Part shown: piece after piece, positions 1-64,000 of the stretch
Position numbering within the stretch: the first letter of the stretch is position 1
Layout of the letters: every line of letters starts with the position of its first letter
Assembly: GCA_003166955.1 (NCBI GenBank)
Contig: PMUI01000121.1
Span: 298-64,297, forward strand
From: Acidobacterium sp.
Lineage (GTDB): Bacteria > Acidobacteriota > Terriglobia > Terriglobales > Acidobacteriaceae
Reading direction: 5' to 3'
Length of the DNA: 64,000 nucleotides
The notes under the pieces: model-generated
The model's input: the letters and a program-made list of their open reading frames with translations, nothing else
What the model was told of the DNA's origin: nothing
Databases searched by the model: none
Program-made: the position numbers and the translations under genes

Positions 1-1952
1 CGGTCAACCTGACGCTGACCATCACGGGGAATATGGGCATGACGGTTTCCATCTCGCCCCGGAACTCGGGGATCACCACGAACCAGACCCTGTCTCTGAC
101 GGCGACTACGAACGACCCCAGCGGGGTTAACTGGTCGGCCGGCGGCGCGAGCTGCAGCGGCGCCGGCTGCGGGACTTTCTCCGTGGAGAACACCGCCAGT
201 GGAGTTGCGGTTGTCTACACGCCGCCTGCTACCGCGGGTGCGTACACCATCACCGCGACCAGCTCTTCTGAGACCGCAGTGACCGCCTCTGTCAACGTCG
301 GAGTTACCAATCTTGCGGGCGTGTACACGTACCACAATGACAATTCACGCGATGGAGCCAACACCCAGGAGTTCGCGCTGACCACAACCAATGTGGCCAC
401 AGGGACGTTCGGCAAGCTGTTCTCCTGCACCGTCGACTCCCCCATTTATGCGCAGCCGCTTTGGGTTCGGAACCTCACCGTCAATGCGGCCCACCACAAT
501 GTCGTCTTCGTAGCCACGACCAACGACAGCCTGTACGCCCTTGACGCGGATGCCAACCCCTGCAGCCAGTTGTGGCACGCAAATCTGCTGGATACGGCGC
601 ATGGCGGCAACGCCGGAGAGGTTCCTGTGCCTGCGGGCACGACGGGTGCTCTGGTCGGCCAGAGTCCGCCGGCCGGCGACATTGAGCCGACGGTCGGTGT
701 CATCGGAACTCCGGTCATCGATTCGTCCACCAACACGCTGTATGTTGTCTCGAAATCCGTGCTGAAAGGGGGGTCGAACACCTTCTACCAGCGCCTGCAT
801 GCCATCGATCTGGCCACCGGCAATGAGAAGTTCTCCGGCCCCGAGAACATCACCAGCGCGATTACGTTCCCCTGTACCACCACGAACTGTGCAACCCCGT
901 CCTTCAATCCCCAGCAGGAGAACGAGCGCTGCGGTCTGGCTCTGGGCAATGATGGGACCCGCAATATCGTTTACGTCGCGTGGGCTTCGCACGAGGATGC
1001 GGAACCGTACTACGGGTGGGTCATCGGCTTCAATGCGACCACGCTCGCGCCGGAATACGTGTTCAACGACGTTCCCGACCACAACTCGAGCAACTACGGC
1101 GCCGGCATCTGGATGAGCGGAGCCGCGCCCGCCATCGACTCCTCCGGCAACGTTTACCTCATTACCGGCAACGGCGCCTTCGATGCCACCAGTTCCACAG
1201 CTCCGAAAGACGATTACGGCGACTCGTTGCTGAAGCTCACCCCCAGCCTGACGGTGAGCTCCTACTTCACGCCGAGCAATCAGAGCTCAGACAATAGCGG
1301 CGATAACGACTTTGGATCCGGCGGCGCGACGGTGCTGGTCGATCTGCCCACCAATGGCAGCAACCCCACCCACTTGATTATCGGTGGCGGGAAGAACGCG
1401 GCGAACAAGGGGAACCTCTACGTTTTGAACCGCGATTCGATGGGAGGATCGGGGGACAGCAACGCATGGCAGCAACTCAGCCAGGGCGACAGCATTTTTT
1501 CCTCCGGTGCATTCTGGAATAACACTTACTACCTCGGCGAAACCTACGAGTCGATACTGGCGTGGAGCCTGAACACGTCCACCGCGAAAATGACCGCCGT
1601 GGCGACAGGCACTCCCAATACCTTTGTGTTCCCGGGGACAACGCCGTCGATCTCGTCGACGCCCACCTTTACCAATGGAATCCTGTGGGCGCTCGATACC
1701 AGCAACTACTGCACGAAGGGATCCCCAGGCTGCGGATCCGCGGTGTTATACGCCTACAAGGCCACCAGTCTCGGGACCGAGCTGTGGAGCAGCGGCACGT
1801 CGGGAGCCAATGCCGCCGGGAACGCGATGAAGTTCATGGTGCCCACTGTGGCGAACGGGAAAGTCTACGTCGCCACCCGTGGCACGGGCAGCTCAGCCGG
1901 AGCTACCGACACCACCGTAGGCGAAGTCGACGTCTACGGGCTGCTGCCCTGA
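1..1952 (+). CDS. Secreted Ig-like plus PQQ-type beta-propeller protein, 5'-truncated by window
   Basis: The reading frame is open from base 3 through the first in-frame ATG at 33, so the gene begins outside the window and this is only its C-terminal part (about 650 residues). The first ~90 residues look like a bacterial Ig-like domain: a Trp in VNWSAGG, a CSGAGCG loop, and a closing YTPPATAGAYTITA strand. The rest repeats blade-like units such as VVFVATTNDSLYALDA, NTLYVVSK and GKVYVATRGTG, typical of PQQ/quinoprotein-like propellers. Extracellular or cell-surface location is inferred. No cofactor residues can be assigned, and many acidobacterial members of this type are not enzymes. It ends in TGA at 1950-1952, followed by a hairpin. 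Confidence 0.75.
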   Translation, partial: VNLTLTITGNMGMTVSISPRNSGITTNQTLSLTATTNDPSGVNWSAGGASCSGAGCGTFSVENTASGVAVVYTPPATAGAYTITATSSSETAVTASVNVGVTNLAGVYTYHNDNSRDGANTQEFALTTTNVATGTFGKLFSCTVDSPIYAQPLWVRNLTVNAAHHNVVFVATTNDSLYALDADANPCSQLWHANLLDTAHGGNAGEVPVPAGTTGALVGQSPPAGDIEPTVGVIGTPVIDSSTNTLYVVSKSVLKGGSNTFYQRLHAIDLATGNEKFSGPENITSAITFPCTTTNCATPSFNPQQENERCGLALGNDGTRNIVYVAWASHEDAEPYYGWVIGFNATTLAPEYVFNDVPDHNSSNYGAGIWMSGAAPAIDSSGNVYLITGNGAFDATSSTAPKDDYGDSLLKLTPSLTVSSYFTPSNQSSDNSGDNDFGSGGATVLVDLPTNGSNPTHLIIGGGKNAANKGNLYVLNRDSMGGSGDSNAWQQLSQGDSIFSSGAFWNNTYYLGETYESILAWSLNTSTAKMTAVATGTPNTFVFPGTTPSISSTPTFTNGILWALDTSNYCTKGSPGCGSAVLYAYKATSLGTELWSSGTSGANAAGNAMKFMVPTVANGKVYVATRGTGSSAGATDTTVGEVDVYGLLP

Positions 1953-1962
1953 TCTGAACCCC

Positions 1963-1985
1963 TCCGGGAGGCTGGTCCTCCCGGA
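1963..1985 (+). terminator. Hairpin after the propeller gene, terminator-like
   Basis: TCCGGGAGG (1963-1971) and CCTCCCGGA (1977-1985) form a perfect 9-bp stem with a 5-nt loop, 11 bases after the stop codon. No strong T tract follows (aacttt), so intrinsic termination is likely but not certain. It lies between convergent genes and could serve both. Confidence 0.5.
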
Positions 1986-2191
1986 AACTTTCCAGCCGCG
2001 AACAACCGTCCCTGGCGGGAATGAACGGCGATCCGTTGATTGAAATCATCGGCGCCGCGGCGCCAACGGTGACTCCGCTGGCTGACGCGGCGGTCGGAAA
2101 CAAGATCGCCGCGCGGCCGGAGAAAGGGCAGGGAGTGAGCCACGCGTCCGGCGGATGATGCGACTGCGATTCGGGAACCGCTGCTGTTGGG

Positions 2192-3880
2192 CTACTGGAA
2201 TCTGCGGCTGAGTTCGCCGAAATCGATGCCGGCCACAAAGCGCTGCGCCTCCACCGTAAGCTCCTCGTAGATCGCCGCCTGGTCGCCTGCCTTGTGGGGT
2301 CTGTCGATCCTGAAGAAAATCGGGATGGCGCGATGGCCAGGGCTCTCAAAGTTGGGTGGATTCAGAAGGAACCGCATATCGATTTTCGGCCGCGGTTGGG
2401 ACGGTATACACCCCCCCGGCGTGCAGAACGCATTCCCCCCAATACTGTCGGTCACCCCGTCGGTATAGAAAGCGGTGTCAAACTGCGTCGGTCGCCCCCC
2501 CGCGGTGAGGAACATCGTATCGCCACGCATGAGCGGATCCTCGCCGCGAGCGATCCAGCTCCCGTGCGCGTTGTGTTCCCGCGACAGCAACCAGACCCCG
2601 AGCGTCACCTCGTGGGCCGACCCTCCGTCGTAAGCGCCGAGTTCCATCGCGACATGGCTGCCGAAAATTTCCTGCCAGGCGCGGTTCAGCGCATACGCCC
2701 CAACTTGTTTCGGCAGCCGCGCGTCCAGTTCCGTGGTCGTGATGTCGCCGTCGCGCACCTGTGCGGCAAAGTTCTTGCGATAGCTGCGAAGCGCATTCAC
2801 CCCCGGTACCGCGAACAGCAGAGTCACCACAGAAAACACCGCAGCACGCCAGTAGAAAGCCCGCTTCTCGCGTGGACTGAAATCGGCCGTTGCGGCGGAA
2901 GCTCCGGCCGGTTCTCCCCGATCCTCACTCTTTCTGGAGACAACCCACAGGAAGAGCAGGGCCGCGATCAGAAACAGAGTGCCCCCGATCATGTAATCGG
3001 CCCATTTGGCGGAATGTTCGAGCCGGGGATGGCCAGCGGCGATGCGGTAGTACAGCACCAGCGCGCACAGCCGGATGAGGTTGAAAAGATAACCCAGCAT
3101 CACGCCGCCGCAAACATACGCGATCCACCGCCGAAACGTAACCTTCTTGAGATAACCGGTGATTAGAGCAAGGTAACCAAGGGTTAACGCGCCACGGACG
3201 CCGTCGCAGCCCGGCGCAATGAACATGCCGAAGTCAGGCGTGAACATCAGGCGGAGCATCTCTTCTTTGCTGGAGGGCGGAAATCCGATCAGGACCGCAA
3301 AGGAGCGCGCGATATGCGCCGAGAGATTCTGCAAGGGCAGGTCGCCATAGACCAGGGCGCCGTTCGGTACCGGTTGTGCGCATAACAGCAGCGCCAGCGG
3401 AAACCACGCCCGCCGCCAGACGCGCACCCCTCCAAAAAGGAGCACGAAACCGCTGCCGAGCAGATAAAGAGCGATCTTCGGAGCCAGAAAACTGAATTTC
3501 ATCGGGCCCATGAACACGGACCACGCCAGCATGTGCCGGAAGGCGCTCATCGAAAGGCCCACGGTCGCCGGCAGAAGCCCCCACCAGCTCCCACGCAGCT
3601 CCCAGCCGGTTTGCCGCCAGACCCGCAGCGTCAGGATGACGCTGGCGGGCACGATCAGCATCCCGATGGATCGCAGCGGATCGTCGGTCCATACATCCCA
3701 CAGGTTCAGAAGATCCGAGGACAGCCCAATGGCGCCCAGGACAGCGAGAACTGCAATCCACATCCAGGTCGCGCGATCGGTGCGGACCTGAAGATCCGGC
3801 CTGGTATTCGCTTCGGAAGCCGATGGAGCGGAAGAGTCCTGCGCGGCGGCAGATGCGGATTGCAAAACGCCGATTTTCAT
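2192..3880 (-). CDS. Exosortase fused to EpsI-like domain (XrtJ type)
   Basis: Membrane cysteine transpeptidase expected to cleave and anchor proteins bearing a short C-terminal sorting signal in the inner membrane. About eight hydrophobic segments span residues 40-320. The exosortase triad is readable: Cys225 in APGCDGVRG, Arg270 in NLIR, and His284 or His289 in HPRLEH. Residues ~340-562 form a soluble EpsI-like domain after one more membrane segment. At 562 aa it is longer than stand-alone exosortases, matching the fused architecture I recall for the acidobacterial XrtJ subfamily. The divergent neighbour at 4165 carries a DSPENPT motif, which supports that assignment. No good ribosome site precedes the ATG at 3880, so a slightly different start is possible. 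Confidence 0.85.
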   Translation of the reverse strand: MKIGVLQSASAAAQDSSAPSASEANTRPDLQVRTDRATWMWIAVLAVLGAIGLSSDLLNLWDVWTDDPLRSIGMLIVPASVILTLRVWRQTGWELRGSWWGLLPATVGLSMSAFRHMLAWSVFMGPMKFSFLAPKIALYLLGSGFVLLFGGVRVWRRAWFPLALLLCAQPVPNGALVYGDLPLQNLSAHIARSFAVLIGFPPSSKEEMLRLMFTPDFGMFIAPGCDGVRGALTLGYLALITGYLKKVTFRRWIAYVCGGVMLGYLFNLIRLCALVLYYRIAAGHPRLEHSAKWADYMIGGTLFLIAALLFLWVVSRKSEDRGEPAGASAATADFSPREKRAFYWRAAVFSVVTLLFAVPGVNALRSYRKNFAAQVRDGDITTTELDARLPKQVGAYALNRAWQEIFGSHVAMELGAYDGGSAHEVTLGVWLLSREHNAHGSWIARGEDPLMRGDTMFLTAGGRPTQFDTAFYTDGVTDSIGGNAFCTPGGCIPSQPRPKIDMRFLLNPPNFESPGHRAIPIFFRIDRPHKAGDQAAIYEELTVEAQRFVAGIDFGELSRRFQ

Positions 3881-4017
3881 ACTGTATTCAGGGGACGTGG
3901 CGCTGCCATTTTAGCCGTTCGGCCTGGGGCCGACAATGGCGATTTGGGGTGTTACTTTGCACTTCTGTCCTGTTCTCAGGCGTGGTTGAGAATTACCATA
4001 AACCTCAAAAATTTACT

Positions 4018-4047
4018 TTGCTGAGCGGACCCCAGCGGCGCTATGAT
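4018..4047 (+). promoter_or_regulatory. Candidate sigma-70 promoter for the DSPENPT gene
   Basis: TTGCTG (4018-4023) and TATGAT (4042-4047) are separated by 18 bp. They lie in the 284-bp divergent spacer between the exosortase gene and the small gene at 4165, in a locally AT-richer stretch. A transcript from here would have a leader of about 110 nt. Nothing else in this spacer could be identified. Confidence 0.4.
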
Positions 4048-4164
4048 AGTGATCCCCACAGGGACCATTTTGGGATGCGATTTGGTTTGCCTCTTGTCAA
4101 GAGCGGCGGGCGTTGGACCGCAGTCACCCAGAATTCGCCCCCCCGGGGTGTTTGGAGGACCGCC

Positions 4165-4365
4165 TTGATTAAGTTCAGAGCCATCGTTCCCGTCGCTCTG
4201 CTCGTCGCCGTAACCGCTGTCCGGCTTCACGCCCAGATCACCGGGTGCGACGACTCGCCGGAGAACCCAACCCTCGTCCTGGGCCTGATTGTGGGCGCGG
4301 CCGGCTTCGGCTATTCGTGGGTCCGCAGATACATCCAGGTTCGCAAACACTCGAAGGACGAATAA
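4165..4365 (+). CDS. Small TM-DSPENPT-TM protein, exosortase partner
   Basis: A 66-residue protein starting at TTG 4165, chosen because GGAGG (4154-4158) sits 6 nt upstream; the frame stays open further 5' but without a ribosome site. Layout: hydrophobic segment at residues 6-22 ending LHAQ (signal peptide or membrane anchor), then CDDSPENPT (28-36), a second hydrophobic segment (37-53), and a basic tail RRYIQVRKHSKDE. This motif, membrane helix and Arg/Lys tail follow the logic of PEP-CTERM-like sorting signals. I recall a small acidobacterial family described as XrtJ-associated TM-motif-TM proteins with the same central motif. Being divergent from the exosortase gene, it is either its substrate or a structural partner; the sequence does not say which. 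Confidence 0.8.
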   Translation: MIKFRAIVPVALLVAVTAVRLHAQITGCDDSPENPTLVLGLIVGAAGFGYSWVRRYIQVRKHSKDE

Positions 4366-4500
4366 TCCGGATCGTTCGCGGTGAGACGGATGGATAGCGC
4401 ATCCCGGCTTCGAAGGCGAGCTTCGGAGCCTCTCAACCCGCTGGTTTTCTGCACAGCGCGTGCTTGTACGGCCAATAAAGCAGTGAATGGAGACAGCCCA

Positions 4501-6438
4501 ATGCGTTTCGCCTGGACGCTCCTCGCTGGTGCGGCGCTCCTTGTCACCGGTTGCTCGGTGGCGACGACGACCTCAACCCAGCAAAAGAATCTCGACACGA
4601 ACACCGTTCCGTTCTCCGGAATGGTCCATGGAGGACAGCAGCCCATTAATGGGGCGAAGGTCTATCTCCTCGCCGTAAACGCGTCCAGCGGCGGATATGG
4701 CAAGGCCTCCACCTCGCTGCTGACGGGCACCGGCAACAGCGACAGCATCGGGTCGTATGTGCTCACCAACGCGACTGGCGGTTTCACCATCGCAGCCGAC
4801 GAGTTCTCCTGTTCCGGGGGTCAGGTCTATCTCTACTCCCTGGGCGGCAGCGCGGGGTTTGGCGATAGTGACGCCATCGGACTGATGGCGGTCCTCGGCC
4901 AGTGCACCGACAGCAGTTTCTCCGGTCTGCCGGCTATGGTCCAGATGAATGAAGTGACCACAGTGGCGGCGGCCTGGGCCCTGGCCGGCTATGCCACCGA
5001 CGCGACGCACATGTCGGGACCGACCTCGACGGCAGCCGCTACGGGGATGGCGAATGCGGCATTGAACGCCGCCAACCTCGCCAACATCGGTACGGGTCTG
5101 GCGTACTCCACCACGCCGGGCGGCAACGGGACGGTGCCGCGGAGCAAGATCAACACGCTGGCCGATATTCTGGCATCGTGCATCAACAGCGCGACCGGCG
5201 CCACCGGTTGCAGCACGCTGTTCGTGGCAGCCGAGAACGGCAGCGGCGCCCAGCCCACTGACACCGCAACAGCCGCCATTAACATCGCGCACAAACCGGG
5301 GGCCAACATTGCTGCTCTCTACGGCCTGGCGACACCCAGCGCACCATTTCAACCCAGCCTGACCAGCCTGCCGAACGACTGGTTGATCGGCGTGACCTAC
5401 AACGGCGGTGGACTGAGCTCCAATTGCAGCGGTGAGCCGTGTTCCCCTGGGCCGCTCGCCCTCGACGCCTCCGGCCATGTGTGGGTCGGGAATTATTTTG
5501 GCGAAGTCACCGAGCTCTCCAATACCGGCGCGGCTCTTTCGCCTGTAGCCGGGTATACCGGAGGAGGGTCTCTGGAGGAGAGCTACGGCCTTGCGGTGAA
5601 TTCCGATGGGAGTGTCTGGGTGACAGACCAGCAGAGCGCCAGCGGCGTGAACGGCGGCGACGGAGCCGTCACCGTGCTCAGTGCCGCCGATCCGAGTTCT
5701 GCCAGTCCGTCAGTTTATTCCACGGGCGGGATCTACTTCCCCGAGGCGATTGCCGCCGATACGAATGGCGACGTCTGGGTTGCCAATTATGGAGACGGCA
5801 GCGCAACGCTGTTTAATTCGTCCGGAACTGCGGTTTTGGGAAGCCCATTTGCTTCCGGTCAGATGGCGGGCCCGACCGCGGTCGCGATCGATGCAAACCA
5901 CAACGCATGGTTTCCCGATCAGGGCGCCGCAACCCCGTCGGCGACCTCGGTCTCTCCGAGTGGAACCGTGAACACATACGACACGGGTGGTTCGGAGCCT
6001 TCTGGAATCGCGACCGACGCTGTCAATAGTGGCGGCTCCGAGGGCCACGTCTGGGTTGCCAATTACTATTCGAACACGGTCAGCGAACTGCAGATTGGAT
6101 CCGGCGGAGCGGTCACCGTGACCTCCACCGGCTACAGCGGTGGTGGTATCGATCATCCGAATAACCTCGCCGTCGATGGCGCGGGAAATGTCTGGATCAC
6201 CAATTACCGTGGCAACTCGATCTCCGAGCTGGAGGGGGCGAGTGGCACCGCGGGAACGGCGATCTCGCCCAGCACCGGCTACGGCGCCGACGCTCCGCTG
6301 AGCACGCCCTATGCTCTCGCCATCGACCCCAGTGGCAACGTCTGGGTGTCCAATTTCGGCGGGAATACGGTGACTCAGTTCGTGGGCGCGGCCGCGCCGG
6401 TCAAGACTCCGCTGCTGGGCCCGCCGTCGCTTCCCTGA
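4501..6438 (+). CDS. NHL/Vgb-like beta-propeller lipoprotein
   Basis: 645 residues from ATG 4501. This start was chosen because GGAG lies 8 nt upstream and it opens directly into a lipoprotein signal peptide with lipobox LVTG-Cys18; the frame is open 120 nt further upstream but that part does not look coding. Residues ~45-330 are an alanine/threonine-rich region. From ~335 onward there are repeated blades with GHVWVGNY, SVWVTDQ, DVWVANYGD, GHVWVANYYSN, NVWITNYRGN and NVWVSNFGGN, typical of NHL or virginiamycin-B-lyase-like propellers. It is expected to be outer-membrane anchored or surface exposed. No enzymatic residues are recognisable. Its last 38 bases overlap the 3' end of the convergent GNAT gene. 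Confidence 0.75.
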   Translation: MRFAWTLLAGAALLVTGCSVATTTSTQQKNLDTNTVPFSGMVHGGQQPINGAKVYLLAVNASSGGYGKASTSLLTGTGNSDSIGSYVLTNATGGFTIAADEFSCSGGQVYLYSLGGSAGFGDSDAIGLMAVLGQCTDSSFSGLPAMVQMNEVTTVAAAWALAGYATDATHMSGPTSTAAATGMANAALNAANLANIGTGLAYSTTPGGNGTVPRSKINTLADILASCINSATGATGCSTLFVAAENGSGAQPTDTATAAINIAHKPGANIAALYGLATPSAPFQPSLTSLPNDWLIGVTYNGGGLSSNCSGEPCSPGPLALDASGHVWVGNYFGEVTELSNTGAALSPVAGYTGGGSLEESYGLAVNSDGSVWVTDQQSASGVNGGDGAVTVLSAADPSSASPSVYSTGGIYFPEAIAADTNGDVWVANYGDGSATLFNSSGTAVLGSPFASGQMAGPTAVAIDANHNAWFPDQGAATPSATSVSPSGTVNTYDTGGSEPSGIATDAVNSGGSEGHVWVANYYSNTVSELQIGSGGAVTVTSTGYSGGGIDHPNNLAVDGAGNVWITNYRGNSISELEGASGTAGTAISPSTGYGADAPLSTPYALAIDPSGNVWVSNFGGNTVTQFVGAAAPVKTPLLGPPSLP

Positions 6439-6967
6439 TCTTCCGGTCCTCGCCGTGAGACTTGCCTAGTAAGGCTTCGTACTCGCGGTCGAGGATCGAC
6501 ATCAGCAGTTGCGTGTGGTCGGCGCCATCGCGGAGGATCGCTTCGCGCAGAATGCCCTCGCGCCGAAAGCCCAGGCTTTCGTAAACATGGATTGCGCGGG
6601 TATTAGTCTCGAAGACATCAAGCCACAGCCGGTGCGCCTTCAGTGTGCGAAACACATAGTCCTCGATCGCGGCCAGCATGCGCCGGCCAACTCCCCGCCC
6701 CGGATTCGCCACGACAATGCGCTGCAGTCGAATCGAGCGATTGGGCGAGGAGAGTCCGCGCAGAATGGCAAAGCCCGCCATCTCTCCCGGCTCCTCTTCC
6801 GCGACCAGATAACGGCAATCGGTTCCCGCCATCTTTGCGCGGTGCTCGTCTTCGGTCCAGTTCCCGACGAAGGTGCGGTAGTGCGGGAACCGCTCCAGAG
6901 TCATGATCGCCGGAATGTCTTCCGCGCGCGCGAGCCGTAGTTGCAGATCGTTCCTAACCGAGTTCAC
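6401..6967 (-). CDS. GNAT family N-acetyltransferase
   Basis: 188 aa from a GTG start at 6967. The acetyl-CoA loop reads PGRGVGRRML, preceded by a RLQRIVVAN strand and followed by RLWLDVFETNTRAIHVYESLGFRREG, the standard motif A/B arrangement of single-domain GNATs. The first ~165 residues match the family; the last ~20 are charged and lie in the overlap with the convergent lipoprotein gene. The substrate is unknown. It follows the secreted-protein gene at 6982 by 14 nt on the same strand, so the two are probably cotranscribed. Confidence 0.85.
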   Translation of the reverse strand: MNSVRNDLQLRLARAEDIPAIMTLERFPHYRTFVGNWTEDEHRAKMAGTDCRYLVAEEEPGEMAGFAILRGLSSPNRSIRLQRIVVANPGRGVGRRMLAAIEDYVFRTLKAHRLWLDVFETNTRAIHVYESLGFRREGILREAILRDGADHTQLLMSILDREYEALLGKSHGEDRKIREATAGPAAES

Positions 6968-6981
6968 TCACTCAGGATGCC

Positions 6982-7656
6982 TCAGCGGCTCGCTTCAAGG
7001 TACTTGTCGAACGGAATCTCGAAGAAGAAAAGCTCGTTGCCGCCCGCGTCGCGCAGCTCGCGCAGAACCAGCTTCCCGCCGTGCAGCGGAGTATCCCCGA
7101 GTCCCTGCATATCGTAAAACAGGAAGCCGGCGCGCGTCGTGTGCGGTTCCACCGCCAGCGCGGCATATTCAAAATGATCGAAGTCCGCCTCGATCTTGTC
7201 GTCGGACGCGCTCCCCTTCGTATGCACCTTAATAGGTCCGACCGGGATATCGCGGCCCCGGCTGTCTTTCGGCTTCACCCGCCGCTCCACGTCTACCGGG
7301 TCGGCCGCCGGTACTCGGTCGCCCGTCGAGCTGATAAAAAAAATCCGCGCGTCGCGCAGCGATATGGGGTGATCTCCGGTATTCGTCACAATGATGCGGA
7401 TAGGAAGAAAACGATACTTCAGATAATCCACTTGAAAGATTTTGCATTTCTCCGCGGTATCGAATGGCTCCGCGGCGATCGCGACCTGTTCTTTGGTGTG
7501 GAGATCGACTGCCGGATACGCCGTCGCATCACGTGCTGGCGGCGGATCGGACCCTGCTCCTAAGACCGGGACCCAGGAGACCAGCAGAAAGCACATCAGC
7601 CAATAACATCGCATGACACTGCGGAACGAGCACGAGCGCATGGTCATCATTATCAT
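6982..7656 (-). CDS. Secreted protein of unknown function
   Basis: 224 aa. A hydrophobic signal peptide (about residues 14-34, ending VLGAG) is followed by a mature domain with alternating beta-strand-like stretches (IRIIVTNTGDHPISLRDARIFFI), suggesting an Ig- or FixG-like fold of the kind that describes proteins with free N-terminal strands. ATG 7656 has AAGG about 5 nt upstream; a start at the Met of MRSCSF is also possible. I do not recognise the family. It is divergent from waaA and probably heads a two-gene unit with the GNAT gene. Confidence 0.6.
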   Translation of the reverse strand: MIMMTMRSCSFRSVMRCYWLMCFLLVSWVPVLGAGSDPPPARDATAYPAVDLHTKEQVAIAAEPFDTAEKCKIFQVDYLKYRFLPIRIIVTNTGDHPISLRDARIFFISSTGDRVPAADPVDVERRVKPKDSRGRDIPVGPIKVHTKGSASDDKIEADFDHFEYAALAVEPHTTRAGFLFYDMQGLGDTPLHGGKLVLRELRDAGGNELFFFEIPFDKYLEASR

Positions 7657-7695
7657 CTTGCCTTATGACCGCAGGAAGGTGACATTGGTAAGCGG

Positions 7696-9030
7696 ATGTT
7701 GATTCTATACAGTTTTGCCCTGGTGGCGCTGCTGGTACTGGGTGCTCCGTGGTGGCTGTTTCGCATGGCCACCAGCGGCAAATATCGCGAAGGTTTGACG
7801 GAGAGGCTCGGCTTTTTGCCGCAGCGCATTCGCGAAGCGCTCGACGGCCGCAATGTCGTCTGGGTTCACGCCGTTTCCGTGGGGGAAGTGCTGGCAGCCG
7901 GCCGCTTGATCGACGATCTCGGGTCAAGGTTGGCGGAATCTGCCGGAGAGCGTGCGGTGGATCGCTGGCGCGTGATGATTTCGACGACGACGCGGACAGG
8001 GCAGGAACTGGCACGGCGGCGTTTTGGCGCGGATCGCGTGTTCTATTTCCCACTGGATCTTGCCTGGCCGGTACGGTCGTGGCTGCGGGCCTTGCGTCCG
8101 AAGCTGCTGGTGCTGGTGGAGACGGAATTTTGGCCGCGCATGCTGACCGAATGCCGTCGCAACGCGATCCCCGTCGCGGTGGTCAATGCGCGCATCTCGG
8201 ATCGCTCCTGGCCGCGCTACCGCAGGTTCGCGTCGATGTGGCGGCCTCTGCTGCGCGATCTGGCCGCCGTTCTGGCCCAAACCGAGCTGGATGCAGACCG
8301 CCTGCGAGCCCTGGGCGCAGGCCGTGTGCGCGTCGCCGGCAACCTCAAATACGATGTGCGCGCGGGCGGATCGTCTGCGATCACAGCAATGCTGCACAAA
8401 TTCCTCTCCCCCGGCGCCCGTGTGCTGGTTTGCGGATCGACGCTCGCCGGCGAAGAGGAAATGCTGCTCGATGCTCTGCCGCCGAACATCGTCACTGTGC
8501 TCGCGCCACGCCACCCGGAGCGCTTTGGCGAGGTCGCTGAGATTCTGAAAAAGCGCGCAGCAAATTGGGTGCGGCGCTCGGAATGGGCCCAGTCTCCTCG
8601 CGCAATCGAGCCTGGAACTGTGTTTCTGCTCGATTCGATCGGAGAGCTGGCGTCGATCTACTTCCTGGCGCATGCAGCATTTGTCGGTGGAAGCCTCGTG
8701 CCTGCCGGCGGACATAATCCCCTCGAAGCCGCGCAGTTCGCGGTTCCCGTTGTGATGGGCCCGAGCTATGAAAACTTTCGTGGCATCGTCGACAAGCTGC
8801 GCGAGCGCGATGCGATTCGAATCGTCGAGCCCGGCGAATTAAAAGCGGCCTTGCCGGCAATGCTGTCCGGCTCAGAAGAGTCGCGCGCCATCGGTGCGCG
8901 CGCCCGCGAAGTGTTCGAGCGCGAAGCGGGAGCGACGGAGCGCGCGGTGCGGGCGCTGCTGGAGCTCGTCATCTCTCCGTTGTCGAACCCGGCAATCCAG
9001 CGGCGATCGCAACAGGAGGCCCAGACGTGA
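7696..9030 (+). CDS. waaA: 3-deoxy-D-manno-octulosonic acid transferase
   Basis: Transfers Kdo from CMP-Kdo to the lipid A precursor at the inner face of the cytoplasmic membrane. 444 aa, normal for the family. Residues 1-22 form a membrane anchor, followed by the GT30 domain with VWVHAVSVGEV containing the catalytic-base Glu64, then VLVETEFWPRML, GSTLAGEEEM and the C-terminal nucleotide-sugar motif GGHNPLEAAQFAVPVVMGP. It heads an envelope operon: its TGA overlaps the GTG of lpxK. Upstream there is AGGAAGG, but it is spaced 18 nt from the ATG, so the ribosome site is weak. Confidence 0.93.
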   Translation: MLILYSFALVALLVLGAPWWLFRMATSGKYREGLTERLGFLPQRIREALDGRNVVWVHAVSVGEVLAAGRLIDDLGSRLAESAGERAVDRWRVMISTTTRTGQELARRRFGADRVFYFPLDLAWPVRSWLRALRPKLLVLVETEFWPRMLTECRRNAIPVAVVNARISDRSWPRYRRFASMWRPLLRDLAAVLAQTELDADRLRALGAGRVRVAGNLKYDVRAGGSSAITAMLHKFLSPGARVLVCGSTLAGEEEMLLDALPPNIVTVLAPRHPERFGEVAEILKKRAANWVRRSEWAQSPRAIEPGTVFLLDSIGELASIYFLAHAAFVGGSLVPAGGHNPLEAAQFAVPVVMGPSYENFRGIVDKLRERDAIRIVEPGELKAALPAMLSGSEESRAIGARAREVFEREAGATERAVRALLELVISPLSNPAIQRRSQQEAQT

Positions 9031-10031
9031 GGCGCGGCCTCTCTCCGTTGGTTCCGCTCTATTCCATGGCTGTCGGCGCGAAGAATCTCGCGTACTCAAA
9101 GGGCTGGGCGCGCCAGCAGCATTTGCAATGGCCCGTCGTGAGTATCGGAAATCTTTCCATGGGTGGAAGCGGCAAGACGCCGTTGATCATCCGGCTTGCG
9201 CAGTTGCTGCGCGAGCGTGGAACCACAGTGGATGTTCTCTCACGCGGCTATGGACGCCGCTCGAAAGCAGTGCTGCAGGTCGCCGTCGGAGGCTCGGCCG
9301 ACGAGTTTGGAGATGAGCCGCTTCTGATCGCGCAGGCCGCGGGCGTCCCGGTATTTGTGGGAGCGAGCCGCCACGCTGCTGGCCTGCTGGCCGAGTCCAA
9401 AGCCGCCGGACCCGCACTGCACCTGCTCGATGACGGTTTCCAGCATCGCAGGCTCGCGCGCGACGTGGATATCGTCGTCCTGCACAGAAGCGATTTTGGG
9501 GAAAGGCTGCTTCCCGCCGGCCGCCTGCGCGAGGGATTCTCGTCACTGTCACGGGCACAAATTATCGTGATGCGCGAGGAGGACCGGGAACTGGAACCGG
9601 AACTGCGCCGGCGGAGATTCTCTCAGCCCATTTGGTGGATGGAACGCGCGCTCGAAGTTCCCGACGTGAAGCAGGTCGTGGCTTTTTGCGCGATTGCGCG
9701 GCAGGACGAGTTCTTGTCCGGATTGCGGTCGTCCGGGGTTGCGGTTGCAGCGATGCGTGCCTGGCGCGATCATCATCGCTACACGCGGGCCGATATCGCT
9801 GCGCTGATCGAGCTGCGCCGCCAGCATCAGGCAGAGGCATTTCTCACCACAGAAAAGGACAGGGTGCGGCTCGTGCCGGAGCACCGCCGCATGCTCGAAG
9901 GTGCGGCGCCGCTGCATGCGGCCAGGCTTGTCGTCCGTTTGCGCGACGAGCCCGCGGCGATCGACCAGCTGCTCGCTCTGTTGCCCGTGGCGTGGCAGGA
10001 ACCGCTGCGAAAATTGCAGCAGACCTCGTGA
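9027..10031 (+). CDS. lpxK: Tetraacyldisaccharide 4'-kinase
   Basis: ATP-dependent kinase that adds the 4'-phosphate to the lipid A disaccharide. 334 aa, normal length. GTG start at 9027 overlaps the waaA stop (GTGA), with AGGAGG (9014-9019) 7 nt upstream. VVSIGNLSMGGSGKTP holds the P-loop (residues 46-52); LSRGYGRR, GDEPLLIA and HLLDDGFQHRRLARDVDIVV are further family motifs. Note the order waaA then lpxK, reversed relative to the biochemical order; translational coupling suggests a matched supply of both enzymes. Confidence 0.93.
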   Translation: MRRGLSPLVPLYSMAVGAKNLAYSKGWARQQHLQWPVVSIGNLSMGGSGKTPLIIRLAQLLRERGTTVDVLSRGYGRRSKAVLQVAVGGSADEFGDEPLLIAQAAGVPVFVGASRHAAGLLAESKAAGPALHLLDDGFQHRRLARDVDIVVLHRSDFGERLLPAGRLREGFSSLSRAQIIVMREEDRELEPELRRRRFSQPIWWMERALEVPDVKQVVAFCAIARQDEFLSGLRSSGVAVAAMRAWRDHHRYTRADIAALIELRRQHQAEAFLTTEKDRVRLVPEHRRMLEGAAPLHAARLVVRLRDEPAAIDQLLALLPVAWQEPLRKLQQTS

Positions 10032-10043
10032 GAAAATTAAAGA

Positions 10044-11090
10044 TTGTCTGAAATACCCAAGCATCTGCGTCTGCTCGTCGTGCGTCTCGGCGCGATGGGC
10101 GACATTCTCCATTCCATGCCCGCGGTGACAGCGTTGCGCCAGGCGCACCCCGATTGGGTGATCGGCTGGGCCATCGAACCGCAGTGGCGCGGGCTGTTCT
10201 GCGCGAACGGATGCGAGCCTCGCACCGAGACCATGCCGCTGGTCGACAAGCTGCACATGGTGCCGGCGAAGCGGTGGGCGAAGTCTCCGCTGAACCCGGC
10301 AACGCTGCGCGATATTCGTCGTGTCCGTCTCGAGTTGGGGGCGATGCACTACGACATCGTCGTCGAAATGCAGGGCGCGGTGCGCGCGGCCCTGGTGGCA
10401 CGCTGGGCGCGAACGCGTCGAGTGATAGGCGAAGCGCAGCCGCGCGAATCTGTGGCGAAGTGGTTCTTCGACGAGAAGGTCGCGACGCACGGCGTTCACG
10501 TCATCGAGCAGTCTCTGGAACTGGCCAACGCGATTTTCGCCGAAGACCTGCCCTTGCCACTCCCGCTTCTGCCCTGCGATCCTGCCGCCGAAGCGAAGGC
10601 CGTGCAGCTCAGGCAGCCCTTTGTGCTGATGAGTCCCGGCGCCGGCTGGGGCGCCAAGCGCTGGCCGGCGGATCGCTATGGAGCCGTTGCGAGGCGGTTG
10701 GCGGACGCCGGCTACGCCGTCGTTATCAACAGCGGCCCCGAGGAGGAGCACCTGGCGCACGAGATCGTCGCAACCAGCGGCGGCGCGGCGCACGTGCTCG
10801 CGCTGGACATGGCAGAACTCATTGCCGTAACCCGGCGTGCCTCGCTCGCGATCGCCGGCGACACGGGTCCACTGCATCTTGCCTGCGCGCTGGGCAAACC
10901 CGTCGTCGGCATCTACGGTCCTACCGATCCGGCGCGCAACGGTCCGTTTCACTGCCCCAACCGCGTGCTCCGCCATCCGGAAAGCGTGCGCGATCACGCC
11001 CGGCGCAGCGAGCCGGAAGCAGGCTTGCTGACCATCACGCCCGAAGCGGTGACGGATGCGGCGCTCGAATTGTTGCGGGAGGCGCGCTAA
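10044..11090 (+). CDS. GT9 family lipopolysaccharide heptosyltransferase-like glycosyltransferase
   Basis: 348 aa with a TTG start at 10044, 12 nt after lpxK. The N-terminal Rossmann domain has LLVVRLGAMGDILHSMPAV and the C-terminal one has FVLMSPGAGWGAKRWP and the GT9 signature AGDTGPLHLACALGKPVVGIYGPTDP. It closely follows WaaC/WaaF-type ADP-heptose transferases that extend the inner core from Kdo, consistent with its place after waaA and lpxK. Whether the donor is ADP-heptose cannot be read from sequence; no heptose biosynthesis gene is in the window. Confidence 0.85.
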   Translation: MSEIPKHLRLLVVRLGAMGDILHSMPAVTALRQAHPDWVIGWAIEPQWRGLFCANGCEPRTETMPLVDKLHMVPAKRWAKSPLNPATLRDIRRVRLELGAMHYDIVVEMQGAVRAALVARWARTRRVIGEAQPRESVAKWFFDEKVATHGVHVIEQSLELANAIFAEDLPLPLPLLPCDPAAEAKAVQLRQPFVLMSPGAGWGAKRWPADRYGAVARRLADAGYAVVINSGPEEEHLAHEIVATSGGAAHVLALDMAELIAVTRRASLAIAGDTGPLHLACALGKPVVGIYGPTDPARNGPFHCPNRVLRHPESVRDHARRSEPEAGLLTITPEAVTDAALELLREAR

Positions 11091-11648
11091 GTGGCCGTGA
11101 CCTGGAATCGCATCGCGCGGCGCATTCGCGTGCCCCTGGGATTTGCGTTCGCGTTCCTCTTCCTCTGGCTGGCGAAACCCACACCGCTGTTTCTCGTGGT
11201 AGGCCTGGCGCTGGTCGCGCCTGGGCTGCTGTTGCGCGGCTACGCTTCCGGCTACGTCAAAAAGAATGCGGAGCTGACGACCACTGGTCCCTACGCGCAC
11301 ACGCGCAATCCGCTCTACCTCGGGTCGATGATGATCGCTTTCGGATTTGCGCTCGCTGCACGCAGCATCTGGATCGCCGCGGTGTTGGTGGTTCTGTTTG
11401 TGGCGATTTATGTTCCGGTGATTCGCTCCGAGGAGGAGTATCTGCGCTCGGCGTTTCCCGAGTTCGATGCCTATGCTGCGACCGTGCCGAGGCTGCTGCC
11501 GAGGATGGTCCCAGCCGGGGGATCGGGCGTCACCAAAGGGGTATTCTCCGCGGCACTCTATCGCAGGCATCGTGAATATAACGCGCTGCTGGGGGCGGTG
11601 GGCATGTATGCTGCCCTCATCCTGAAATTGATGCTGCTTAGGAAATAA
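11091..11648 (+). CDS. ICMT/PEMT-like membrane methyltransferase
   Basis: 185 aa beginning with GTG immediately after the TAA of the GT9 gene. Four or so hydrophobic segments; the family motif TGPYAHTRNPLYLG (residues ~63-76) and the acidic RSEEEYLRSAFPEFDAY helix are the SAM-binding features of isoprenylcysteine carboxyl methyltransferase and phospholipid methyltransferase relatives. Bacteria have no prenylated protein substrate, so the target is unknown; a lipid or polyprenyl-linked glycan is plausible given the envelope operon. A hydrophobic C-terminal segment (residues ~165-182) extends beyond the core domain. Confidence 0.75.
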   Translation: MAVTWNRIARRIRVPLGFAFAFLFLWLAKPTPLFLVVGLALVAPGLLLRGYASGYVKKNAELTTTGPYAHTRNPLYLGSMMIAFGFALAARSIWIAAVLVVLFVAIYVPVIRSEEEYLRSAFPEFDAYAATVPRLLPRMVPAGGSGVTKGVFSAALYRRHREYNALLGAVGMYAALILKLMLLRK

Positions 11649-11658
11649 AAGGAGTCGA

Positions 11659-12477
11659 TTGCGAGAGCATCGCATTTGTTTCAGAACCTCAGAAAGAACG
11701 CCGGTGCTGCAAATTTTCAAGCTGCTGTTTGCGGCTGTGACCGTCATGGGAGTATGCGGGGCAGAAGCGCAGACCGCTCCCCCTCTGATTCCGCCGCGCC
11801 CAGGCTATAACTTCCCCGCGAAACAAACGCTGACCTACGCCGTCGACTGGCGCGTCTTTCCCGCCGGAACCACGGTGATGCATCTCGAGCAGCAGGATGG
11901 CGACGAAGAACGCATCTCCGCATCGGGCGATACCCTCGGTGCGATCAATCTCATTTATCGTGTCAGCGACAGGTTTCAGTCCTCGTTCAATCGGCGCACC
12001 GGTTGTTCCGCCGGATTTGCAAAGCAATTGCAGGAGGGCCGGCGGCAGGTCAGCACCGACCTGAAGTTCGACTATGCCCAGGGCAAGGCGCTGCTCAACG
12101 AAAAGAATCTGGTGAAGGGAACCAGCAAACACTCTGAAGCACCCGTGGGCCCCTGCGTCACCGATCTGCTCTCCGCGATTTTCTATCCGGCCGCACTGAC
12201 TCTGACGCCAGGGGAGAGCTTTCGCGTTCCGGTCGCCGATGCGATGCACACCGTCGCTGTAACCATGAGAGTCGAAGCCCGCGAAACCGTCCGCACACCG
12301 CTGGCGACGTATCAGACCATCCGCGTGCAGCCGATGGCGGATGCAGGCGTAGTGAAAGCGCGCGGCAATATCTGGATCTGGTACACGGACGATGACCGGC
12401 ATGTGCCCGTGCAGATGCGCGCGCGCCTGTTCTGGGGAACGATCACCTTCCGGCTGACAGCACTCGAGCAAAAATAG
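11659..12477 (+). CDS. DUF3108-type periplasmic protein
   Basis: 272 aa from TTG 11659, which has AAGGAG 4 nt upstream; GTG at 11704 would place the signal peptide (LQIFKLLFAAVTVMGVCGAEA) right at the N-terminus and is a credible alternative. The mature part begins FPAKQTLTYAVDWRVFPAGTTVMHLE and continues with RVSDRFQSSFNR, DLLSAIFYPAALTLTPG and IWIWYTDDDRHVPVQMRARLFWG, matching the DUF3108 beta-barrel-like family often found beside lipopolysaccharide genes. It is the last gene of the waaA operon. Function unknown; a periplasmic lipid or sugar-binding role would be speculative. Confidence 0.7.
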   Translation: MREHRICFRTSERTPVLQIFKLLFAAVTVMGVCGAEAQTAPPLIPPRPGYNFPAKQTLTYAVDWRVFPAGTTVMHLEQQDGDEERISASGDTLGAINLIYRVSDRFQSSFNRRTGCSAGFAKQLQEGRRQVSTDLKFDYAQGKALLNEKNLVKGTSKHSEAPVGPCVTDLLSAIFYPAALTLTPGESFRVPVADAMHTVAVTMRVEARETVRTPLATYQTIRVQPMADAGVVKARGNIWIWYTDDDRHVPVQMRARLFWGTITFRLTALEQK

Positions 12478-12499
12478 AAGAGATGAATTTAAGGTGGGG

Positions 12500-12793
12500 C
12501 TAGTGGATTCGATAGCGCTCGCGCATCAGGCGCTGCAGGCGCGGCTTGTAGAGGAGATCGTAGGCGAGTTCTTTGCCGGGAAACATGGCGAGCGCGGCGC
12601 GGCGTGTGTCGGCCACCATTTCTGAGGCCTCGTCGATGGTCAGCGACATGTCCTGACTGATAACCGACATCACCATATTCACCATGATTTGCAGGCGGCG
12701 CAGCTTACGCTGTTCATCCTGAAGCTCCTGGGGAGTTTGCCGGACCGGCTCCGGCTGGGAATTGAAGGCTGAATACTCGGGTTGTAACCCCAT
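12500..12793 (-). CDS. Conserved small helical protein of unknown function
   Basis: 97 aa from ATG 12793, chosen over the longer open frame because GGAGG lies 10 nt upstream. The sequence is mostly helical and charged (EELQDEQ-like, KLRRLQIMVNMVMSVISQDMSL) and continues into DEASEMVADTRRAALAMFPGKELAYDLLYKPRLQRLM. No signal peptide or cysteines. I do not recognise a named domain. It converges with the waaA operon, whose end is 22 bases away. Confidence 0.6.
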   Translation of the reverse strand: MGLQPEYSAFNSQPEPVRQTPQELQDEQRKLRRLQIMVNMVMSVISQDMSLTIDEASEMVADTRRAALAMFPGKELAYDLLYKPRLQRLMRERYRIH

Positions 12794-12890
12794 GCAATGC
12801 GGACCTCCGTTCGAGGATCGTACAACGATTGAGACTCGGAACGAAACGGAAAAGATGCGCGCAGGCCGGGTGGCGCATGGCGGAATTGGG

Positions 12891-13628
12891 TCAGGGTTTG
12901 TCACCGTGGCGGGTGATTTTCGCCGCAGGAACCTCAGAACCTGCGCGCCGCATAAATTCTGCGCGTTCCGGCTCGGTCATCCGCACGCATTGCTTCGAAC
13001 CAAAAGCGCGGCCCAGATAACGCGGAGAGTGTTCCAGCCAGCGCCGGCGTTCAGGTGTATCGCCGCGCGCCCCATCGAGCGCTTCAGAAGCAAGGCCGGC
13101 GATGTGCGCCATGGAGCGCGCCGGATTGCCGGCGACGCTCCATTCCACCAGCACCATTTCGGAATGCGGCGCGACCTCGTGAGCCAGGGAAATCGCACCC
13201 CGTTCGGTGAAGAGGCTCGCCTGCCGCTGCGGAATGGCGGAATGCAAATCCGGCTGCAGGCCGCGCTCGATCATCGCATCGATGTGCGCCTCGGGATCGC
13301 CTGTCAGTCCGACGGAGACCGGCTGGGCGCGGCGAATCTCATTCTTCAGAATCCGCAGTGCTTCGTCGAGATTCGCGACGACGAAATCGACGGAGCCGGC
13401 GCGCAGGCCCTCGCGCAGTCGGTCCCCCTCCGCTTCGACACACAGCGATGCCGCCCCCGCGACACTAGCCGCAATGATCACGGCGATACCGTCGGCATCG
13501 AGTCCTTCACGCAACAGGAGCCTGCCGCCCGCCGAGTCACCGAAGCGCTCGCGAGCGACATGGCTCAGCGCAAGAAACTGGTCGTGGATGACGGTGAGTT
13601 CAGGGAGGTCCATGAGGGCAATAGACAT
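12891..13628 (-). CDS. Stand-alone urocanase-like Rossmann domain protein
   Basis: 245 aa. Residues ~24-135 run in the order seen in the NAD-binding middle domain of urocanate hydratase: ARERFGDSAGGRLLLREGL, then AASVAGAASLCVEAEGDRL, then NLDEALRILKNEIRRAQP, then SVGLTGDPEAHIDAMIERGLQPDLHSA. Full-length urocanase is about 550 residues; the flanking domains are absent, the glycine-rich GGMGGAQP region is replaced by DADGIAVI, and the TDQTSAHDP segment is missing. So catalysis of urocanate hydration is unlikely. The remaining C-terminal ~100 residues are not recognised. The homology call is from memory of the family pattern. Confidence 0.55.
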   Translation of the reverse strand: MSIALMDLPELTVIHDQFLALSHVARERFGDSAGGRLLLREGLDADGIAVIIAASVAGAASLCVEAEGDRLREGLRAGSVDFVVANLDEALRILKNEIRRAQPVSVGLTGDPEAHIDAMIERGLQPDLHSAIPQRQASLFTERGAISLAHEVAPHSEMVLVEWSVAGNPARSMAHIAGLASEALDGARGDTPERRRWLEHSPRYLGRAFGSKQCVRMTEPERAEFMRRAGSEVPAAKITRHGDKP

Positions 13629-13697
13629 TCTGTCACGCCGCCCTGGCGCGTTACCTGAGTTTCCCCTGGATGCGGAGAGGTGACCTGCGCGTACGCA

Positions 13698-13806
13698 GCA
13701 CTTCCTAAACTGGAAGTGCCTCTTTCAAAGTGCGAATGCGGTTAGCGCAGGATCGGTCCGGAACATCGGACCAACAGCTCGCAGGCCGCTCTAACGACCT
13801 GCGGGC
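13698..13806 (+). promoter_or_regulatory. Three-hairpin structured leader RNA candidate
   Basis: Three successive hairpins: GCACTTCC/GGAAGTGC (13698-13705 with 13712-13719), GGTCCG/CGGACC (13755-13760 with 13767-13772) and a 9-bp stem with one G-U pair (13777-13785 with 13798-13806). They fill the spacer between a minus-strand gene and the 34-aa reading frame at 13837. It could be a riboswitch-like leader, an sRNA, or merely terminators. Orientation is inferred from the downstream gene. Confidence 0.35.
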
Positions 13807-13836
13807 CGTTCGGATGAAAGGGGGTGAGTCCAAAAG

Positions 13837-13941
13837 ATGACTGAAAAATCATCCTGGACTCGCATTGCCATCACAATTGCGCTGGATTGGCGCTTTGTGC
13901 TGGCGGTTGCAGTCCTTGTTCTCACGCTACTGATGAAGTAG
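13837..13941 (+). CDS. 34-aa single-pass membrane microprotein
   Basis: ATG 13837 to TAG 13941, with a strong purine-rich ribosome site (AAAGGGGGTGAG) about 8 nt upstream. A short charged head (TEKSSWTR) precedes one hydrophobic helix (residues ~9-32, containing a Trp-Arg pair) ending MK. No family recognised. The good ribosome site, the structured upstream spacer and the lack of any other gene here argue that it is real; expression evidence would be decisive. Confidence 0.5.
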   Translation: MTEKSSWTRIAITIALDWRFVLAVAVLVLTLLMK

Positions 13942-14009
13942 CCAACTTCCCGGGAGGTCTCGCCCCCTTCCGGGAACTACTTCACCCTCAGTATACATCG
14001 GCAAAAATC

Positions 14010-14420
14010 TCACCAGGTCGAGTAGGGCTGGCCGTCCGATCCAGTTTCCTCCGACCCGCTGTGAACATCGTTGATGCCTGGCTCGGTCTGATCCAGATCG
14101 GCATAAGTATCGTCGCTCCCCGTCACCCACGTCTCGCGGCTGTGCGTAAAGGGATCCTGGGGGATCTGCTTCAGATAGCCGTTCTGCACCAGATCGTCGA
14201 GCGACTGCGGCGCCTTGTTCTTGTCCATTGTGTAGGAGTCGATCGCGTCGCGCAGCACGTGAAGATCCTCCTTCAGCGCCGCTTCCTTCGCATTTTTGAT
14301 CGACGAAATGAAGCTGGGGATGGCGACCGCAGCGAGCACGCCGATGATCAGCATCACGATCATCAGCTCCACCAGAGTGAAGCCGCCTTCGTGCTTTCGA
14401 ATTGGATTTTTCAGCCGCAA
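14010..14420 (-). CDS. gspG: Type II secretion major pseudopilin (GspG-like)
   Basis: 136 aa. TTG at 14420 is preferred because it gives a short basic leader (RLKNPIRKHEGG) before the prepilin cleavage site G-FTLVELMIVMLIIGVLAAVAIP, with Glu5 of the mature helix present; ATG starts further upstream lie inside the preceding gene. The soluble part has the GspG features KEDLHVLRDAIDSY, GYLKQIPQDPFT and a closing acidic, calcium-site-like region. It begins 4 bases beyond the stop of the other pseudopilin gene, so the two are cotranslated with the secretin gene. Confidence 0.85.
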   Translation of the reverse strand: MRLKNPIRKHEGGFTLVELMIVMLIIGVLAAVAIPSFISSIKNAKEAALKEDLHVLRDAIDSYTMDKNKAPQSLDDLVQNGYLKQIPQDPFTHSRETWVTGSDDTYADLDQTEPGINDVHSGSEETGSDGQPYSTW

Positions 14421-14424
14421 GTTA

Positions 14425-14904
14425 TCACCAGTCCGAGTATTTCGTTCCGTCCAGCGCAATCCCGTCGGATTTTGTGAAGACATCGAAGACGTTTTGCCCG
14501 CCCCAGGAGTCGCCATTGGGGTCATCCTGCATCGAGCGCAGTCCCCAGTCGTCGTTACCAGTCATGGGATCGATGGGAATGTGCCGCAGGAACCGCACCT
14601 TCTTGCTTTGCACATCCACGCCGTCCACCAGGGTCTGCAGATCGGGCGGATAGTTCTGGCTGTCCACCTTCGTCTGAAAAGCATGCTTGTCGGCGGCGTC
14701 TTTGTACGCGTCGATAGCCGCGCGCATCTGCCACAGATCGTAGCGCAGCATCCGCTCCTTTTGCCGCTTCACCTCGAATCGCGCGATCGGCACCGCTGCT
14801 GACGCCAGGATGCTCAGGATCGCCACCGTAACGATGAGCTCGATCAGCGTCAGCCCAGCTTCCCGGTTCTGCCCGCCTCTCGTGTTGTGAAACATCAACC
14901 GCAT
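14425..14904 (-). CDS. Second type II secretion pseudopilin
   Basis: 159 aa from ATG 14904 (GGGA about 8 nt upstream). Leader MRLMFHNTRGGQNREAG is followed by the methylated helix LTLIELIVTVAILSILASAAVP. The soluble domain resembles GspG (RYDLWQMRAAIDAYKD, PPDLQTLVDGV, RFLRHIPIDPMTGNDDWGLRSM) and ends YSDW, much like the downstream paralog, so the two probably arose by duplication. It starts 16 nt after the secretin stop. Whether both form one pseudopilus or separate tips is unknown. Confidence 0.85.
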   Translation of the reverse strand: MRLMFHNTRGGQNREAGLTLIELIVTVAILSILASAAVPIARFEVKRQKERMLRYDLWQMRAAIDAYKDAADKHAFQTKVDSQNYPPDLQTLVDGVDVQSKKVRFLRHIPIDPMTGNDDWGLRSMQDDPNGDSWGGQNVFDVFTKSDGIALDGTKYSDW

Positions 14905-14920
14905 AACTTCATTCCCGGCG

Positions 14921-17341
14921 TCACTGAATATGAACGACCGCTTGTGAACCCATCGCCGGCATTGCCTGCTGCTGGCTGTTCCGCACCACCGGCCGGGTAA
15001 TGGCAACTGAGGCGTCTCCCGCAGTGGTCGCCTGGAAGGTCAGCACGCAGAGTGTGCCCGAGGCTCCGCTGATGCCCTTCGTCCCCGGCGGCCGCGAGGC
15101 GGCAATGGCGGCGTTGCCCTTCCCATCGTCGCGATGCACCAGGGCCACGGCTTGCCCATCCTTACCCAGCACATTCGGGTTTTGCGGGTCGTCGGAGTCA
15201 ACGGTGATCAGGTTCAGCTTCGAAGCGTCGTACTGCACATTGAGCGGCACGCCGAAGACGTCGCTTCCCCCGGACATATCCACGACCATCTTGAATGTCG
15301 AACCGGCTTTCTGCGTGGATTGCGGCGGACTCAGCGTGAGGTTCACCGGCGCGGCCGCGGCATTCGCCTGCTGCGTCATATCCGTCATCGCCTGCTGAGC
15401 TGCCGTCGCCGCTGATGGCGGAGGCAACGTGGGCGGGGGCTGCGGAACCGCTCCCGATACGGGGATCGATGCGGGAGCCGTTTGCTGTGGCGGAATCGTT
15501 TGCTGTCCACTGAACGCCGGAGAGAATGCTGCGCTGGCTTGTGTTGCCGCCGGCTTCACCAGCGGCGCCACCTGACTCAGGTTCACCGGGCGCAGCTCGA
15601 TGTTGTTTGTAGTGCCCGTGTCGATCTGCTGAAGGTCGGACGGATCGATCTCCTGAGCCCGCACCACATGGGGAACGACCAGGAACACAATCTCGTCGTC
15701 GGTGACTTCCTTTTGCTGCGTGCTGAAGAAGTATTTGAGCAGCGGAAGCTCCGCCAGTCCCGGCGTGCCGCTGATCGCGTAGGTGGTCTGGTGCTGCACG
15801 ATGCCGCCCAGCAGGTTGGGCTCGCCGTCCTTCAGGCGGATGGTCTGGTCGATCACACGCTGTGTGATGATCGGCTCCGTGATCCCGCCGATGCTCGAGT
15901 TGCCGTTCGTCGCCGAAACTTCGATCTTGAACTTCATGCTCACATCGCGGTCGAAGTGCACCGTCGGCTTCATATCCATGTTGACGCCGACGTCGATGTA
16001 CTGGAACTGCGTGTTGACCAGCGAACTTACGATGGCCGTCGCGGCACCGGTTTGATACGAGCCGGTGGCGATCGGGATTCTTTCACCGATCTTCAGCGTC
16101 GCTTCCTGGCCGTCGGAGGCGCGAATCTGCGGATTCTGAATGATGCGCGAGCGCGTGTCGGTGAGCAGCAGGTCCACGGCCGCCTGGCCGATGGTGACCG
16201 CGAAGTTGGTCGAGTTCAGGTGCGCCAGATTATTCAGCGTAATGCTGCTGGTCGTCGTGGACGCAGCGGGCGTCGTTGTGCCGCCGGTGCCGGTTCCGGT
16301 GCCGGTACCGCTGCTGTTGCTCAGATTCGCGTTCGACGGCTGAAAGTTGATGCTCGCTGTCTGCGGCAGCTGGACGCCGATATTGCGCAGCAGATCGCGG
16401 CTCACTTCCAGCACCGCCACATCGATGACCACTTCCGGCTTCGCCTTGTCGAGATCCTGAATCAGCCTGCGCGCCAGCAGCAGTTCATCCGGCGTGGCGC
16501 GCATCACGATGGCGTTTTCGCTCGCCACGCCGTTGATGCGGGCGCCCTGGGAGAACAAATTGCGCAGCACCGTTTGTATTTCGGTGAAGTCGTTTTGCTG
16601 CGAAATATTGTGCAGATAAAACGTCTCCACCGCCTGCTGATCGAGTTCGGTGTGCTTGCTGCGCGAGTTCTCCGCGACAAAAATCGTGTTCGACGTAATC
16701 GGGCGCCAGAAGGTGTTCGACACCGTGGCCACGATGCGCAGCGCATCGTTCAGCGTCACGTTATTCAGATCTACCTGGATGCGCTTGGAACTGTACGCCG
16801 GATCGAACAGCACGTTGATCCCGGCAGCCTTGCCTACCGCCTGGTAGACAATGCGGCTGTCTTCGACCATATGCAGCGTCAGCGGCTCATTGGAAATCGG
16901 CTTCAGCTGGATGGGCGCGGCGAAGTCGAGCGCCTCGTCCGAGGTTCGTGGCGCGTTCTCCGGAGCCGGGCTCTGCGCATTCAGCTTGTCGCGTGTGGCC
17001 CTGATGTCCTGGGAGGCGAGCTCATTGCTGGGGTCGATCTCCACCGCCCGCAGAAACTCGGTCAGCGCGCCCGTGTAATCACCCTGGTTGCGCAGCTTCT
17101 CGCCATGTTCCACGTGCATGGCTGCGGCAGGAAAGCGCGTGCGCTCAAACGACAACTTATAGCGCTCGTCGGATGGTTTCTTCTGCCAGGCCTGAAAATA
17201 GGCTTCGTATGCGGCCTGCGTGTCGCCCCTGGTCTCGGCCGCCTGGCCCTGCTTATACCAGTGCGCCGCCGACTGCGCATGCGCTGCCGGGAGGGCCAAA
17301 ATCGTGGCAAGGAATGCCCAGATAACCAAACTTCGCTTCAT
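14921..17341 (-). CDS. Secretin (GspD-like) with N-terminal TPRs and C-terminal cohesin domain
   Basis: 806 aa from ATG 17341, the Met of a clear signal peptide (MKRSLVIWAFLATILALPAAHA) with GGAG 4-5 nt upstream. Domains in order: TPR-like repeats ~25-100; short secretin N-terminal (STN-like) domain ~150-200; a ring-forming N1-like domain ~230-310; a Gly/Thr linker; the secretin core ~380-550 with VPHVVRAQEI near its end; a Pro/Gln-rich linker; and a cohesin-type beta domain ~665-806 (VNLTLSPPQS...FGVPLNVQYDASKLNLITV). It forms the outer-membrane channel of a type II or related system. The fused cohesin domain is unusual outside Acidobacteriota. It heads a three-gene operon with two pseudopilins; no GspE/F is nearby. 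Confidence 0.85.
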   Translation of the reverse strand: MKRSLVIWAFLATILALPAAHAQSAAHWYKQGQAAETRGDTQAAYEAYFQAWQKKPSDERYKLSFERTRFPAAAMHVEHGEKLRNQGDYTGALTEFLRAVEIDPSNELASQDIRATRDKLNAQSPAPENAPRTSDEALDFAAPIQLKPISNEPLTLHMVEDSRIVYQAVGKAAGINVLFDPAYSSKRIQVDLNNVTLNDALRIVATVSNTFWRPITSNTIFVAENSRSKHTELDQQAVETFYLHNISQQNDFTEIQTVLRNLFSQGARINGVASENAIVMRATPDELLLARRLIQDLDKAKPEVVIDVAVLEVSRDLLRNIGVQLPQTASINFQPSNANLSNSSGTGTGTGTGGTTTPAASTTTSSITLNNLAHLNSTNFAVTIGQAAVDLLLTDTRSRIIQNPQIRASDGQEATLKIGERIPIATGSYQTGAATAIVSSLVNTQFQYIDVGVNMDMKPTVHFDRDVSMKFKIEVSATNGNSSIGGITEPIITQRVIDQTIRLKDGEPNLLGGIVQHQTTYAISGTPGLAELPLLKYFFSTQQKEVTDDEIVFLVVPHVVRAQEIDPSDLQQIDTGTTNNIELRPVNLSQVAPLVKPAATQASAAFSPAFSGQQTIPPQQTAPASIPVSGAVPQPPPTLPPPSAATAAQQAMTDMTQQANAAAAPVNLTLSPPQSTQKAGSTFKMVVDMSGGSDVFGVPLNVQYDASKLNLITVDSDDPQNPNVLGKDGQAVALVHRDDGKGNAAIAASRPPGTKGISGASGTLCVLTFQATTAGDASVAITRPVVRNSQQQAMPAMGSQAVVHIQ

Positions 17342-17575
17342 GCAGCTCCATCGCAGGGTGAGGGATTCGTACAAGCTGGAGCGGCTGATCCCTGCTTTCC
17401 CGGGAGCGATATAATGACTCGCCTGCGCCGCCGCTTCGCGACCTGTATAGTATCGCACTTCGATGTTACGCTCCCGGGTAGCCTCGGCTGACCCTGCAAC
17501 CTCGTCGTCAACCCCCCAAAGTGCATTTTGAGGCGGGCGAACAGCGATATACGATGAGGCATTGCGACTCAACCC

Positions 17576-18103
17576 ATGGCCCGCCCAACCAGCCATCCCG
17601 TTAAACCCGCTCCCCCGAAGGCCAAACCGCGCGACCCGATGGCTTCCGGCGCGCGCGACGCCGCCCAGAACCGCTCGGCGAGCCACAACTACTTCATCCT
17701 CGAGAAGTACGAGGCGGGTGTGGCCCTGCGCGGGAGCGAGGTCAAGTCGATCCGCGAGGGTAAGGCCAATCTCAGGGACGCTTACGGCCTCATTAAGGAT
17801 GGGGAAGCCTTTCTGCTGAACGCGCATATCGGAGCGTATTCCCACGCCAGCTACAACAATCATGAAGCTCTGCGCACACGAAAGCTGTTGCTGCACCAGG
17901 AGGAAATTCGAAAACTCACGGGAAAGACGCAGCAAAAGGGGCTAACGCTCATCCCCACACGGCTTTATTTTCGTAACGGCCGCGTGAAATGCGAGCTGGC
18001 CGTGGCCCGTGGCAAGCAGGACTGGGACAAGCGCGAAACCGAACGCCGCCGCGAAGCCGACAAGGAAGCCCGTGCGGCGATTGCCCGGAGCCGGAAGGCG
18101 TAA
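17576..18103 (+). CDS. smpB: SsrA-binding protein SmpB
   Basis: Binds tmRNA and delivers it to stalled ribosomes in trans-translation. 175 aa: a ~30-residue basic, proline-rich extension precedes the conserved core ASHNYFILEKYEAGVALRGSEVKSIREGKANLRDAY, with TLIPTRLYFRNGRVKCELAVARGKQDWDKRE and a basic C-terminal tail ending RSRKA. It is divergent from the secretin operon. The 234-bp spacer holds a TATAAT at 17410-17415 but no convincing partner box, and nothing else. The tmRNA gene itself is not in this window. Confidence 0.95.
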   Translation: MARPTSHPVKPAPPKAKPRDPMASGARDAAQNRSASHNYFILEKYEAGVALRGSEVKSIREGKANLRDAYGLIKDGEAFLLNAHIGAYSHASYNNHEALRTRKLLLHQEEIRKLTGKTQQKGLTLIPTRLYFRNGRVKCELAVARGKQDWDKRETERRREADKEARAAIARSRKA

Positions 18104-18107
18104 AAAG

Positions 18108-18129
18108 TTGTACAAGATTTGTTGTACAA
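18108..18129 (+). promoter_or_regulatory. Twin palindromic operator of the Phd/PIN module
   Basis: Two exact copies of the self-complementary octamer TTGTACAA (18108-18115 and 18122-18129), 14 bp centre to centre, lie directly upstream of the antitoxin ATG at 18138. Phd/YefM antitoxins typically bind paired short palindromes overlapping their own promoter, so autorepression by the toxin-antitoxin complex is the natural reading. Confidence 0.55.
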
Positions 18130-18137
18130 TATTTTCT

Positions 18138-18395
18138 ATGCCGAAGACGGTGAGCATTGCGTACTTCAGGGCCAATCTCCCCAAGCTTCTCAAAGATGTG
18201 AAGAAGGGTCAGAGTGTGCTCATTTCGCGTTACAAAGAGCCGGTTGCGCTGATTTCGCCCGTGCCCAAAGCGGAATCTGAGAAGCCTGGGCCTCGATTCG
18301 GCACCGGAAAGGGGCGCGTGCGCTTGATTGACCCTCACGCTTTCGACCCGATGACGGACGAAGAAGTGGACGCTTTCGTTGAAGGGCGCTACTAA
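18138..18395 (+). CDS. Phd/YefM family antitoxin
   Basis: 85 aa from ATG 18138. The N-terminal DNA-binding fold is evident in SIAYFRANLPKLLKDVKKGQSVLISRYKEPVALISPV; the C-terminal half, which would wrap the toxin, is acidic near its end (DPMTDEEVDAFVEGRY). The stop codon abuts the toxin's GTG. Twin TTGTACAA palindromes just upstream are the probable operator. Confidence 0.85.
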   Translation: MPKTVSIAYFRANLPKLLKDVKKGQSVLISRYKEPVALISPVPKAESEKPGPRFGTGKGRVRLIDPHAFDPMTDEEVDAFVEGRY

Positions 18396-18782
18396 GTGGA
18401 TCGGGTGTTACTGGACACCCAAACCATTTATCTCGCATATCGCGGAGAGATGCATAGATTTACCCGCGACGTGCGGTCGCTCATCGAGAATCCGGATACC
18501 GTACGCCTGATCAGTTCGATTTCCATCGTGGAGATCGCGATCAAGAATGTGATCGGAAAGCTGGAGATGGACGATAGCGCGACGCGCGAGGCAATGAAGG
18601 ACCTCCGGCTAACCGAGCTGCCATTCGAATCCCGCCATGCATTCGAAATGTTTTCGCTCCCGCAATATCATCGCGATCCCTTCGATCGCATGATCCTCGC
18701 GACGGCCGTCGCCGAACGGCTGCCCATTGTCACAGGTGATCGCATCTTCCGCCGCTATTCCGAAGTTAAAGTTATCTGGTAA
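18396..18782 (+). CDS. PIN domain toxin (VapC-like)
   Basis: 128 aa ribonuclease of the PIN fold, starting with GTG directly after the antitoxin stop. The acidic active site is intact: Asp7 (LLDTQ), Glu46 (SIVEIAIK), Asp94/Asp97 (RDPFDRMI) and Asp115 (VTGDRIF). Length and layout match PIN toxins paired with Phd-type antitoxins. RNA target unknown. The module sits between smpB and pepA without disrupting either. Confidence 0.88.
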   Translation: MDRVLLDTQTIYLAYRGEMHRFTRDVRSLIENPDTVRLISSISIVEIAIKNVIGKLEMDDSATREAMKDLRLTELPFESRHAFEMFSLPQYHRDPFDRMILATAVAERLPIVTGDRIFRRYSEVKVIW

Positions 18783-18805
18783 GGTTTCGCAGTTTCCGAA
18801 TATCC

Positions 18806-20326
18806 ATGAACACAAAAATCCTCTTTGCCCCCACCTCCGACGTAGAAACCGAACTGCTCGCCGTCTTCGCCGTCGACACCGCCCCAAAAGGCGCCCCCAA
18901 GCCTGAAGTCCGCCTGCTGGCCGGTGACGACGCCGTCGCGAACGCCGCCCGAACCGTCCTCGACGGAGGCGAGTTCAAGGCCGAACTCTGCGAGCCGCTC
19001 TTGCTCCACAGCCCTTCCGGTCTCAAGGCCAGGCGGCTCCTGATCGTCGGCTTGGGCAAAGCAGCCAAACTCACCCCGCATGAGGTTCGCAAAGGCGCCG
19101 GTGCCGCCGTTCGCTTCGCCAAGCCCCGCGGCCTGCGCGAGGTTGCGATCGCAGTCCCGGTCGCCGAGGCGCTCGACCCGAAACTGACCGTCCGCGCACT
19201 CGCCGAGGGCGCCGTGATCGGCGACTTCGATTCCGACACCTACCGCTCCGACCGCAAAGACCGCAGCGTGCAGTCCGTCCAGGTCCTCGTTCCGCCCGCA
19301 GCCGACCAGGGCGCCGCTGAGGCTGCCCTGCGTGAGGGAGTGATCGTCGGCGAGTCTCAGAACTTTGCCCGCGCTCTGGTCAACGAGCCGGGCAATCGCC
19401 TGACACCCACCGTCCTCGGCCAGCGCGCCGCGGAGATGTGCCGCGAGTTCGGCATTCAGTGCGAGGTCTATGGAACGGATAAGCTTCGCGAGCTGAAGAT
19501 GGGCGCGTTCCTCAGTGTCACCCAGGGCTCCGACGAGCCACCCGCTCTGATCGTGATGACGTACGAGCCCCAGGGCGCCCCCGCAGGCCCGGTTCTGGGC
19601 CTCGTGGGGAAGGGAATCACCTTCGACACAGGCGGCATCTCCATCAAGCCCTCCGACAACATGGAGAAGATGAAGTACGACATGGCGGGTGGCGCAGCCA
19701 TGATCGGCGCGATGCGGGCGATTGCCCAACTGCAGCCGCCGGTCAAGGTCATCGGGATCGTCTGTGCGGCGGAGAACATGCCCTCCGGCAAAGCGCAGAA
19801 ACCCGGCGACGTCCAGATCGCAATGCCCGCTCCCGGCAAGCCCGGCAAGGCCATCGAAATCATCAACACCGACGCCGAAGGCCGTCTCGTCCTCGCCGAC
19901 GGCATCACCTACGCGAAGCAACTCGGCGCGACCCACCTCATCGACGCCGCCACCCTGACCGCCGCGGTCGCCATCGCGCTGGGCCAGCTCAACGCCGGCA
20001 TCTTCGCCAACGACGACGACAGCTACCAGCGCTTCACCGACGGTCTCAAAGTCTCCGGCGAGCGCTTCTGGCGGCTGCCCCTCGACGACGACTACCGCGA
20101 CGTCATCAAGTCCTCCATCGCCGACATCAAGAACACCGGCGGCCGCTATGGCGGGGCCATCAACGCGGCCATGTTCCTGAAGGAATTTGCCGAGGAAACG
20201 CCGTGGCTGCACCTCGACATCGCCGCCACGGCCTGGAACGACGATGCCAAGCCCTGGATGGCCTCCGGGCCGACGGGGATAGCGGTCCGCAGCGTGATCG
20301 AGTGGATCCGGAGGTTTGCGGGATAG
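18806..20326 (+). CDS. pepA: Leucyl aminopeptidase, M17 family
   Basis: Cytosolic two-metal aminopeptidase; 506 aa, standard length. The N-terminal macro-like domain spans ~1-165. The catalytic domain has the metal-ligand stretches GKGITFDTGGISIKP (Lys269, Asp274, Lys281), YDMAGG (Asp292) and the family signature NTDAEGRL (354-361). All ligands are present, so it should be active as the usual hexamer. The gene lies 23 bases after the PIN toxin gene but is probably transcribed independently. Confidence 0.95.
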   Translation: MNTKILFAPTSDVETELLAVFAVDTAPKGAPKPEVRLLAGDDAVANAARTVLDGGEFKAELCEPLLLHSPSGLKARRLLIVGLGKAAKLTPHEVRKGAGAAVRFAKPRGLREVAIAVPVAEALDPKLTVRALAEGAVIGDFDSDTYRSDRKDRSVQSVQVLVPPAADQGAAEAALREGVIVGESQNFARALVNEPGNRLTPTVLGQRAAEMCREFGIQCEVYGTDKLRELKMGAFLSVTQGSDEPPALIVMTYEPQGAPAGPVLGLVGKGITFDTGGISIKPSDNMEKMKYDMAGGAAMIGAMRAIAQLQPPVKVIGIVCAAENMPSGKAQKPGDVQIAMPAPGKPGKAIEIINTDAEGRLVLADGITYAKQLGATHLIDAATLTAAVAIALGQLNAGIFANDDDSYQRFTDGLKVSGERFWRLPLDDDYRDVIKSSIADIKNTGGRYGGAINAAMFLKEFAEETPWLHLDIAATAWNDDAKPWMASGPTGIAVRSVIEWIRRFAG

Positions 20327-20333
20327 TGCGGCC

Positions 20334-20386
20334 TGCAATCAATGACTGCAATGATATCAGCGATTGCATTGACATCATTGATTGCA
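20334..20386 (+). promoter_or_regulatory. Nested inverted repeats upstream of RHH antitoxin
   Basis: TGCAATCAATGA (20334-20345) and TCATTGATTGCA (20375-20386) are perfect inverted copies of 12 bp. Inside them a second pair, TGCAAT (20347-20352) and ATTGCA (20363-20368), repeats the outer half-site. This gives four half-sites immediately before the antitoxin gene at 20405, as expected for a ribbon-helix-helix autorepressor that binds cooperatively. Confidence 0.55.
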
Positions 20387-20404
20387 CCGCGCTAACCTTG
20401 AAGC

Positions 20405-20683
20405 ATGGCCAGCATCACCATCCGCAAACTCAATGATTCCGTTAAGACAAAGCTCCGCATCCGCGCAGCCCAAAACGGCCGCTCCATGGAAGAAGAAGCG
20501 CGGGTGATCATCACGGCTGCGGTCTCTGGAGAGCCCGGGACGAAGCCGGGCAATATGGCTGAACGGATTCGCAGCCGGTTCGAGCCGCTTGGTGGTGTGG
20601 AGTTAGAAATTCCGCCTCGCGGACCCGACCGTGAGCCGCCTGACTTCAGTGGTCCTGAATACGGAACCTACGATGACGAATGA
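20405..20683 (+). CDS. FitA-like ribbon-helix-helix antitoxin without adjacent toxin
   Basis: 92 aa. MASITIRKLNDSVKTKLRIRAAQNGRSMEEEARVIITAA is a textbook Arc/FitA-type ribbon-helix-helix domain. The C-terminal ~40 residues are acidic and proline-rich (ends EYGTYDDE), the kind of tail that neutralises a PIN toxin. No toxin follows: the next gene, lgt, is on the other strand 17 bases away. Either the toxin has been lost or this protein acts as a solo regulator at the palindromes upstream. Confidence 0.8.
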   Translation: MASITIRKLNDSVKTKLRIRAAQNGRSMEEEARVIITAAVSGEPGTKPGNMAERIRSRFEPLGGVELEIPPRGPDREPPDFSGPEYGTYDDE

Positions 20684-20700
20684 AGCGCGCTGCAACCTCT

Positions 20701-21492
20701 TCAGGAATGCGCCGTAGCCGTCTTCCGCTCCGCCTTGGCCCCCGCCGCCCCAGCTCTCGCCCGAGCCATCAGAATCAGCCCAAACCCAAAAACAACAGCT
20801 CCCAGGCTGGCCAGCTGCGCGTTCGTCATGCCCCACAGGATCCGCGGGTTGATCCGGATAAACTCCACCAGAAACCGCGCAATCCCCGTCAGAATCAGAT
20901 ACTCGCCAGTGATCTGTCCAACCGGCTTCGGCCGCTCCGGTGCGCCGCTCCGCCACAAAATCCATGTGATCAACAGCGCCCCAAGCAATTCATAAATCGG
21001 CGTAGGATGCACGCGCTGAAACGTTGGCACCAGCCCGTGAGGGAAGCTCATCCCCCAAGGCAGGTTGGTGGGAATCCCATAGTCGCCGTCGCCCGAAACC
21101 AAACACCCCAGCCGCCCGACTCCGTACCCAATCGCCGCCGCCGGCGAAGCCAGATCCAGCATCTGCAGCGGCCCCAGCTTGTAGACTCGCGCCTGCCACA
21201 GCAGGGTCAAAATCCCGACGATCAGTCCGCCATACCAGGCAAACCCCGCGCGGTCGAACAGCAAATCCGCCGGATGCCTCATCAGCGCGTGGGGCGTCTC
21301 CATCACATGCCAGAGTTTCGACCCGATGACCCCGGCGACCGTCGAAACCGCCACAATGCTGATCGCGTCGCCGTCGATTTTCCAGCGACGAAAGTTCTTG
21401 TAAAGAATCCAACAGGCAGCCACCGCCGCCAGCCACAGCATGATGCCAAACGTGCCAATAGAAAACCGGCCAATGTGAATAAACGGGTACAT
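20701..21492 (-). CDS. lgt: Prolipoprotein diacylglyceryl transferase
   Basis: Transfers diacylglycerol from phosphatidylglycerol to the lipobox cysteine of prolipoproteins in the inner membrane. 263 aa with about seven hydrophobic segments. Key regions: HIGRFSIGTFGIML near the start, FAWYGGLIVG, and IGYGVGRLGCLVSGDGDYGIPT in place of the Lgt signature containing GRxGNFxNxE; the substitution is of the kind seen in non-proteobacterial Lgt. HPTPIYE follows. Lipoproteins with clear lipoboxes occur elsewhere in the window (4501 and 54555). Confidence 0.9.
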   Translation of the reverse strand: MYPFIHIGRFSIGTFGIMLWLAAVAACWILYKNFRRWKIDGDAISIVAVSTVAGVIGSKLWHVMETPHALMRHPADLLFDRAGFAWYGGLIVGILTLLWQARVYKLGPLQMLDLASPAAAIGYGVGRLGCLVSGDGDYGIPTNLPWGMSFPHGLVPTFQRVHPTPIYELLGALLITWILWRSGAPERPKPVGQITGEYLILTGIARFLVEFIRINPRILWGMTNAQLASLGAVVFGFGLILMARARAGAAGAKAERKTATAHS

Positions 21493-21546
21493 ACGCGCGT
21501 CTCTTGAGTATAGCTTCCACAGGGGACTTTGGAGTTAATCTGGCCT

Positions 21547-22152
21547 GTGAGCACGACAACCATCCATGCCGCGCTTGAGGTGCTGTTCAGCCGCGAGCGC
21601 ATCAGCCATCGCGTCGCCGAAATGGGGCGTCAAATCGACCAGGATTACGCAGGCGAGAAGATCGTCCTCGTCGGCGTGCTGAAGGGAGCCGCCATTTTCC
21701 TGGCCGATCTCGCCCGCAGCATCTCGGTCGACAACACCTTCGACTTCGTCGCCGTCTCCAGCTACGCCAAGGGCGCCCGCACCAGTGGCGCGGTCAAGCT
21801 CATCAAAGACCTTGATCAGCCCATCGAAGGCAAAAACGTCATTATCGTCGAAGACATTCTCGATACAGGCCTTACGCTCAACTTCCTGCGCAGCCTTTTC
21901 GAGCAGCACCAGCCAAAAACCCTCCGCATCGCCGCACTACTTGACAAACCATCCCGGCGCGTGGAAAAAATCGATGCCGATTATGTGGGATTCACTATTC
22001 CCAATCAGTTTGTTATTGGGTATGGGATGGATTTCGCAGAGCGCTACCGGAACCTGCCGGACATTTGTCTGATGCCTCCGGATGAAACACCCCTGCAAGC
22101 CAACACCGAGCTTGCCGGGGGCCCCGTCGCGCCCGAATTATCGGCGGGCTGA
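21547..22152 (+). CDS. hpt: Hypoxanthine phosphoribosyltransferase
   Basis: Purine salvage: converts hypoxanthine/guanine plus PRPP to IMP/GMP. About 201 aa from GTG 21547, with GGAG 12 nt upstream; a TTG at 21529 would add six residues but lacks a ribosome site. Motifs: ILVGVLKGAAIFLADLARS-type loop I (VGVLKGAAIF), the flexible-loop SYAKG region, and the PRPP-binding VIIVEDILDTGLT. The C-terminal ~25 residues are a family-atypical Pro/Ala-rich tail. It is followed 17 nt later by deoC, suggesting a nucleotide-salvage unit. Confidence 0.92.
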   Translation: MSTTTIHAALEVLFSRERISHRVAEMGRQIDQDYAGEKIVLVGVLKGAAIFLADLARSISVDNTFDFVAVSSYAKGARTSGAVKLIKDLDQPIEGKNVIIVEDILDTGLTLNFLRSLFEQHQPKTLRIAALLDKPSRRVEKIDADYVGFTIPNQFVIGYGMDFAERYRNLPDICLMPPDETPLQANTELAGGPVAPELSAG

Positions 22153-22169
22153 AAGGAGTCTGCCCTCAA

Positions 22170-22925
22170 ATGAGCACACCAATTCACCTCCTCGATGAAG
22201 AAGAGGAGCAGGAAGTCCCAGGGTTCGACGCGGAAGCCTTTGCAAAGCGCGCGCTGTCCTCCAAACAGAATCTCGCAGCCGTCATCGACCACACGCTGCT
22301 GAAACCGGAAGCCACCCAGGAGCAGGTCATCCGCCTGTGCCGCGAAGCCGCGGAGCATCGTTTTGCCTGCGCCATGGTCAATCCCACATGGACCGCGCTG
22401 GCCTATTCCGAGCTCGCCGGAACCGGCATTCCCGTCGGCGTTGTCGTTGGCTTTCCCCTGGGCGCTTCGCTCGGAACCACGAAGCGCGAAGAAGCCGCGA
22501 CGCTGGTGAAAATCGGCGCGCACGACGTCGACATGGTCATCAATGTCGGGCTGCTGAAGTCCGGCGAGAACCAGGCCGTCCAGCAGGAGATTGAGGGCGT
22601 CGTCGAGGTCGCCCACGAAGCCGGCGCTATCGTGAAAGTCATCCTCGAAACCTGCCTGCTCACCGTCGAGGAGAAGCTGCGGGCCTCGGAGTTGGCCATC
22701 GCCGCAGGCGCCAATTTCATCAAGACCAGCACGGGATTCTCAACCGGCGGTGCGACCCCCGAAGACGTTGCCCTGATGCGCGGCGTGGCCGGCGGACGCT
22801 GTGGCGTAAAAGCCTCGGGCGGAATCCGCACTCTGGCCGACGCCAAGCGCATGCTCGAAGCCGGAGCCTGCCGCATCGGCGCCAGCGCCAGCGTCGCGAT
22901 CCTTGGCGAATTGAAGAACACTTAG
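22170..22925 (+). CDS. deoC: Deoxyribose-phosphate aldolase
   Basis: Cleaves 2-deoxyribose 5-phosphate to glyceraldehyde 3-phosphate and acetaldehyde in nucleoside catabolism. 251 aa; an acidic ~33-residue extension (LLDEEEEQE) precedes the TIM barrel. Catalytic residues are present: Asp121 (HDVDMVIN), Schiff-base Lys185 (FIKTSTGF) and Lys214 (GVKASGGIR). It follows hpt closely on the same strand with GGAG 13 nt before its ATG, consistent with coexpression. Confidence 0.94.
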   Translation: MSTPIHLLDEEEEQEVPGFDAEAFAKRALSSKQNLAAVIDHTLLKPEATQEQVIRLCREAAEHRFACAMVNPTWTALAYSELAGTGIPVGVVVGFPLGASLGTTKREEAATLVKIGAHDVDMVINVGLLKSGENQAVQQEIEGVVEVAHEAGAIVKVILETCLLTVEEKLRASELAIAAGANFIKTSTGFSTGGATPEDVALMRGVAGGRCGVKASGGIRTLADAKRMLEAGACRIGASASVAILGELKNT

Positions 22926-22956
22926 GATCGCGCCGCACTCAGCCGCCGCACTGGCA

Positions 22957-22972
22957 CCGGCATTTGTGCCGG
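22957..22972 (+). terminator. Short hairpin after deoC
   Basis: CCGGCA (22957-22962) and TGCCGG (22967-22972) form a 6-bp stem with a TTTG loop, 31 bases after the deoC stop. No T tract follows, so termination is only possible, not shown. Confidence 0.3.
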
Positions 22973-23062
22973 GGACAGCGTCGTCGCAACACAGAGCCCT
23001 GCAAAACCCCGTATCATGACATTCGTTCCGCGCGTGCAGCGCCGCGCGCCAGCAGGAGAATC

Positions 23063-25006
23063 GTGACCGAAGACCCCGAACAAAACCCGGCAGAGCAATC
23101 GTGGGAAGGGGATTACCGGCCCGTTTCTCCTGAAGTGTCGCGACGGCCCGCGCAGGTGCACGTCGATCCGTTGCAGACGGAATTCCTCGTCCGCCTGGCC
23201 GATGCGTTGAACACCACGCTGGACCTGAAAACCCTGCTCGAGCGCACCGCCTCGCTGGTCCGCGTCGTCATCGACTACCGCATCTTCGCCATCCTTCTCG
23301 TCAACGACCGCACCCACGATCTGCGCATGCGTTTCCAGATCGGCCACAAGCCGGAGGTCGAGCGGATGCGCATCCGCATGGGCGAAGGCATTGTCGGCGA
23401 GGTCGCCCAGAGCCGCCAGCCCATGCTGGTCAACGACGTCACCCAGGCGCACAACTACATCAACGCCAACCCCGACGTGCGCACCGAGCTGGCCGTCCCG
23501 CTGATCACCAAAAACCGCATGATTGGCGTCATCGACATCCAGGCCGAACAGCCGAATTACTTCACTCAGGAGCACCTGCACCTGCTCACCCTCACCGCGT
23601 CGCGGATCGCGGGCGCCATCGAAAATGCGCGGCTCTACACGCGCGTGGCGCGCCAGGCGCAAACCCTCCAGGTCCTGAACGAAATCAGCCGCGAGATCAC
23701 CTCCATCCTCGACCCCGATGAGCTGCTGCAGAAGGTAGGCCAGCTCGTGCGCCGCATCATTGACTACCAGATGTTCTCCATCTGGCTGGTCAACGAGCGC
23801 GACCAGCTCCTCGAGAACCGCCTGTCGATCCGCTTCGTGCCTCGCTCCGAGGCGAAAGACAAACGTGAAGAAAAACGCGAAGAGCCACGCCGCAGTATCT
23901 GGGACTCATCGCCACCGGAGCCGCCCCCGCTGGCGCCTCCCAGCGGCGTTTTAGGCGAGCGCATCGAAAATGCCGGACCCCTCGGCACAACCATTCCGCT
24001 GGACCGCGGCCTGGTGGGCGCTGCCATTCGCGAGAAGCGGGTGATTCATGTCGCCGATGTCCGCAAGGATTCCCGCTATCACATGGTGAACCCCGAGACG
24101 CGCTCCGAAATGACGGTGCCGCTCATCTACAAAGGCACCGCCATCGGCGTGCTCGACGTCGAGCACACTCGCCTGCACTACTTCACCGAGGATCACGAGC
24201 GCGCGATGACCACCCTCGCCGCGCAGATCGCCATTGCCATCGAAAATGCACGGCTCTATACGCAGGTCATGCAGCAGGAGCAGCGCCTCGAGCGCGATCT
24301 GGCTATGGCACGCGAGGTCCAGCTCCGCCTGCTGCCGCCCGCCAGGCCCCAGCACAAACGCGCCGAGTTCGCCGCGCGCTTCCTGCCCGCCCGCACCATC
24401 GGCGGCGACCTTTACGACTTCCTCACGTACGACGCGAACCGCAGCGCCATCGCGCTCGGCGATGTCAGCGGCAAGGCGGCGCCCGCGGCGCTCTACGCAG
24501 CGCTGGTCAGCGGTATCATGCGCTCGGTGGCCAGCCAGCATCTCTCGCCTTCCGAGATGCTGAAGACGCTGAACGACGCGCTTCAGGAACGCAAGCTCGA
24601 CTCGCAATACGTCACCATGCTTTTCGGCGTCTGGAACGACGAAAACCTCACCGTGCAGATCGCCAATGGTGGATCGGTGCAGCCGCTCTTCTGCCGCGGC
24701 GAGGAGATTGAGACCATCCGCGCCGAGGGCTTCCCGCTGGGCATGTTCCCCAATGCCACCTGGGAGGAGTTCAGCATCGCCACCCAGCCCGGCGACTCGG
24801 TGGTCTTCTTCAGCGACGGCATCCCCGACGCGCAGAATGCCGCGGGCGAGATGTATGGCAACGACCGGCTGATCGCCACGGTGAAGAAGAACCACCACAA
24901 ATCCGCGTCCCGGCTCGCGGACTGCATTCTGACCGACGTGGGCCGCTTCCAGGGCAAGCGCGACCGCTTCGACGACGAGACTGTCGTCGTGCTCCGGGTT
25001 ATCTAA
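23063..25006 (+). CDS. Tandem-GAF SpoIIE/RsbU-type serine phosphatase
   Basis: 647 aa from GTG 23063 (AGGAG 4 nt upstream). Domain order: GAF 1 ~40-195 (LLERTASLVRVVIDYRIFAILL to IAGAIENARLYTRV), GAF 2 ~200-405 interrupted by a charged, proline-rich insert (~260-305), then a helical linker (QEQRLERDLAMAREVQLRLLP) and a PP2C-like SpoIIE domain ~430-647 with GGDLYDF, ALGDVSGKAAPAALYAAL and the late metal site FFSDGIPDAQN plus DDETVVVL. The two GAF domains presumably sense a small ligand or redox state and control dephosphorylation of an anti-sigma antagonist. No partner switching genes are adjacent, so the target lies elsewhere. Confidence 0.9.
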   Translation: MTEDPEQNPAEQSWEGDYRPVSPEVSRRPAQVHVDPLQTEFLVRLADALNTTLDLKTLLERTASLVRVVIDYRIFAILLVNDRTHDLRMRFQIGHKPEVERMRIRMGEGIVGEVAQSRQPMLVNDVTQAHNYINANPDVRTELAVPLITKNRMIGVIDIQAEQPNYFTQEHLHLLTLTASRIAGAIENARLYTRVARQAQTLQVLNEISREITSILDPDELLQKVGQLVRRIIDYQMFSIWLVNERDQLLENRLSIRFVPRSEAKDKREEKREEPRRSIWDSSPPEPPPLAPPSGVLGERIENAGPLGTTIPLDRGLVGAAIREKRVIHVADVRKDSRYHMVNPETRSEMTVPLIYKGTAIGVLDVEHTRLHYFTEDHERAMTTLAAQIAIAIENARLYTQVMQQEQRLERDLAMAREVQLRLLPPARPQHKRAEFAARFLPARTIGGDLYDFLTYDANRSAIALGDVSGKAAPAALYAALVSGIMRSVASQHLSPSEMLKTLNDALQERKLDSQYVTMLFGVWNDENLTVQIANGGSVQPLFCRGEEIETIRAEGFPLGMFPNATWEEFSIATQPGDSVVFFSDGIPDAQNAAGEMYGNDRLIATVKKNHHKSASRLADCILTDVGRFQGKRDRFDDETVVVLRVI

Positions 25007-25099
25007 GTCGCGCGTCTGCGATCCGTAACCTAACCTTCCTTCACATTTGTCCCCTGCTAGAAGGTAAGTTACTAACGGATGAGTACCGGCAAAGTGTTA

Positions 25100-25127
25100 T
25101 TGCGAATTGGTCAGCGCGGCGTACAAT
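25100..25127 (+). promoter_or_regulatory. Candidate promoter of the PEGA protein gene
   Basis: TTGCGA (25100-25105) and TACAAT (25122-25127) with a 16-bp spacer, 35 bases before the ATG at 25162. The spacer region 25010-25160 is clearly more AT-rich than its surroundings. Confidence 0.45.
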
Positions 25128-25161
25128 TCGCTTCGTCATTACCTACGAGGAATTATTCATT

Positions 25162-26049
25162 ATGAAAACGATCGTAACTATCTGTTCTTGTGTCCTGCTT
25201 GGTGTTGCCTTGAGTGCTGGTACCGCGACTAACGCTGTAGCCCAGGACGCGGTTCCTGCCCCGGCTTTGCCAGCCGCGGCGCCACAGCCAGCAACACCGC
25301 CTTCGCCTAACACGCTTCTGGACGGAACCCCCATAAAAACGCGAATTAGTGAGACGGTCTCTTCCGGCGATGCAAAAGTTGGCCAGGAAGTTCCGTTCGA
25401 GGTGTTGGAAGACGTAAGTGTGAATGGGTTAATCGTCATTCCCAAGGGCGCGTCAGCCATTGGTACTGTGACGGCTGCGGAGCCGAAGCGTAGTATGGGC
25501 CGCGCGGGGAAGCTTGATATCAGCATCTCGTACGTTCGTCTTCGCGATCAGGAGAAGGCCGCATTGCGTGCGGTAAAAGACGTAAAGGGTGGCGGACACG
25601 TAGGCGCGATGACCAGCGCCATGGTTGCCACATCTTTTGTCTTCTTTCCTGCCGCTCCACTATTCCTTTTCATCCATGGCAAGGACATCACGATTCCCCA
25701 GGGTACCGAGATGACGGCTTTCGTACAGGGGGATATGCGCCTCGACATGTCTCAATTCGGCAGTGCCCCGGGGGCGACTCTCCAGACCGCTTCCCAGGGA
25801 AGTCCTGCGGCCAGCGCTGCGGGACCAAGCCCATCGTCGTGTTCGCTGGTAGTTCAATCCACGCCCCCGGGCGCGGACATTGAAATTGACGGCGCATTCG
25901 CTGGAAACACACCCTCCACTCTGACCCTTGCTGGCGGGAGCCATCAGGTTGTCGTGAAAAAGCAGGGCTTTGCCGACTGGAGTCGCAATCTTAACGTGAC
26001 TGGAGGCACCATCAATCTCAATGTCGAAATGAATCCGGCAGGGAATTGA
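25162..26049 (+). CDS. Secreted PEGA-domain protein
   Basis: 295 aa. Signal peptide of ~27 residues ending AVAQ, a Pro/Ala linker, then a domain ~50-185 containing IVIPKGASAIGTVTAAEPKRSMGRAGKLDISISYVRL, similar in style to outer-membrane stress proteins with surface-property domains. A C-terminal PEGA domain (~225-295) has CSLVVQSTPPGADIEIDGAFAGNTPSTLTLAGGSHQVVVKKQGF. PEGA domains usually act in cell-surface or peptidoglycan-proximal proteins. Its codon use is less GC-biased than that of the neighbours, suggesting later acquisition or different expression constraints. Confidence 0.75.
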   Translation: MKTIVTICSCVLLGVALSAGTATNAVAQDAVPAPALPAAAPQPATPPSPNTLLDGTPIKTRISETVSSGDAKVGQEVPFEVLEDVSVNGLIVIPKGASAIGTVTAAEPKRSMGRAGKLDISISYVRLRDQEKAALRAVKDVKGGGHVGAMTSAMVATSFVFFPAAPLFLFIHGKDITIPQGTEMTAFVQGDMRLDMSQFGSAPGATLQTASQGSPAASAAGPSPSSCSLVVQSTPPGADIEIDGAFAGNTPSTLTLAGGSHQVVVKKQGFADWSRNLNVTGGTINLNVEMNPAGN

Positions 26050-26061
26050 CTGCTTCCCTTT

Positions 26062-26487
26062 TCACTTTTCGCCGAACACCATCTCCTCAATCACCGGTGG
26101 GCTCTGATCGAAATCGCTGTAGCGAATCCACCGCGGCCGCACCACGAAGTACGCGATTCCCGGCCAGGCCATGCGCGCCGGGCCATCGGGCCACGCGCCA
26201 AAGTAGATTTCCTGAATCCGCTGCAGCTCGGCCCCCGTCGGCTCCACGGCAATGCCCTCGAACTGCACGGTCTGCTCGCCACTCCAGCCCACCACAAAGG
26301 AACACGCTGGCCGCGCAATCAGGTTGGGATACTTCCGCGAGGACTGCACCGTGTCGAAGATGACCTCAAGGTCCGGACTAGTCGCAATCCCCACCAAAGC
26401 CGACTGGGGAGTGCCGTCCGCGGCGATGCTCGACACGACGCCGTAGCGATGCTTCGTCATGAACAAGTGCAGAAACTGTCGATCCAT
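26062..26487 (-). CDS. Pyridoxamine 5'-phosphate oxidase-family flavin-binding protein
   Basis: 141 aa from ATG 26487 (AGGG 8 nt upstream); a TTG at 26526 would add 13 residues. The split-barrel FMN-binding fold is seen in HRYGVVSSIAADGTPQSALVGIATSPDLEVIFDTVQSSRKYPNLIARP, followed by VQFEGIAVEP and the C-terminal WIRYSDF. It resembles general stress or F420/FMN-dependent small reductases. True PNPOx activity is not implied. It lies 46 bases downstream of brnA on the same strand. Confidence 0.8.
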   Translation of the reverse strand: MDRQFLHLFMTKHRYGVVSSIAADGTPQSALVGIATSPDLEVIFDTVQSSRKYPNLIARPACSFVVGWSGEQTVQFEGIAVEPTGAELQRIQEIYFGAWPDGPARMAWPGIAYFVVRPRWIRYSDFDQSPPVIEEMVFGEK

Positions 26488-26533
26488 CCTCTTGCCCTCG
26501 ATTTCGTGCGACAGACGTCGGACCAACAGCGCC

Positions 26534-26800
26534 TCAGCCGGCAGCGCGAACCTCTTCGCGGACGATGCGCCGAAGCGTGTCCTCGAACTTCGGCGCCGTG
26601 CCGGTCACATACTGCCGCAACGCTTCATTAATAAGCGTCTGGTAACCCACCGTTCCACCGGAGACATCCGCCTCTTTCAGGAAATGATCCATCAGATCGT
26701 CGTCAATGCGGATCGTGATGCGTGTCTTGCCGCGCGGCTCCGGCTCGGGCGGCGCGATCTTGCCACGCTTTCCCTTACTGAAATCGTATCGTTGTTTCAT
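26534..26800 (-). CDS. brnA: BrnA-like antitoxin
   Basis: 88 aa. A basic N-terminal arm (QRYDFSKGKRGKI) is followed by a ribbon-helix-helix domain TRITIRIDDDLMDHFLKEADVSGGTVGYQTLINEALRQYV, the typical BrnA layout, and a charged C-terminal helix. The ATG overlaps the stop of the brnT frame (ATGA), so translation is coupled, with toxin first and antitoxin second as in known BrnTA operons. BrnA is expected to autorepress. Confidence 0.85.
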   Translation of the reverse strand: MKQRYDFSKGKRGKIAPPEPEPRGKTRITIRIDDDLMDHFLKEADVSGGTVGYQTLINEALRQYVTGTAPKFEDTLRRIVREEVRAAG

Positions 26801-27093
26801 CGGTCCTCCTCGTACTGATTCCGCTCATGTGCCTCGGCTTTTCGCGCCGAAATGATTCGGATGTCGGTCCCGCGCCAGCTATAAACCACAACCAGAACGT
26901 GTGCCTTCGCGCCCATCCCAATGGAGACAAACCGCCGCTCTCCCGGGTCCGATTCATCGTCAGCGATCGTGACAGCCAAATTATCGTCGAAGACGGGAAG
27001 AGTCTCAGTGAATCGAACGCCATGTTTCGCAAAGTTTCCATCGGCCTTCTCGGGATCCCACTCGAAAGCCGTGCTGCGCCTACTGTATGCACA
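26797..27093 (-). pseudogene. brnT: BrnT-like toxin frame lacking a normal start codon
   Basis: The conserved BrnT core is intact: TAFEWDPEKADGNFAKHGVRF, ADDESDPGERRFVSIGMGAKAHVLVVVYSW and ISARKAEAHERNQYEE, ending with the overlapping stop at brnA. Upstream in this frame a TGA occurs at 27094-27096 and there is no ATG, GTG or TTG between it and the FEWD motif; the first TTG lies ~33 residues inside and would delete a core strand. A GTG at 27103 (VYMMCIQ) begins a plausible N-terminus in the neighbouring frame but runs into TAG. A one-base indel would join them. The toxin is therefore probably inactivated, or uses an unconventional start. Confidence 0.6.
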
Positions 27094-27252
27094 TCATGTA
27101 CACCAATGCAATCCCACTCCGGATGAGCATCAGTACTAATTTCTCTCGCCGCACAAACTAGCCCTTCCATCCCACCTTCGGTCTGATATTCTCAAGGGTT
27201 TTCTTCCGGTTCTGCGTTTGTACCTTGCAGGCCGGTCGAAGGAGTTGGCGCC

Positions 27253-27645
27253 ATGCCCGAGCAGAGAGCACGGAAATACCACCAGGATCGCGTGGCCGAG
27301 ACGCTGCGCGACGAGATCGGCGCGATGATCGAGGGCGAGCTTTCCGACCCCCGCATCAGCTTCGCCTATATCAGCCAGGTGGTGCTCAACCCCGGCGGAA
27401 AGTCGGCGCAGATCTACGTGGCCGTCGACGGCGGCGCCCAGGAAGAGGCCGACACCCTGGATGGGTTGATGGCCGCGCGGGGCTACATCCGCCACGAACT
27501 GCTGGAGCGGATGGGGAAGCGCCACATCCCGGAGCTGACCTTCCACATCGACCGCTCCGAAAAGATGAAGGCGCGCATCGACGAACTTCTCGGCCGCAAG
27601 CGCCGTACAGGTCTTCGAATCCAAAGCACCGAACAGAGCGGCTGA
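27253..27645 (+). CDS. rbfA: Ribosome-binding factor A
   Basis: 30S subunit maturation factor with a KH-like fold. 130 aa from ATG 27253 with AAGGAG ~8 nt upstream. Family features: RVAETLRDEIGAMIEGELSDPRI, SFAYISQVVLNPGGKSAQIYVAV, and the C-terminal RHELLERMGKRHIPELTFHIDRSEKMKARIDELL. It is followed 32 bases later by a DHH phosphoesterase gene, the usual bacterial rbfA-nrnA order (infB, which commonly precedes, is absent here). Confidence 0.95.
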   Translation: MPEQRARKYHQDRVAETLRDEIGAMIEGELSDPRISFAYISQVVLNPGGKSAQIYVAVDGGAQEEADTLDGLMAARGYIRHELLERMGKRHIPELTFHIDRSEKMKARIDELLGRKRRTGLRIQSTEQSG

Positions 27646-27677
27646 CGGTTGCGCGCACAGGGAACTCCAGGACATTG

Positions 27678-28757
27678 ATGGCAGCAGGACACGATATTCC
27701 GCGACAGCAAGAGCAGAACCCGGGCACCGCCGCCGCGCTCTCCAACGGCCCGGGGGAGGGATTACCCGCAGTCCTTGATATCGTCCGGCGCAATCGCCGC
27801 TTTACCGTCTGCTCCCACGCCCGTCCCGATGGCGACGCCGTCGGCGCGATGCTGGCCTGCGGGCTGATGCTCGCGCAACTCGGCAAGCAGGCTGACCTGG
27901 TCTCGGCCGATCCTGTTCCTCTGATTTATCGCGGACTACCCTGCGCCCTAACCATCCGCCACACCTCCCGCCTCGAAGGCGACTACGACGCCGTCATTCT
28001 CCTCGAGTGCGACGGCATCCAGCGTTCCCGCCTCAGCGGCCTTGAGGGTCGATTCCTCGTCAATATCGATCACCACGCCACCGGCCGCCCCTTTGCCGAC
28101 GTCAACTGGATCGACACTCACGCCTGCGCCGTCGCCGAGATGGTGTATCGGCTGGCCATCGCCGCCGGCGCCGACATTACTCCGCAGATCGCCGCCTGTC
28201 TCTACGCCGGAGTGCTGACCGACACCGGATCATTCTGTTATGAGGGAACCGACGCGCACGCGTTCGAGCTGGCTCGCGAGCTGGTCGGTCACGGCGCAGA
28301 TCCTGCCGGCATCGCGCGCGAAGTCTACTTCTCGAATCCGCTCTCCAAGATGCTCCTGCTCGGCGCGGCGCTGTCGAATCTGCACCGCGAAGGCAGCCTC
28401 GCATGGCTGTGGGTCACGCACGACGACATGAAACGCACCGGTGCGGCCGAGGAAGACTGTGAAGGCATCGTGAATTACGCCATCGCAATTGGCGGCGTCG
28501 AAGCGGCGGTTTTACTCCGCGAGCTGCCTGACCACCGCGTGCGCCTCTCTCTGCGCAGCAAGGGCCAATTCGATGTCGCGCGCATCGCGGCCAGCTTTGG
28601 CGGCGGCGGTCATCTGCACGCCGGTGGCTGCACCCTGGAGGGACCGTTGCGTGAAGCTGCGGACAAGATCCTCGACACCATGCGCCGAGAGCTAATGACC
28701 ATGGTTCCTGGACATGCCATTGCAGGGGATCAATCGAGGCGGAATCTGGTAGGCTGA
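27678..28757 (+). CDS. DHH/DHHA1 phosphoesterase, NrnA-like oligoribonuclease
   Basis: 359 aa from ATG 27678. Motifs of the DHH superfamily: SHARPDGDAVGAM, the eponymous NIDHH, the later acidic AGVLTDTGSF, and the C-terminal DHHA1 GGGGHLHAGG that binds substrate. Expected to degrade nanoRNAs and/or pAp with Mn2+, as NrnA does. Its location directly after rbfA is the common arrangement for this family. A Gly/Pro-rich stretch precedes the domain. Confidence 0.88.
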   Translation: MAAGHDIPRQQEQNPGTAAALSNGPGEGLPAVLDIVRRNRRFTVCSHARPDGDAVGAMLACGLMLAQLGKQADLVSADPVPLIYRGLPCALTIRHTSRLEGDYDAVILLECDGIQRSRLSGLEGRFLVNIDHHATGRPFADVNWIDTHACAVAEMVYRLAIAAGADITPQIAACLYAGVLTDTGSFCYEGTDAHAFELARELVGHGADPAGIAREVYFSNPLSKMLLLGAALSNLHREGSLAWLWVTHDDMKRTGAAEEDCEGIVNYAIAIGGVEAAVLLRELPDHRVRLSLRSKGQFDVARIAASFGGGGHLHAGGCTLEGPLREAADKILDTMRRELMTMVPGHAIAGDQSRRNLVG

Positions 28758-28846
28758 CTCAATCGTGGTGCAGGGATATTTTCGGTATCCGGCCCGCTAC
28801 CCATGAAACAACGCGCCCGCATGTCACTGGCACTGCAGGATGCTCC

Positions 28847-31003
28847 ATGAAAACTGAAACGAGTTCCCGCGACCGCTCCGGCCAGGCCAACTCGGCTCGT
28901 TCCGTGGACGTTGGCGATTTGCCCGATGGTCCCCCATCGGAGCAAGGGGACGGTGCGGGCCGCGCGCGATCGCCCGGCATTTTCACGCGCATTCGGGCCC
29001 GATTTCCGGCGATTGGCGAGATCGCCGAAGCTGCGACTCTGTTCTGCCTGACCGCGTTTTTCCTCTTCTACGGATTAGTACCGATCTTCGGCGGGGATGG
29101 CCTCGGCCTCGTGGGCGCCGACGAGCCTCGCTATGCCCAGGTAGCGCGCGAAATGCTGGCGCGCCGCGACTACGTCACGCCTGTGCTCTGGGGTCATCCG
29201 TGGCTGGAAAAGCCCGCCCTCTACTACTGGCGCGCGATGTTCGCCTTTCGCGAATTTGGCGTGCACGACTGGTCCGCGCGTCTACCCTCGGCCAGCTTCG
29301 CCTTCATGCTCGTGGTGCTCATCTACCTCCACATCCGCCGTTTTCGCAATGGAGGACAGCTCGATGCCGCGCTGATCACCGCATCCTGCGCGGCAATCCT
29401 CAGCTTTGCCCGCGGCGCGTCCACCGACATGCAGCTCGCCGCGCCCTTCGCCATCGGCATGCTGGGCTGGTACGCCTGGTACGAAACCAACAGCAAGTTC
29501 TGGCTCTTCGACATCTACTTCTTCGTGGGCGCGGCCACGCTGGCGAAAGGTCCCATCGCTCCACTCATGGCGCTGGTCATCATTGGCATCTTCGCCGGCC
29601 TGCGCCGCGAGTGGTCGCTCTTCCGGCGAAGCCTGTGGTGGCCGGGTATCGTGCTCTACTTCGCGATGGTGCTGCCGTGGTTCATCGCCGTCCAGTTGCG
29701 CAACCCCACCTTCCTTAGGATTTTCTTCCTCGAACATAACTTCGAGCGCTTCGCCACCAACCGCTTCGAGCACTATCATCCGTTCTGGTACTACGTCCCC
29801 GTGATGCTGCTCGGGCTCACGCCCTGGGCGGTGATTGCAGTAACCGCTTTCGTCGACGCGGTGGGCGGATCCATCAACGAGTGGCGCGCGCGCCGCGCCA
29901 AGGTTCTCTACGTCGGTCACGGCCGCACCGGAGACGCCTTTCCGGAATTCCTCGTGCTTTGGGCTCTGGTGCCCATCCTCTTCTTTTCGTTCTCCGAGTC
30001 GAAGTTACCGGGGTACATTCTGCCCGCCGTGCCGCCGCTCACTATCCTCGCCGGCGATTATCTGAACCGCATCCGCAACCGCGGCCTCAAACCCTGGCTG
30101 TTAGTCCTGCATGCGGTGCTTACCGGAATCCTCAGCATGTTTGTCCTGCTGATGCCGTTGCATTTGCGCAATCCTGAGGAGGTGCCGCCGCGCGTCGCCA
30201 TTATCGCCGCAGGCATGGTGGGCTTGGCCTCCATCGTCTTCATCCTGATTACCGTCGCGCACTTCGGGCTCAAGCGCCTCCGCATCGCCACCATGACGCC
30301 CATGGTCATCCTTCTGCTTTATATGTTCGGCATCGGCCCCGTCTTCGGCATCGGCCCGCTTCTCAACACCAAACACAACATCACCCTCATGGACATGACC
30401 TATTCGGCGCGTCCGCTGGCACAAATTCTCGACCAGGTCGGGCCCCCTCCAGGCATTACTGCGGTGTGGCGCGTGCGCAGGGATGTACCGTACGGTCTTT
30501 CTTTCTACCGCAATCAGCGCACTGTGAATTACGATGTTGGCATCACAGTGAGCGACCCGCTGCAGGCCATCGGTACCGGCCCGCACGGGGTCATCATCGA
30601 CGATGTCAAAGAAGGATCGTCCGCCGAGCAGATGGGTCTGCGCAGGCTCGTTGGTGACGATCTGGTTGCGGTGAACGGCCAGCCTGTCCTCAACGCCGCG
30701 GATTTCGAGGCCATGAGGGCGCGCTGGAAGCCAGGAGTCAGGCTGGAATTCGAGGTGCTCGATCCCAGAATTCCGGACAAACAGCCGCAGTTCGCAAGCG
30801 GCGCCATGCAGGATGGTGTTCCGGAGAAACATCACCTTCTCGTCATTCCGGGATCGTGTCTTGCCCAGGTTCCATGCGCAAGTGAGTTACACCGAATGCT
30901 TGCGGGGAGGCGATATGAGCCGCTCTTCACCTATCCCGCTCAAAGCCTGGTCGTCTACGAAGTCATGGCCGCCGATTCCGGAACAGCACTCCGCGGCCGT
31001 TGA
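28847..31003 (+). CDS. ArnT/GT39-like membrane glycosyltransferase with inserted PDZ domain
   Basis: 718 aa. After a hydrophilic ~55-residue head, the GT-C domain has the first periplasmic loop signature VGADEPRYAQVAREMLARRDYVTPVL with the catalytic acidic residues, GHPWLEKPALYYW, and about twelve membrane segments to ~530. The C-terminal soluble part begins TAVWRVRRDVPYGLSFYRNQRTVNYD as in ArnT relatives, is interrupted by a PDZ domain (~580-655: HGVIIDDVKEGSSAEQMGLRR, GDDLVAVNGQPV), and then resumes with HHLLVIPGS...SLVVYEV. It transfers a sugar from polyprenyl phosphate to a lipid or protein acceptor; the PDZ may recruit a periplasmic partner. Confidence 0.85.
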   Translation: MKTETSSRDRSGQANSARSVDVGDLPDGPPSEQGDGAGRARSPGIFTRIRARFPAIGEIAEAATLFCLTAFFLFYGLVPIFGGDGLGLVGADEPRYAQVAREMLARRDYVTPVLWGHPWLEKPALYYWRAMFAFREFGVHDWSARLPSASFAFMLVVLIYLHIRRFRNGGQLDAALITASCAAILSFARGASTDMQLAAPFAIGMLGWYAWYETNSKFWLFDIYFFVGAATLAKGPIAPLMALVIIGIFAGLRREWSLFRRSLWWPGIVLYFAMVLPWFIAVQLRNPTFLRIFFLEHNFERFATNRFEHYHPFWYYVPVMLLGLTPWAVIAVTAFVDAVGGSINEWRARRAKVLYVGHGRTGDAFPEFLVLWALVPILFFSFSESKLPGYILPAVPPLTILAGDYLNRIRNRGLKPWLLVLHAVLTGILSMFVLLMPLHLRNPEEVPPRVAIIAAGMVGLASIVFILITVAHFGLKRLRIATMTPMVILLLYMFGIGPVFGIGPLLNTKHNITLMDMTYSARPLAQILDQVGPPPGITAVWRVRRDVPYGLSFYRNQRTVNYDVGITVSDPLQAIGTGPHGVIIDDVKEGSSAEQMGLRRLVGDDLVAVNGQPVLNAADFEAMRARWKPGVRLEFEVLDPRIPDKQPQFASGAMQDGVPEKHHLLVIPGSCLAQVPCASELHRMLAGRRYEPLFTYPAQSLVVYEVMAADSGTALRGR

Positions 31004-31075
31004 GCAGTCGATTGCAGTTCAACCGGGAGGGAATCTCCCTGGCGCATCCGTTGGCGCCCGGGCCTTTGTGTATCG

Positions 31076-32146
31076 ATGAGTCCCGCGCTCCAGTTCGAGC
31101 TGTTGGACCTGCGCCATTTCTCGGCGGGCAGTTTGCGGCCCCTGCTCGATGAGGAGAGCCAGGTCTGGAGCGAGCGCCTCCACTGGGATTACCGTGCTTC
31201 CGCGGAGCTCCTGCTGCAGTATCTCGACTCGCGCGTTCTGCCCGGCTATGTCGCCGTCGAGAACGGCCGCATCGTCGGCTACGTCTTCTGCGTATACGAA
31301 GGACACAAGGCCGTCATCGGCGACGTCTTCGCCCTTCCCGTCAAAGGCGCATCGCTCGCATCGGCGGGCGCGCCAGCCTCTGACCTGGAAGAGTCTGCGG
31401 GGGAAGTGCGCAACGAGATGCTCCTGCGCCTGCTTGAAATGCTGAAGAATACCCCGGGCGTGGGCCGCATCGAATCCCAGCTCCTGCTGCATCCGCACGG
31501 CGCTCACCAGCGCGTCTTTGACGACGCGGGCTTCGAGGTTCACGAGCGCATCTTCATGGAGTGGCCCCTGCAACCACCTCCGGAGGCGGTCCAGGGCGAT
31601 GGAGCCGGCTTCGGGCCTGGAGCCGAAGTGCACCTGCCCAAAGGTATGGAGTTGCGCCGCTGGGCCGACGCCGACCTCGGCGCCGCTGCGCGCCTCATCG
31701 CCGCCTCCTATGACAGGCACCTCGACAGCCACATCAACGAGCAGTACCGCACCGCTGCTGGTTCGCAGCGCTTCCTGCACAATATTGTCCGCTTCCCTGG
31801 ATGCGGTTACTTCGATCCCGGCGCCTCGCTCGCTCTGGTGGAGCGGGGCAGCCCCGATCTGGCCGGCTTGCTGCTCTGCTCGCGCGTCCGCGACGACGTC
31901 GGGCACGTCACTCAGATCTGCATTGCGCCCGCTTACCGCGGCCGGGGGCTTGGCCGCCTGCTGATGGTCGAATGCGCCCGCATTCTTTCGGAGCGAGGCT
32001 TCAGCCTGCTGACCCTCACCGTCACAGCCTCCAATCGCAGAGCTGTGTCGCTCTACGAATGGCTCGGCTTCCGCGGAACCCACCGCTTTGACGCCATGGT
32101 TTGGGATGTCAGCGACGATTTGAACGCTGGCCGGATCTGGGGCTGA
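31076..32146 (+). CDS. Two-domain GNAT acetyltransferase
   Basis: 356 aa. The C-terminal domain (~190-356) is a complete GNAT fold with VTQICIAPAYRGRGLGRLLMVECARIL and LTVTASNRRAVSLYEWLGFRGTHRF. The N-terminal half (~1-175) has the same plan (RVLPGYVAVENGRIVGYVFCVYEGHKAVIGDVFAL, VFDDAGFEVHERIFMEW) but a degraded acetyl-CoA loop, so only the C-terminal site is likely active. Twin-GNAT architecture as in MshD- or Eis-type enzymes; substrate unknown. Confidence 0.8.
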   Translation: MSPALQFELLDLRHFSAGSLRPLLDEESQVWSERLHWDYRASAELLLQYLDSRVLPGYVAVENGRIVGYVFCVYEGHKAVIGDVFALPVKGASLASAGAPASDLEESAGEVRNEMLLRLLEMLKNTPGVGRIESQLLLHPHGAHQRVFDDAGFEVHERIFMEWPLQPPPEAVQGDGAGFGPGAEVHLPKGMELRRWADADLGAAARLIAASYDRHLDSHINEQYRTAAGSQRFLHNIVRFPGCGYFDPGASLALVERGSPDLAGLLLCSRVRDDVGHVTQICIAPAYRGRGLGRLLMVECARILSERGFSLLTLTVTASNRRAVSLYEWLGFRGTHRFDAMVWDVSDDLNAGRIWG

Positions 32147-32164
32147 AACTTCCCGCTCCGCAGT

Positions 32165-32818
32165 TTAGCCCACAGCCGCCTGGTCCGCCTGCTCCGCGGC
32201 CGCTGCTACTGCGCGCAAGCCCGCGGCTTCGATGGTCGCCTCTACCATCGCGTTCATCCCCATGCACGAATTCATCATCAGGTGATAGAGCTTCCGGTCA
32301 TCCCACTCCCGCTGGTGGAACCGCCGGATATATTCCGCCCGCCGCCGATCCGTCGCCACGATCTCGCGCTCCGCATCTTTGGCGTGCTCGGGGAAACGCT
32401 CCTGAATGTAGGCAATCTTCCGCGGCATCGAGGCATACACAAACACGTGATACGCCCCCGGCGATTTGGCCAGCATGCACGCCGCCCCGCGCCCCACCAC
32501 CACGCAGCTGCCGATCGCCGCCTGCTCCTGCACGTAGCCCTTCACGAACTCCACCATCTGTCCGCTATCGAAAACCTTGGGATGCTCCGGAAGTGTCTCC
32601 AGCGAACCGAGCCAGAAAGCCTTCCCGAACCGGTAAAACCACGGGTCGATGCGCTCGTCGCAGCGCTTGACCAGGGTCGGCGCCACTCCAGCCTTGCGCG
32701 CCACGTCCTCCGTCAGACAGCTGTCGATCAGCCGCCAGCCCAGGCGATGGGCCAGATGGTGCGCGTACTCCGCGCCCTGGCTGCCGTATTCGCGCTCCAC
32801 CGTAATGACCTGAATCAT
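32165..32818 (-). CDS. Cytidylate kinase-like protein
   Basis: 217 aa. MIQVITVEREYGSQGAEYAHHLAHRLGWRLIDS is the modified P-loop region of the cytidylate-kinase-like family (ER-x-YGSxG instead of GxxGxGK), followed by CVVVGRGAACMLAKSPGAYHVFVYASMPRKIAYI and the lid-like RRRAEYIRRFHQREWDDRKLYHLMMNS. True CMP kinase activity is doubtful; members of this family are usually uncharacterised. It is on the opposite strand to the GNAT gene, converging with an 18-base gap. Alanine-rich C-terminus. Confidence 0.8.
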   Translation of the reverse strand: MIQVITVEREYGSQGAEYAHHLAHRLGWRLIDSCLTEDVARKAGVAPTLVKRCDERIDPWFYRFGKAFWLGSLETLPEHPKVFDSGQMVEFVKGYVQEQAAIGSCVVVGRGAACMLAKSPGAYHVFVYASMPRKIAYIQERFPEHAKDAEREIVATDRRRAEYIRRFHQREWDDRKLYHLMMNSCMGMNAMVEATIEAAGLRAVAAAAEQADQAAVG

Positions 32819-32959
32819 GGCTTTCTACTTTGTGCCGCGAGCCGATGGTGCAACTTTTTGCCCCGCTCCGTCAAGCGTTTGATAGTGCCGGAATGCCCCC
32901 TTTGATTCGCATTGGTTCGACGCAGCATTGGTATGATGTGGCTGAAGGGCTGAATCGTC

Positions 32960-33205
32960 ATGGCCAAAATCGAAATCTCGCTTCCCGACCAACTCGCCGA
33001 AGAGGCTCGGCGTGCAGGTCTTTTATCGCCTTCGCGTCTGGAGGAGTGGCTGCGGGAGCAGATCCGGGTGCAGCGGGTCGAGGAACTATTCACAGCCATG
33101 GATCGTATGGCAGCCGTTTCGGATCCGGCGCCAATGTCCGCGGAGGAAGTAGCGCAGGAAATTGCTGTGATGCGGGCTGAGCGGCGTGCCAAAGCCGCAC
33201 GCTGA
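32960..33205 (+). CDS. Antitoxin partner of PIN toxin
   Basis: 81 aa. MAKIEISLPDQLAEEARRAGLLSPSRLEEWLREQIR has the beta-strand/helix/helix shape of a ribbon-helix-helix-type antitoxin, and the C-terminal half is helical and charged (SAEEVAQEIAVMRAERRAKAA). Its TGA overlaps the toxin ATG by one base (TGATG). A TATGAT at 32932-32937 is a possible -10 box, without a clear partner. Confidence 0.75.
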   Translation: MAKIEISLPDQLAEEARRAGLLSPSRLEEWLREQIRVQRVEELFTAMDRMAAVSDPAPMSAEEVAQEIAVMRAERRAKAAR

Positions 33206-33615
33206 TGAGGCTGGTTCTTGATACGAATGTTGTCGTCTCCGCGCTTTTGTGGAACGGCAAGCCCCGACAACTCCTCAATGCTGCAAGGGAGGGGCGTGTT
33301 GATCTGTTCACGAGTGTCCCGCTCCTGGAGGAACTGACGGTTGTTCTCGAACGGCGGAAATTCGAGACGAAGATCGCAGCTTCCGGGCAGGCAATCGATG
33401 CCCTTGTGGATCGCAACGCGGAGTTGTCCAAAGTGTTGAAGCCGGAACCCACAGAGCGCATCGCAGCCGATCCCGACGATGACGTGGTGATTGGCACGGC
33501 GCTGGCGGCGAAGGCGGATTGGATCGTGTCCGGCGATGCCCACCTGCCAGATTTGAAGGCGTATCAGGGCATCAGGATTCTCGCTGCTGCCGACGCCCTT
33601 GCATCCCTCGTCTAG
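33205..33615 (+). CDS. PIN-domain toxin of the PIN-family TA type
   Basis: 136 aa. Active-site acids intact: Asp6 (LVLDTNVVVSALLW), Glu in LLEELTVVL, Asp in ADPDDDVVIGTAL and the final VSGDAHLPDL. The sequence fits the COG1569-like PIN family found in two-gene TA modules. Translationally coupled to the antitoxin. Its last four bases overlap the convergent end of mutS2. Confidence 0.87.
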   Translation: MRLVLDTNVVVSALLWNGKPRQLLNAAREGRVDLFTSVPLLEELTVVLERRKFETKIAASGQAIDALVDRNAELSKVLKPEPTERIAADPDDDVVIGTALAAKADWIVSGDAHLPDLKAYQGIRILAAADALASLV

Positions 33616-36077
33616 TCCCGGAACTCCACCACTGTAGCCCCTGCGCCGCCCTCATTTTGTCCCGGCTCCGTCACCGACGCCACCTGCGGATGCCCCTGCA
33701 GCCACGCCCGCAGCGTTCGCCGCAGCACCCCCATCCCCGTGCCGTGAATGATACGGATGCGCGGCAGCCCCGCCAGGAACGCACGGTCCAAAAATTTCTC
33801 CACGTCATCGCGCGCCTCGTCGGCCGTCTTGCCGATCACGTTGATCTCGCTCGACCCCATCTCCGGCTCCGCCACCTGGACCGTGATCCCCCGCCGCCGC
33901 GCCGACTCGATCGGCGTCTGCTGGTGCCCTGACGAGACCACCTCCGCAATCTCATCGCGCGCCACGCGCATCTTCATCGACCCCACCGTCACCTCGAAAG
34001 TCTTATCGTCGATCTGCCGCTGTACGAGGGCCGTCTTGCCCAGCGTCCGCAGCCGCACCGTGTCACCCTCCGCAACATGCCGCACAATGTGCGGCTGCGC
34101 GTTCTTATCGCCGCGATCCGCGCCCGTATGCTGCGCTACGACCGCCGTGTTGAAGCTCTCCGAAAACTCCCGCCGCAGCCGCGCAATCCGCTGCTCCGCC
34201 TGCTTCGACAATTTCTGCTGCGCAGCGCGATCCTCAATCGCCCGCACTGTTTCCCGCGCCTGAAATTCAAAATTCTTCAGCAGCGACTGCAGCTGGCCTT
34301 CGAGGTCCTTCACCTTCGCACGCCACTCCTTCATCCCCTCGGCACCCAGCCGCGCGCGCTCCTGCGCCAGATCCTGCTCCAGCCGCCTGACGCGGGTCTG
34401 CTCTTTCGTCAGCGTGTCGAGTTGCTCGTGCAGGCTGTCGAGAAACCGCGCGATGTCCTGCGTCTGGGTGCTCATCCGCGCCCGGGCCGCCTCGATGATC
34501 TCCGCACTCAGCCCCAGCCGCTGCGCAATGTTGATCCCGGCCGACGTCCCCGGCACGCCCTGCCGCAGCTCATACGTCGGCGCCAGCGTCTTCTCGTCGA
34601 AACCCACCGCCGCATTCACGGCTCCCGGCGCATTCTCCGCGTAGACCTTCAGCGACGTCAGGTGCGTCGACACAATCGACCACGCCCCCTCCTTCAGAAA
34701 ATGCTCCGCAACCGCGACTGCCAGCGCCGCGCCCTCCTCCGGATCGGTCGCCGACCCCAGCTCATCCAGCAACACCAGCGACCGCGATGTCGCCTGCGCG
34801 GCGATACGATTCAGATTCGTCACATGCGCCGAAAACGTCGACAAATCCTGCTCGATCGACTGCGCGTCCCCAATATCCGCCAGAAACGCGTCGAACCCAG
34901 GCGTCACGCATTCATCCGCCGGCACCGGAACCCCTGCCTGCGCCATCATCGCCAGCAGGCCTGCTGTTTTCAGAGTGACGGTTTTGCCGCCGGTGTTGGG
35001 TCCGCTGATGATCAGCTGCCGATCCTCGCCTGCCAGCTCCAGGCTCACCGGCACAATCGGCTTCGACTCCGCGCGCAGCCGCCGCTCCAGCAGCGGATGC
35101 CGCGCATTCTTCAGCCGAAACTCCGGGGCCGTCTCCTCCGCAAATCCCCCTGCAAATTTCGGAACCGCGCAGTCGTACTCCTCGGCGAACCGCGCCCGTG
35201 CCAGCAGCGTGTCCGCCTTTGCCAGTACCGCAGCGCCCGACAAAATCTGGCCGCTGAACTGCGCAATCTGCCGCGTCATGTGCAGAAAGATGCGATGAAT
35301 CTCCTCCTGTTCGTCTTCGAGCAGCCGCACCAAGTCGTTGTTCAGCTCAATCGTCTCCAGCGGCTCCACGTACACCGTCTGCCCGCTCGAACTCGCCCCG
35401 TGCACCACGCCCTGCACGCGCCGCTTCCACTCCGACTTCACCGGAATCACAAACCGCTCCCCGCGAATCGTGATCAGCTCATCCTGCACCGTGCCGCCCT
35501 CGGAAAATCGCCGCAGCGCCGACCGCAGGCTCTCCTCAATCGCCCGCTGCTGCCGCTCCATCTCGCGACGAATCCGCCGCAACTCCGGCGATGCATCGTC
35601 GGCCAGCGTTCCATCTGGCAAAATCTTCTCCCGCATCGACTCGGTCAGCGGCCGCAGGCTCGTCCCCAACAGCTCCTGCGAAAGCTCCGTCAACTCCGGC
35701 AGCTTGTCCTGGGTGTTCTGTGGTGGAGTCCGCATCAACTCCGTCCACGACGTAATCTCCTCGGCCAGAGCAATCGTCGCCCGCAGCTCTTCGGACTCGA
35801 GCGCCACGCCTTCAATGCGCGCTTTCGCCAGCAAATCCGTCGGATCGAACAGCGCGCGCAGCTGCGGCATCACGCCCGCCGCCACCAGCAGCCGCATCTC
35901 CGCGACGAGCCGCTGCTCGCGTTCAACCCACACGCGCTCCTTGGACGGCACGAGAGCAGCAATCCACGCCTGCCCCAGCGCCGACTGCGCATAAGCACCG
36001 AGAAACGCGACAAACTTGTCCCATTCGAGCGGCAGGCTCGGTGCAACGCGCTCAGGAATTTCCGGCAACAAGGCCAT
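33612..36077 (-). CDS. mutS2: Endonuclease MutS2
   Basis: 821 aa, normal for the family. MutS core without the mismatch-reading domain, Walker A GPNTGGKT at 359-366, Walker B region SLVLLDELGSATDPEEGAAL, a long coiled coil ~510-620, a KOW-like stretch (EGDTVRLRTLGKTALV), and a C-terminal Smr nuclease domain with the signature SSEINVIGKTADEARDDVEKFLDRAFLAGLPRIRIIHGTGMGVLRRTL. Acts in suppression of homologous recombination and, in some bacteria, in ribosome collision rescue. Its start region faces the ilvA attenuator; the shared 60-bp spacer would hold both promoters. Confidence 0.95.
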   Translation of the reverse strand: MALLPEIPERVAPSLPLEWDKFVAFLGAYAQSALGQAWIAALVPSKERVWVEREQRLVAEMRLLVAAGVMPQLRALFDPTDLLAKARIEGVALESEELRATIALAEEITSWTELMRTPPQNTQDKLPELTELSQELLGTSLRPLTESMREKILPDGTLADDASPELRRIRREMERQQRAIEESLRSALRRFSEGGTVQDELITIRGERFVIPVKSEWKRRVQGVVHGASSSGQTVYVEPLETIELNNDLVRLLEDEQEEIHRIFLHMTRQIAQFSGQILSGAAVLAKADTLLARARFAEEYDCAVPKFAGGFAEETAPEFRLKNARHPLLERRLRAESKPIVPVSLELAGEDRQLIISGPNTGGKTVTLKTAGLLAMMAQAGVPVPADECVTPGFDAFLADIGDAQSIEQDLSTFSAHVTNLNRIAAQATSRSLVLLDELGSATDPEEGAALAVAVAEHFLKEGAWSIVSTHLTSLKVYAENAPGAVNAAVGFDEKTLAPTYELRQGVPGTSAGINIAQRLGLSAEIIEAARARMSTQTQDIARFLDSLHEQLDTLTKEQTRVRRLEQDLAQERARLGAEGMKEWRAKVKDLEGQLQSLLKNFEFQARETVRAIEDRAAQQKLSKQAEQRIARLRREFSESFNTAVVAQHTGADRGDKNAQPHIVRHVAEGDTVRLRTLGKTALVQRQIDDKTFEVTVGSMKMRVARDEIAEVVSSGHQQTPIESARRRGITVQVAEPEMGSSEINVIGKTADEARDDVEKFLDRAFLAGLPRIRIIHGTGMGVLRRTLRAWLQGHPQVASVTEPGQNEGGAGATVVEFRD

Positions 36078-36102
36078 TCCTCATTATCCCGCCTGCGGTC
36101 GA

Positions 36103-36108
36103 TTGACA
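36103..36108 (+). promoter_or_regulatory. TTGACA box upstream of the ilvA leader
   Basis: A consensus -35 hexamer TTGACA at 36103-36108, 30 bases before the leader peptide ATG. No good -10 box is visible 16-18 bases further on, so the promoter is only tentatively placed; the transcript would start very near the leader ATG. Confidence 0.3.
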
Positions 36109-36137
36109 TCGCCGTCGCACTCTGCTCTCCTCTACCC

Positions 36138-36224
36138 ATGCTTCAGCCGCACTCCATTCGCGCCGCCGTCACCATCGCCATTGCGCGAATTAGCATTCCC
36201 ATGCCAAAAGGAGCCGGCGGCTAA
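36138..36224 (+). CDS. Ile-rich leader peptide of the ilvA attenuator
   Basis: A 28-codon reading frame from ATG 36138 to TAA 36224. Five isoleucine codons (four ATT, one ATC) with neighbouring Val and Thr fall in residues 7-20 (IRAAVTIAIARISI); it ends in a Lys-Gly-Ala-Gly-Gly tail. It is followed by competing hairpins and a terminator ahead of the threonine dehydratase gene, whose pathway product is isoleucine. This is the design of ribosome-mediated attenuation as in ilv leaders. There is no Shine-Dalgarno, consistent with a near-leaderless transcript. Confidence 0.7.
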   Translation: MLQPHSIRAAVTIAIARISIPMPKGAGG

Positions 36225-36281
36225 GCGAACCCTCTTAATCAGCAAAAACCGCCATCGCGCTCCCGGAGCCGATGGCTTTTT
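36216..36281 (+). terminator. Attenuator: antiterminator and intrinsic terminator before ilvA
   Basis: Terminator: GCCATCG (36251-36257) pairs with CGATGGC (36270-36276), with a small inner stem in the loop, directly followed by TTTTT (36277-36281). Competing antiterminator: GGCGG at the end of the leader frame (36216-36220) pairs with CCGCC (36249-36253), capturing the 5' foot of the terminator stem. A ribosome stalled at the Ile codons would leave GGCGG free and allow read-through; a ribosome reaching the stop codon would cover it and permit termination. Confidence 0.7.
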
Positions 36282-36313
36282 CATTTGGACGTTATTGTGG
36301 AAAGGGAAAGAAC

Positions 36314-37525
36314 TTGACCGTCTCACTCGATTCGATCCGCGCCGCACGCCAGCGCATCCGCGGCCACATTTATCTCTCGCCCGCCCGCCACTCCGCGGGC
36401 CTCTCCGAGATGACCCGCCAGCAAGTCTTCCTCAAGCTCGACAACCTGCAGCGCACCGGCGCTTTCAAGGAGCGCGGCGCGCTCAACAAGATCCTTACCC
36501 TCACCGACGAGGAGCGCCGGCGCGGCGTCATCGCCGCCAGCGCCGGCAACCACGCCCAGGCCGTCGCCTTCCACGCCAGCCAGAACGGCATCCGCGCGCG
36601 CATCGTCATGCCGCTCATGACGCCGCTGATTAAGGTGGCCTCGACTACGAGCTACGGAGCCGACGTCATCCTCCACGGAGCCGATTACGACGAAGCCTGC
36701 ACCGAAGCCATCCGCCAAAGCACCGCCGACGGCCTCACCTTCCTCCATCCCTTCGACGACGACGAGGTCATCGCGGGGCAGGGAACGATCGGCCTTGAAT
36801 TACTCGAGCAGGTCCCTGACCTCGAAGCGGTCGTCGTCCCCATCGGCGGCGGCGGGCTCATCGGCGGCGTCGCCTGTGCCATCAAGGAAAGCAATCCGAA
36901 GATCCGCGTCATCGGCGTGCAGACCGAGCGCCTGCCCTCGATGCTCCGCGCCCGCGAAGCCGGCCACCCCGTCACCATCCCCGCCGAAGCCACCATCGCG
37001 GACGGCATCGCCGTCCGCCGCGCCGGCAACCGCACCGTCCCTCTGGTCGCCAAATATGTCGACGAGCTCGTGACCGTCGACGAAGAAGAAATCGCCAGCG
37101 CCATCCTCGTCCTGCTCGAACGCGAGAAGACCCTGGCCGAAGGCGCAGGCGCAGCCGCCCTCGCCGCCCTCCTCCAGAAAAAGACCACCCTCAACGGCCA
37201 TCGCACCGCGGTCCTCGTCTGCGGCGGCAACATCGACGTCACGCTGCTCTCAAAGATCATCGAGCGCGGCTTGGTCAAGGACGGCCGCTGGATCCGCATC
37301 CGCATTCACCTCACGGATCGCCCGGGTTCGCTGCATCACCTGACGAAGATCATTGCTGACCTGCGCGCTAATATCGTGCAGACCGCCTACGACCGCGCCT
37401 ATTACGGCGTGAGCCTGGGAGACACGGTGATCGACTTTACGCTGGAAACCCGGGGCGCCACCCACATCAAGGAAATCGCTGAGGCCCTGACGGACGCCGG
37501 ATACCGCCATGAAAGAATCGAATAA
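36314..37525 (+). CDS. ilvA: Threonine dehydratase with C-terminal ACT domain
   Basis: PLP enzyme deaminating threonine to 2-oxobutyrate, the entry to isoleucine synthesis. 403 aa from TTG 36314 with AGGGA 7 nt upstream; the ATG at 36272 lies inside the terminator hairpin and is rejected. PLP lysine in LQRTGAFKERGALNK, phosphate loop PIGGGGLIGGVA, ASAGNHAQAVA near the N-terminus, and a single C-terminal ACT domain (~328-403, RIRIHLTDRPGSLHHLTKIIADL). Length and single ACT fit the shorter ilvA class. The Ile-rich attenuator upstream argues for a biosynthetic, isoleucine-controlled role. Confidence 0.92.
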   Translation: MTVSLDSIRAARQRIRGHIYLSPARHSAGLSEMTRQQVFLKLDNLQRTGAFKERGALNKILTLTDEERRRGVIAASAGNHAQAVAFHASQNGIRARIVMPLMTPLIKVASTTSYGADVILHGADYDEACTEAIRQSTADGLTFLHPFDDDEVIAGQGTIGLELLEQVPDLEAVVVPIGGGGLIGGVACAIKESNPKIRVIGVQTERLPSMLRAREAGHPVTIPAEATIADGIAVRRAGNRTVPLVAKYVDELVTVDEEEIASAILVLLEREKTLAEGAGAAALAALLQKKTTLNGHRTAVLVCGGNIDVTLLSKIIERGLVKDGRWIRIRIHLTDRPGSLHHLTKIIADLRANIVQTAYDRAYYGVSLGDTVIDFTLETRGATHIKEIAEALTDAGYRHERIE

Positions 37526-37529
37526 AGCA

Positions 37530-37560
37530 GGGTATAGGGTGTGGGGAATAGGGTGTAGAA
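37530..37560. repeat. Degenerate TAGGGTG-type spacer repeat
   Basis: Two imperfect copies of a short unit (TATAGGGTGTGG and AATAGGGTGTAG) fill the 42-base spacer between ilvA and the next gene. Same general kind as the other short spacer repeats at 39775-39866, 53999-54070, 59701-59782 and 60124-60175. Confidence 0.5.
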
Positions 37561-37567
37561 AAAAGGA

Positions 37568-38185
37568 ATGGCCGATCAGCTCTACCTAAGTCTCTGGTAT
37601 CCCAACTTCCGCCTCGAGGCCCTTCCCGCGGCGATCGAGAAGGTCATGGAGCAATTCGTCGCCGTCGGCGGCTCGGCGCGCGTGTCTGCCGCCACGGTCT
37701 ATCCCATCTCCTGGAACGAAACTCCGTTCTGGCAGCGCGTGTATCGAAACGAGACAGACGACGAAGAATCCAGCCCCCGCGCCGTCATCGCCGCCGCAAT
37801 GGAGGTCGCCCACGACGACTACGCCTGGGAGTTCGAGCTGATCTGGGAGCTGTGGGTCCCTGAGCAAGTGCCGGGGCTCGATACCATGTGGCGCCACGAG
37901 CCCCGCGTCGTCCGCATCGTCGGCTTCGGGCCCGAGTTCGACGACGGCTATTACGAGACCAACGGCCACATCCGCGTCGATTTCGGCCTCGACACCCCCT
38001 TCCTCTATGAAGACCTGGACCTCGACGAGGACTCTGTTGTTCGCGTCAAGGAGAATGTCGCCCGCCTGGTCGAATTCACAAACCGCATTCAGAAAAACGC
38101 CGGCATTTCTACCCGCCTCCTTTGGTCCGAATCCGGCGAAAGCCTCGCCCGCAAGCTCATTGAGCGGCTCCAGCAGGTGAACTGA
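37568..38185 (+). CDS. Conserved cytosolic protein of unknown function
   Basis: 205 aa, acidic, with no signal peptide or membrane segment. Features that can be described: MADQLYLSLWYPNFRLEALPAAIEKVM at the N-terminus, a Trp/Tyr-rich central part (YAWEFELIWELWVPEQVPG), an acidic stretch LYEDLDLDEDS and a helical C-terminus. AAGGA lies just upstream of the ATG. I do not recognise the family; it may be limited to Acidobacteriota. It follows ilvA by 42 bases but is after a repeat, so operon membership is uncertain. Confidence 0.65.
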   Translation: MADQLYLSLWYPNFRLEALPAAIEKVMEQFVAVGGSARVSAATVYPISWNETPFWQRVYRNETDDEESSPRAVIAAAMEVAHDDYAWEFELIWELWVPEQVPGLDTMWRHEPRVVRIVGFGPEFDDGYYETNGHIRVDFGLDTPFLYEDLDLDEDSVVRVKENVARLVEFTNRIQKNAGISTRLLWSESGESLARKLIERLQQVN

Positions 38186-38334
38186 CCCAGGATCGGCCAC
38201 CCGCCGTCACGGGAGCGTCAGGGAAGCGGGTCTCAGCTGCCCCGTCGAAATATTCCCACGGACACCCGCCACCGAAAAGGCGCATACTACGTCTAAGCAG
38301 CAGGGTTCCGTCTGCCCTGCAGGAGGGTCCGCCC

Positions 38335-39711
38335 ATGCCCACCCCCAAAGTTTCCTTCAACCTGTTGGTTTGCGCTGGTCTGGCCCTCGCGGGCAGCTGG
38401 GTCCAGGCGCAGAGCACGGGAGCATCGAGCGCCCCCTCCACCGGCACGGCCCAGTCCGCCCCAGCGCAGCAGGCGCCAGATCCGGCCCCCGCTGCCCAGA
38501 CCCCCAGCCCCAGCGCCGCAAACGACCAGGTAGCCCAGAATTGCCCCGGCCCAGTCCTCCATCGGCCGGCCGACAAGGGCGGCGACATCTGCTCCTCGGG
38601 AGCCCCGCCGGCGAACGCGCCGACGCCCGACTCTGGTGGCGACGCGCAAACGGCAAGCACCAAGCCCATCACCGATCCCAACGTGAACCCGTTCAAGCAG
38701 GCCGAGCCTGACCAGAACGGCATGATGCCCGGCGTGAAAGGCGGCAGCATCGAGGACGTGAACGCCGTCGGCACCCGCAACATCGGCGCCCGCGGCATGG
38801 GCAACTGGTACTCGACCGAGTCGGAAATCAAAATGGGCAAGCAATACGCCGACGAGGTCGAGAAGAGCACCAAGTTCATCAACGATCCGGTCATCACCGA
38901 GTACGTCAACCGCATCGGCCAGAACATCGTCAAGAACTCCGACTGCAAGGTCCCCTTCACCATTAAGGTCATCGACACCGACGAAATCAACGCCATGGCC
39001 CTGCCCGGCGGCTTCTTCTACGTCAACTCCGGCCTCATCCTCGCCGCCGACGAGGAAGCCGAGCTGGCCGGCGTCATGGCCCACGAGACCGCCCACGTCT
39101 GCGCCCACCACGCGGCCCGCGAAATGACGCGGCTCAACTATGCGCAGATCGGCATGGTCCCGCTCATCATGATGACGGGTTACAGCTGGACCGGCTACGG
39201 CATCTACGAAGCGACCCAGCTGCTCATCCCCATCACTTTCCTCGAATTCTCGCGCGAATTCGAAGCCCAGGCCGACTACCTCGGCGTGCAGTACATGTAT
39301 CGCGCCGGCTACGACCCGCAGGCCTTCGTCACCTTCTTTGAGAAAGTCGAGAACCTCGAGAAGCAGAAGCCCGGCGCCGTCGCCAAGGTCTTCGAAAACC
39401 ATCCGCAGACCCCGGATCGCATCCAGCACACAGAAGAGGAAATCGCAAAGATCCTTCCTCCCAAGGACCAGTACTTGGTCACGACGTCCGAATTCAACGA
39501 CGTCAAGTCGCGGCTGGCTCGCATCCAGAACAAGCGCCGCATCATCGACAACAAGAAGGGCAAGCCGACCCTCCGTCGCGCCAGCACCGGCTCCGGCACC
39601 GACACCACCGACTCCGGCGCCAACGGCAGCGATCAGCCCACGCTGCATCGCCGCGAAGATGGCAACGGCAACGGTAACGGCGGCAGCGGCGGACAGCAAC
39701 AAAACAACTAG
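38335..39711 (+). CDS. Secreted M48-family zinc metalloprotease
   Basis: 458 aa with AGGAGGG ~10 nt upstream. Signal peptide ends AQA (residue ~26), then a long Pro/Ala/Gln-rich region to ~115. The M48 catalytic domain follows: GGFFYVNSGLILAADEEAELAGVMAHETAH with HExxH at His250/Glu251/His254, and EFEAQADYLGVQYM supplying the third zinc ligand. Similar to BepA/LoiP-like periplasmic proteases that maintain outer-membrane proteins. The C-terminal ~60 residues are Gly/Asn/Thr-rich and disordered. A strong terminator follows. Confidence 0.9.
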   Translation: MPTPKVSFNLLVCAGLALAGSWVQAQSTGASSAPSTGTAQSAPAQQAPDPAPAAQTPSPSAANDQVAQNCPGPVLHRPADKGGDICSSGAPPANAPTPDSGGDAQTASTKPITDPNVNPFKQAEPDQNGMMPGVKGGSIEDVNAVGTRNIGARGMGNWYSTESEIKMGKQYADEVEKSTKFINDPVITEYVNRIGQNIVKNSDCKVPFTIKVIDTDEINAMALPGGFFYVNSGLILAADEEAELAGVMAHETAHVCAHHAAREMTRLNYAQIGMVPLIMMTGYSWTGYGIYEATQLLIPITFLEFSREFEAQADYLGVQYMYRAGYDPQAFVTFFEKVENLEKQKPGAVAKVFENHPQTPDRIQHTEEEIAKILPPKDQYLVTTSEFNDVKSRLARIQNKRRIIDNKKGKPTLRRASTGSGTDTTDSGANGSDQPTLHRREDGNGNGNGGSGGQQQNN

Positions 39712-39732
39712 TATCCCTCGCTCGCGAACCTG

Positions 39733-39769
39733 ACGGGCCTCGCTTCAGACGAGGCCCGTTCTGCTTTTT
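39733..39769 (+). terminator. Strong intrinsic terminator
   Basis: ACGGGCCTCG (39733-39742) and CGAGGCCCGT (39750-39759) form a perfect 10-bp stem with a 7-nt loop, followed by TCTGCTTTTT. It closes the M48 protease gene, 21 bases after its stop. Confidence 0.85.
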
Positions 39770-39774
39770 CTGAG

Positions 39775-39866
39775 CTCGCTTCGCTTCTCGCTCGTTTCTT
39801 CGCTCGGTTTCCGCTCGCCGTCCGCTCGTTCTCGCTTCCAGCTTCCGGCTTCCCGCTTCCAGCTTC
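39775..39866. repeat. Spacer repeats: CGCTCG and GCTTCCAGCTTCC units
   Basis: A degenerate run of CGCTCG/CGCTTC units (39775-39833) continues into GCTTCCAGCTTCC-type units (39835-39866). The latter is the reverse complement of the GGAAGCTGGAAGC element around 54 kb. Nothing coding was seen between 39770 and 39943. Confidence 0.6.
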
Positions 39867-39943
39867 TTGTGTCCCTCTCGCCCCAGTGACACAATGTCTC
39901 TTGAAAACCTCGGCGTGGAAGCGCGGACGGGACTGATCCGCCT

Positions 39944-40258
39944 ATGAAGAAAATCCTGATGTGGACGGTGGTGATCGTCGGCGTCCTCTTCGTAACGAAG
40001 TTCGCCAACGACGTATCTCAGGACACCCGCCCCCGCGGCGCCACCTTCCGCATGACCAAACAAAAGGTCGTCACCTGCGGCAGCGGCGAGGTCACCCTTG
40101 CCGGACCCGACGGTCCCACCACCCTCCGCATCGACAATTCTTGGCCGGCCTGCAACACCTTCGAGTCGAACACCTACTACGACCTGTGGCTCGCCCGCGG
40201 CGGCACCACCGGCTTCATCACCATGGAGAAGTCCCCCTGGTGGCGCACCGCCATGTAG
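39944..40258 (+). CDS. Small exported or membrane-anchored protein
   Basis: 104 aa. A single hydrophobic N-terminal helix (KKILMWTVVIVGVLFVTKFA) is followed by a small domain with two Cys residues (VVTCGSGEV and WPACNTFES) that could form a disulfide in the periplasm. No family recognised. The stop is 19 bases before the aldo/keto reductase start, so the two may be cotranscribed, although a functional link is not evident. Confidence 0.55.
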   Translation: MKKILMWTVVIVGVLFVTKFANDVSQDTRPRGATFRMTKQKVVTCGSGEVTLAGPDGPTTLRIDNSWPACNTFESNTYYDLWLARGGTTGFITMEKSPWWRTAM

Positions 40259-40277
40259 TCGGGTGTACGCTGGCCTG

Positions 40278-41249
40278 ATGCATCTCCGCACCCTCGGCAA
40301 AACCGGCTTCTCCGTCTCCGACATCGCTTGTGGCCTCTGGGGCATGAGCGGCTGGAGCGGCTCCGATGACGCGGAATCCCTCCGCGCCCTGCAACTGGCC
40401 GTCGACCTCGGCTGCAATTTCTTCGACACAGCCTGGGCCTACGGAGAAGGGAAGAGCGACGGCTTCCTCGGCACCATCCTCGCAGCCAACCCCGGCAAGC
40501 GCCTTTACTCCGCGTCGAAAGTCCCGCCCAAAAACCGACGCTGGCCCGCGATCCCAAAGTTCGACTACAACGAAGTCTTCCCCGCCGATCACGTCTTTGA
40601 ACACGCCGATAAAATCCGCCGCGCCCTCGGCGTCGACACCATCGACCTGCTCCAGTTCCATGTGTGGGACGACTCCTGGACCGGCCGCAAAGAATTTCGC
40701 AACGCTGTCGAGAAGCTCAAGCGCGACAAAATCATCCATGCCTTCGGTCTCAGCCTCAATCGCTGGCAGCCGGCCAACGGCATCCGGGCCATCCGCACCG
40801 GCCTCGTCGATGCCGTCCAGGTCATCTACAACCTCTTCGACCAGAATCCCGAAGACGAGTTGTTCCCCGTCTGCCAGGAAAACAACGTCGGCGTCATCGT
40901 CCGCGTTCCCCTCGACGAAGGCTCGCTCGGCGGCAAGATGACCCGCGCAACCACTTTCCCCGACGGCGACTGGCGCAAAGGCTACTTCAATCCGAAAAAC
41001 CTCAACGCCACCATGGACCGCGTCGATCGTCTGCGCGAAGACCTGCCGCCCGGCATGACCTTGCCCCAGCTCGCGATCCGCTTCGTCCTCTCGCACCCGG
41101 CCGTCAGCGCCATCATCGTCGGCATGCGGAAGGAAGAGCACGTCCGCGGCAATCTTGCCCTCAGCGACGCCGGCGGACTGGACCCCGCACTCGTCGCGAA
41201 ACTGCGCAAGCATCGCTGGGATCGCAGCCCGGCCCCCTGGTCGGACTAG
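40278..41249 (+). CDS. Aldo/keto reductase
   Basis: 323 aa from ATG 40278. NADPH-dependent carbonyl reductase of the AKR TIM-barrel class: FFDTAWAYGEGKSDGFLG contains the catalytic Asp and Tyr, Lys follows in SASKVPP, and VIYNLFDQNPEDELFPVC and AIIVGMRKEEHVRGNLA form the cofactor-binding side. Similar to YakC/Gfo-like members often annotated generally. It is not linked to a particular pathway by its neighbours. Confidence 0.88.
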   Translation: MHLRTLGKTGFSVSDIACGLWGMSGWSGSDDAESLRALQLAVDLGCNFFDTAWAYGEGKSDGFLGTILAANPGKRLYSASKVPPKNRRWPAIPKFDYNEVFPADHVFEHADKIRRALGVDTIDLLQFHVWDDSWTGRKEFRNAVEKLKRDKIIHAFGLSLNRWQPANGIRAIRTGLVDAVQVIYNLFDQNPEDELFPVCQENNVGVIVRVPLDEGSLGGKMTRATTFPDGDWRKGYFNPKNLNATMDRVDRLREDLPPGMTLPQLAIRFVLSHPAVSAIIVGMRKEEHVRGNLALSDAGGLDPALVAKLRKHRWDRSPAPWSD

Positions 41250-41437
41250 CTCCAATTTGCGACCTGCGCCAAACCAAAATTGCCGACCCAAAAGGGAAAA
41301 CGGTACCAGAACGTTCCGCGTGCCGACTTTCGTGACCGCCATCACTGAGCAAACAACGGTCTGACGCTATCCTGCAATGTTCTTCGGTCGGCTGGGACGC
41401 GAATTCAGCCATAACCGCGGACGGAGAGGACGCAAGT

Positions 41438-41530
41438 ATGAGTCTGGGTGTAATGGCAGGAACGGGATTGGTCGCGGCGGTTGTTCTGATTGTGGTGGCG
41501 ATTAGCCTCATCAACAAATTCGCGCACTGA
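41438..41530 (+). CDS. 30-aa single-pass membrane microprotein
   Basis: ATG 41438 to TGA 41530 with GGAGAGGA about 7 nt upstream. Two-thirds of it is one hydrophobic helix (TGLVAAVVLIVVAISLI) with a short polar C-terminus (NKFAH). No family recognised. It occupies the otherwise empty 509-bp spacer between the aldo/keto reductase and GH31 genes; 41250-41437 holds nothing else that I can identify. Confidence 0.45.
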   Translation: MSLGVMAGTGLVAAVVLIVVAISLINKFAH

Positions 41531-41583
41531 AGCGCGATTGCAGCTGAGTTAGGGAAACTCTGATTAAGCCGCTGCTTTGAAGG

Positions 41584-41634
41584 GGCACGGCTTCAGCCGT
41601 GCCGTAAAGATCAGTGGAAAATGGGCTTTAGCCC
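41584..41634. repeat. REP-like double hairpin
   Basis: GGCACGGC-TTCA-GCCGTGCC (41584-41603), a perfect 8-bp stem with a tetraloop, is followed 19 bases later by GGGC-TTTA-GCCC (41623-41634). This paired hairpin arrangement in a spacer looks like a repetitive extragenic palindrome, a kind frequent in acidobacterial genomes by my recollection. It may also terminate transcription from either side. Confidence 0.5.
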
Positions 41635-41758
41635 CTGAGGGATGGTTCTCGAGGCTTAGTCAGAGCTTCCTTAGAATGGCGTAGCTGGAGCGCGGAAGCA
41701 AGCGCATTCGTGCCGCGTCGCCGCATCTTCTTCAGAATCCTCTCCGTCAGGCTCTCTT

Positions 41759-44167
41759 TCAGCGCTCCGGCCGGATGACTTCCACAACCTGCGCGTCGGG
41801 CTCGCTCCACGCCGCAGCGCCTGTGTGGCTCAGCTTGTGCGCCGCGTCATCCCAGTGCAGCTTCGTGAGCTGGAAATCCCCCTTCTCGTACGCATAGGTC
41901 CGGCCATCGTCCTGATACAGTGCGAAATCCGCATTCGCCCCCGGCCAAATCTGCACCTTCGCAATCGCCTGCTTCTCCGCGGTGCTCTCCACCGCGCTGC
42001 CCAGCGGCACAATCGACCCCGCCCGCACAAACAGTGGCAGCTTGTCGATCGGCGCATCGACTGTTACCGTTTGTCCGCCATGCATCCGCGCGTGCGTCCA
42101 GTAGTTGTACCAATCCGCGCCCGCTGGTAGATACACCTGCTTCGTCGTCGCTCCCTGGTCCGTCACCGGAGCCACCAGGAACGCCGGCCCGAACATATAC
42201 TCATCGCCAATCTCCGCGACCTTAGGATCGTCGGGAAAATTCATGAACAGCGCCCGCATAAACGGCGCGCCCGTCTCGTGCGTGAAGTATCCCAGCGAGT
42301 AGATGTACGGCATCAGCTCATAGCGCAGCTTCAGATACTGCTCCAGAATCGGCTCCGCCTGCTTCCCATACGACCAAACCTCGTTGTACTTCCGGCTGCC
42401 GTGCGTCCGCATGATCGGCAGAAACGTCGCGTACTCGAACCACCGCGTGTACAGCTCCGGATAGTCGTCATACCCACCGACGTTGTCGCGCGCATCCGAC
42501 GGATCGAGCAACGGCGGATGCTCCGGATGATGCGCCGCCGGCAAATACTGCCAACCGCCCGTGTCGTTGCTCCAGTAGTTCAGCCCCGAAGCCGCAACAT
42601 CGAGGCCGGTAGGAATCTGCCGCTTCAAAACATCCCACAGCGGAAAAATATCCGATGACCACACCATAGCGCTGTTGTGCTGCACGCCCAGATAGCCATC
42701 CCGCGACAGAATCAGCGCGCGATGATCCGTGTCCGCGCGAAATCCGTTGTAAAGCGCGCTGGTATGAAACAGCGGATACACATTGAAGTACTGCGTGCCC
42801 GGTCCGATGTGGTAATAGCTCCCGTTCGGCGGCAGATCCGGCTCCGTCTCATCGGCCCAGATCGCGTCGAATCCTTTGCTGATGACGTTGTCCCGGATCG
42901 TCCCCCAGAACCACTTCGCCGCTTCAGGATTCGTCGTGTCGATGTCCGAACCGGCCTTGTCATACGGCAGTCCGTTCGTGGGAGTGCCGTCGGCCAGATG
43001 CTCAAACCACCCGTGCTCCGCAATCTCCGCATAGAACCGGTCCGTCGGCACAAACCGCGGCCACACGCTGATCATCGTCTGGATCCCCTGCGCGTGCAGC
43101 TTGTCGTTCATCGCCTTCGGATCGGGCCAGTACCGCGCGTCGAAATCCATCTGCCCCATGTTCGTGTAGTAGAACCAGTCCACCACGATCACATCGACCG
43201 GCAGGTGCCGCTGTCGATAGCCATCCGCCACCGCCAGCACCTCCGCCTGGCTTGAATACCGCTGCTTGCACTGGATGTATCCATACGCCGCCTTGGGCAG
43301 CATCGGCGTGTCGCCCGTCAGCAGCCGATAGCCCTCATACAGTTCGTCCGTCGTCTTCCCCGCAATCACGAAGAACGAAACCCGATCCCCAACCTCCGAA
43401 GTCCACCGCGTCTGCTCGTTGAACCCCGGCTCAATCGTCGTCTTCGACGGATTGTCCCACAGCAACGCGTAACCCTTGTTCGTCACCAGAAACGGCACGC
43501 AGAAGCTCGGTGCAGCCGGCGCAAGATAGTCGTTCCAGCACCGCACCGGGTGCCCGCGATGATCGAGCCACCCCTCCTGGTTCTGCCCCAGCCCGTAGTA
43601 GTGCTCGTCATCGGGCGATCGGAAACTCGCCCCCACCTGGAAATAAGCCGCATCTGCGGGCCGCGCATCGAAATGCTCGTACGCAATCGACGGCTGCACC
43701 TCGTCGAGCACCGCCGCGTTGCCGTCCTTGTGATTCGGCACGCTCATCTGCCATCCCCGCAGGTCGAGCATCGTCCTGCCCGCCGCATCGGTCACCGTCA
43801 GCGGCACCGACGGCGTCGATCCGCTGAAGTACTGGCACGTATCGCAGGTGTACTTCGTGTTCCCCGAGCCGTGATGCGGCGCCGGCATCTTCACCGTCAT
43901 CCGATCCGACCGGTACGTGTCCATCCCATCCGTGTGCTCGTACGTCCAGCCAGCCTCCGACGGCTGCGCGACGACGCCGTAGCCCGGACCCGCCATCGCC
44001 GCGTCCTTCTTCAGGCTCATCGTGATGCGCACAATGTTCGGCGCATACGGCTCCAGCACCACCGTGGCGTCCCGCCGCTCCAGAACGATCTGCTTTTGCG
44101 CGAAAACGCTGCCCGTAGCCAGCAGCGAGAAGAGAACAACACCCGTCCAGGCACACCTTTGCATCAT
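41759..44167 (-). CDS. Secreted GH31 family alpha-glycosidase
   Basis: 802 aa from ATG 44167, the Met of a signal peptide (MMQRCAWTGVVLFSLLATGSVFAQ). An N-terminal beta-sandwich, then the catalytic barrel: GFDAIWADETEPD contains the nucleophile Asp, and WSNDTGGWQ the acid/base Asp; YGYIQCKQRYSSQAEV and MRTHGSRKYNE are further GH31 landmarks. C-terminal beta domains include a DUF5110-like region. Substrate could be alpha-glucoside or alpha-xyloside (xyloglucan). It is likely periplasmic or extracellular and acts in polysaccharide use. Confidence 0.9.
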   Translation of the reverse strand: MMQRCAWTGVVLFSLLATGSVFAQKQIVLERRDATVVLEPYAPNIVRITMSLKKDAAMAGPGYGVVAQPSEAGWTYEHTDGMDTYRSDRMTVKMPAPHHGSGNTKYTCDTCQYFSGSTPSVPLTVTDAAGRTMLDLRGWQMSVPNHKDGNAAVLDEVQPSIAYEHFDARPADAAYFQVGASFRSPDDEHYYGLGQNQEGWLDHRGHPVRCWNDYLAPAAPSFCVPFLVTNKGYALLWDNPSKTTIEPGFNEQTRWTSEVGDRVSFFVIAGKTTDELYEGYRLLTGDTPMLPKAAYGYIQCKQRYSSQAEVLAVADGYRQRHLPVDVIVVDWFYYTNMGQMDFDARYWPDPKAMNDKLHAQGIQTMISVWPRFVPTDRFYAEIAEHGWFEHLADGTPTNGLPYDKAGSDIDTTNPEAAKWFWGTIRDNVISKGFDAIWADETEPDLPPNGSYYHIGPGTQYFNVYPLFHTSALYNGFRADTDHRALILSRDGYLGVQHNSAMVWSSDIFPLWDVLKRQIPTGLDVAASGLNYWSNDTGGWQYLPAAHHPEHPPLLDPSDARDNVGGYDDYPELYTRWFEYATFLPIMRTHGSRKYNEVWSYGKQAEPILEQYLKLRYELMPYIYSLGYFTHETGAPFMRALFMNFPDDPKVAEIGDEYMFGPAFLVAPVTDQGATTKQVYLPAGADWYNYWTHARMHGGQTVTVDAPIDKLPLFVRAGSIVPLGSAVESTAEKQAIAKVQIWPGANADFALYQDDGRTYAYEKGDFQLTKLHWDDAAHKLSHTGAAAWSEPDAQVVEVIRPER

Positions 44168-44332
44168 GGCCAATAGTCTTTCAATAATTTGGGAAAATAG
44201 CGCCCGCCGCAGTTTACGCCCGCCAGGAGCCCCGTGCAGAAGCGAAATCATCCGCATCCCGTTCGCCGTCCCGCCCCGTGTCATTGACCGCCCTACGACA
44301 CGATTCGTATGATGAAATCTGCTCCTTCCCAA

Positions 44333-44409
44333 GGCGGCGTAGCTCAGCTGGTTAGAGCGTGGGATTCATAACCCCAAGGTCGATGGTTCGAGCCCATCCG
44401 CCGCCACCA
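44333..44409 (+). tRNA. tRNA-Met (CAT), elongator type
   Basis: Acceptor stem GGCGGCG (44333-44339) pairs with CGCCGCC (44399-44405), followed by discriminator A and encoded CCA to 44409. D arm GCTCAGCTGGTTAGAGC, anticodon loop TTCATAA with CAT, and a standard T arm with GGTTCGAGCC. The acceptor starts with a paired G-C, not the C-A mismatch of initiators. An Ile2 (lysidine) tRNA with the same anticodon cannot be fully excluded, but the body resembles Met elongators. Confidence 0.93.
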
Positions 44410-44499
44410 AGCAAATTGCTTGTTCGGCCGTCATACCCTAAGCAAAGCACGCTGGCGTAGGATTGCGAGCGGCGTTGTGAACAGGGAGAAAAAGGCAAA

Positions 44500-44619
44500 A
44501 TGATATGGCCTTGGAATCAGTTCAACTGGGGAGTCTTTTGGGCGTTGATTGCGGCTTTCGTGATTGCTGATCTTTGCAAGAGTGCTATTCAGATAGTTAT
44601 GGGAAAACTCAACGAATAG
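44500..44619 (+). CDS. 39-aa hydrophobic microprotein beside tRNA
   Basis: ATG 44500 to TAG 44619 with a good ribosome site (GGGAGAAAAAGG). The N-terminus is Trp/Asn-rich (IWPWNQFNWGVFW), followed by one membrane helix (ALIAAFVIADL) and a polar tail. Base composition is noticeably more AT-rich than in surrounding genes, and codon choice is relaxed. No family recognised. Confidence 0.45.
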   Translation: MIWPWNQFNWGVFWALIAAFVIADLCKSAIQIVMGKLNE

Positions 44620-44661
44620 CGAAGCTTTTTGCTGTCTCGGGTGTGATCGCAAGGGGGTGAT

Positions 44662-45066
44662 TTATCCCCAAGCTGACCCCGGGGGCGGCTCGCTGCGATG
44701 AATTTCCATGACGCTTCGGTCCTTTCTGTCCGAATAGGGGTTGTGGCAAACGGGGCAATTCCAGTGGGTCGAATCTTCGCGGGCAGCCACAAAGAGCAGA
44801 TGAATAGGGAAATTCTTCAGTTCCCAACAAGCCGGGCAGAATGGCGTCTTGTCGCCCTCCTGGTAATAGAACGGTTCGTTGAACGTCATCTTTTCCCGGA
44901 GCTGGAGCGTCTTTTTGAGGTCTTCGTTCTCAGCGTGGAGCTTTCGATTCTCCTCGACGAGATCCATGATTCCGGCGTTAAGGTCGAGGACGCGGCCGTA
45001 GAGTTCAATATTCTTAATCTCATGAACGGCGTTCGCTACTTCTTTTGCGTTGTCGAGTATCCCCAT
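44662..45066 (-). CDS. Coiled-coil zinc-ribbon protein of unknown function
   Basis: 134 aa. Residues ~30-60 form a leucine-zipper-like coiled coil (DLVEENRKLHAENEDLKKTLQLREK); the C-terminal part holds two CxxC knuckles, FCPACWEL and WNCPVCHNPY, that would bind one zinc. Similar small proteins occur sporadically next to mobile elements. The gene is AT-richer than its neighbours and lies between a tRNA and a hydrolase gene. Confidence 0.6.
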   Translation of the reverse strand: MGILDNAKEVANAVHEIKNIELYGRVLDLNAGIMDLVEENRKLHAENEDLKKTLQLREKMTFNEPFYYQEGDKTPFCPACWELKNFPIHLLFVAAREDSTHWNCPVCHNPYSDRKDRSVMEIHRSEPPPGSAWG

Positions 45067-45196
45067 GCTGACGATTGTCGCACTTGGAAGAGATTTCGCC
45101 TGCGGACGCCCGCAAAGCGGCTCAACTTGTCTTTGCGCTTCCGTTCACGATAAAAAGGCAGTCACTGCTCCCCGCGTCTCTCTCGAAAGGACTCTC

Positions 45197-47179
45197 ATGA
45201 CTCTGGCCCTTCGCTCTGGTGCTGGTGCACTTGCCCTCGCGTTCGTCTGCACGATCTCCTCCTCCGCGCAGACCCCGCAGTACCCCAACTACCCCAGCGA
45301 AACCCCGGCCCAGTTCACCCAACCCACCGCCATCCTCGACTACGAGCGCCGCGACGTCATGATCCCCATGCGCGACGGCGTCAAGCTCCACACCGTCATC
45401 CTGCTACCGAAGTCCCTCGTCGAAGCCCATGGCGCGAAGCACGCCGGCATCCTCATCACCCGCACTCCCTACGACGCCACCAGCCTCACCAGCCACGAGG
45501 CCAGCACCCACCTCGGCCCCATCCTCGAAGGCTACGACAACGCCGAAGAGGTCATCGTCGAGGACGGCTACATCCGCGTCATCCAGGACATCCGCGGCAA
45601 GTATGGCTCCGAAGGCGACTACGTCATGAACCGCCCCGTCCACGGCCCGCAAAATCCCACGCCCGTCGACGAGGCCACCGACACGTACGACACCATCGAC
45701 TGGCTCATCAAAAACGTCCCTGAGAACAACGGCAAGGTCGGCATCCTCGGCATCTCCTACAACGGATTTCTCCCGCTCATGGCGCTCTACCACCCGCACC
45801 CGGCGCTCAAAGTCTCCATCCCCATGAACCCCATGGTCGATGGCTGGATGGGCGATGACTGGTTCCACAACGGCGCCTTCCGCGAGCAGAACATGCCCTA
45901 CGTCCTCCAGCAGGAAGCCACGCGCGGCAACACCGTCAAGTGGCCCACCCAGTATTTCGATGACTACGAGACCTACATCAAGCCCGTCTCCGCCGGCGAA
46001 CTCGGCAAAGAGCAAGGCCTCGAGCAGGTCGGCTTCTGGAAGAAGATCCTCGACCACCCAAGCTATGACGCCTTCTGGAGCGACCAGGCCGTCGACAAAG
46101 TCCTCGCCGATTACTACAAAACCGCGCCCATGATCCCCACCATGCTCGTCGCCAGCCTCTGGGACGCGGAGGACATCTACGGCCCGACCGCTGTTTACAA
46201 GGCCATCAAGCCCCTCGACAAGAACGGCGACATCCACATCGTGTATGGCCCCTGGGTCCATGGCGGAGAAATCGGCGACGGCAGCACCCTCGGCGCCCTC
46301 CACTTCAACAGCGACACTGGCCTTTACTTCCGCCAGCACATCCTGCGCCCCTTCCTCGCGAAGTATCTGATGGACACGTCGCCGCCCGGCGTCGACACCA
46401 CGAACATCCCCACCGCCTGGGCCTTCCAAACCGGCACCAACCACTGGGAGAAGCTCTCCGCCTGGCCCTCCGGCTGCCCCAGCGGATGCGCGCCCACACC
46501 TACTCCGCTCTATCTCACCGCTAGCTCAGGCCTCAGCTTCTCAGCGCCAGCTTCGGGCTCCGACTTCGACGCGTACATCTCCGACCCCGCCAAACCCGTC
46601 CCGTATCGTCGCCGCCCCGCGCAGCCCATGGGCTACGACTATCCGCTCACCTGGCCCGAGTGGCTCGCGGACGATCAGCGTGAGCAGTCCGGCCGCCCCG
46701 ATGTCCTCAGTTACACGTCCGAAGTCCTGAAAGAGCCGGTCCAGATCAGCGGCCAGCCCGTCGCGCACCTCATCGCCTCAACCAGCGGCACCGACTCCGA
46801 CTGGGTCGTCAAGCTCATCGACGTCTATCCCGACGAGGTCGCCGAGCAGGCGAACATGGGCGGCTACCAGCTCATGATCTCCGCCGACATTTTCCGCGGC
46901 CGCTATCGCGAGAGCTTCGCCGTGCCGCACGCCATCTCGTCCAACACGCCGCTCGAATACAAATTCAACCTGCCCCCGGCGAACCACGTCTTCCTCCCCG
47001 GCCACCGCATCATGGTCCAGGTGCAGTCCAGCTGGTTCCCGCTCTACGACCGCAACCCCCAGACCTTCGTCCCGAATATCTTCTGGGCCAAACCCGCCGA
47101 CTACCAGAAGGCCGAGCAAAGAATCTGGCACGCCCCCGGACATGAGAGCTTTGTGGAGTTGCCACTCGTGAAGCAGTAG
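45197..47179 (+). CDS. Secreted CocE/NonD family acyl-peptidase or esterase
   Basis: 660 aa from ATG 45197, followed by a signal peptide (ALALAFVCTISSSAQ). The alpha/beta-hydrolase domain has VIQDIRGKYGSEG, nucleophile Ser187 in GILGISYNG, the acid in ASLWDAEDIYG, and the base in VYGPWVHGG. The C-terminal X-Pro dipeptidyl-peptidase-type jelly roll follows (~455-660, DVLSYTSEVLKEPVQISGQP). Relatives hydrolyse glutaryl-7-ACA, cocaine esters or amino-acid esters; the natural substrate is unknown. Confidence 0.88.
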   Translation: MTLALRSGAGALALAFVCTISSSAQTPQYPNYPSETPAQFTQPTAILDYERRDVMIPMRDGVKLHTVILLPKSLVEAHGAKHAGILITRTPYDATSLTSHEASTHLGPILEGYDNAEEVIVEDGYIRVIQDIRGKYGSEGDYVMNRPVHGPQNPTPVDEATDTYDTIDWLIKNVPENNGKVGILGISYNGFLPLMALYHPHPALKVSIPMNPMVDGWMGDDWFHNGAFREQNMPYVLQQEATRGNTVKWPTQYFDDYETYIKPVSAGELGKEQGLEQVGFWKKILDHPSYDAFWSDQAVDKVLADYYKTAPMIPTMLVASLWDAEDIYGPTAVYKAIKPLDKNGDIHIVYGPWVHGGEIGDGSTLGALHFNSDTGLYFRQHILRPFLAKYLMDTSPPGVDTTNIPTAWAFQTGTNHWEKLSAWPSGCPSGCAPTPTPLYLTASSGLSFSAPASGSDFDAYISDPAKPVPYRRRPAQPMGYDYPLTWPEWLADDQREQSGRPDVLSYTSEVLKEPVQISGQPVAHLIASTSGTDSDWVVKLIDVYPDEVAEQANMGGYQLMISADIFRGRYRESFAVPHAISSNTPLEYKFNLPPANHVFLPGHRIMVQVQSSWFPLYDRNPQTFVPNIFWAKPADYQKAEQRIWHAPGHESFVELPLVKQ

Positions 47180-47197
47180 GGAAGGGCACAACCCGCA

Positions 47198-47240
47198 AAG
47201 CTGTCATCCTGAAGGCCTCAAGGCATGGCCTTCACAGCTT
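47198..47240. repeat. Imperfect long hairpin downstream of the hydrolase gene
   Basis: Outer arms AAGCTGT (47198-47204) and ACAGCTT (47234-47240) enclose inner arms GAAGGCC (47211-47217) and GGCCTTC (47227-47233). It starts 19 bases after the hydrolase stop; terminator or dispersed repeat are equally possible. Confidence 0.4.
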
Positions 47241-47373
47241 GCGGAAAAACTCGCCTTCGGCGGAGATCTTACCCATCCCGACGGCTCAGAATCATTGTTA
47301 ACTAACTCGCTAACAAATAGAGGTTAGGAAGGGAAGTTGCCGAGCAGAATAAACAACTTAACAGGGGGGGGGT

Positions 47374-47392
47374 TGACCCCTGATGGGGGTCA
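47374..47392 (-). terminator. Hairpin immediately after EamA operon, next to a G9 tract
   Basis: TGACCCC (47374-47380) pairs with GGGGTCA (47386-47392), directly beyond the stop of the last EamA gene at 47395. A run of nine G (47364-47372) adjoins it. No T tract follows on the minus strand. 47241-47363 holds nothing I can identify. Confidence 0.4.
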
Positions 47393-47394
47393 GA

Positions 47395-47787
47395 TCAAAA
47401 GGCCAGCAGAGCCACGCCGACACAAACGAAAATCGCCGCAGTCCACCGCCGCCGATCCACATTCTCCCGCAGGAAGAACTTCGCCGCCAAAGCATTCGTC
47501 ACGAAGGTGAGTGAAGTGGCCGCCGGCCCAATCAGGCTAAGGTCGCGATGGCTGAACGCAAACAGCAAGGAGAAAAAGCTCAGCGCCAGACAAACCACGC
47601 CCAGCCCAAATCGCCCGTTCGTGATCACCGCCGCTGCCGCGCCCGGAATCCCGCTGCGACGCCGGATCACATCCAGATCGCCAACCTGCCGCATCGCCGA
47701 CGCCGTCAGAATATCGCCCGCCGTCGCCGTTACCACGATGCTCATGATCATCGCCGCCGTCGCCAGAACCGCATGAGGATTCGTCAC
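47395..47787 (-). CDS. EamA/DMT-type four-helix transporter subunit
   Basis: 130 aa, four predicted membrane helices, the half-size EamA layout with GRFGLGVVCLALSFFSLLFAFSHRDLSLIGPAATSLTFVTNALAAKFFLRENV and the closing WTAAIFVCVGVALL. It starts inside the stop codon region of the upstream EamA gene (4-base overlap), so the two are translated together and probably act as a heterodimer, as in ArnE/ArnF-like flippases. Downstream of hpnJ; substrate unknown, a hopanoid or polyprenyl lipid is conceivable. Confidence 0.8.
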   Translation of the reverse strand: MTNPHAVLATAAMIMSIVVTATAGDILTASAMRQVGDLDVIRRRSGIPGAAAAVITNGRFGLGVVCLALSFFSLLFAFSHRDLSLIGPAATSLTFVTNALAAKFFLRENVDRRRWTAAIFVCVGVALLAF

Positions 47788-48239
47788 CGCCGAACCTCCT
47801 CAGCGTCCTCAATCTCCGCGCGCAACTCCGCCGTCGGTCCGGCGCTGTGATCTGTATACGAAGGCCCCCGCGTCACAAACCCCACGCCGGCTGTGATGAA
47901 CACGACCCCCAGCCAGCGCAGCGGCGACACATGCTCCTTGAGCCAGAACTTCGCCAGCAGCGTCATGATCACGTAGCCCAGCGAACTCGCCGGCAACACA
48001 TAGGTCAGATCGGCCCACGACAGCGCCGTCAGATACGACGCGAAGAACCCAATCAGCAAAACGATCCCCGCAGCGACCCAGGGCGAGAAGATGGCGTGGA
48101 TCAGCGCCCCCGGATGCGCGAGCGACACCGGGCCCATCGACTTCATCCCGCGCGAAAGAAACGTGTCGCCCAGCGATGCAGTCAGGGTGATGACGGCCAA
48201 CACCAGATATCGGCGGAATGTCATCGTCGATCGGGTCAC
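47784..48239 (-). CDS. EamA/DMT-type four-helix transporter subunit
   Basis: 151 aa with four membrane helices and the EamA signature SYLTALSWADLTYVLPASSLGYVIMTLLAKFWLKEHVSPLRWLGVVFITAGVGFV. The polar C-terminal ~25 residues (HSAGPTAELRAEIEDAEEVRR) are longer than in its partner. It follows hpnJ by 66 bases and overlaps the second EamA gene by 4 bases. Together they resemble the two-gene small multidrug resistance-like lipid flippases. Confidence 0.8.
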   Translation of the reverse strand: MTRSTMTFRRYLVLAVITLTASLGDTFLSRGMKSMGPVSLAHPGALIHAIFSPWVAAGIVLLIGFFASYLTALSWADLTYVLPASSLGYVIMTLLAKFWLKEHVSPLRWLGVVFITAGVGFVTRGPSYTDHSAGPTAELRAEIEDAEEVRR

Positions 48240-48305
48240 GCGGCAGGCTCTCGGGAAGATGAAAGGCGGCCGAGCCCAAACCCGGCCGCCGAGACCAACA
48301 AAAAC

Positions 48306-49775
48306 CTAAGCCTGAGCGCTCGCGGTCGCGTCGGCCTTCTGCGTCCGCGCGTCGCGCACCAGCTTGTTGCGCTGCGAACGCAGCTTCAGAAACGACTTCG
48401 ACTCGTGATACAGCCGCTTCAGGTCGCCGTTCGCGATCGCCTTCCTCACCACGCGCCACGCCGCCTTCGGCCGGAAGAAATATTCGTCGTAGAACCGGTG
48501 CACCATCTCCAGCACGTAATCCGCCGGCAGCCCGGGGTACTCGATGTGCGCCAGCTGGTGTCCGCCTTCGTCGGTCATCTTGTTCTCGTTGGTGATGAAG
48601 CCGTTGGCGCGCGCGTATTCGTAAAACTCCGTGCCCGGGAACGCATGCGCCACCGAAACCTGAATCGTCTCAACGTCCAGCTGCTTCGCAAAGTTGATCG
48701 TGTTGCGGATCGACTCCTTCGTCTCGCCCGGCAGCCCCAGAATAAAGTCGCCGTGAATCGTCAAACCCAGCTTGTGGCAGTCACGCGCAAAGTCCCGCGC
48801 CCGCTCCACCGTGGCGCCCTTCTTGATGTTCTTCAGGATCTGCGGATCACCCGACTCAAACCCGACAATCAGCAGCCGGCATCCCGCCTCGCGCATCGCC
48901 TTCAGCGTCTCGTAGTCCGTCGTCACCCGCGATGTCGACGACCAGGTCAGCTTCAGCGGCTTCAGCTTCGCGCACAGCTCCACCGTCCGCGCCTTCTGAA
49001 TGTTGAACGTGTCGTCGTCGAAGAAGAACTCCTTCACGTTGGGCCACAGTTCCTTCGCGTGCGCCATCTCCGCCGCCACGTCATCGGTCGACCGCTTCCG
49101 CCACGCATGCCCGCTCGTCGTCTGCGGCCACAGGCAGAAGGTGCACTGTGCCGGGCAGCCGCGCGTCGAGTACAGCGCGACGAATGGGTGCAGCAGGAAC
49201 GGCACGTTGTACTTCGTCACATCCAGGTCGCGCTTGTAGACGTCCGTCACCCACGGCAGCGCGTCCAGGTTCTCAATCTGCGGCCGATCAGGATTGTGCA
49301 CCACCTGCCCGTGCTTCCGATAGCTGATGGCGAGAATCTCGTCCAGCGGCTTGCCGTTGGCATACTCGACCACCGAGTAGTCGAACTCGCGCCGGCACAC
49401 AAAATCAATCGCCTTGCACTCATTCAGAGCCTTGTCCGGATCGGTCGTGACCGGTGGCCCCACAAAACAAATCTTGATATTCGGATACGTATCCTTAATC
49501 TTCTCCGCCCACCGCTGATCCCCACTCCACGCAATCGTGCTCGTGAACAGCACCAGGAACTCGTAGTCCTTCAGGATCTCGATCACCTGAGGCCACTTGA
49601 TGTGGTGCGGATTGGCGTCGAGCAGGCGCGCGCCCTCCAGCATCCCTGCCGGGTAAGCCAGCCAAACCGGGTACCAATAGGACTCGATCTCGCGCGTAGC
49701 GGGCCAGCGCGAGCTCGCGCCGCCGTCAAAATTCTCAAACGAAGGAGGGTTCAGAAATAACGTCTTTAGAGGCAT
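48306..49775 (-). CDS. hpnJ: Hopanoid biosynthesis-associated radical SAM protein HpnJ
   Basis: 489 aa from ATG 49775 (AGGAG 5 nt upstream). N-terminal B12-binding-like Rossmann domain (KTLFLNPPSFENFDGGASSRWPA, WYPVWLAYPAGML) and a radical SAM barrel with the cluster motif GCPAQCTFC (Cx3Cx2C), FFFDDDTFNIQKAR and ILGLPGETKESI. These N-terminal phrases are those I associate with HpnJ, which acts on the bacteriohopane side chain to form cyclitol-type heads. No other hpn gene is in the window. It leads the EamA pair, which may move the product. Confidence 0.85.
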   Translation of the reverse strand: MPLKTLFLNPPSFENFDGGASSRWPATREIESYWYPVWLAYPAGMLEGARLLDANPHHIKWPQVIEILKDYEFLVLFTSTIAWSGDQRWAEKIKDTYPNIKICFVGPPVTTDPDKALNECKAIDFVCRREFDYSVVEYANGKPLDEILAISYRKHGQVVHNPDRPQIENLDALPWVTDVYKRDLDVTKYNVPFLLHPFVALYSTRGCPAQCTFCLWPQTTSGHAWRKRSTDDVAAEMAHAKELWPNVKEFFFDDDTFNIQKARTVELCAKLKPLKLTWSSTSRVTTDYETLKAMREAGCRLLIVGFESGDPQILKNIKKGATVERARDFARDCHKLGLTIHGDFILGLPGETKESIRNTINFAKQLDVETIQVSVAHAFPGTEFYEYARANGFITNENKMTDEGGHQLAHIEYPGLPADYVLEMVHRFYDEYFFRPKAAWRVVRKAIANGDLKRLYHESKSFLKLRSQRNKLVRDARTQKADATASAQA

Positions 49776-49873
49776 AGGCACTCCTCTCAGTTTACCATCC
49801 AGCAACCGCATTCAGGTTGCCGGGCCCGCACTTTGATCCCATTGTAAAATCAGCGAGTTAGCGGCCTGCAAAG

Positions 49874-51208
49874 CTATTTGAGCGACGACCGCACCCACGC
49901 ATCGAGCTGGCCCGTGGCCCGCAGCAGATTCAGCTCCGCCTTGATAAAAGAAAAGTCAGCATCGATTACATCCTCGTAGCGCTCGCGTTCCTCGATATGC
50001 GCTCTCTGCGCCTGCGTCGGCGAGATCGATGGTGCGTTGGGGATGCCGCTCCCACTGGTCAGTTCAGTCTCGATGGTTTTCAGCTGCTCCTGCGCCAGCT
50101 CACCATTCACCTGAGCGACGCGGTGTTGCGCGACCAGTTCGCGGAGCGAGCCGCGCAGGGTCAATGTCTGCTCGCTGAGTATGTTAAGAGCCGCGTCGGC
50201 GTCCGCCTGGGCATGGGCCGCATCGGCTGTGGATTCACGAGCCTTCGCCCGGCGCGTGGCGTCGAAAAACGGAAACGTCAGCTGCACTCCCAGCTCCACG
50301 TTGTTGTACTGGAAGTGAGGGAAGTACTCGGTATAGCCGGGTGTCTTCTCAAACAACGAGTATTGGCCTCCGAATACCGCCATGGGACGGTAGTTCTGCT
50401 TGGCGTCGCCCAGTGCCGCGTACCACTTCGACTTCGCATTGGCGTAGGCTGCGGAGACACCCGGGTTGTCCTGAGCTGTTTGCCCACCGCTCTCGATCGA
50501 GTTTGCGGACGGTGGGGCGGGAATGCTGCTGCAGACTGTTGTGAGCCCGACTGAGGGAAGGCCGGTGAGCTGCGCAAGCCTTTCTCGCATCACGTCAGCG
50601 TCGTTTTCGAGGTGAGTGCGCTTTTCATCCACCTGCGCGGCGGCCAGCTCTGCCTGCAGTTCGGCGATATGCGGGTCAACCCCAGCCTGCACGCGGTCAT
50701 GCTCGATCTGCACCAGCGATTCGGCGTACCCCTTCTCCTCTTCCAGGGCGGCAATCTCTTTCAGATCGTGATCCAGTTCCACGTACGCAAGCGCCACATC
50801 GAACGCAACCTGCTGCTGCACATCCTTCAGATTCAGGTTGGCGCTGTTGATGCCTTGACGCGCCGCGCGAATGTAGTCCCGTTGCGACCACGACAGTACC
50901 AACGACTGCGCATTCGCGTTGAAAAACGACGGATAGCCCAGCGGAAAACCATAGGCATATCCGGGGCTCAGACCAACGACGAAGTTGGGGATATACGCAT
51001 CCTTGGTTTCCTGCCATGCGGCGGTCGCCCGTTGAACGTTGGCTGCGGCTCCGCGCACCGACGGACTGTTTTTCTCGGCGAGGTCAACGGCGCTCGAAAG
51101 GGAAATCTGAGCTCCGGCCGCCACAGGCATGAGAAGAAACAGAACGGCTGCAACTTCTTTGAGATTCAGGTTGCGCGTTCGGTGGAGGATCCGCTTCGAC
51201 TCGAGCAT
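49874..51208 (-). CDS. TolC-family outer-membrane efflux protein
   Basis: 444 aa from ATG 51208, the start that places a hydrophobic signal (EVAAVLFLLMPVAAGAQ) near the N-terminus; it begins 10 bases after the TPR gene's stop. Two TolC repeats are visible through the paired helices beginning SLSSAVDLAEKNSPSVRGAAANVQRA and the later FDATRRAKARESTADAAHAQADADAALN. Forms the outer-membrane exit duct for the periplasmic adaptor encoded at 52223. No inner-membrane pump gene is adjacent. Confidence 0.87.
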   Translation of the reverse strand: MLESKRILHRTRNLNLKEVAAVLFLLMPVAAGAQISLSSAVDLAEKNSPSVRGAAANVQRATAAWQETKDAYIPNFVVGLSPGYAYGFPLGYPSFFNANAQSLVLSWSQRDYIRAARQGINSANLNLKDVQQQVAFDVALAYVELDHDLKEIAALEEEKGYAESLVQIEHDRVQAGVDPHIAELQAELAAAQVDEKRTHLENDADVMRERLAQLTGLPSVGLTTVCSSIPAPPSANSIESGGQTAQDNPGVSAAYANAKSKWYAALGDAKQNYRPMAVFGGQYSLFEKTPGYTEYFPHFQYNNVELGVQLTFPFFDATRRAKARESTADAAHAQADADAALNILSEQTLTLRGSLRELVAQHRVAQVNGELAQEQLKTIETELTSGSGIPNAPSISPTQAQRAHIEERERYEDVIDADFSFIKAELNLLRATGQLDAWVRSSLK

Positions 51209-51218
51209 CGCTCTGAGT

Positions 51219-52202
51219 TTACCGGCCAGCGGCCCTGGCCGCGGCATTTCCTGAAGGAATCCGATAGCCGGACGCCAGCGCGTGCGCCGCCGCAATCTGT
51301 TGCTGCGCGCCCGCGGCGTCCCCCTGCTTCCGCAACAACTCCGCAAGCTGTGCGCGCACCACGAACGTCGGCGCCAGCTCCGACTGCATATTCGAATTCA
51401 GATATTGCTGCAGCCACTGGATTGCCGTCTGCGGTTCGCGCCCCGCCAGGGTCAGATTGCTCGCCCCATCCACCAGCGCGATCCCGTGATGCGGATCAAG
51501 CGCCGCCCCCGCCTGCGCCGCCGCAACCATCTCGTCCACCCGCCCGCGCCGCCGATAAAACGCCGCCAGATCCATCCACGCGTTGGCCGGATACGACGAC
51601 TTGGCCGTAGCATCCTTCGCCCTCGCTTCGGCTGTCGCATAGTCCCTCTTCGACTCGGCAATGCGCACCTCGAGCGTCAGCGCCGCCGCCGCATTCACAG
51701 CGGCGAGTTGCTGCGCGACGGCCTCTGCCTTCGCCACGCCCCCGCCCACCACCAGCGGAGCCATCACGTCGAACTCGCCCAGATCGGACAGCGCCTCTGC
51801 GTTGCGCGGATCGAGCTCGACCGCCTGCTCGAACTCGGCATGCACCCTGCGCGCCAGCGGATAACCCGCCACCAGCGATGCATGCTCGGCCTTCTGCCCG
51901 TAAGCGCGCCCCAGCCACAAGTGAAAATTGCTGTCGCCCTGCGCCAACTCGACCGCTGCCTCGCAGTCGCTCACCGCCTGGTCCCACTTCTCCTCCTGGT
52001 AGTAAACCCGGCAGCGCAGGTTGCGCGCTTCGGCATCGTTGGGATTGTGCGCCAGGGTTTCGTTCAGCAGCTGCAGAGCGCTGTCCGCGCGCCCATGGTC
52101 CATATCCTGGCGCGCCTGGTTCACCGCCGGGTTTGCCGCTCCCGCCGCCATAGACCCCAAGCCTGCGCAAAGAACAAAAAGGACCGGGCGCGCCGCCAGC
52201 AT
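51219..52202 (-). CDS. Secreted TPR protein in the efflux operon
   Basis: 327 aa from ATG 52202 (GGAG 4-5 nt upstream); a TTG at 52214 would add four residues. Signal peptide to AAGAA, then helical tetratricopeptide repeats across the whole length (ARQDMDHGRADSALQLLNETLAHNPNDAEARN, FEQAVELDPRNAEALSDLGEF, QAGAALDPHHGIALVDGA). Located in the periplasm between adaptor and TolC genes, so it probably scaffolds the export machinery. The repeats are irregular and some are degenerate. Confidence 0.75.
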   Translation of the reverse strand: MLAARPVLFVLCAGLGSMAAGAANPAVNQARQDMDHGRADSALQLLNETLAHNPNDAEARNLRCRVYYQEEKWDQAVSDCEAAVELAQGDSNFHLWLGRAYGQKAEHASLVAGYPLARRVHAEFEQAVELDPRNAEALSDLGEFDVMAPLVVGGGVAKAEAVAQQLAAVNAAAALTLEVRIAESKRDYATAEARAKDATAKSSYPANAWMDLAAFYRRRGRVDEMVAAAQAGAALDPHHGIALVDGASNLTLAGREPQTAIQWLQQYLNSNMQSELAPTFVVRAQLAELLRKQGDAAGAQQQIAAAHALASGYRIPSGNAAARAAGR

Positions 52203-52222
52203 TCGTCTCCGCAAGTTCCCCC

Positions 52223-53461
52223 CTACTGGACGACCTTCACCGGCACGCCATCGGTCAGCGGTTGTGCGTTCGTCGTCCCCAGCGCCACCACATCGCCGGC
52301 CTTCAGACCACTCACGACCTGCACTTCGCTCAGGTTCCTGACCCCAATCGTCACGCGAACCCGATGCAGGGAATTGCCCTCTTTTCGATAGACAAACGTC
52401 GATCCCTGCTCGAAGTGCAGCGCGTCCCGCGGCACTTTCAGGACGTTAGATTCATTGGCCACCGTGACGGTCACACGAACATTGGTGTCCGGCAGCAGCG
52501 CGCCGTCGGCGTTGTCGATCCCCACCAGCACCTCGCCCACATTGCGCGTTCCGTACGTAATGATGGTCGAAGGCAGGCGGCTGATATGCCCGTTCCATTG
52601 TTCGTCGGGGCGAGCATCCCACACGATCGTTACCAGCTGCCCCAGGCTCAGCTTGCCGATCTCCGGCTCGTCGAAAAACGCCCGCACCTGCAGCTTCGTC
52701 AGGTCCGCCATCGAAAGCAGCCGGTCTCCCTGGTTCACATACTCCGTCCGCGACACCGGCAGCGAGTACACCGTCCCCGCAAACGGCGCATGCACCACCG
52801 CATGATGCAGCGCGTCCTCGGCCGCAGCGCAGGCGGCCTCCGCATCGTGGAGGGTCGCCTGCGCATGCGCCAGATCGGCCGTCCCGTAACGCTCCGTCTG
52901 CCGCTGCTGCAAAACCTGCAGAACACTCGTGTCGGCCGCCACTCGCGTCTGCGCCGCGTTGATCTCGCTCGCCGACGCGGCCCCGGAGGCCTGCAGCTTC
53001 TCCAGCGCCTCCAGATCCCGCTGCGCCTGGTCGCGATCGATCTGCGCCTTGTCCACCTCGCCCTTCAGCGATATGCGCTCTTCCTGCGTGCCGCCGCGCT
53101 GCGACGCCTGGTAAGCCGCCTGCGCGCCCTTCAGCTGCGACTCCGCCGTGGCCACCCGCGCTCGCGCCTCGGTGTCATCCATCGACAGCAGCAGCTTGCC
53201 CGTGGGAACCTTCTCCCCCTCGTGCGCGTTCAGCGATTGAATGATCCCCGCAAATGGAGCATGCGCCTCAAAATTTACCTGCGGCTCCACCTTGCCATTC
53301 GTCGGGACCGTGCTCTTCAGGTCCCCCGTGCTCGCCGCAGCCACACGAATGGGCAAACTCCCCCGAGTCATCAGGTGTACGCCCCAAAAAATAACGATGA
53401 TCGCGACGGCTGTAATGGTCCAGACCCGAGCCGTTCGTGGCCTTGTCTGCCCTGTTTTCAT
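52223..53461 (-). CDS. HlyD/RND-type periplasmic adaptor protein
   Basis: 412 aa. N-terminal membrane anchor (TITAVAIIVIFWGVHLM, residues ~15-31), lipoyl-type half motifs (VEPQVNFEAHAPFAGIIQSLNAHEGEKVPTGKLL and HAPFAGTVYSLPVSRTEYVNQGDRLL), a long coiled-coil hairpin ~95-215, a beta-barrel domain ~260-340, and a C-terminal membrane-proximal domain. It couples an inner-membrane transporter to TolC. The operon order adaptor, TPR, TolC without a pump suggests an ABC or RND partner encoded elsewhere. Confidence 0.87.
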   Translation of the reverse strand: MKTGQTRPRTARVWTITAVAIIVIFWGVHLMTRGSLPIRVAAASTGDLKSTVPTNGKVEPQVNFEAHAPFAGIIQSLNAHEGEKVPTGKLLLSMDDTEARARVATAESQLKGAQAAYQASQRGGTQEERISLKGEVDKAQIDRDQAQRDLEALEKLQASGAASASEINAAQTRVAADTSVLQVLQQRQTERYGTADLAHAQATLHDAEAACAAAEDALHHAVVHAPFAGTVYSLPVSRTEYVNQGDRLLSMADLTKLQVRAFFDEPEIGKLSLGQLVTIVWDARPDEQWNGHISRLPSTIITYGTRNVGEVLVGIDNADGALLPDTNVRVTVTVANESNVLKVPRDALHFEQGSTFVYRKEGNSLHRVRVTIGVRNLSEVQVVSGLKAGDVVALGTTNAQPLTDGVPVKVVQ

Positions 53462-53599
53462 TCGTAAAACCGTGAGTCAGTATATAAGACACACACTACT
53501 GGCTTTAGGGTTCGGAAATCGCGAATTTTGCCAGGGTACCGCACTCACCACTCCGGCCCCTCGCCGTCCTCGCCCCGCCGCTCCCCGTAAAATTGGTGC

Positions 53600-53998
53600 A
53601 TGGCCATCGCCCCCCGTTACACCGACGAGCACGCGCAGGCCGGGCTCGACTTCGATTTCCCCCTCATCGAAACCTGGCGCAACCAGTTCCCCGGCTATGA
53701 AATTGTTATCGACGATCCCGAGTTCACTTCAGTGTGTCCCAAAACCGGTCTGCCCGACTTTGGCGTCATCACTCTCCGCTACATGCCGCGCGAGCAGTGT
53801 CTCGAGCTGAAATCCTGGAAGGAATATCTCTTCTGCTATCGCAACCTCGGCATCTTCCAGGAGAACGCCGTCAACCGCATCCTCGAAGACGTCGTGCGCG
53901 CCTGCGATCCGGTCTGGGCTGTCGTGAAAGGTGACTTCCGCCCCCGCGGCGGCATCTCCACCACCATCGAAGCGCGCTGGCCGAGGCCGGTTAGCTAG
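53600..53998 (+). CDS. queF: NADPH-dependent 7-cyano-7-deazaguanine reductase
   Basis: Reduces preQ0 to preQ1 in queuosine tRNA modification. 132 aa, the short (unimodular) QueF type. Catalytic Cys46 in TSVCPKTGLPDF, with Asp53, and CLELKSWKEYLFCYRNLGIFQEN, the QueF motif. Its 138-bp upstream spacer was examined for a preQ1 riboswitch without a clear match. No other queuosine gene is nearby. Confidence 0.93.
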   Translation: MAIAPRYTDEHAQAGLDFDFPLIETWRNQFPGYEIVIDDPEFTSVCPKTGLPDFGVITLRYMPREQCLELKSWKEYLFCYRNLGIFQENAVNRILEDVVRACDPVWAVVKGDFRPRGGISTTIEARWPRPVS

Positions 53999-54070
53999 CA
54001 GGAAGCCGGAAGCAGGAAGCTGGAAGGACGCCGGAAGCTGGAAGCCGGAAGTCGGAAGCCAGATGCTGGA
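53999..54070. repeat. GGAAGCTGGAAGC tandem repeat
   Basis: About seven degenerate units of GGAAGC(C/T/A)GGAAGC type immediately after queF. The complementary version occurs at 54529-54556, on the far side of the decayed four-helix-bundle gene, and again at 39835-39866. Confidence 0.65.
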
Positions 54071-54158
54071 TCCCAACCGCGACAAGTGACCGACGTTTTG
54101 TCGAAGGACCTTCGTGCTGTTGCGTAAGTGCCTCACCGCGACGTGGAATGAAGGCACG

Positions 54159-54526
54159 ATGGAGACACGGCATTACCGCGATTTGCAGGTTTGGCAGCGC
54201 TCGATGTCACTGGCGCGTGAGATTTACGCGGTCACTGATGGCTTTCCGCGGAACGAGCAGTTTGGGCTCGCGTCAGCCAAATCCGGCGCGCAGCCGTTTC
54301 TGTTCCGAGCAACATAGCCGAAGGACGTGGGCGGATGACAGCTAAGAGCTTTGCCCTCTTCCTTTCTCAGGCCCGCGGCTCCCTTTATGAGCTGTAAACC
54401 CAGATCGAACTGGCGGGCGATCTCGGCTTCGTGAGCAAAGACCGGGCGCAGTCGGTTATGAGTGAGGCGGCGGAAATTGCTAGCATGATCCAGGGGCTGG
54501 TCGCAACTCTCCGCGGCTCGTCTTAG
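54159..54526 (+). pseudogene. Decayed four-helix-bundle (23S rRNA intervening-sequence type) protein
   Basis: The first frame gives METRHYRDLQVWQRSMSLA and REIYAVTDGFPRNEQFGLAS, the start of the four-helix-bundle family. At about 54275 the continuation QIRRAAVSVPSNIAEGRG is in another frame, so there is a 1-base deletion or 2-base insertion. A second lesion, TAA in place of a Glu codon, falls in RGSLYEL-stop-TQIELAGDLGF. The rest is readable to a stop at 54524. Two independent lesions mean it is not functional. It is bracketed by inverted GGAAGCTGGAAGC-type repeats. Confidence 0.85.
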
Positions 54527-54528
54527 CC

Positions 54529-54556
54529 TCCGGTTTCCAGCTTCCCGCTTCCAGCT
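54529..54556. repeat. GCTTCCAGCTTCC repeat, inverse copy
   Basis: Reads on the minus strand as the same GGAAGCTGGAA element found upstream at 53999-54070, giving an inverted pair around the decayed gene. It runs into the stop codon of the lipoprotein gene. Confidence 0.6.
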
Positions 54557-55352
54557 ACAGATTCTGCGACTGCACGGTCAGCGACCCCGTCCCCGCGTCC
54601 CCACTGCACTTGCCGCCCGTGATCGACCAGTTCGTGATCGTCAGCTGTGTCGCAGCCGCGTTGAACGTGCCCACCGCCGTCAGCACCGTCCCGCTCAGAG
54701 GATCGCTGTACGTCATCGAGAGCTCGCTGCCCGTTACCAGCGACGTGGTCACCGAAGGCTGGTTCGCGAAGCAATTGTCCCCGGGGAACGTCGCCGTTCC
54801 CGACAGCGAGAACTGCCCATCCAGATCGGGCTGCGACGTCTGTTGCAGCAGCGACGATACCGCAATCTGAGTCCCTGTTCCGTCGACGAAATTCCCGGTG
54901 TAGGTGCCGTTGATCGCCGAGTAGTCCGTTGCCGTCACTGTGGCCGTTCCCAGCGATCCGCACCCGCCGCCCGCAAAGCTCCAGTTCGCCCCGGCAATAC
55001 CCTTGCCATCGCCGGAAACCTGGCCCTGCAGTGTCAGCACCGTGCCGTTGCTGAACGCCGACGAGACCAGCATCATCTTGTTGTCGCCACCCACCGAGCC
55101 GGTCAGCAAAATGTCCATCGTGGGAGTGACGCACGAGCTTCCGCTCAGTCGCGCAATCGCGCTCGCCTGCTCGTACGCGCCTTGCATGAATCCGAGGTTG
55201 AGCACGATGTTGGATGAGCTCGAAGTGAAAGCCCAGTTGCCGGACAATGACGTTCCGACCTGGAGCGGCGTGTTGGCCAGGCCGCATCCGGTCAGAATCG
55301 AGAGCCCGAAGACAGTAGCAACGGCAAGAAAAGCAGCACTGCGATTCCGCAT
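54555..55352 (-). CDS. Lipoprotein of unknown function
   Basis: 265 aa from ATG 55352 (GAGG 8 nt upstream). Lipobox LTG-Cys at about residue 23 (FGLSILTGCG). The mature protein is Ser/Gly/Thr-rich, beta-rich and contains repeated patterns such as GNWAFTSSSSNIVLNLG, LTLQGQVSGDGKGIAGANWSF and QFSLSGTATFPGDNC, typical of acidobacterial surface lipoproteins with paired cysteines. No named domain. Expected to be anchored to a membrane leaflet. Confidence 0.65.
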   Translation of the reverse strand: MRNRSAAFLAVATVFGLSILTGCGLANTPLQVGTSLSGNWAFTSSSSNIVLNLGFMQGAYEQASAIARLSGSSCVTPTMDILLTGSVGGDNKMMLVSSAFSNGTVLTLQGQVSGDGKGIAGANWSFAGGGCGSLGTATVTATDYSAINGTYTGNFVDGTGTQIAVSSLLQQTSQPDLDGQFSLSGTATFPGDNCFANQPSVTTSLVTGSELSMTYSDPLSGTVLTAVGTFNAAATQLTITNWSITGGKCSGDAGTGSLTVQSQNL

Positions 55353-55516
55353 GGGGGAGCCTCTTTTTAACCTCAGCAGAGGTACCTGGAAGATAAACAA
55401 CTCCACCCCGCGTTTCCAGACCCCGAAAGAGGCATTACCGGAGTCATGGGATCCGCAGAATTACACTGGAAACGTTGCCGTTAGCGCAACTGACCGCGAG
55501 CCAGTGCCCAGCCGCC

Positions 55517-55549
55517 AATAACGTTACTGAGGTTGAGGGTAACGTTATT
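55517..55549. repeat. Perfect 11-bp inverted repeat at the 3' end of the STN-like gene
   Basis: AATAACGTTAC (55517-55527) and GTAACGTTATT (55539-55549) are exact inverted copies separated by 11 bases, and a TGAGGTTG unit is directly repeated with them. The right arm overlaps the stop codon of the minus-strand gene at 55545. It may form a hairpin that ends its transcript, or be a protein-binding site. Confidence 0.5.
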
Positions 55550-56333
55550 GAGGTTGTGGAGCCTGCGGCTGTTGCTGCTGCTGTTGCTGCCGGATCCGCT
55601 GCAGCTCCTGCAGCATCTCCTGCGGCGTCCTCGGCCGCTGATCCGCGGGGTTGGTGGGCGGAGGCCGCGGCGTCACCTCCTCCACTGGCGGAGGAGGCGG
55701 AGGAGGCGGTTCATCCTCTTCTTCCTCATGCTGCGGGCTCGGTTGCCCCGCGGTGATCGGTGCATTGCTGCGCGCCATCAGCACCACCTCGCGTGGCGTT
55801 CCGGCGTCGGTCTCGCCGACCATCAGGAAGTTGTACCCGGCCCCGTCCAGCAGCGACGACAGCACGTCGCGCGGCGGTCCCGGCCCATAAAACCCGAATA
55901 CCCGCGAGTCCTTCTCGAACCCATCCACGGTCATGCCCGTCACCGCCAGATCCTTCAGGATCTGCGAAAGGCTCGAGTTGTTCGCATCCACCGCCAGCGA
56001 CCCGCCACTCAGAGTCAAGCGAGCCGGACCGGCCGGCTTGTCCTGCAGAGAAGGTGGAAGGTTAGGTGTGGGCTTCAGTGCGGCGCTCGCAGGTTGTGTG
56101 CCAGGGGCACCCGGCATTCCCGCAGGAGCACCCGGCTGTCCCAGTGCACCCGGCTGTGTCGCGATCGCAGCCGGGGGCTTGGAAACCCCCTGCCTGGGCC
56201 CGATCCCCGGAAGCGGCATCCGCCGTCCGTCGGGCATCGTCCCTGGGGCCTGCATCACCTGCGCCTGACACGAAAAGGCCAAAACGGCAGCCGCCGCCCA
56301 GACCAGTCTTCGTGAATAGCTCAGAAACTGCAT
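55545..56333 (-). CDS. Secreted proline-rich protein with STN-like domain
   Basis: 262 aa. Signal peptide to SCQAQ, then a Pro/Gly/Gln linker (~30-90), an STN-like domain ~100-185 (RLTLSGGSLAVDANNSSLSQILKDLAVTGMTVDGF, DVLSSLLDGAGYNFLMVG), then an acidic/polyproline run (EEEEDEPPPPPPPPVEE) and a poly-Gln tail. The STN fold is normally the N-terminal part of secretins and TonB receptors; here it stands alone. It may bind a periplasmic partner through the polyproline region. Confidence 0.6.
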   Translation of the reverse strand: MQFLSYSRRLVWAAAAVLAFSCQAQVMQAPGTMPDGRRMPLPGIGPRQGVSKPPAAIATQPGALGQPGAPAGMPGAPGTQPASAALKPTPNLPPSLQDKPAGPARLTLSGGSLAVDANNSSLSQILKDLAVTGMTVDGFEKDSRVFGFYGPGPPRDVLSSLLDGAGYNFLMVGETDAGTPREVVLMARSNAPITAGQPSPQHEEEEDEPPPPPPPPVEEVTPRPPPTNPADQRPRTPQEMLQELQRIRQQQQQQQPQAPQPQ

Positions 56334-56444
56334 CGAAGTCTTAGAATTCGCAGGATGCCACGGGTTCGCAATAACCCCCGCTCCTGTGTACTAGACTAGC
56401 AGTGATTCGAATTCGCTCATCGGCGAATTGAAGGGAAGTCTCCC

Positions 56445-57482
56445 ATGCGCCCCCGTTTCGCAACCACCTGCGCCACGTTCCTGGCTCTTGCTGTCCCCAT
56501 AGCCCTGGCCCTGCCCGCTTTCGGCGTCAGCTGCATGACCCAGTCGCAGATGACCTCCGCCGAGCGCACCATCCTTGCCCAGTCGGCGCAGATGATCGGC
56601 CAGAACGTCGAAGCCGGCAACGCCGCCGCCGTCCGCACCCAGACCATCGCCAGCGTCGCCGCCCAGTTTGACGGCATCGCCACCTCCATTCAGAACGTCA
56701 ACGCCTTCATCCAGCACGCCACCCTCACCGTCGACGGCCTCTACCTCCTCGACGCCACCGACCTGAAATCCGCCCAGGAAACGCAGTTCTTCTGCGGAGT
56801 CGCCGGCTCCGCCCTCACCGTCGAAGTCACCATCCCCGGCCTGCCTCCCGGCAAATACGGCTTCGCTGTTCTGCACGCCACCGGCGTCAAACAGCCCCAG
56901 CAAATTTCCCTCGTCCTCCAGAACGACCCCGCCGGCAGCCCGGACTGGAAACTCGCCGGCTTCTTCACCCGTCCCATGACCATGAGCGGCCACGACGGCG
57001 TCTGGTTCTGGCGTCAGGCCCGCGATTACGCCGCGAAAAAGCAGCTCTGGCCCGCCTGGTTCTACTATCAGACCGCGCAGAACCTGCTGATGCCCGTCGA
57101 CTTCATCTCCAGTCCCAACCTCCAGAAACTCGAAAAGGAATCCGAGCAGTCGCGCCCCGAAACCCTGCCCGGTCAGGATCCTATGCGCCTCATCGCTGGA
57201 ACCCAGACCTTCAGCATCACCAATGTGCACACCGGCGAATTCTCCGATCAGCTTGACCTGATCGTCACCTACAGCGCCACTCCCGGCCTCGATGCGGTCG
57301 CTTCCCGCGCCCAGGTCACCGCCGTCATGCGCGCGCTCCTGCAGCAGAATCCAGGCCTCCGCGATGCATTCCACGGCTTGTGGGTCTACGCCGCGACGCC
57401 CGGCAATCAAACACCCTTTGCCCTGGAATTGCCCATGAATCAAATTGAGACATCCCCTTCCCCCACCGGTCAGCGCAGTTAA
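56445..57482 (+). CDS. Secreted protein of unknown function
   Basis: 345 aa. Signal peptide of ~27 residues, then a helical, Ala/Gln-rich segment ~30-95 (TSAERTILAQSAQMIGQNVEAGNAAAVRTQTIASV), a beta-rich middle (~105-150), and a domain with WFWRQARDYAAKKQLWPAWFYYQTAQNLLMPVDFIS. The middle part with GSALTVEVTIPGLPPGKYGF suggests an Ig-like sandwich. No enzymatic motif recognised. It is followed 41 bases later by a nitroreductase gene. Confidence 0.6.
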   Translation: MRPRFATTCATFLALAVPIALALPAFGVSCMTQSQMTSAERTILAQSAQMIGQNVEAGNAAAVRTQTIASVAAQFDGIATSIQNVNAFIQHATLTVDGLYLLDATDLKSAQETQFFCGVAGSALTVEVTIPGLPPGKYGFAVLHATGVKQPQQISLVLQNDPAGSPDWKLAGFFTRPMTMSGHDGVWFWRQARDYAAKKQLWPAWFYYQTAQNLLMPVDFISSPNLQKLEKESEQSRPETLPGQDPMRLIAGTQTFSITNVHTGEFSDQLDLIVTYSATPGLDAVASRAQVTAVMRALLQQNPGLRDAFHGLWVYAATPGNQTPFALELPMNQIETSPSPTGQRS

Positions 57483-57523
57483 CCTCTACCAATCCCAAGA
57501 AAGCAGACAGGACACACCCCGGC

Positions 57524-58171
57524 ATGGCCAGTCGAACGGAAAAGTCTCTTAGTGAAGTGCTCGACCAGCGGAGAGCGACACCCAGTTTTGACGGTGCCCC
57601 CATTCCCGACTCCGATCTGAAGCAGATTCTCGAAGCCGGGCTCAAAATGCCCAGCGGCTACAACCTCCAGCCCTGGCGATTTGTCGTCGTCCGCACCCCC
57701 GAAGGCCGCCGCCGCCTCCGCGCGGCCTCCTATAACCAGGCCAAGGTCGAGGAAGCCTCTGCCGTCATCGTGGCCTGCGGCGACAAAGACGGCTGGCGCT
57801 CCGACATGGAAGAGATGATCCGGATCGGCCGCGAGCACGGCATGACCGAGAACTACGCCGAAGGCGCGCGCGAGAACATTCCCGCCTTCCTCGGCAACCA
57901 TCCCAACCTCACCGCCTGGCTCAATCGCCACGTCATGCTCGCCTTCTCCGGCATGCTGCTCATGGCCGAGGCGCTCGGTTACGACACCGCGCCCATGGAA
58001 GGCTACGAGGCCGACAAGGTTTGCGTGGTCCTCAATCTGCCCATGAGCTACGAAGTCGTCGCGCTCCTCGCCATCGGCCATCTCAAAGGCCCCGACAAAT
58101 ACGACGGCGACCGTTTCAGCATGCAGCGCCTCGTCTTCGACGGCGAATACGGCAAACCCATCAAGCTGTGA
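57524..58171 (+). CDS. Nitroreductase family protein
   Basis: 215 aa. FMN-binding fold with the N-terminal LSEVLDQRRATPSFDGAPI and KMPSGYNLQPWRFVVVRTPEGRRRL, the GYNLQPW phosphate/flavin motif, and C-terminal EALGYDTAPMEGYEADKV. Reduces nitroaromatics or quinones with NAD(P)H; physiological substrate unknown. Its stop overlaps the GTG start of the Nudix gene by 4 bases, so both are coupled. Confidence 0.88.
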   Translation: MASRTEKSLSEVLDQRRATPSFDGAPIPDSDLKQILEAGLKMPSGYNLQPWRFVVVRTPEGRRRLRAASYNQAKVEEASAVIVACGDKDGWRSDMEEMIRIGREHGMTENYAEGARENIPAFLGNHPNLTAWLNRHVMLAFSGMLLMAEALGYDTAPMEGYEADKVCVVLNLPMSYEVVALLAIGHLKGPDKYDGDRFSMQRLVFDGEYGKPIKL

Positions 58172-58605
58172 GACGGGAATATCCCGACGCGCCCATCGCC
58201 GGAGTCGGCGCCGTGATCGTCAACGACCCGCCCGGCGGACAAAAGCAGGTCCTCCTCATTCGTCGCGCCCAGGAGCCTCTCAAAGGCGAGTGGTCCCTCC
58301 CCGGCGGCGCCGTCGAGTTGGGCGAAACCCTCGAAGCCGCCATCTGCCGCGAAGTCCTCGAAGAAACCGGCCTCGTCGTCGAAACCGTCGACATCGTCCA
58401 GGCCTTCGACCGCATCTCGCGCGACCCCGGGGGCCGCGTCCGCTACCACTACATCCTCATCGACTTCCTCTGCCGCATCACCGGCGGCTCGCTCGCCTGC
58501 GCCACCGACGCCCTCGAAGCCCGCTGGGCCGCCGATGAAGAACTCGACGGCCTCACCCCGCTCACCATCGAAGTCATTCGCAATGCGCTTAAGATGGCAT
58601 CCTAA
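58168..58605 (+). CDS. Nudix hydrolase
   Basis: 145 aa from GTG 58168, overlapping the upstream stop (GTGA). Complete Nudix box GGAVELGETLEAAICREVLEETGL with the catalytic Glu residues. The flanking beta strands (VGAVIVNDPPGGQKQVLLIRRAQ, RYHYILIDFLC) are standard. Substrate specificity cannot be read; ADP-ribose or oxidised nucleotide are common for this class. Translational coupling to a flavin nitroreductase is a plausible redox/nucleotide-salvage pairing. Confidence 0.92.
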   Translation: MRREYPDAPIAGVGAVIVNDPPGGQKQVLLIRRAQEPLKGEWSLPGGAVELGETLEAAICREVLEETGLVVETVDIVQAFDRISRDPGGRVRYHYILIDFLCRITGGSLACATDALEARWAADEELDGLTPLTIEVIRNALKMAS

Positions 58606-58629
58606 AGCCGAGAGGATTCCGCACTCCGA

Positions 58630-59640
58630 ATGGCCACCACCGCCACGCCGCCCCAACGAAAGCAACGCCGAGCGTGGCGAACCATCCGCTGGCTCCTTCT
58701 CAGCATCCTCCTGCTCCTCGTCCTCATCGTCGCCGTCGCCTTCCTCCGCCCCCTCACCATGCTCTGGTTCGCAACGCAAACCCGCCTCCGCTTTCAGGGC
58801 ATCGACTCCGACTACACGCACATTCCCTTCGCCGGAAATCCCAGCGTCCGCATCCACTACTACTCCGGCGGCTCCGGCTCGCCGGTCGTTCTGGTCCACG
58901 GCCTCGGCGGCCGCTCTGAGGACTGGGCCAATCTCATGCCCCAGCTCGTCCGCGACCATCACCGCGTCTACGCCCTCGATCTCCCCGGCTACGGTCGCTC
59001 CGACTGGCCCACCAACGCCGCCTACTCCATCCCCGAACTCTCTGCCGCTGTCGAAGCCTTCCTCGACAACCGCCACCTCGCCCGCACTGACCTCGCCGGA
59101 TGGTCCATGGGCGGCTGGCTCGTCATGCGCGTTGCCCTCGATCAGCCGCAGCGCATCCGCCGCCTCGTCATTTTCGACAGCGCCGGCACCCGTTTCCCCC
59201 TCACCTGGGACACGACCCTCTTCGAGCCCGACTCCCCAACGAAGCTGGCCGCCCTCGACGACCTCCTCATGGCCGCGCGCGCCCCGCACGTTCCCAGCTT
59301 CATCCAGCGCGACATCTTCCGCTTCGTCAGCCGTCACGCCTGGGTCGTCCGCCGCAACATGGACGCCATGCTCACCGGCGCTGACCTGCTCGACGGTCAG
59401 CTCGGCGCGCTCAAAATGCCCATGCTCATCGTCTGGGGCAAGCAGGATCACCTCATCCCCGTCTCCGCAGGCGACGAAATCCACCACGCCATCCCGCAAT
59501 CCGAGTTCGAAGTCTTCGACGGCTGCGGCCATCTCGCCCCCGGCCAGTGCGCCGCCCAAATCGGCCCGGTCTTCAAAGGATTCCTCGACGAGCCCGCGCC
59601 CATCCCCGGCCAGCAAGCCGAAATCCTGAAGAAGCCCTGA
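58630..59640 (+). CDS. Membrane-anchored alpha/beta-hydrolase
   Basis: 336 aa. An N-terminal membrane helix (IRWLLLSILLLLVLIVAVAFL, ~19-39) anchors a canonical hydrolase: VVLVHGLGGRSEDW, nucleophile elbow GWSMGG, Asp in WGKQDHLIP and His in CGHLAPGQ. The expected location is the periplasmic face or cytosolic side of the inner membrane. Substrate unknown. Its ATG lies 24 bases after the Nudix stop, so the three plus-strand genes may form an operon. Confidence 0.88.
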   Translation: MATTATPPQRKQRRAWRTIRWLLLSILLLLVLIVAVAFLRPLTMLWFATQTRLRFQGIDSDYTHIPFAGNPSVRIHYYSGGSGSPVVLVHGLGGRSEDWANLMPQLVRDHHRVYALDLPGYGRSDWPTNAAYSIPELSAAVEAFLDNRHLARTDLAGWSMGGWLVMRVALDQPQRIRRLVIFDSAGTRFPLTWDTTLFEPDSPTKLAALDDLLMAARAPHVPSFIQRDIFRFVSRHAWVVRRNMDAMLTGADLLDGQLGALKMPMLIVWGKQDHLIPVSAGDEIHHAIPQSEFEVFDGCGHLAPGQCAAQIGPVFKGFLDEPAPIPGQQAEILKKP

Positions 59641-59700
59641 GCGAACTTCGCGCCGCAACCGGCCTCCTCATGTTTCAAGCTCTCATCGACCATCATGGAC

Positions 59701-59782
59701 GCTGGGGGTGGAATGCGGAACGCTGGGGGCTGAGCGCTGAACGCTGAGGGCTGCTTTCTATTGCCTACTGCCTACTGCCTAC
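59701..59782. repeat. Degenerate GCTGAACGCTG and TGCCTAC tandem repeats
   Basis: Units of GCTGGGGG/GCTGAACG type (59701-59752) are followed by three exact TGCCTAC copies (59762-59782). The latter run into the last codons and stop of the minus-strand gene at 59765, so the repeat defines its C-terminus. Similar units recur at 60124-60175 on the other side of that gene. Confidence 0.65.
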
Positions 59783-60106
59783 TCCCTGGTTCTGATCGCA
59801 GAACTCCCGATACCGCCGCACATATCGAAAATCAGCAAACAAAGTCGCCGCCGCGATCAGCATGCACACCACCAAAATCCACCGGCTCCGCTTATCCGGA
59901 AACCGCCCCATCTGCCGAAAGCAAATCGAAATCACAAACGCCGCCAGCGTAGCCAGCACCGTCAGCGGAGCCAGAGAATCGCAGTGAATCTCCGCCGACT
60001 CCAGCATCAACCAAGCCGAAGCCACCGCCGTTACCACCGCAATCCCAGCAGTGATCACAATCCGCCACTGCTTAGCCGGAGCCTCCTGCTTTCTCTGATC
60101 GATCAC
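59765..60106 (-). CDS. Small three-helix membrane protein, bracketed by repeats
   Basis: 113 aa with three hydrophobic segments (~17-35, ~45-62, ~75-92), a Cys-containing short loop and a basic tail RYVRRYREFCDQNQ. Its C-terminal residues GVGSRQ come from the TGCCTAC tandem repeat, so that end has grown or been rewritten by repeat expansion. Function unknown. Between two repeat clusters. Confidence 0.5.
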   Translation of the reverse strand: MIDQRKQEAPAKQWRIVITAGIAVVTAVASAWLMLESAEIHCDSLAPLTVLATLAAFVISICFRQMGRFPDKRSRWILVVCMLIAAATLFADFRYVRRYREFCDQNQGVGSRQ

Positions 60107-60123
60107 TAATCGCTCTGGTTTTT

Positions 60124-60175
60124 CTGAACGCTGAACGCTATCCGCTGAACGCTTTCCTGTTCCCTGTTCCCTGCT
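60124..60175. repeat. Degenerate CTGAACGC and CCTGTTCC tandem repeats
   Basis: CTGAACGCTGAACGCTATC and CTGAACGCTTTC units (60124-60154) followed by CCTGTTCCCTGTTCCCTG (60155-60173). The CTGAACGC unit matches that at 59735-59747. It fills the short spacer between kdsC and the membrane-protein gene. Confidence 0.6.
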
Positions 60176-60177
60176 TT

Positions 60178-60843
60178 TCAGAATCCGCCCTTCCCAATAT
60201 CCATGCCCGCCGGCAGCGGATTCCGCTCGTCGATGTACTCCTCAATCGTCTTGTCCAGAATCCCCTTCGCCGCCAGGATGAACTCAATCGCGTCCCGCGC
60301 CCCGCCGCGCCCGCCCTCATGCGGCGTCACGTAGTGCGCCTCCGCCTTCACCCGCTCCCGCGCATTCGCCACCGCCACCGCAAACCCGCACTCCCGCATC
60401 ACCGGCAGATCGATCACGTCATCGCCCACGTACGCAATCGCCTCGAGCCCAATCTGCTCCTTCGCCATGATCTCCCGCACCGCTTTCATCTTGTAGGCCT
60501 GCCCCATGTAGACGTACTCGAGGCGCAGATCCCGCGCCCGCAGCGCCACGGTTTCCGAAATCCGCTTCGTGATGATCGCGCACTTCATCCCGCCCAGCTT
60601 CGCCAGCGAAATGCCCGTCCCGTCGTGCGCGTTGAAGCCCTTCGCTTCCACCATGCTCTGCGAGGAGATGGCGTAGCCGCCCTTGCTCTCCATCGCCGCA
60701 GCATGGTCGCCCGTCGTCGTACTCGGTGCAGGTGCGGGAAAGAGCCAGATACCCCCGTCGGTCAGCACACCATCCACATCAAAAATGATCAGCTTGATTT
60801 TGCGCGCGCGTTCCTCAGCGCTCAGCGAAGAAGACGTACCCAT
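60178..60843 (-). CDS. kdsC: 3-deoxy-D-manno-octulosonate 8-phosphate phosphatase
   Basis: HAD phosphatase releasing free Kdo for CMP-Kdo synthesis, supplying waaA. 221 aa, longer than the typical 170-190. Nucleophile/acid pair Asp22/Asp24 in IIFDVDGVLTDGGIW; TKR in CAIITKRIS; the late acidic motif YVGDDVIDLPVM and EGGRGGARDAIEFIL near the end. The excess length is a ~20-residue insert between the DxD strand and the usual AFHVRDG-like segment, here GFNAHDGTGI. No other Kdo pathway gene adjoins it; the rest lie at 7.7 kb. Confidence 0.9.
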   Translation of the reverse strand: MGTSSSLSAEERARKIKLIIFDVDGVLTDGGIWLFPAPAPSTTTGDHAAAMESKGGYAISSQSMVEAKGFNAHDGTGISLAKLGGMKCAIITKRISETVALRARDLRLEYVYMGQAYKMKAVREIMAKEQIGLEAIAYVGDDVIDLPVMRECGFAVAVANARERVKAEAHYVTPHEGGRGGARDAIEFILAAKGILDKTIEEYIDERNPLPAGMDIGKGGF

Positions 60844-60901
60844 ATATCCGCATTGTAGCGAGTGCCGAACCGCGTTCCGTCAGCGGCACCGCGCGCCCTC
60901 A

Positions 60902-61264
60902 TCAATCGTCCTCGAGTGGATCGGAATAGACGACGATTCCACCGTCCCTCTGCATAACCCCCTCGTAACAAGCCTGCATCATCGAATCGTCGCTGTGGAA
61001 TGGCTGTGCGACCTTCTTCAGTCTTTTCACTTGTGGCTCCTGCCATCCATACGTTTTCAGGAGCGAAAAGACCTTGCCCTCCAACTCGTCTTCAGAGCTG
61101 CGCACCATCACCAGCAGCGGATACCGCACGCCGCTCTGGTGCGCAGGATCGGAGCCGTCGGCCCGAGCTTCGCAGAGTGCGGCCCAGATGTCGGTGCCGG
61201 GTGCCTTGTTCCGAAAGAGTCTGTTCCATTGCATCGGATTCGCCGGACGACGGAATACCTGCAT
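60902..61264 (-). CDS. Small conserved protein of unknown function
   Basis: 120 aa from ATG 61264 (AGGAG upstream, wide spacing). Two-part layout: RRPANPMQWNRLFRNKAPGTDIWAALCEARADG then a compact domain (VRYPLLVMVRSSEDELEGKVFSLLKTYGWQEPQVKRLKKV) ending in an acidic Asp/Glu tail, and IVVYSDPLEDD. Reminiscent of small acidobacterial stress or sensor proteins, but no family recognised. It is in the plus-strand msbA gene's upstream spacer, divergent from it. Confidence 0.6.
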   Translation of the reverse strand: MQVFRRPANPMQWNRLFRNKAPGTDIWAALCEARADGSDPAHQSGVRYPLLVMVRSSEDELEGKVFSLLKTYGWQEPQVKRLKKVAQPFHSDDSMMQACYEGVMQRDGGIVVYSDPLEDD

Positions 61265-61388
61265 TGTAACGAGTATCTCCTGATGTTCCGTCCCGCCACT
61301 CCGGTTCGCCTTCCCCTGCCAGCCCCAAACGTATCGCGCGGTAAAATAAGCAGATGCCTTGTTTCCCCGTGCCGGGAGCCCTCGCCGC

Positions 61389-63332
61389 ATGAAGCGTTTC
61401 TGGCGCCTGCTCTACTACGCGCGCCGCTACTCGCTCCAGGCTCTCTCCGCCGTGGTCCTCGCCGCCGGTGTCGGCCTCCTCGATGCCTTCCGCGTTCTGC
61501 TCATCGGCCCCATCTTCGACAACGTCCTCCACCCCGGCTCAGGCACCAACCCCGCGAAACAAAGCCCCCTCCTCGGCGAAATCGGCGAGCGCTGGCACAT
61601 CCACATCACCCTGCAGAACCTTGTCCCCTCGCGCCTCCACAACGACTGGTCCGTCATCGCCTTTGCCTTCGTCGCCTCCACCCTCCTCAAAGGCATCTGC
61701 GACTACACCGGCACCTACCTCGCTAACTACGCCGGCTTCGGCATGATCACCGACATGCGCGACGACCTCTACGAGTCGATCCTGCGCCGCTCCGTCTCCT
61801 TCTTCCAGAAGCACACCACCGGCTCGCTTCTCTCCGCCCTCATCAACGACATCGAGCGCGTCCAGTACGCCACTTCCTCCATCCTCTCCGACTTCCTCCA
61901 GCAGGCCTTTACCCTGCTCTTCATGATCGGCCTGGTCATCGCTCTCGGCGGCAAGCTGGCCTGGATCCTCCTCATCTTCCTCCCTATCGTCGCCGGCTCC
62001 ATCCGCCGCATCGGCCGCGACGTCCGCCGCACCACCCGCCGCGGCCAGGACAAGCTCGCTGACATTCAGAACATCCTCCACGAAACCATCACCGGCAACC
62101 GAATCGTCAAAGCCTTCAATATGGAGTTCTGGGAGCTCCTCCGCTTCCGCCAGGCCGCGAAACGCCTCTTCCGCGCCAACCTCCGCTCCGTGCGCGCCCA
62201 GGCCATCACCTCGCCGCTCATGGACTTCATCGGAGCGGTCGCCATCGCTATGTTGCTGTGGGTCGGCCGCAACGAAATCGGCCACGGCGCCATGAAAGAA
62301 GGCGTTTTCTTCGCCTTCATCGTTGCCCTCTTCAAGATGTACGACCCCGTCCGCCGCTTCGGCATTTACTACAACAACTTCCAGCAGGCCGCCGGAGCCT
62401 CCGCCGCCATCTTCGACTTCATGGACGACCAGGATGAAGTGCCCGAGGCGAAGCATCCGCGCCCCCTCAAAGGTTTCCAGAACAGCATCGAGCTCCAAAA
62501 CGTCAGCTTCCGCTATCGCGAAGGCGAGCGCGATGGTCCGCCTATCGTCCTGCACGATATCGACCTGACGATCAATCGCGGCGAAGTCGTCGCCCTCGTC
62601 GGACCCAGCGGAGCAGGGAAGTCGACTCTGGTGAATCTCATCCCGCGCTTCTTCGACGTCACCGGTGGCCGCATCCTCATCGACGGAATCGACGTCCGCC
62701 AGGTCAGCCTCGCCTCCCTGCGCACCCAGATCGGCAAAGTCACCCAGGAGACCATCCTCTTCAACGACACGGTGCGCAACAACATCGCCTACGGCCAGCC
62801 CGACGTCCCCCTCGCGCGCGTCGTCGAAGCCGCGAAGAACGCCCTCGCCCACGACTTCATCGAACGCATGCCCGACGGCTACGACACCGTCATCGGCGAA
62901 AGAGGTCTCCGCCTCTCGGGCGGTGAGCGCCAGCGCCTTGCCATCGCTCGCGCCATCCTCAAAAACGCCCCCGTGCTCATCCTCGACGAAGCCACCTCCG
63001 CCCTCGACGCCGAAAGCGAATCCCTGGTCCAGGTGGCGCTCGCCAATCTCATGGCAGGCCGCACCGTCATCGTCATCGCGCATCGCCTCTCCACCGTCCG
63101 CCGCGCCACCCGCATCGTCGTCCTCGAGCGCGGATGTATCACCGCCATCGGCACCCACGAAGAGCTTCTGCAAACCTCTCCCATCTACCAGAAGCTCTAC
63201 CGCCTGCAGTTCATGGACATCGGCGACGCCAACGGCAACGCCATCGGCGGCAACGAACCCGAAACCGCGCCCAACCTCGAAGAGACCCTGCCGGCCACCG
63301 AACCCGTCCTCACAGGAAAGATCAACCCATGA
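61389..63332 (+). CDS. msbA: MsbA-like lipid flippase ABC transporter
   Basis: 647 aa, half-transporter with six membrane helices (~1-340) and a C-terminal nucleotide-binding domain: Walker A GPSGAGKST, signature LSGGERQRLAIARAILKNAPVLILDEATSALD including Walker B, and the His-switch VIAHRLSTVRR. ATG 61389 has GGGAG ~10 nt upstream. It resembles MsbA, which flips lipid A-core across the inner membrane, and sits 545 bases from kdsC on the other strand. The C-terminal ~45 residues are a flexible Asn/Thr/Glu tail. Other exporters of the same class cannot be excluded. Confidence 0.85.
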   Translation: MKRFWRLLYYARRYSLQALSAVVLAAGVGLLDAFRVLLIGPIFDNVLHPGSGTNPAKQSPLLGEIGERWHIHITLQNLVPSRLHNDWSVIAFAFVASTLLKGICDYTGTYLANYAGFGMITDMRDDLYESILRRSVSFFQKHTTGSLLSALINDIERVQYATSSILSDFLQQAFTLLFMIGLVIALGGKLAWILLIFLPIVAGSIRRIGRDVRRTTRRGQDKLADIQNILHETITGNRIVKAFNMEFWELLRFRQAAKRLFRANLRSVRAQAITSPLMDFIGAVAIAMLLWVGRNEIGHGAMKEGVFFAFIVALFKMYDPVRRFGIYYNNFQQAAGASAAIFDFMDDQDEVPEAKHPRPLKGFQNSIELQNVSFRYREGERDGPPIVLHDIDLTINRGEVVALVGPSGAGKSTLVNLIPRFFDVTGGRILIDGIDVRQVSLASLRTQIGKVTQETILFNDTVRNNIAYGQPDVPLARVVEAAKNALAHDFIERMPDGYDTVIGERGLRLSGGERQRLAIARAILKNAPVLILDEATSALDAESESLVQVALANLMAGRTVIVIAHRLSTVRRATRIVVLERGCITAIGTHEELLQTSPIYQKLYRLQFMDIGDANGNAIGGNEPETAPNLEETLPATEPVLTGKINP

Positions 63333-64000
63333 CCGAGACAAGGCCGTCCGGCGCCAGTCAGCCCGACTCGAAGCAGCCGGTCTTCTCCATGACCGGATTC
63401 GCCCGCATCGCCGGTCGCGTCTCTGAGACCCTCGGCTTTTCCCTCAGCCTCAAGAGCGTCAACCACCGCTTCCTCGACCTCCACATGCGCCTCCCCAACG
63501 GATCCGAAGGCGTGGAGATGAACCTCCGCCGCATCCTCAAAGAAAAACTCCGTCGCGGCCACGTCGAAGTCACGCTCAGCATCGAGCGCAGCCAGAAAGC
63601 CGAAGCCGGCTACGACCACGCCCTCGTCGCCGCTTATGTTGAAGCCTTCCGCGCCGCCGCCGCCGAGCACCGTCTCACCGCCGACCCCGACCTGAATGCC
63701 GTTTTCCGCCTCCCCGGCGTGCTCATGGCCGAGTCGCGCAGCAGCGAAGAAGAACTCAAAGCTCTCGAGGAATCCGTCCTCCTCGAAACCGACTCCCTCA
63801 TCGCGGCACTGCAAACCATGCGCGTCCAGGAAGGCTCAGCCCTGGCCGGTGAACTCTGCGCCGGCATGCAACGTCTCCGCGCCCTGGTCGACGAAGCCAC
63901 GACCCTGCGCGAACAAGTCCAGCTGGCCTACTTCGACCGCCTGAACCAGCGCATGAAAACCATGCTCGACGGCGGATTCGACCAGGAACGCATCCTCCAG
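63329..64000 (+). CDS. yicC: YicC-family endoribonuclease, 3'-truncated by window
   Basis: 224 residues visible from ATG 63329, which overlaps the msbA stop (ATGA); the frame runs on past the window edge. A ~20-residue extension precedes the family N-terminus SMTGFAR, then KSVNHRFLDLHMRLPNG, RRGHVEVTLSIER and the helical domain beginning ALVAAYVEAFRAAAAEH. YicC is an RNase that affects small-RNA and polynucleotide turnover; full length is ~290 aa, so ~70 residues are missing here. Pairing with msbA is probably by genome neighbourhood, not function. Confidence 0.92.
   Translation, partial: MTETRPSGASQPDSKQPVFSMTGFARIAGRVSETLGFSLSLKSVNHRFLDLHMRLPNGSEGVEMNLRRILKEKLRRGHVEVTLSIERSQKAEAGYDHALVAAYVEAFRAAAAEHRLTADPDLNAVFRLPGVLMAESRSSEEELKALEESVLLETDSLIAALQTMRVQEGSALAGELCAGMQRLRALVDEATTLREQVQLAYFDRLNQRMKTMLDGGFDQERILQ

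Follow-up and report, generated by a model that had tools for sequence, protein, structure and literature searches.

The locus examined here raises the question of what an exosortase does with a neighbouring protein of 66 residues. Both genes lie on a 64,000-nt stretch of DNA from a soil acidobacterium, the whole of which is referred to below as the window. The exosortase, XrtJ, and the small protein, which we call the micro-protein, are a genuine pair and belong to two families already catalogued. The pair is known and has been without explanation so far, the 66-residue protein being almost nothing beyond a sorting tag. To our knowledge, the chemistry of bacterial exosortases, that is, the cut site and the attached group, has not been solved.

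The gene xrtJ occupies positions 2192–3880 of the reverse strand and encodes exosortase J (562 residues), which consists of a multi-helix exosortase core and a fused C-terminal soluble domain. A reading of the locus made earlier from the DNA letters (the sequence-only reading) had taken the product for an exosortase of the XrtJ type, and profile searches agreed: the NCBIfam model TIGR04199 was matched over residues 42–559 (model positions 1–520 of 522) with an E value of 8.5e-120 and 401.1 bits against a cut-off of 200, and the Pfam model PF09721 with 111 bits. The two conserved residues named in that reading, Cys225 (3206–3208) and Arg270 (3071–3073), were each found in 20 of 20 aligned XrtJ sequences. 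In a second alignment of 46 rows, many of them near relatives and three of them gapped fragments, Cys225 was kept in 43 of the 44 rows with a letter, the exception being an off-frame fragment, and Arg270 in 43 of 43. The conserved His that had also been claimed did not hold, as the residues at 284 and 289 differ between sequences; Asp295 (2996–2998; 20 of 20 and 43 of 43), encoded like the other two on the reverse strand, is the third residue to be conserved. Asp295 lies four residues before a Gly, a spacing also seen in the HxxxG motif of nine further exosortases included in the comparison. The polar residue before the Gly is His in these nine, and Asp in the XrtJ rows and in the exosortase of a divergent locus, that of genome G304. 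A Foldseek search with the whole XrtJ model gave no match at an E value of 0.001 or below.

The micro-protein gene is divergent from xrtJ, across a gap of 284 bp, and lies at positions 4165–4365 of the forward strand (66 codons and the stop), with a TTG start and a GGAGG ribosome-binding site at 4154–4158. The proposal of a small gene with these two elements was confirmed by the match of its product to TIGR04200 ("PExPT-CTERM protein / targ_of_XrtJ") with an E value of 2e-16 and 59.5 bits against a cut-off of 40. NCBIfam already models a small gene that the sequence-only reading expected gene callers to overlook. TIGR04200 is also the small XrtJ-linked family to which that reading had pointed, but the statement that the family has no assigned role is outdated, since its NCBIfam short name is target of XrtJ. 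It was the only model listed from NCBIfam, which presumably includes a MYXO-CTERM model, at E values up to 10, and Pfam, including PF07589, gave no match at E values up to 1. The order of signal peptide, motif, helix and basic tail was borne out by the sequence and the alignment. On the forward strand, a signal peptide ending in LHA|Q is predicted by an AxA-like rule at residues 1–23 (4165–4233), followed by a predicted extracytoplasmic stretch, QITGCDDSPENPT, at residues 24–36 (4234–4272) with Cys28 at 4246–4248, and then by the sorting tail of a C-terminal hydrophobic helix and a basic tail (4273–4362). A passenger has no room in these 66 residues, as had been noticed before.

In every one of the 71 copies the Ser is preceded, at a distance of three residues, by the Cys, whose position is outside the search pattern used to collect the copies, and the Cys and the SPExPT core are kept across genera. 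A signal-peptidase site of the AxA type was found by a loose rule in 69 of the 71, and the distance from this site to PT is 12–15 residues in 63 by a simple rule. The resemblance of ITGC to a lipobox raised the possibility that the micro-protein is a lipoprotein; this was set aside because the distance between the hydrophobic stretch and the Cys varies (AQTGC, AQITGC, and AQGGEITSGTC) and the AxA|Q site precedes the Cys. Among the five copies of this genome, pN at residues 24–50 is 0.02–0.09 versus a pS of 0.23–0.64 in nine of ten pairs, and the nearest pair (two copies on contig C34) has a pS of 0.00 and a pN of 0.05. The contrast is weaker over the first 55 codons (pN/pS 0.22–0.62). Judged by these ratios, the micro-protein gene is conserved beyond chance.

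This genome contains five micro-proteins with the tail and one further copy, on contig C38, that is broken. XrtJ is its only exosortase, no second one being found at an E value of 1e-5, and nothing in the genome exceeded the cut-off for the PEP-CTERM model PF07589 (one match at E 0.83). A genome-wide survey for the tail, which had been named as a refuting test, found it on no longer protein here; this outcome favours the sequence-only reading, as does the conservation of the small gene beside XrtJ. Among 398 genomes of the family, 105 tails were collected from 62; depending on the search, 13, 19, 21, or 30 first-look candidates were scored per genome, and the tail and lipoprotein counts are therefore lower bounds. 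Ninety-four of the 105 tails, not each read singly, lie in open frames of 150 residues or fewer. All 11 in longer frames were read: nine are micro-proteins starting some 25–30 residues before the Cys, and two bear a low-complexity passenger, which suggests that the tail is a portable sorting signal. When the starts of 38 tails were checked, L303 and L305 proved to have one close by. The weak matches in longer frames that were read (L007, L008, L009, L022, L023, L024, L026, L075, and G147:C1) look like noise by eye; this set excludes the other weak matches, with E values from 0.04 upwards, and L025, L027–L031, and L076–L079, which score below the cut-off. The proposed substrates of XrtJ thus appear, from their reading frames, to be mostly passenger-less.

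The two families also occur together. XrtJ exceeded the cut-off in 13 of 200 family genomes, and all 13 possessed a micro-protein over its cut-off, compared with 3 of the 187 others (Fisher p 6e-18, relatedness ignored). In two of these three genomes, a broken or divergent exosortase adjoins the tail. Fourteen control genomes contained neither TIGR04199 nor TIGR04200 over cut-off. In G373, a genome rated as complete, a tail is present but no exosortase could be detected, and two XrtJ genes (L098 and L105) have no tail within the stretch examined.

Downstream of the micro-protein gene, at a distance of 135 bp and in the same direction, lies a gene for a lipoprotein of 645 residues with an unnamed N-terminal domain and an NHL propeller (4501–6438, forward strand). 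Neighbours were called by a longest-ORF script, which is crude compared with a trained gene caller, and XrtJ and this surface lipoprotein were the most frequent linked genes of the tail copies. The order of the genes is permuted: tail–XrtJ–lipoprotein (e.g. L101 and L183), tail–lipoprotein–XrtJ (L302, L306, and L311), lipoprotein–tail–XrtJ (L097), and, in the window, XrtJ divergent from tail–lipoprotein. Tail genes and XrtJ often travel with the lipoprotein, permuted yet linked. Fifteen of the 37 copies beside XrtJ have no NHL-propeller lipoprotein within 5 kb, and 18 of the 71 copies, some at contig ends, have neither gene within that distance. In this genome, each of the five tail copies adjoins one of about 14 lipoprotein copies; eight lipoprotein copies have no intact tail adjoining (one with the broken tail and three at contig ends). 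The lipoprotein was also found in 17 of the 187 genomes without XrtJ over cut-off. Its lipid-site Cys, four further Cys and a C-terminal Pro are invariant in 22 aligned copies. A disulfide between the micro-protein Cys and the lipoprotein was considered, and it is unsupported because the number of invariant Cys besides the lipid Cys is even (four). A PECPT subtype of the tail heads polysaccharide-export operons, lying upstream of an export gene in six of eight loci read. Two orphan tail loci lie near a MerR-TPR regulator.

The C-terminal domain of XrtJ comprises residues 384–562 (2192–2731, reverse strand, stop included). His436, Cys486, and Cys491 are invariant in the aligned XrtJ sequences, the two Cys forming a CX4C pair. 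The claim that this domain is EpsI-like fared less well. A profile comparison with EpsI gave a weak match (probability 24.7, E 7.9e-4), the domain resembles EpsI/DUF3485 in sitting C-terminal to an exosortase, and an HxxxxC motif aligned with that of EpsI is present in 39 of 43 XrtJ rows. However, the EpsI models TIGR02914 and PF11984 were not matched at E values up to 10 (NCBIfam) or up to 1 (Pfam), and the EpsI-like Cys is missing in the window copy, where position 441 is Ser (Cys in 39 of the 43 rows with a letter). The CX4C pair, in turn, is not conserved in 19 aligned EpsI sequences. Kinship with EpsI is thus weakly supported by these profiles. With regard to the fold, a Mog1/PsbP/DcrB/SciW-like candidate was considered. 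VIA with the whole model placed SciW and Mog1 on this domain (Z 8.2–9.1), and with the domain alone gave DcrB (Z 9.3, rmsd 3.0, 104 aligned), SciW (Z 9.1; 4.2, 118), and Mog1 (Z 8.3; 3.8, 132); Foldseek with the domain alone reached at best E 0.026, with PYL receptors. The Z values being again middling, no function was read from the fold. Among the tails read, only that of G304 has no Cys; its exosortase is not fused to a CX4C domain and is followed by a separate EpsI gene whose product also lacks the pair. As a single contrast, this locus counts in support of a possible action of the CX4C/His domain on the peptide thiol.

From the family membership, the conservation, the rarity of passengers, the co-occurrence, the gene linkage, and the invariant residues, we consider it probable that XrtJ is a dedicated exosortase with a minimal substrate, trimming the micro-protein to a short surface Cys peptide that is partnered with the lipoprotein or with polysaccharide export. 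The 66-residue protein would be exported by Sec, and signal peptidase would remove the first helix at AxA|Q, so that some 13 residues remain outside, followed by one helix and the basic tail. XrtJ would then cut near the SPENPT motif by means of Cys225, Arg270, and Asp295, removing the helix. The product, a Cys peptide of about 12 residues, might be released or else attached to an acceptor, either in the membrane or a glycan; such attachment has been proposed for other exosortases. The fused periplasmic domain (His436, Cys486, and Cys491) probably grips the helix of the substrate or acts on its thiol. The peptide, most likely a short anchor or adaptor at the surface, may work with the adjoining NHL-propeller lipoprotein and, where it is of the PECPT subtype, with the export of polysaccharide. 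A doubtful extension of this proposal is that the peptide (Q-x-G-C-x-D/N-SPENP) serves in trans as a reusable surface anchor for the lipoprotein or an exported polysaccharide, its thiol being loaded or guarded by the CX4C/His domain.

The sequence-only reading had left three options for the micro-protein: a dedicated substrate, a subunit of the exosortase, or a released signal. The excess of copies and the copies away from XrtJ favour the first. As in the window, the small gene is kept beside XrtJ in relatives, XrtJ lying within 5 kb of 37 of the 71 copies; this proximity, the small size, and the conserved residues of the second helix would suit a role as a small subunit of XrtJ in the membrane or as its regulator, active as an intact two-helix protein. 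A stoichiometric subunit nevertheless fits poorly because the copies exceed XrtJ five to one in this genome and 34 of the 71 have no XrtJ within 5 kb. With the frequent AxA-like site and the occurrence of the tail on two passenger-bearing proteins also against it, we regard such a role as decidedly unlikely. A released signal is also unlikely. A mature part of about 12–15 residues, several copies in some genomes, and the MerR-TPR regulator near the orphan loci would agree with a secreted signalling peptide, for which XrtJ would be the maturation protease with no anchoring step. The peptide core C-x-D/N-SPExPT, however, is near-constant between species, and most pheromones vary between species. 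In addition, no recurring receptor gene was seen among the partly identified neighbours, where XrtJ and a surface lipoprotein recur most often.

It is most improbable that the majority of copies represent relics or decoys, in which a tail has outlasted its passenger and hitch-hikes with lipoprotein duplications. The adjoining of every tail copy of this genome to a lipoprotein copy, the broken copy on C38, and the one genome with a tail and no exosortase are consistent with decay; pN far below pS at residues 24–50, the constancy of the Cys and SPExPT core across genera, and the single short design of the great majority of tails argue against it. If XrtJ acts on a dedicated substrate as we propose, it should be an unusually clean exosortase model because mass spectrometry could cover the entire product, some 12 residues of which a single one is Cys. 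Two concrete candidate partners are offered by the linked lipoprotein and by the subtype with polysaccharide export.

Our search of the literature, in which subscription papers were mostly missing, found no paper linking an exosortase with XrtJ or Granulicella, none on PExPT-CTERM, and none uniting exosortase, PEP-CTERM, and Acidobacteria. The survey results on copy number, passengers, the Cys, linkage, and the C-terminal residues likewise seem to be in no paper found. The window genes match both catalogued models over cut-off, and the names of these models mention neither lipoprotein nor polysaccharide-export linkage. The window XrtJ, with Ser441, is the sole exosortase for five tails and is divergent from its tail; those named loci that have the two genes show XrtJ downstream on the same strand. 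The PEP-CTERM and EpsH (XrtA) system has the same signal peptide, motif, helix, and basic tail, the same exosortase core, and an EPS gene neighbourhood, resembling that of the PECPT subtype and G304 (PMC1569441). PEP-CTERM tags many diverse proteins per genome (Haft 2006, PMC1569441), whereas most XrtJ-linked tails have no passenger. MYXO-CTERM shares a short motif, an invariant Cys before the helix, and an Arg-rich end, and its Cys is reported to be required for cleavage; myxosortase differs in being a CPBP-family protease with dozens of tagged proteins per genome (PMC11980579). Archaeosortase A (ArtA), which acts on PGF-CTERM, is an exosortase-related enzyme in which a Cys and an Arg are critical and cleavage with lipid attachment is reported, the client being the S-layer glycoprotein (PMC9263693). 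ArtA has Arg253 as its third critical residue (PMC9263693); in XrtJ this would be Asp295, as assigned from conservation alone.

The 562-aa ORF at 2192-3880 on the reverse strand matches exosortase J (XrtJ; TIGR04199) at 401 bits (cut-off 200), and Pfam recognized its exosortase core together with two further matches below the cut-off. On the forward strand, the 66-aa micro-protein encoded at 4165-4365, whose TTG start has GGAGG six bases 5' of it, matches TIGR04200 ("PExPT-CTERM protein", short name targ_of_XrtJ) at 59.5 bits (cut-off 40); a Pfam scan of this protein gave no match. The gene pair is a member of the catalogued TIGR04199/TIGR04200 pairing, so that its novelty is limited, and TIGR04200 is indeed the XrtJ-linked small family pointed to in the sequence-only reading.

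TIGR04200 exceeded its cut-off in 13 of 297 genomes of the phylum, every one within the window's family. Among 200 family genomes, XrtJ was above the cut-off in 13 and TIGR04200 in 16, the latter including all 13 XrtJ genomes (Fisher p 6e-18, not corrected for relatedness). Regarding the three TIGR04200 genomes without XrtJ above the cut-off, the exosortase of G326 is in pieces and scores below the cut-off, an XrtA-like exosortase adjoins the tail in G304, and a search for an exosortase in G373, which has a tail, found none. The system is sporadic in the window's genus: neither gene was above the cut-off in seven genus-mates in the 200-genome survey (G324 gave a weak TIGR04200 match), and a tail-profile survey of 398 family genomes found no tail in eleven genus-mates. 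Tails at five loci (L168, L174, L176, L181, and L220) come from MAGs titled Rhodanobacteraceae, Nevskia, or Verrucomicrobia, reflecting either mislabelled bins or gene transfer.

The window's genome (G000; 5.41 Mb, 142 contigs) encodes a single exosortase and five TIGR04200 proteins above the cut-off, on contigs C90 (the window), C81, C79, and C34 (two). Each of these genes has a TTG or GTG start codon preceded by a Shine-Dalgarno-like stretch, and a sixth, broken copy adjoins a lipoprotein gene on C38 (E 5.3; 25 bits). Over residues 24-50, pN was 0.02-0.09 versus a pS of 0.23-0.64 in nine of the ten pairs of copies; the closest pair showed a pS of 0.00 and a pN of 0.05. The pN/pS ratio over the first 55 codons was 0.22-0.62, the signal-peptide part thus being freer to vary.

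A scan of public genomes using the pattern (D/N)SPE(N/C/A)PTx(I/V)L found 65 loci, giving 71 tails including the five G000 copies. A Cys lies exactly three residues ahead of the Ser in all 71, at a position outside the scan pattern. The same Cys was present in 38 further-surveyed tails, several of which are records already in the 71 and one of which has Leu for Ser. Under a simple rule, an AxA-like site precedes PT by 12-15 residues in 63 of the 71 tails and is absent from two; the rule scans only 18 residues back and thus misplaces the site in L211. The sole Cys-less tail read is that of G304 (RRRRSPENPT), where a divergent exosortase without a fused domain is followed by a separate EpsI gene (PF11984, 63 bits) whose product lacks the CX4C pair of XrtJ (Cys486/Cys491). 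This contrast leads to the prediction that the substrate Cys and CX4C occur together, although one case of this kind does not amount to a test.

A profile search using the tail only gave at least 105 matches in at least 62 of the 398 family genomes, 94 of them in open frames no longer than 150 aa, not all of which were read. Reading of all 11 longer frames showed nine to be micro-proteins, their start codons lying some 25-30 residues ahead of the Cys, and two to bear passengers. In L211 (G590:C217), about 36 Q/N/G-rich residues precede the Cys, and L308:9266-9961 (G525:C107) encodes a protein of 192 aa from ATG that combines a signal peptide and a tail of PExPT-like sequence (GCSDSPENAT) with collagen-like Gly-Pro repeats. 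By eye, the ORF after the latter resembles a MerR-type regulator. Searching 21 genomes at E up to 1 gave, beyond known tails, weak matches only; the best (E 0.005) was read and judged to be noise, the next (E 0.016) was the broken C38 copy, and a minority of the rest were read. The scarcity of passengers among the surveyed tails makes the tail look like a portable sorting signal, used mostly without a passenger.

The exosortase had been described as keeping Cys225, Arg270, and a His. The former two are conserved in XrtJ, but the third residue is Asp295, which lies four residues ahead of a Gly and is kept in 20 of 20 aligned XrtJ sequences. Nine other family exosortases have His at the same distance from the Gly, the alignment inserting gaps between the two, and the XrtA-like exosortase of G304 has Asp there, as in XrtJ. 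A second alignment had 46 rows, one for the window, 39 for named loci, and 6 for added loci, including some fragments and many near relatives. In it, Arg270, Asp295, His436, Cys486, and Cys491 each occur in 43 of 43 lettered rows; Cys225 occurs in 43 of 44, the remaining row being an off-frame fragment. Position 441 is Cys in 39 of 43 rows and Ser in the window copy. The AlphaFold2 model of whole XrtJ had a pLDDT of 74.6.

The fusion proposed for XrtJ was borne out (residues 384-562), but its EpsI-like character was less clear. NCBIfam and Pfam scans gave no match of the domain to EpsI models, and profile comparison with 19 EpsI (DUF3485) sequences (that of G304 and 18 encoded in genomes of the phylum) was weak (probability 24.7, E 7.9e-4), aligning EpsI HSPxxC onto XrtJ HDxxxC. 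Descent from EpsI is plausible but not established. Modelled alone (pLDDT 85.9), the domain has DcrB (Z 9.3), SciW (9.1), and Mog1 (8.3) as its closest structural neighbours, the SciW entry having been solved with a transmembrane segment bound; Foldseek placed PYL/START-like proteins at the top (E 0.026 or worse). The predicted likeness may reflect no more than a common arrangement and proves nothing. Stand-alone versions were also seen. L092:9173-9694, an XrtJ-C-terminal-like domain immediately 3' of an orphan tail (G356:C36), retains HxxxxC and CX4C. L119:9843-10469 (G419), perhaps a remnant, is accompanied in the stretch examined by neither an exosortase core nor a tail; its neighbours look by eye like genes of RND-type transporters and pieces of transposase.

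Next to every G000 tail lies a gene for a lipoprotein of 640-700 aa, whose N-terminal domain is unnamed and which also has an NHL propeller; the window copy (4501-6438) lies 135 bp downstream of the tail gene. The 22 copies aligned have in common a C-terminal Pro and five Cys, including the one at the lipid site. A profile of the N-terminal domain found the lipoprotein in 12 of 13 XrtJ genomes versus 17 of 187 others, both lower bounds. Within 5 kb of the 71 tails, XrtJ was found for 37, the lipoprotein for 38, either for 53, and both for 22. The order is tail-XrtJ-lipoprotein in Edaphobacter (L183-L186) and others such as Granulicella L193, tail-lipoprotein-XrtJ in L302, L306, and L311, and lipoprotein-tail-XrtJ in L097, and XrtJ is divergent in the window. 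Since the linkage survives this rearrangement, a functional tie of the three genes is suggested. Against it, six Granulicella-type loci (genus g7 and one other) have instead an Omp85-like gene after XrtJ (identified by Pfam in one of the six), and many lipoprotein copies lie elsewhere. In G000, further copies with no tail found alongside are on C97 (with an internal stop), C39, C121, C49, and, cut by contig ends, C91, C142, and C87. The window ORF at 7696-9030 resembles a Kdo transferase (waaA/kdtA) by eye, and thus the locus may be near LPS genes.

Eight SPECPT loci were read. Six open a run of tail, polysaccharide export (Poly_export, SLBB), and chain-length genes, identified in L219 by Pfam and NCBIfam (the chain-length match below its cut-offs) and in the other five by similarity to L219. 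The other two, the close relatives L208 and L091, adjoin rfbA (called by NCBIfam and by similarity, respectively). In its EPS gene linkage, this subtype resembles the classical PEP-CTERM system as described in PMC1569441.

As the best mechanism, XrtJ would remove the micro-protein helix, so that a short Cys-containing peptide would remain on the surface. Other systems offer precedents: cleavage followed by lipid attachment for archaeosortase A (PMC9263693) and a requirement for the motif Cys in myxosortase cleavage (PMC11980579). A literature search on XrtJ found no paper demonstrating any step. The chemistry of exosortases is, to our knowledge, open, and the XrtJ pair makes a good model for it: most of the tails have no passenger, the thiol is invariant, XrtJ carries a CX4C domain, the lipoprotein is linked in permuted gene orders, and there is an EPS subtype.

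The orphan tails L187 and L216 (the same places as L088 and L087) lie near a MerR-TPR regulator, and L187 shows a DUF6599 protein followed by two tandem tails.
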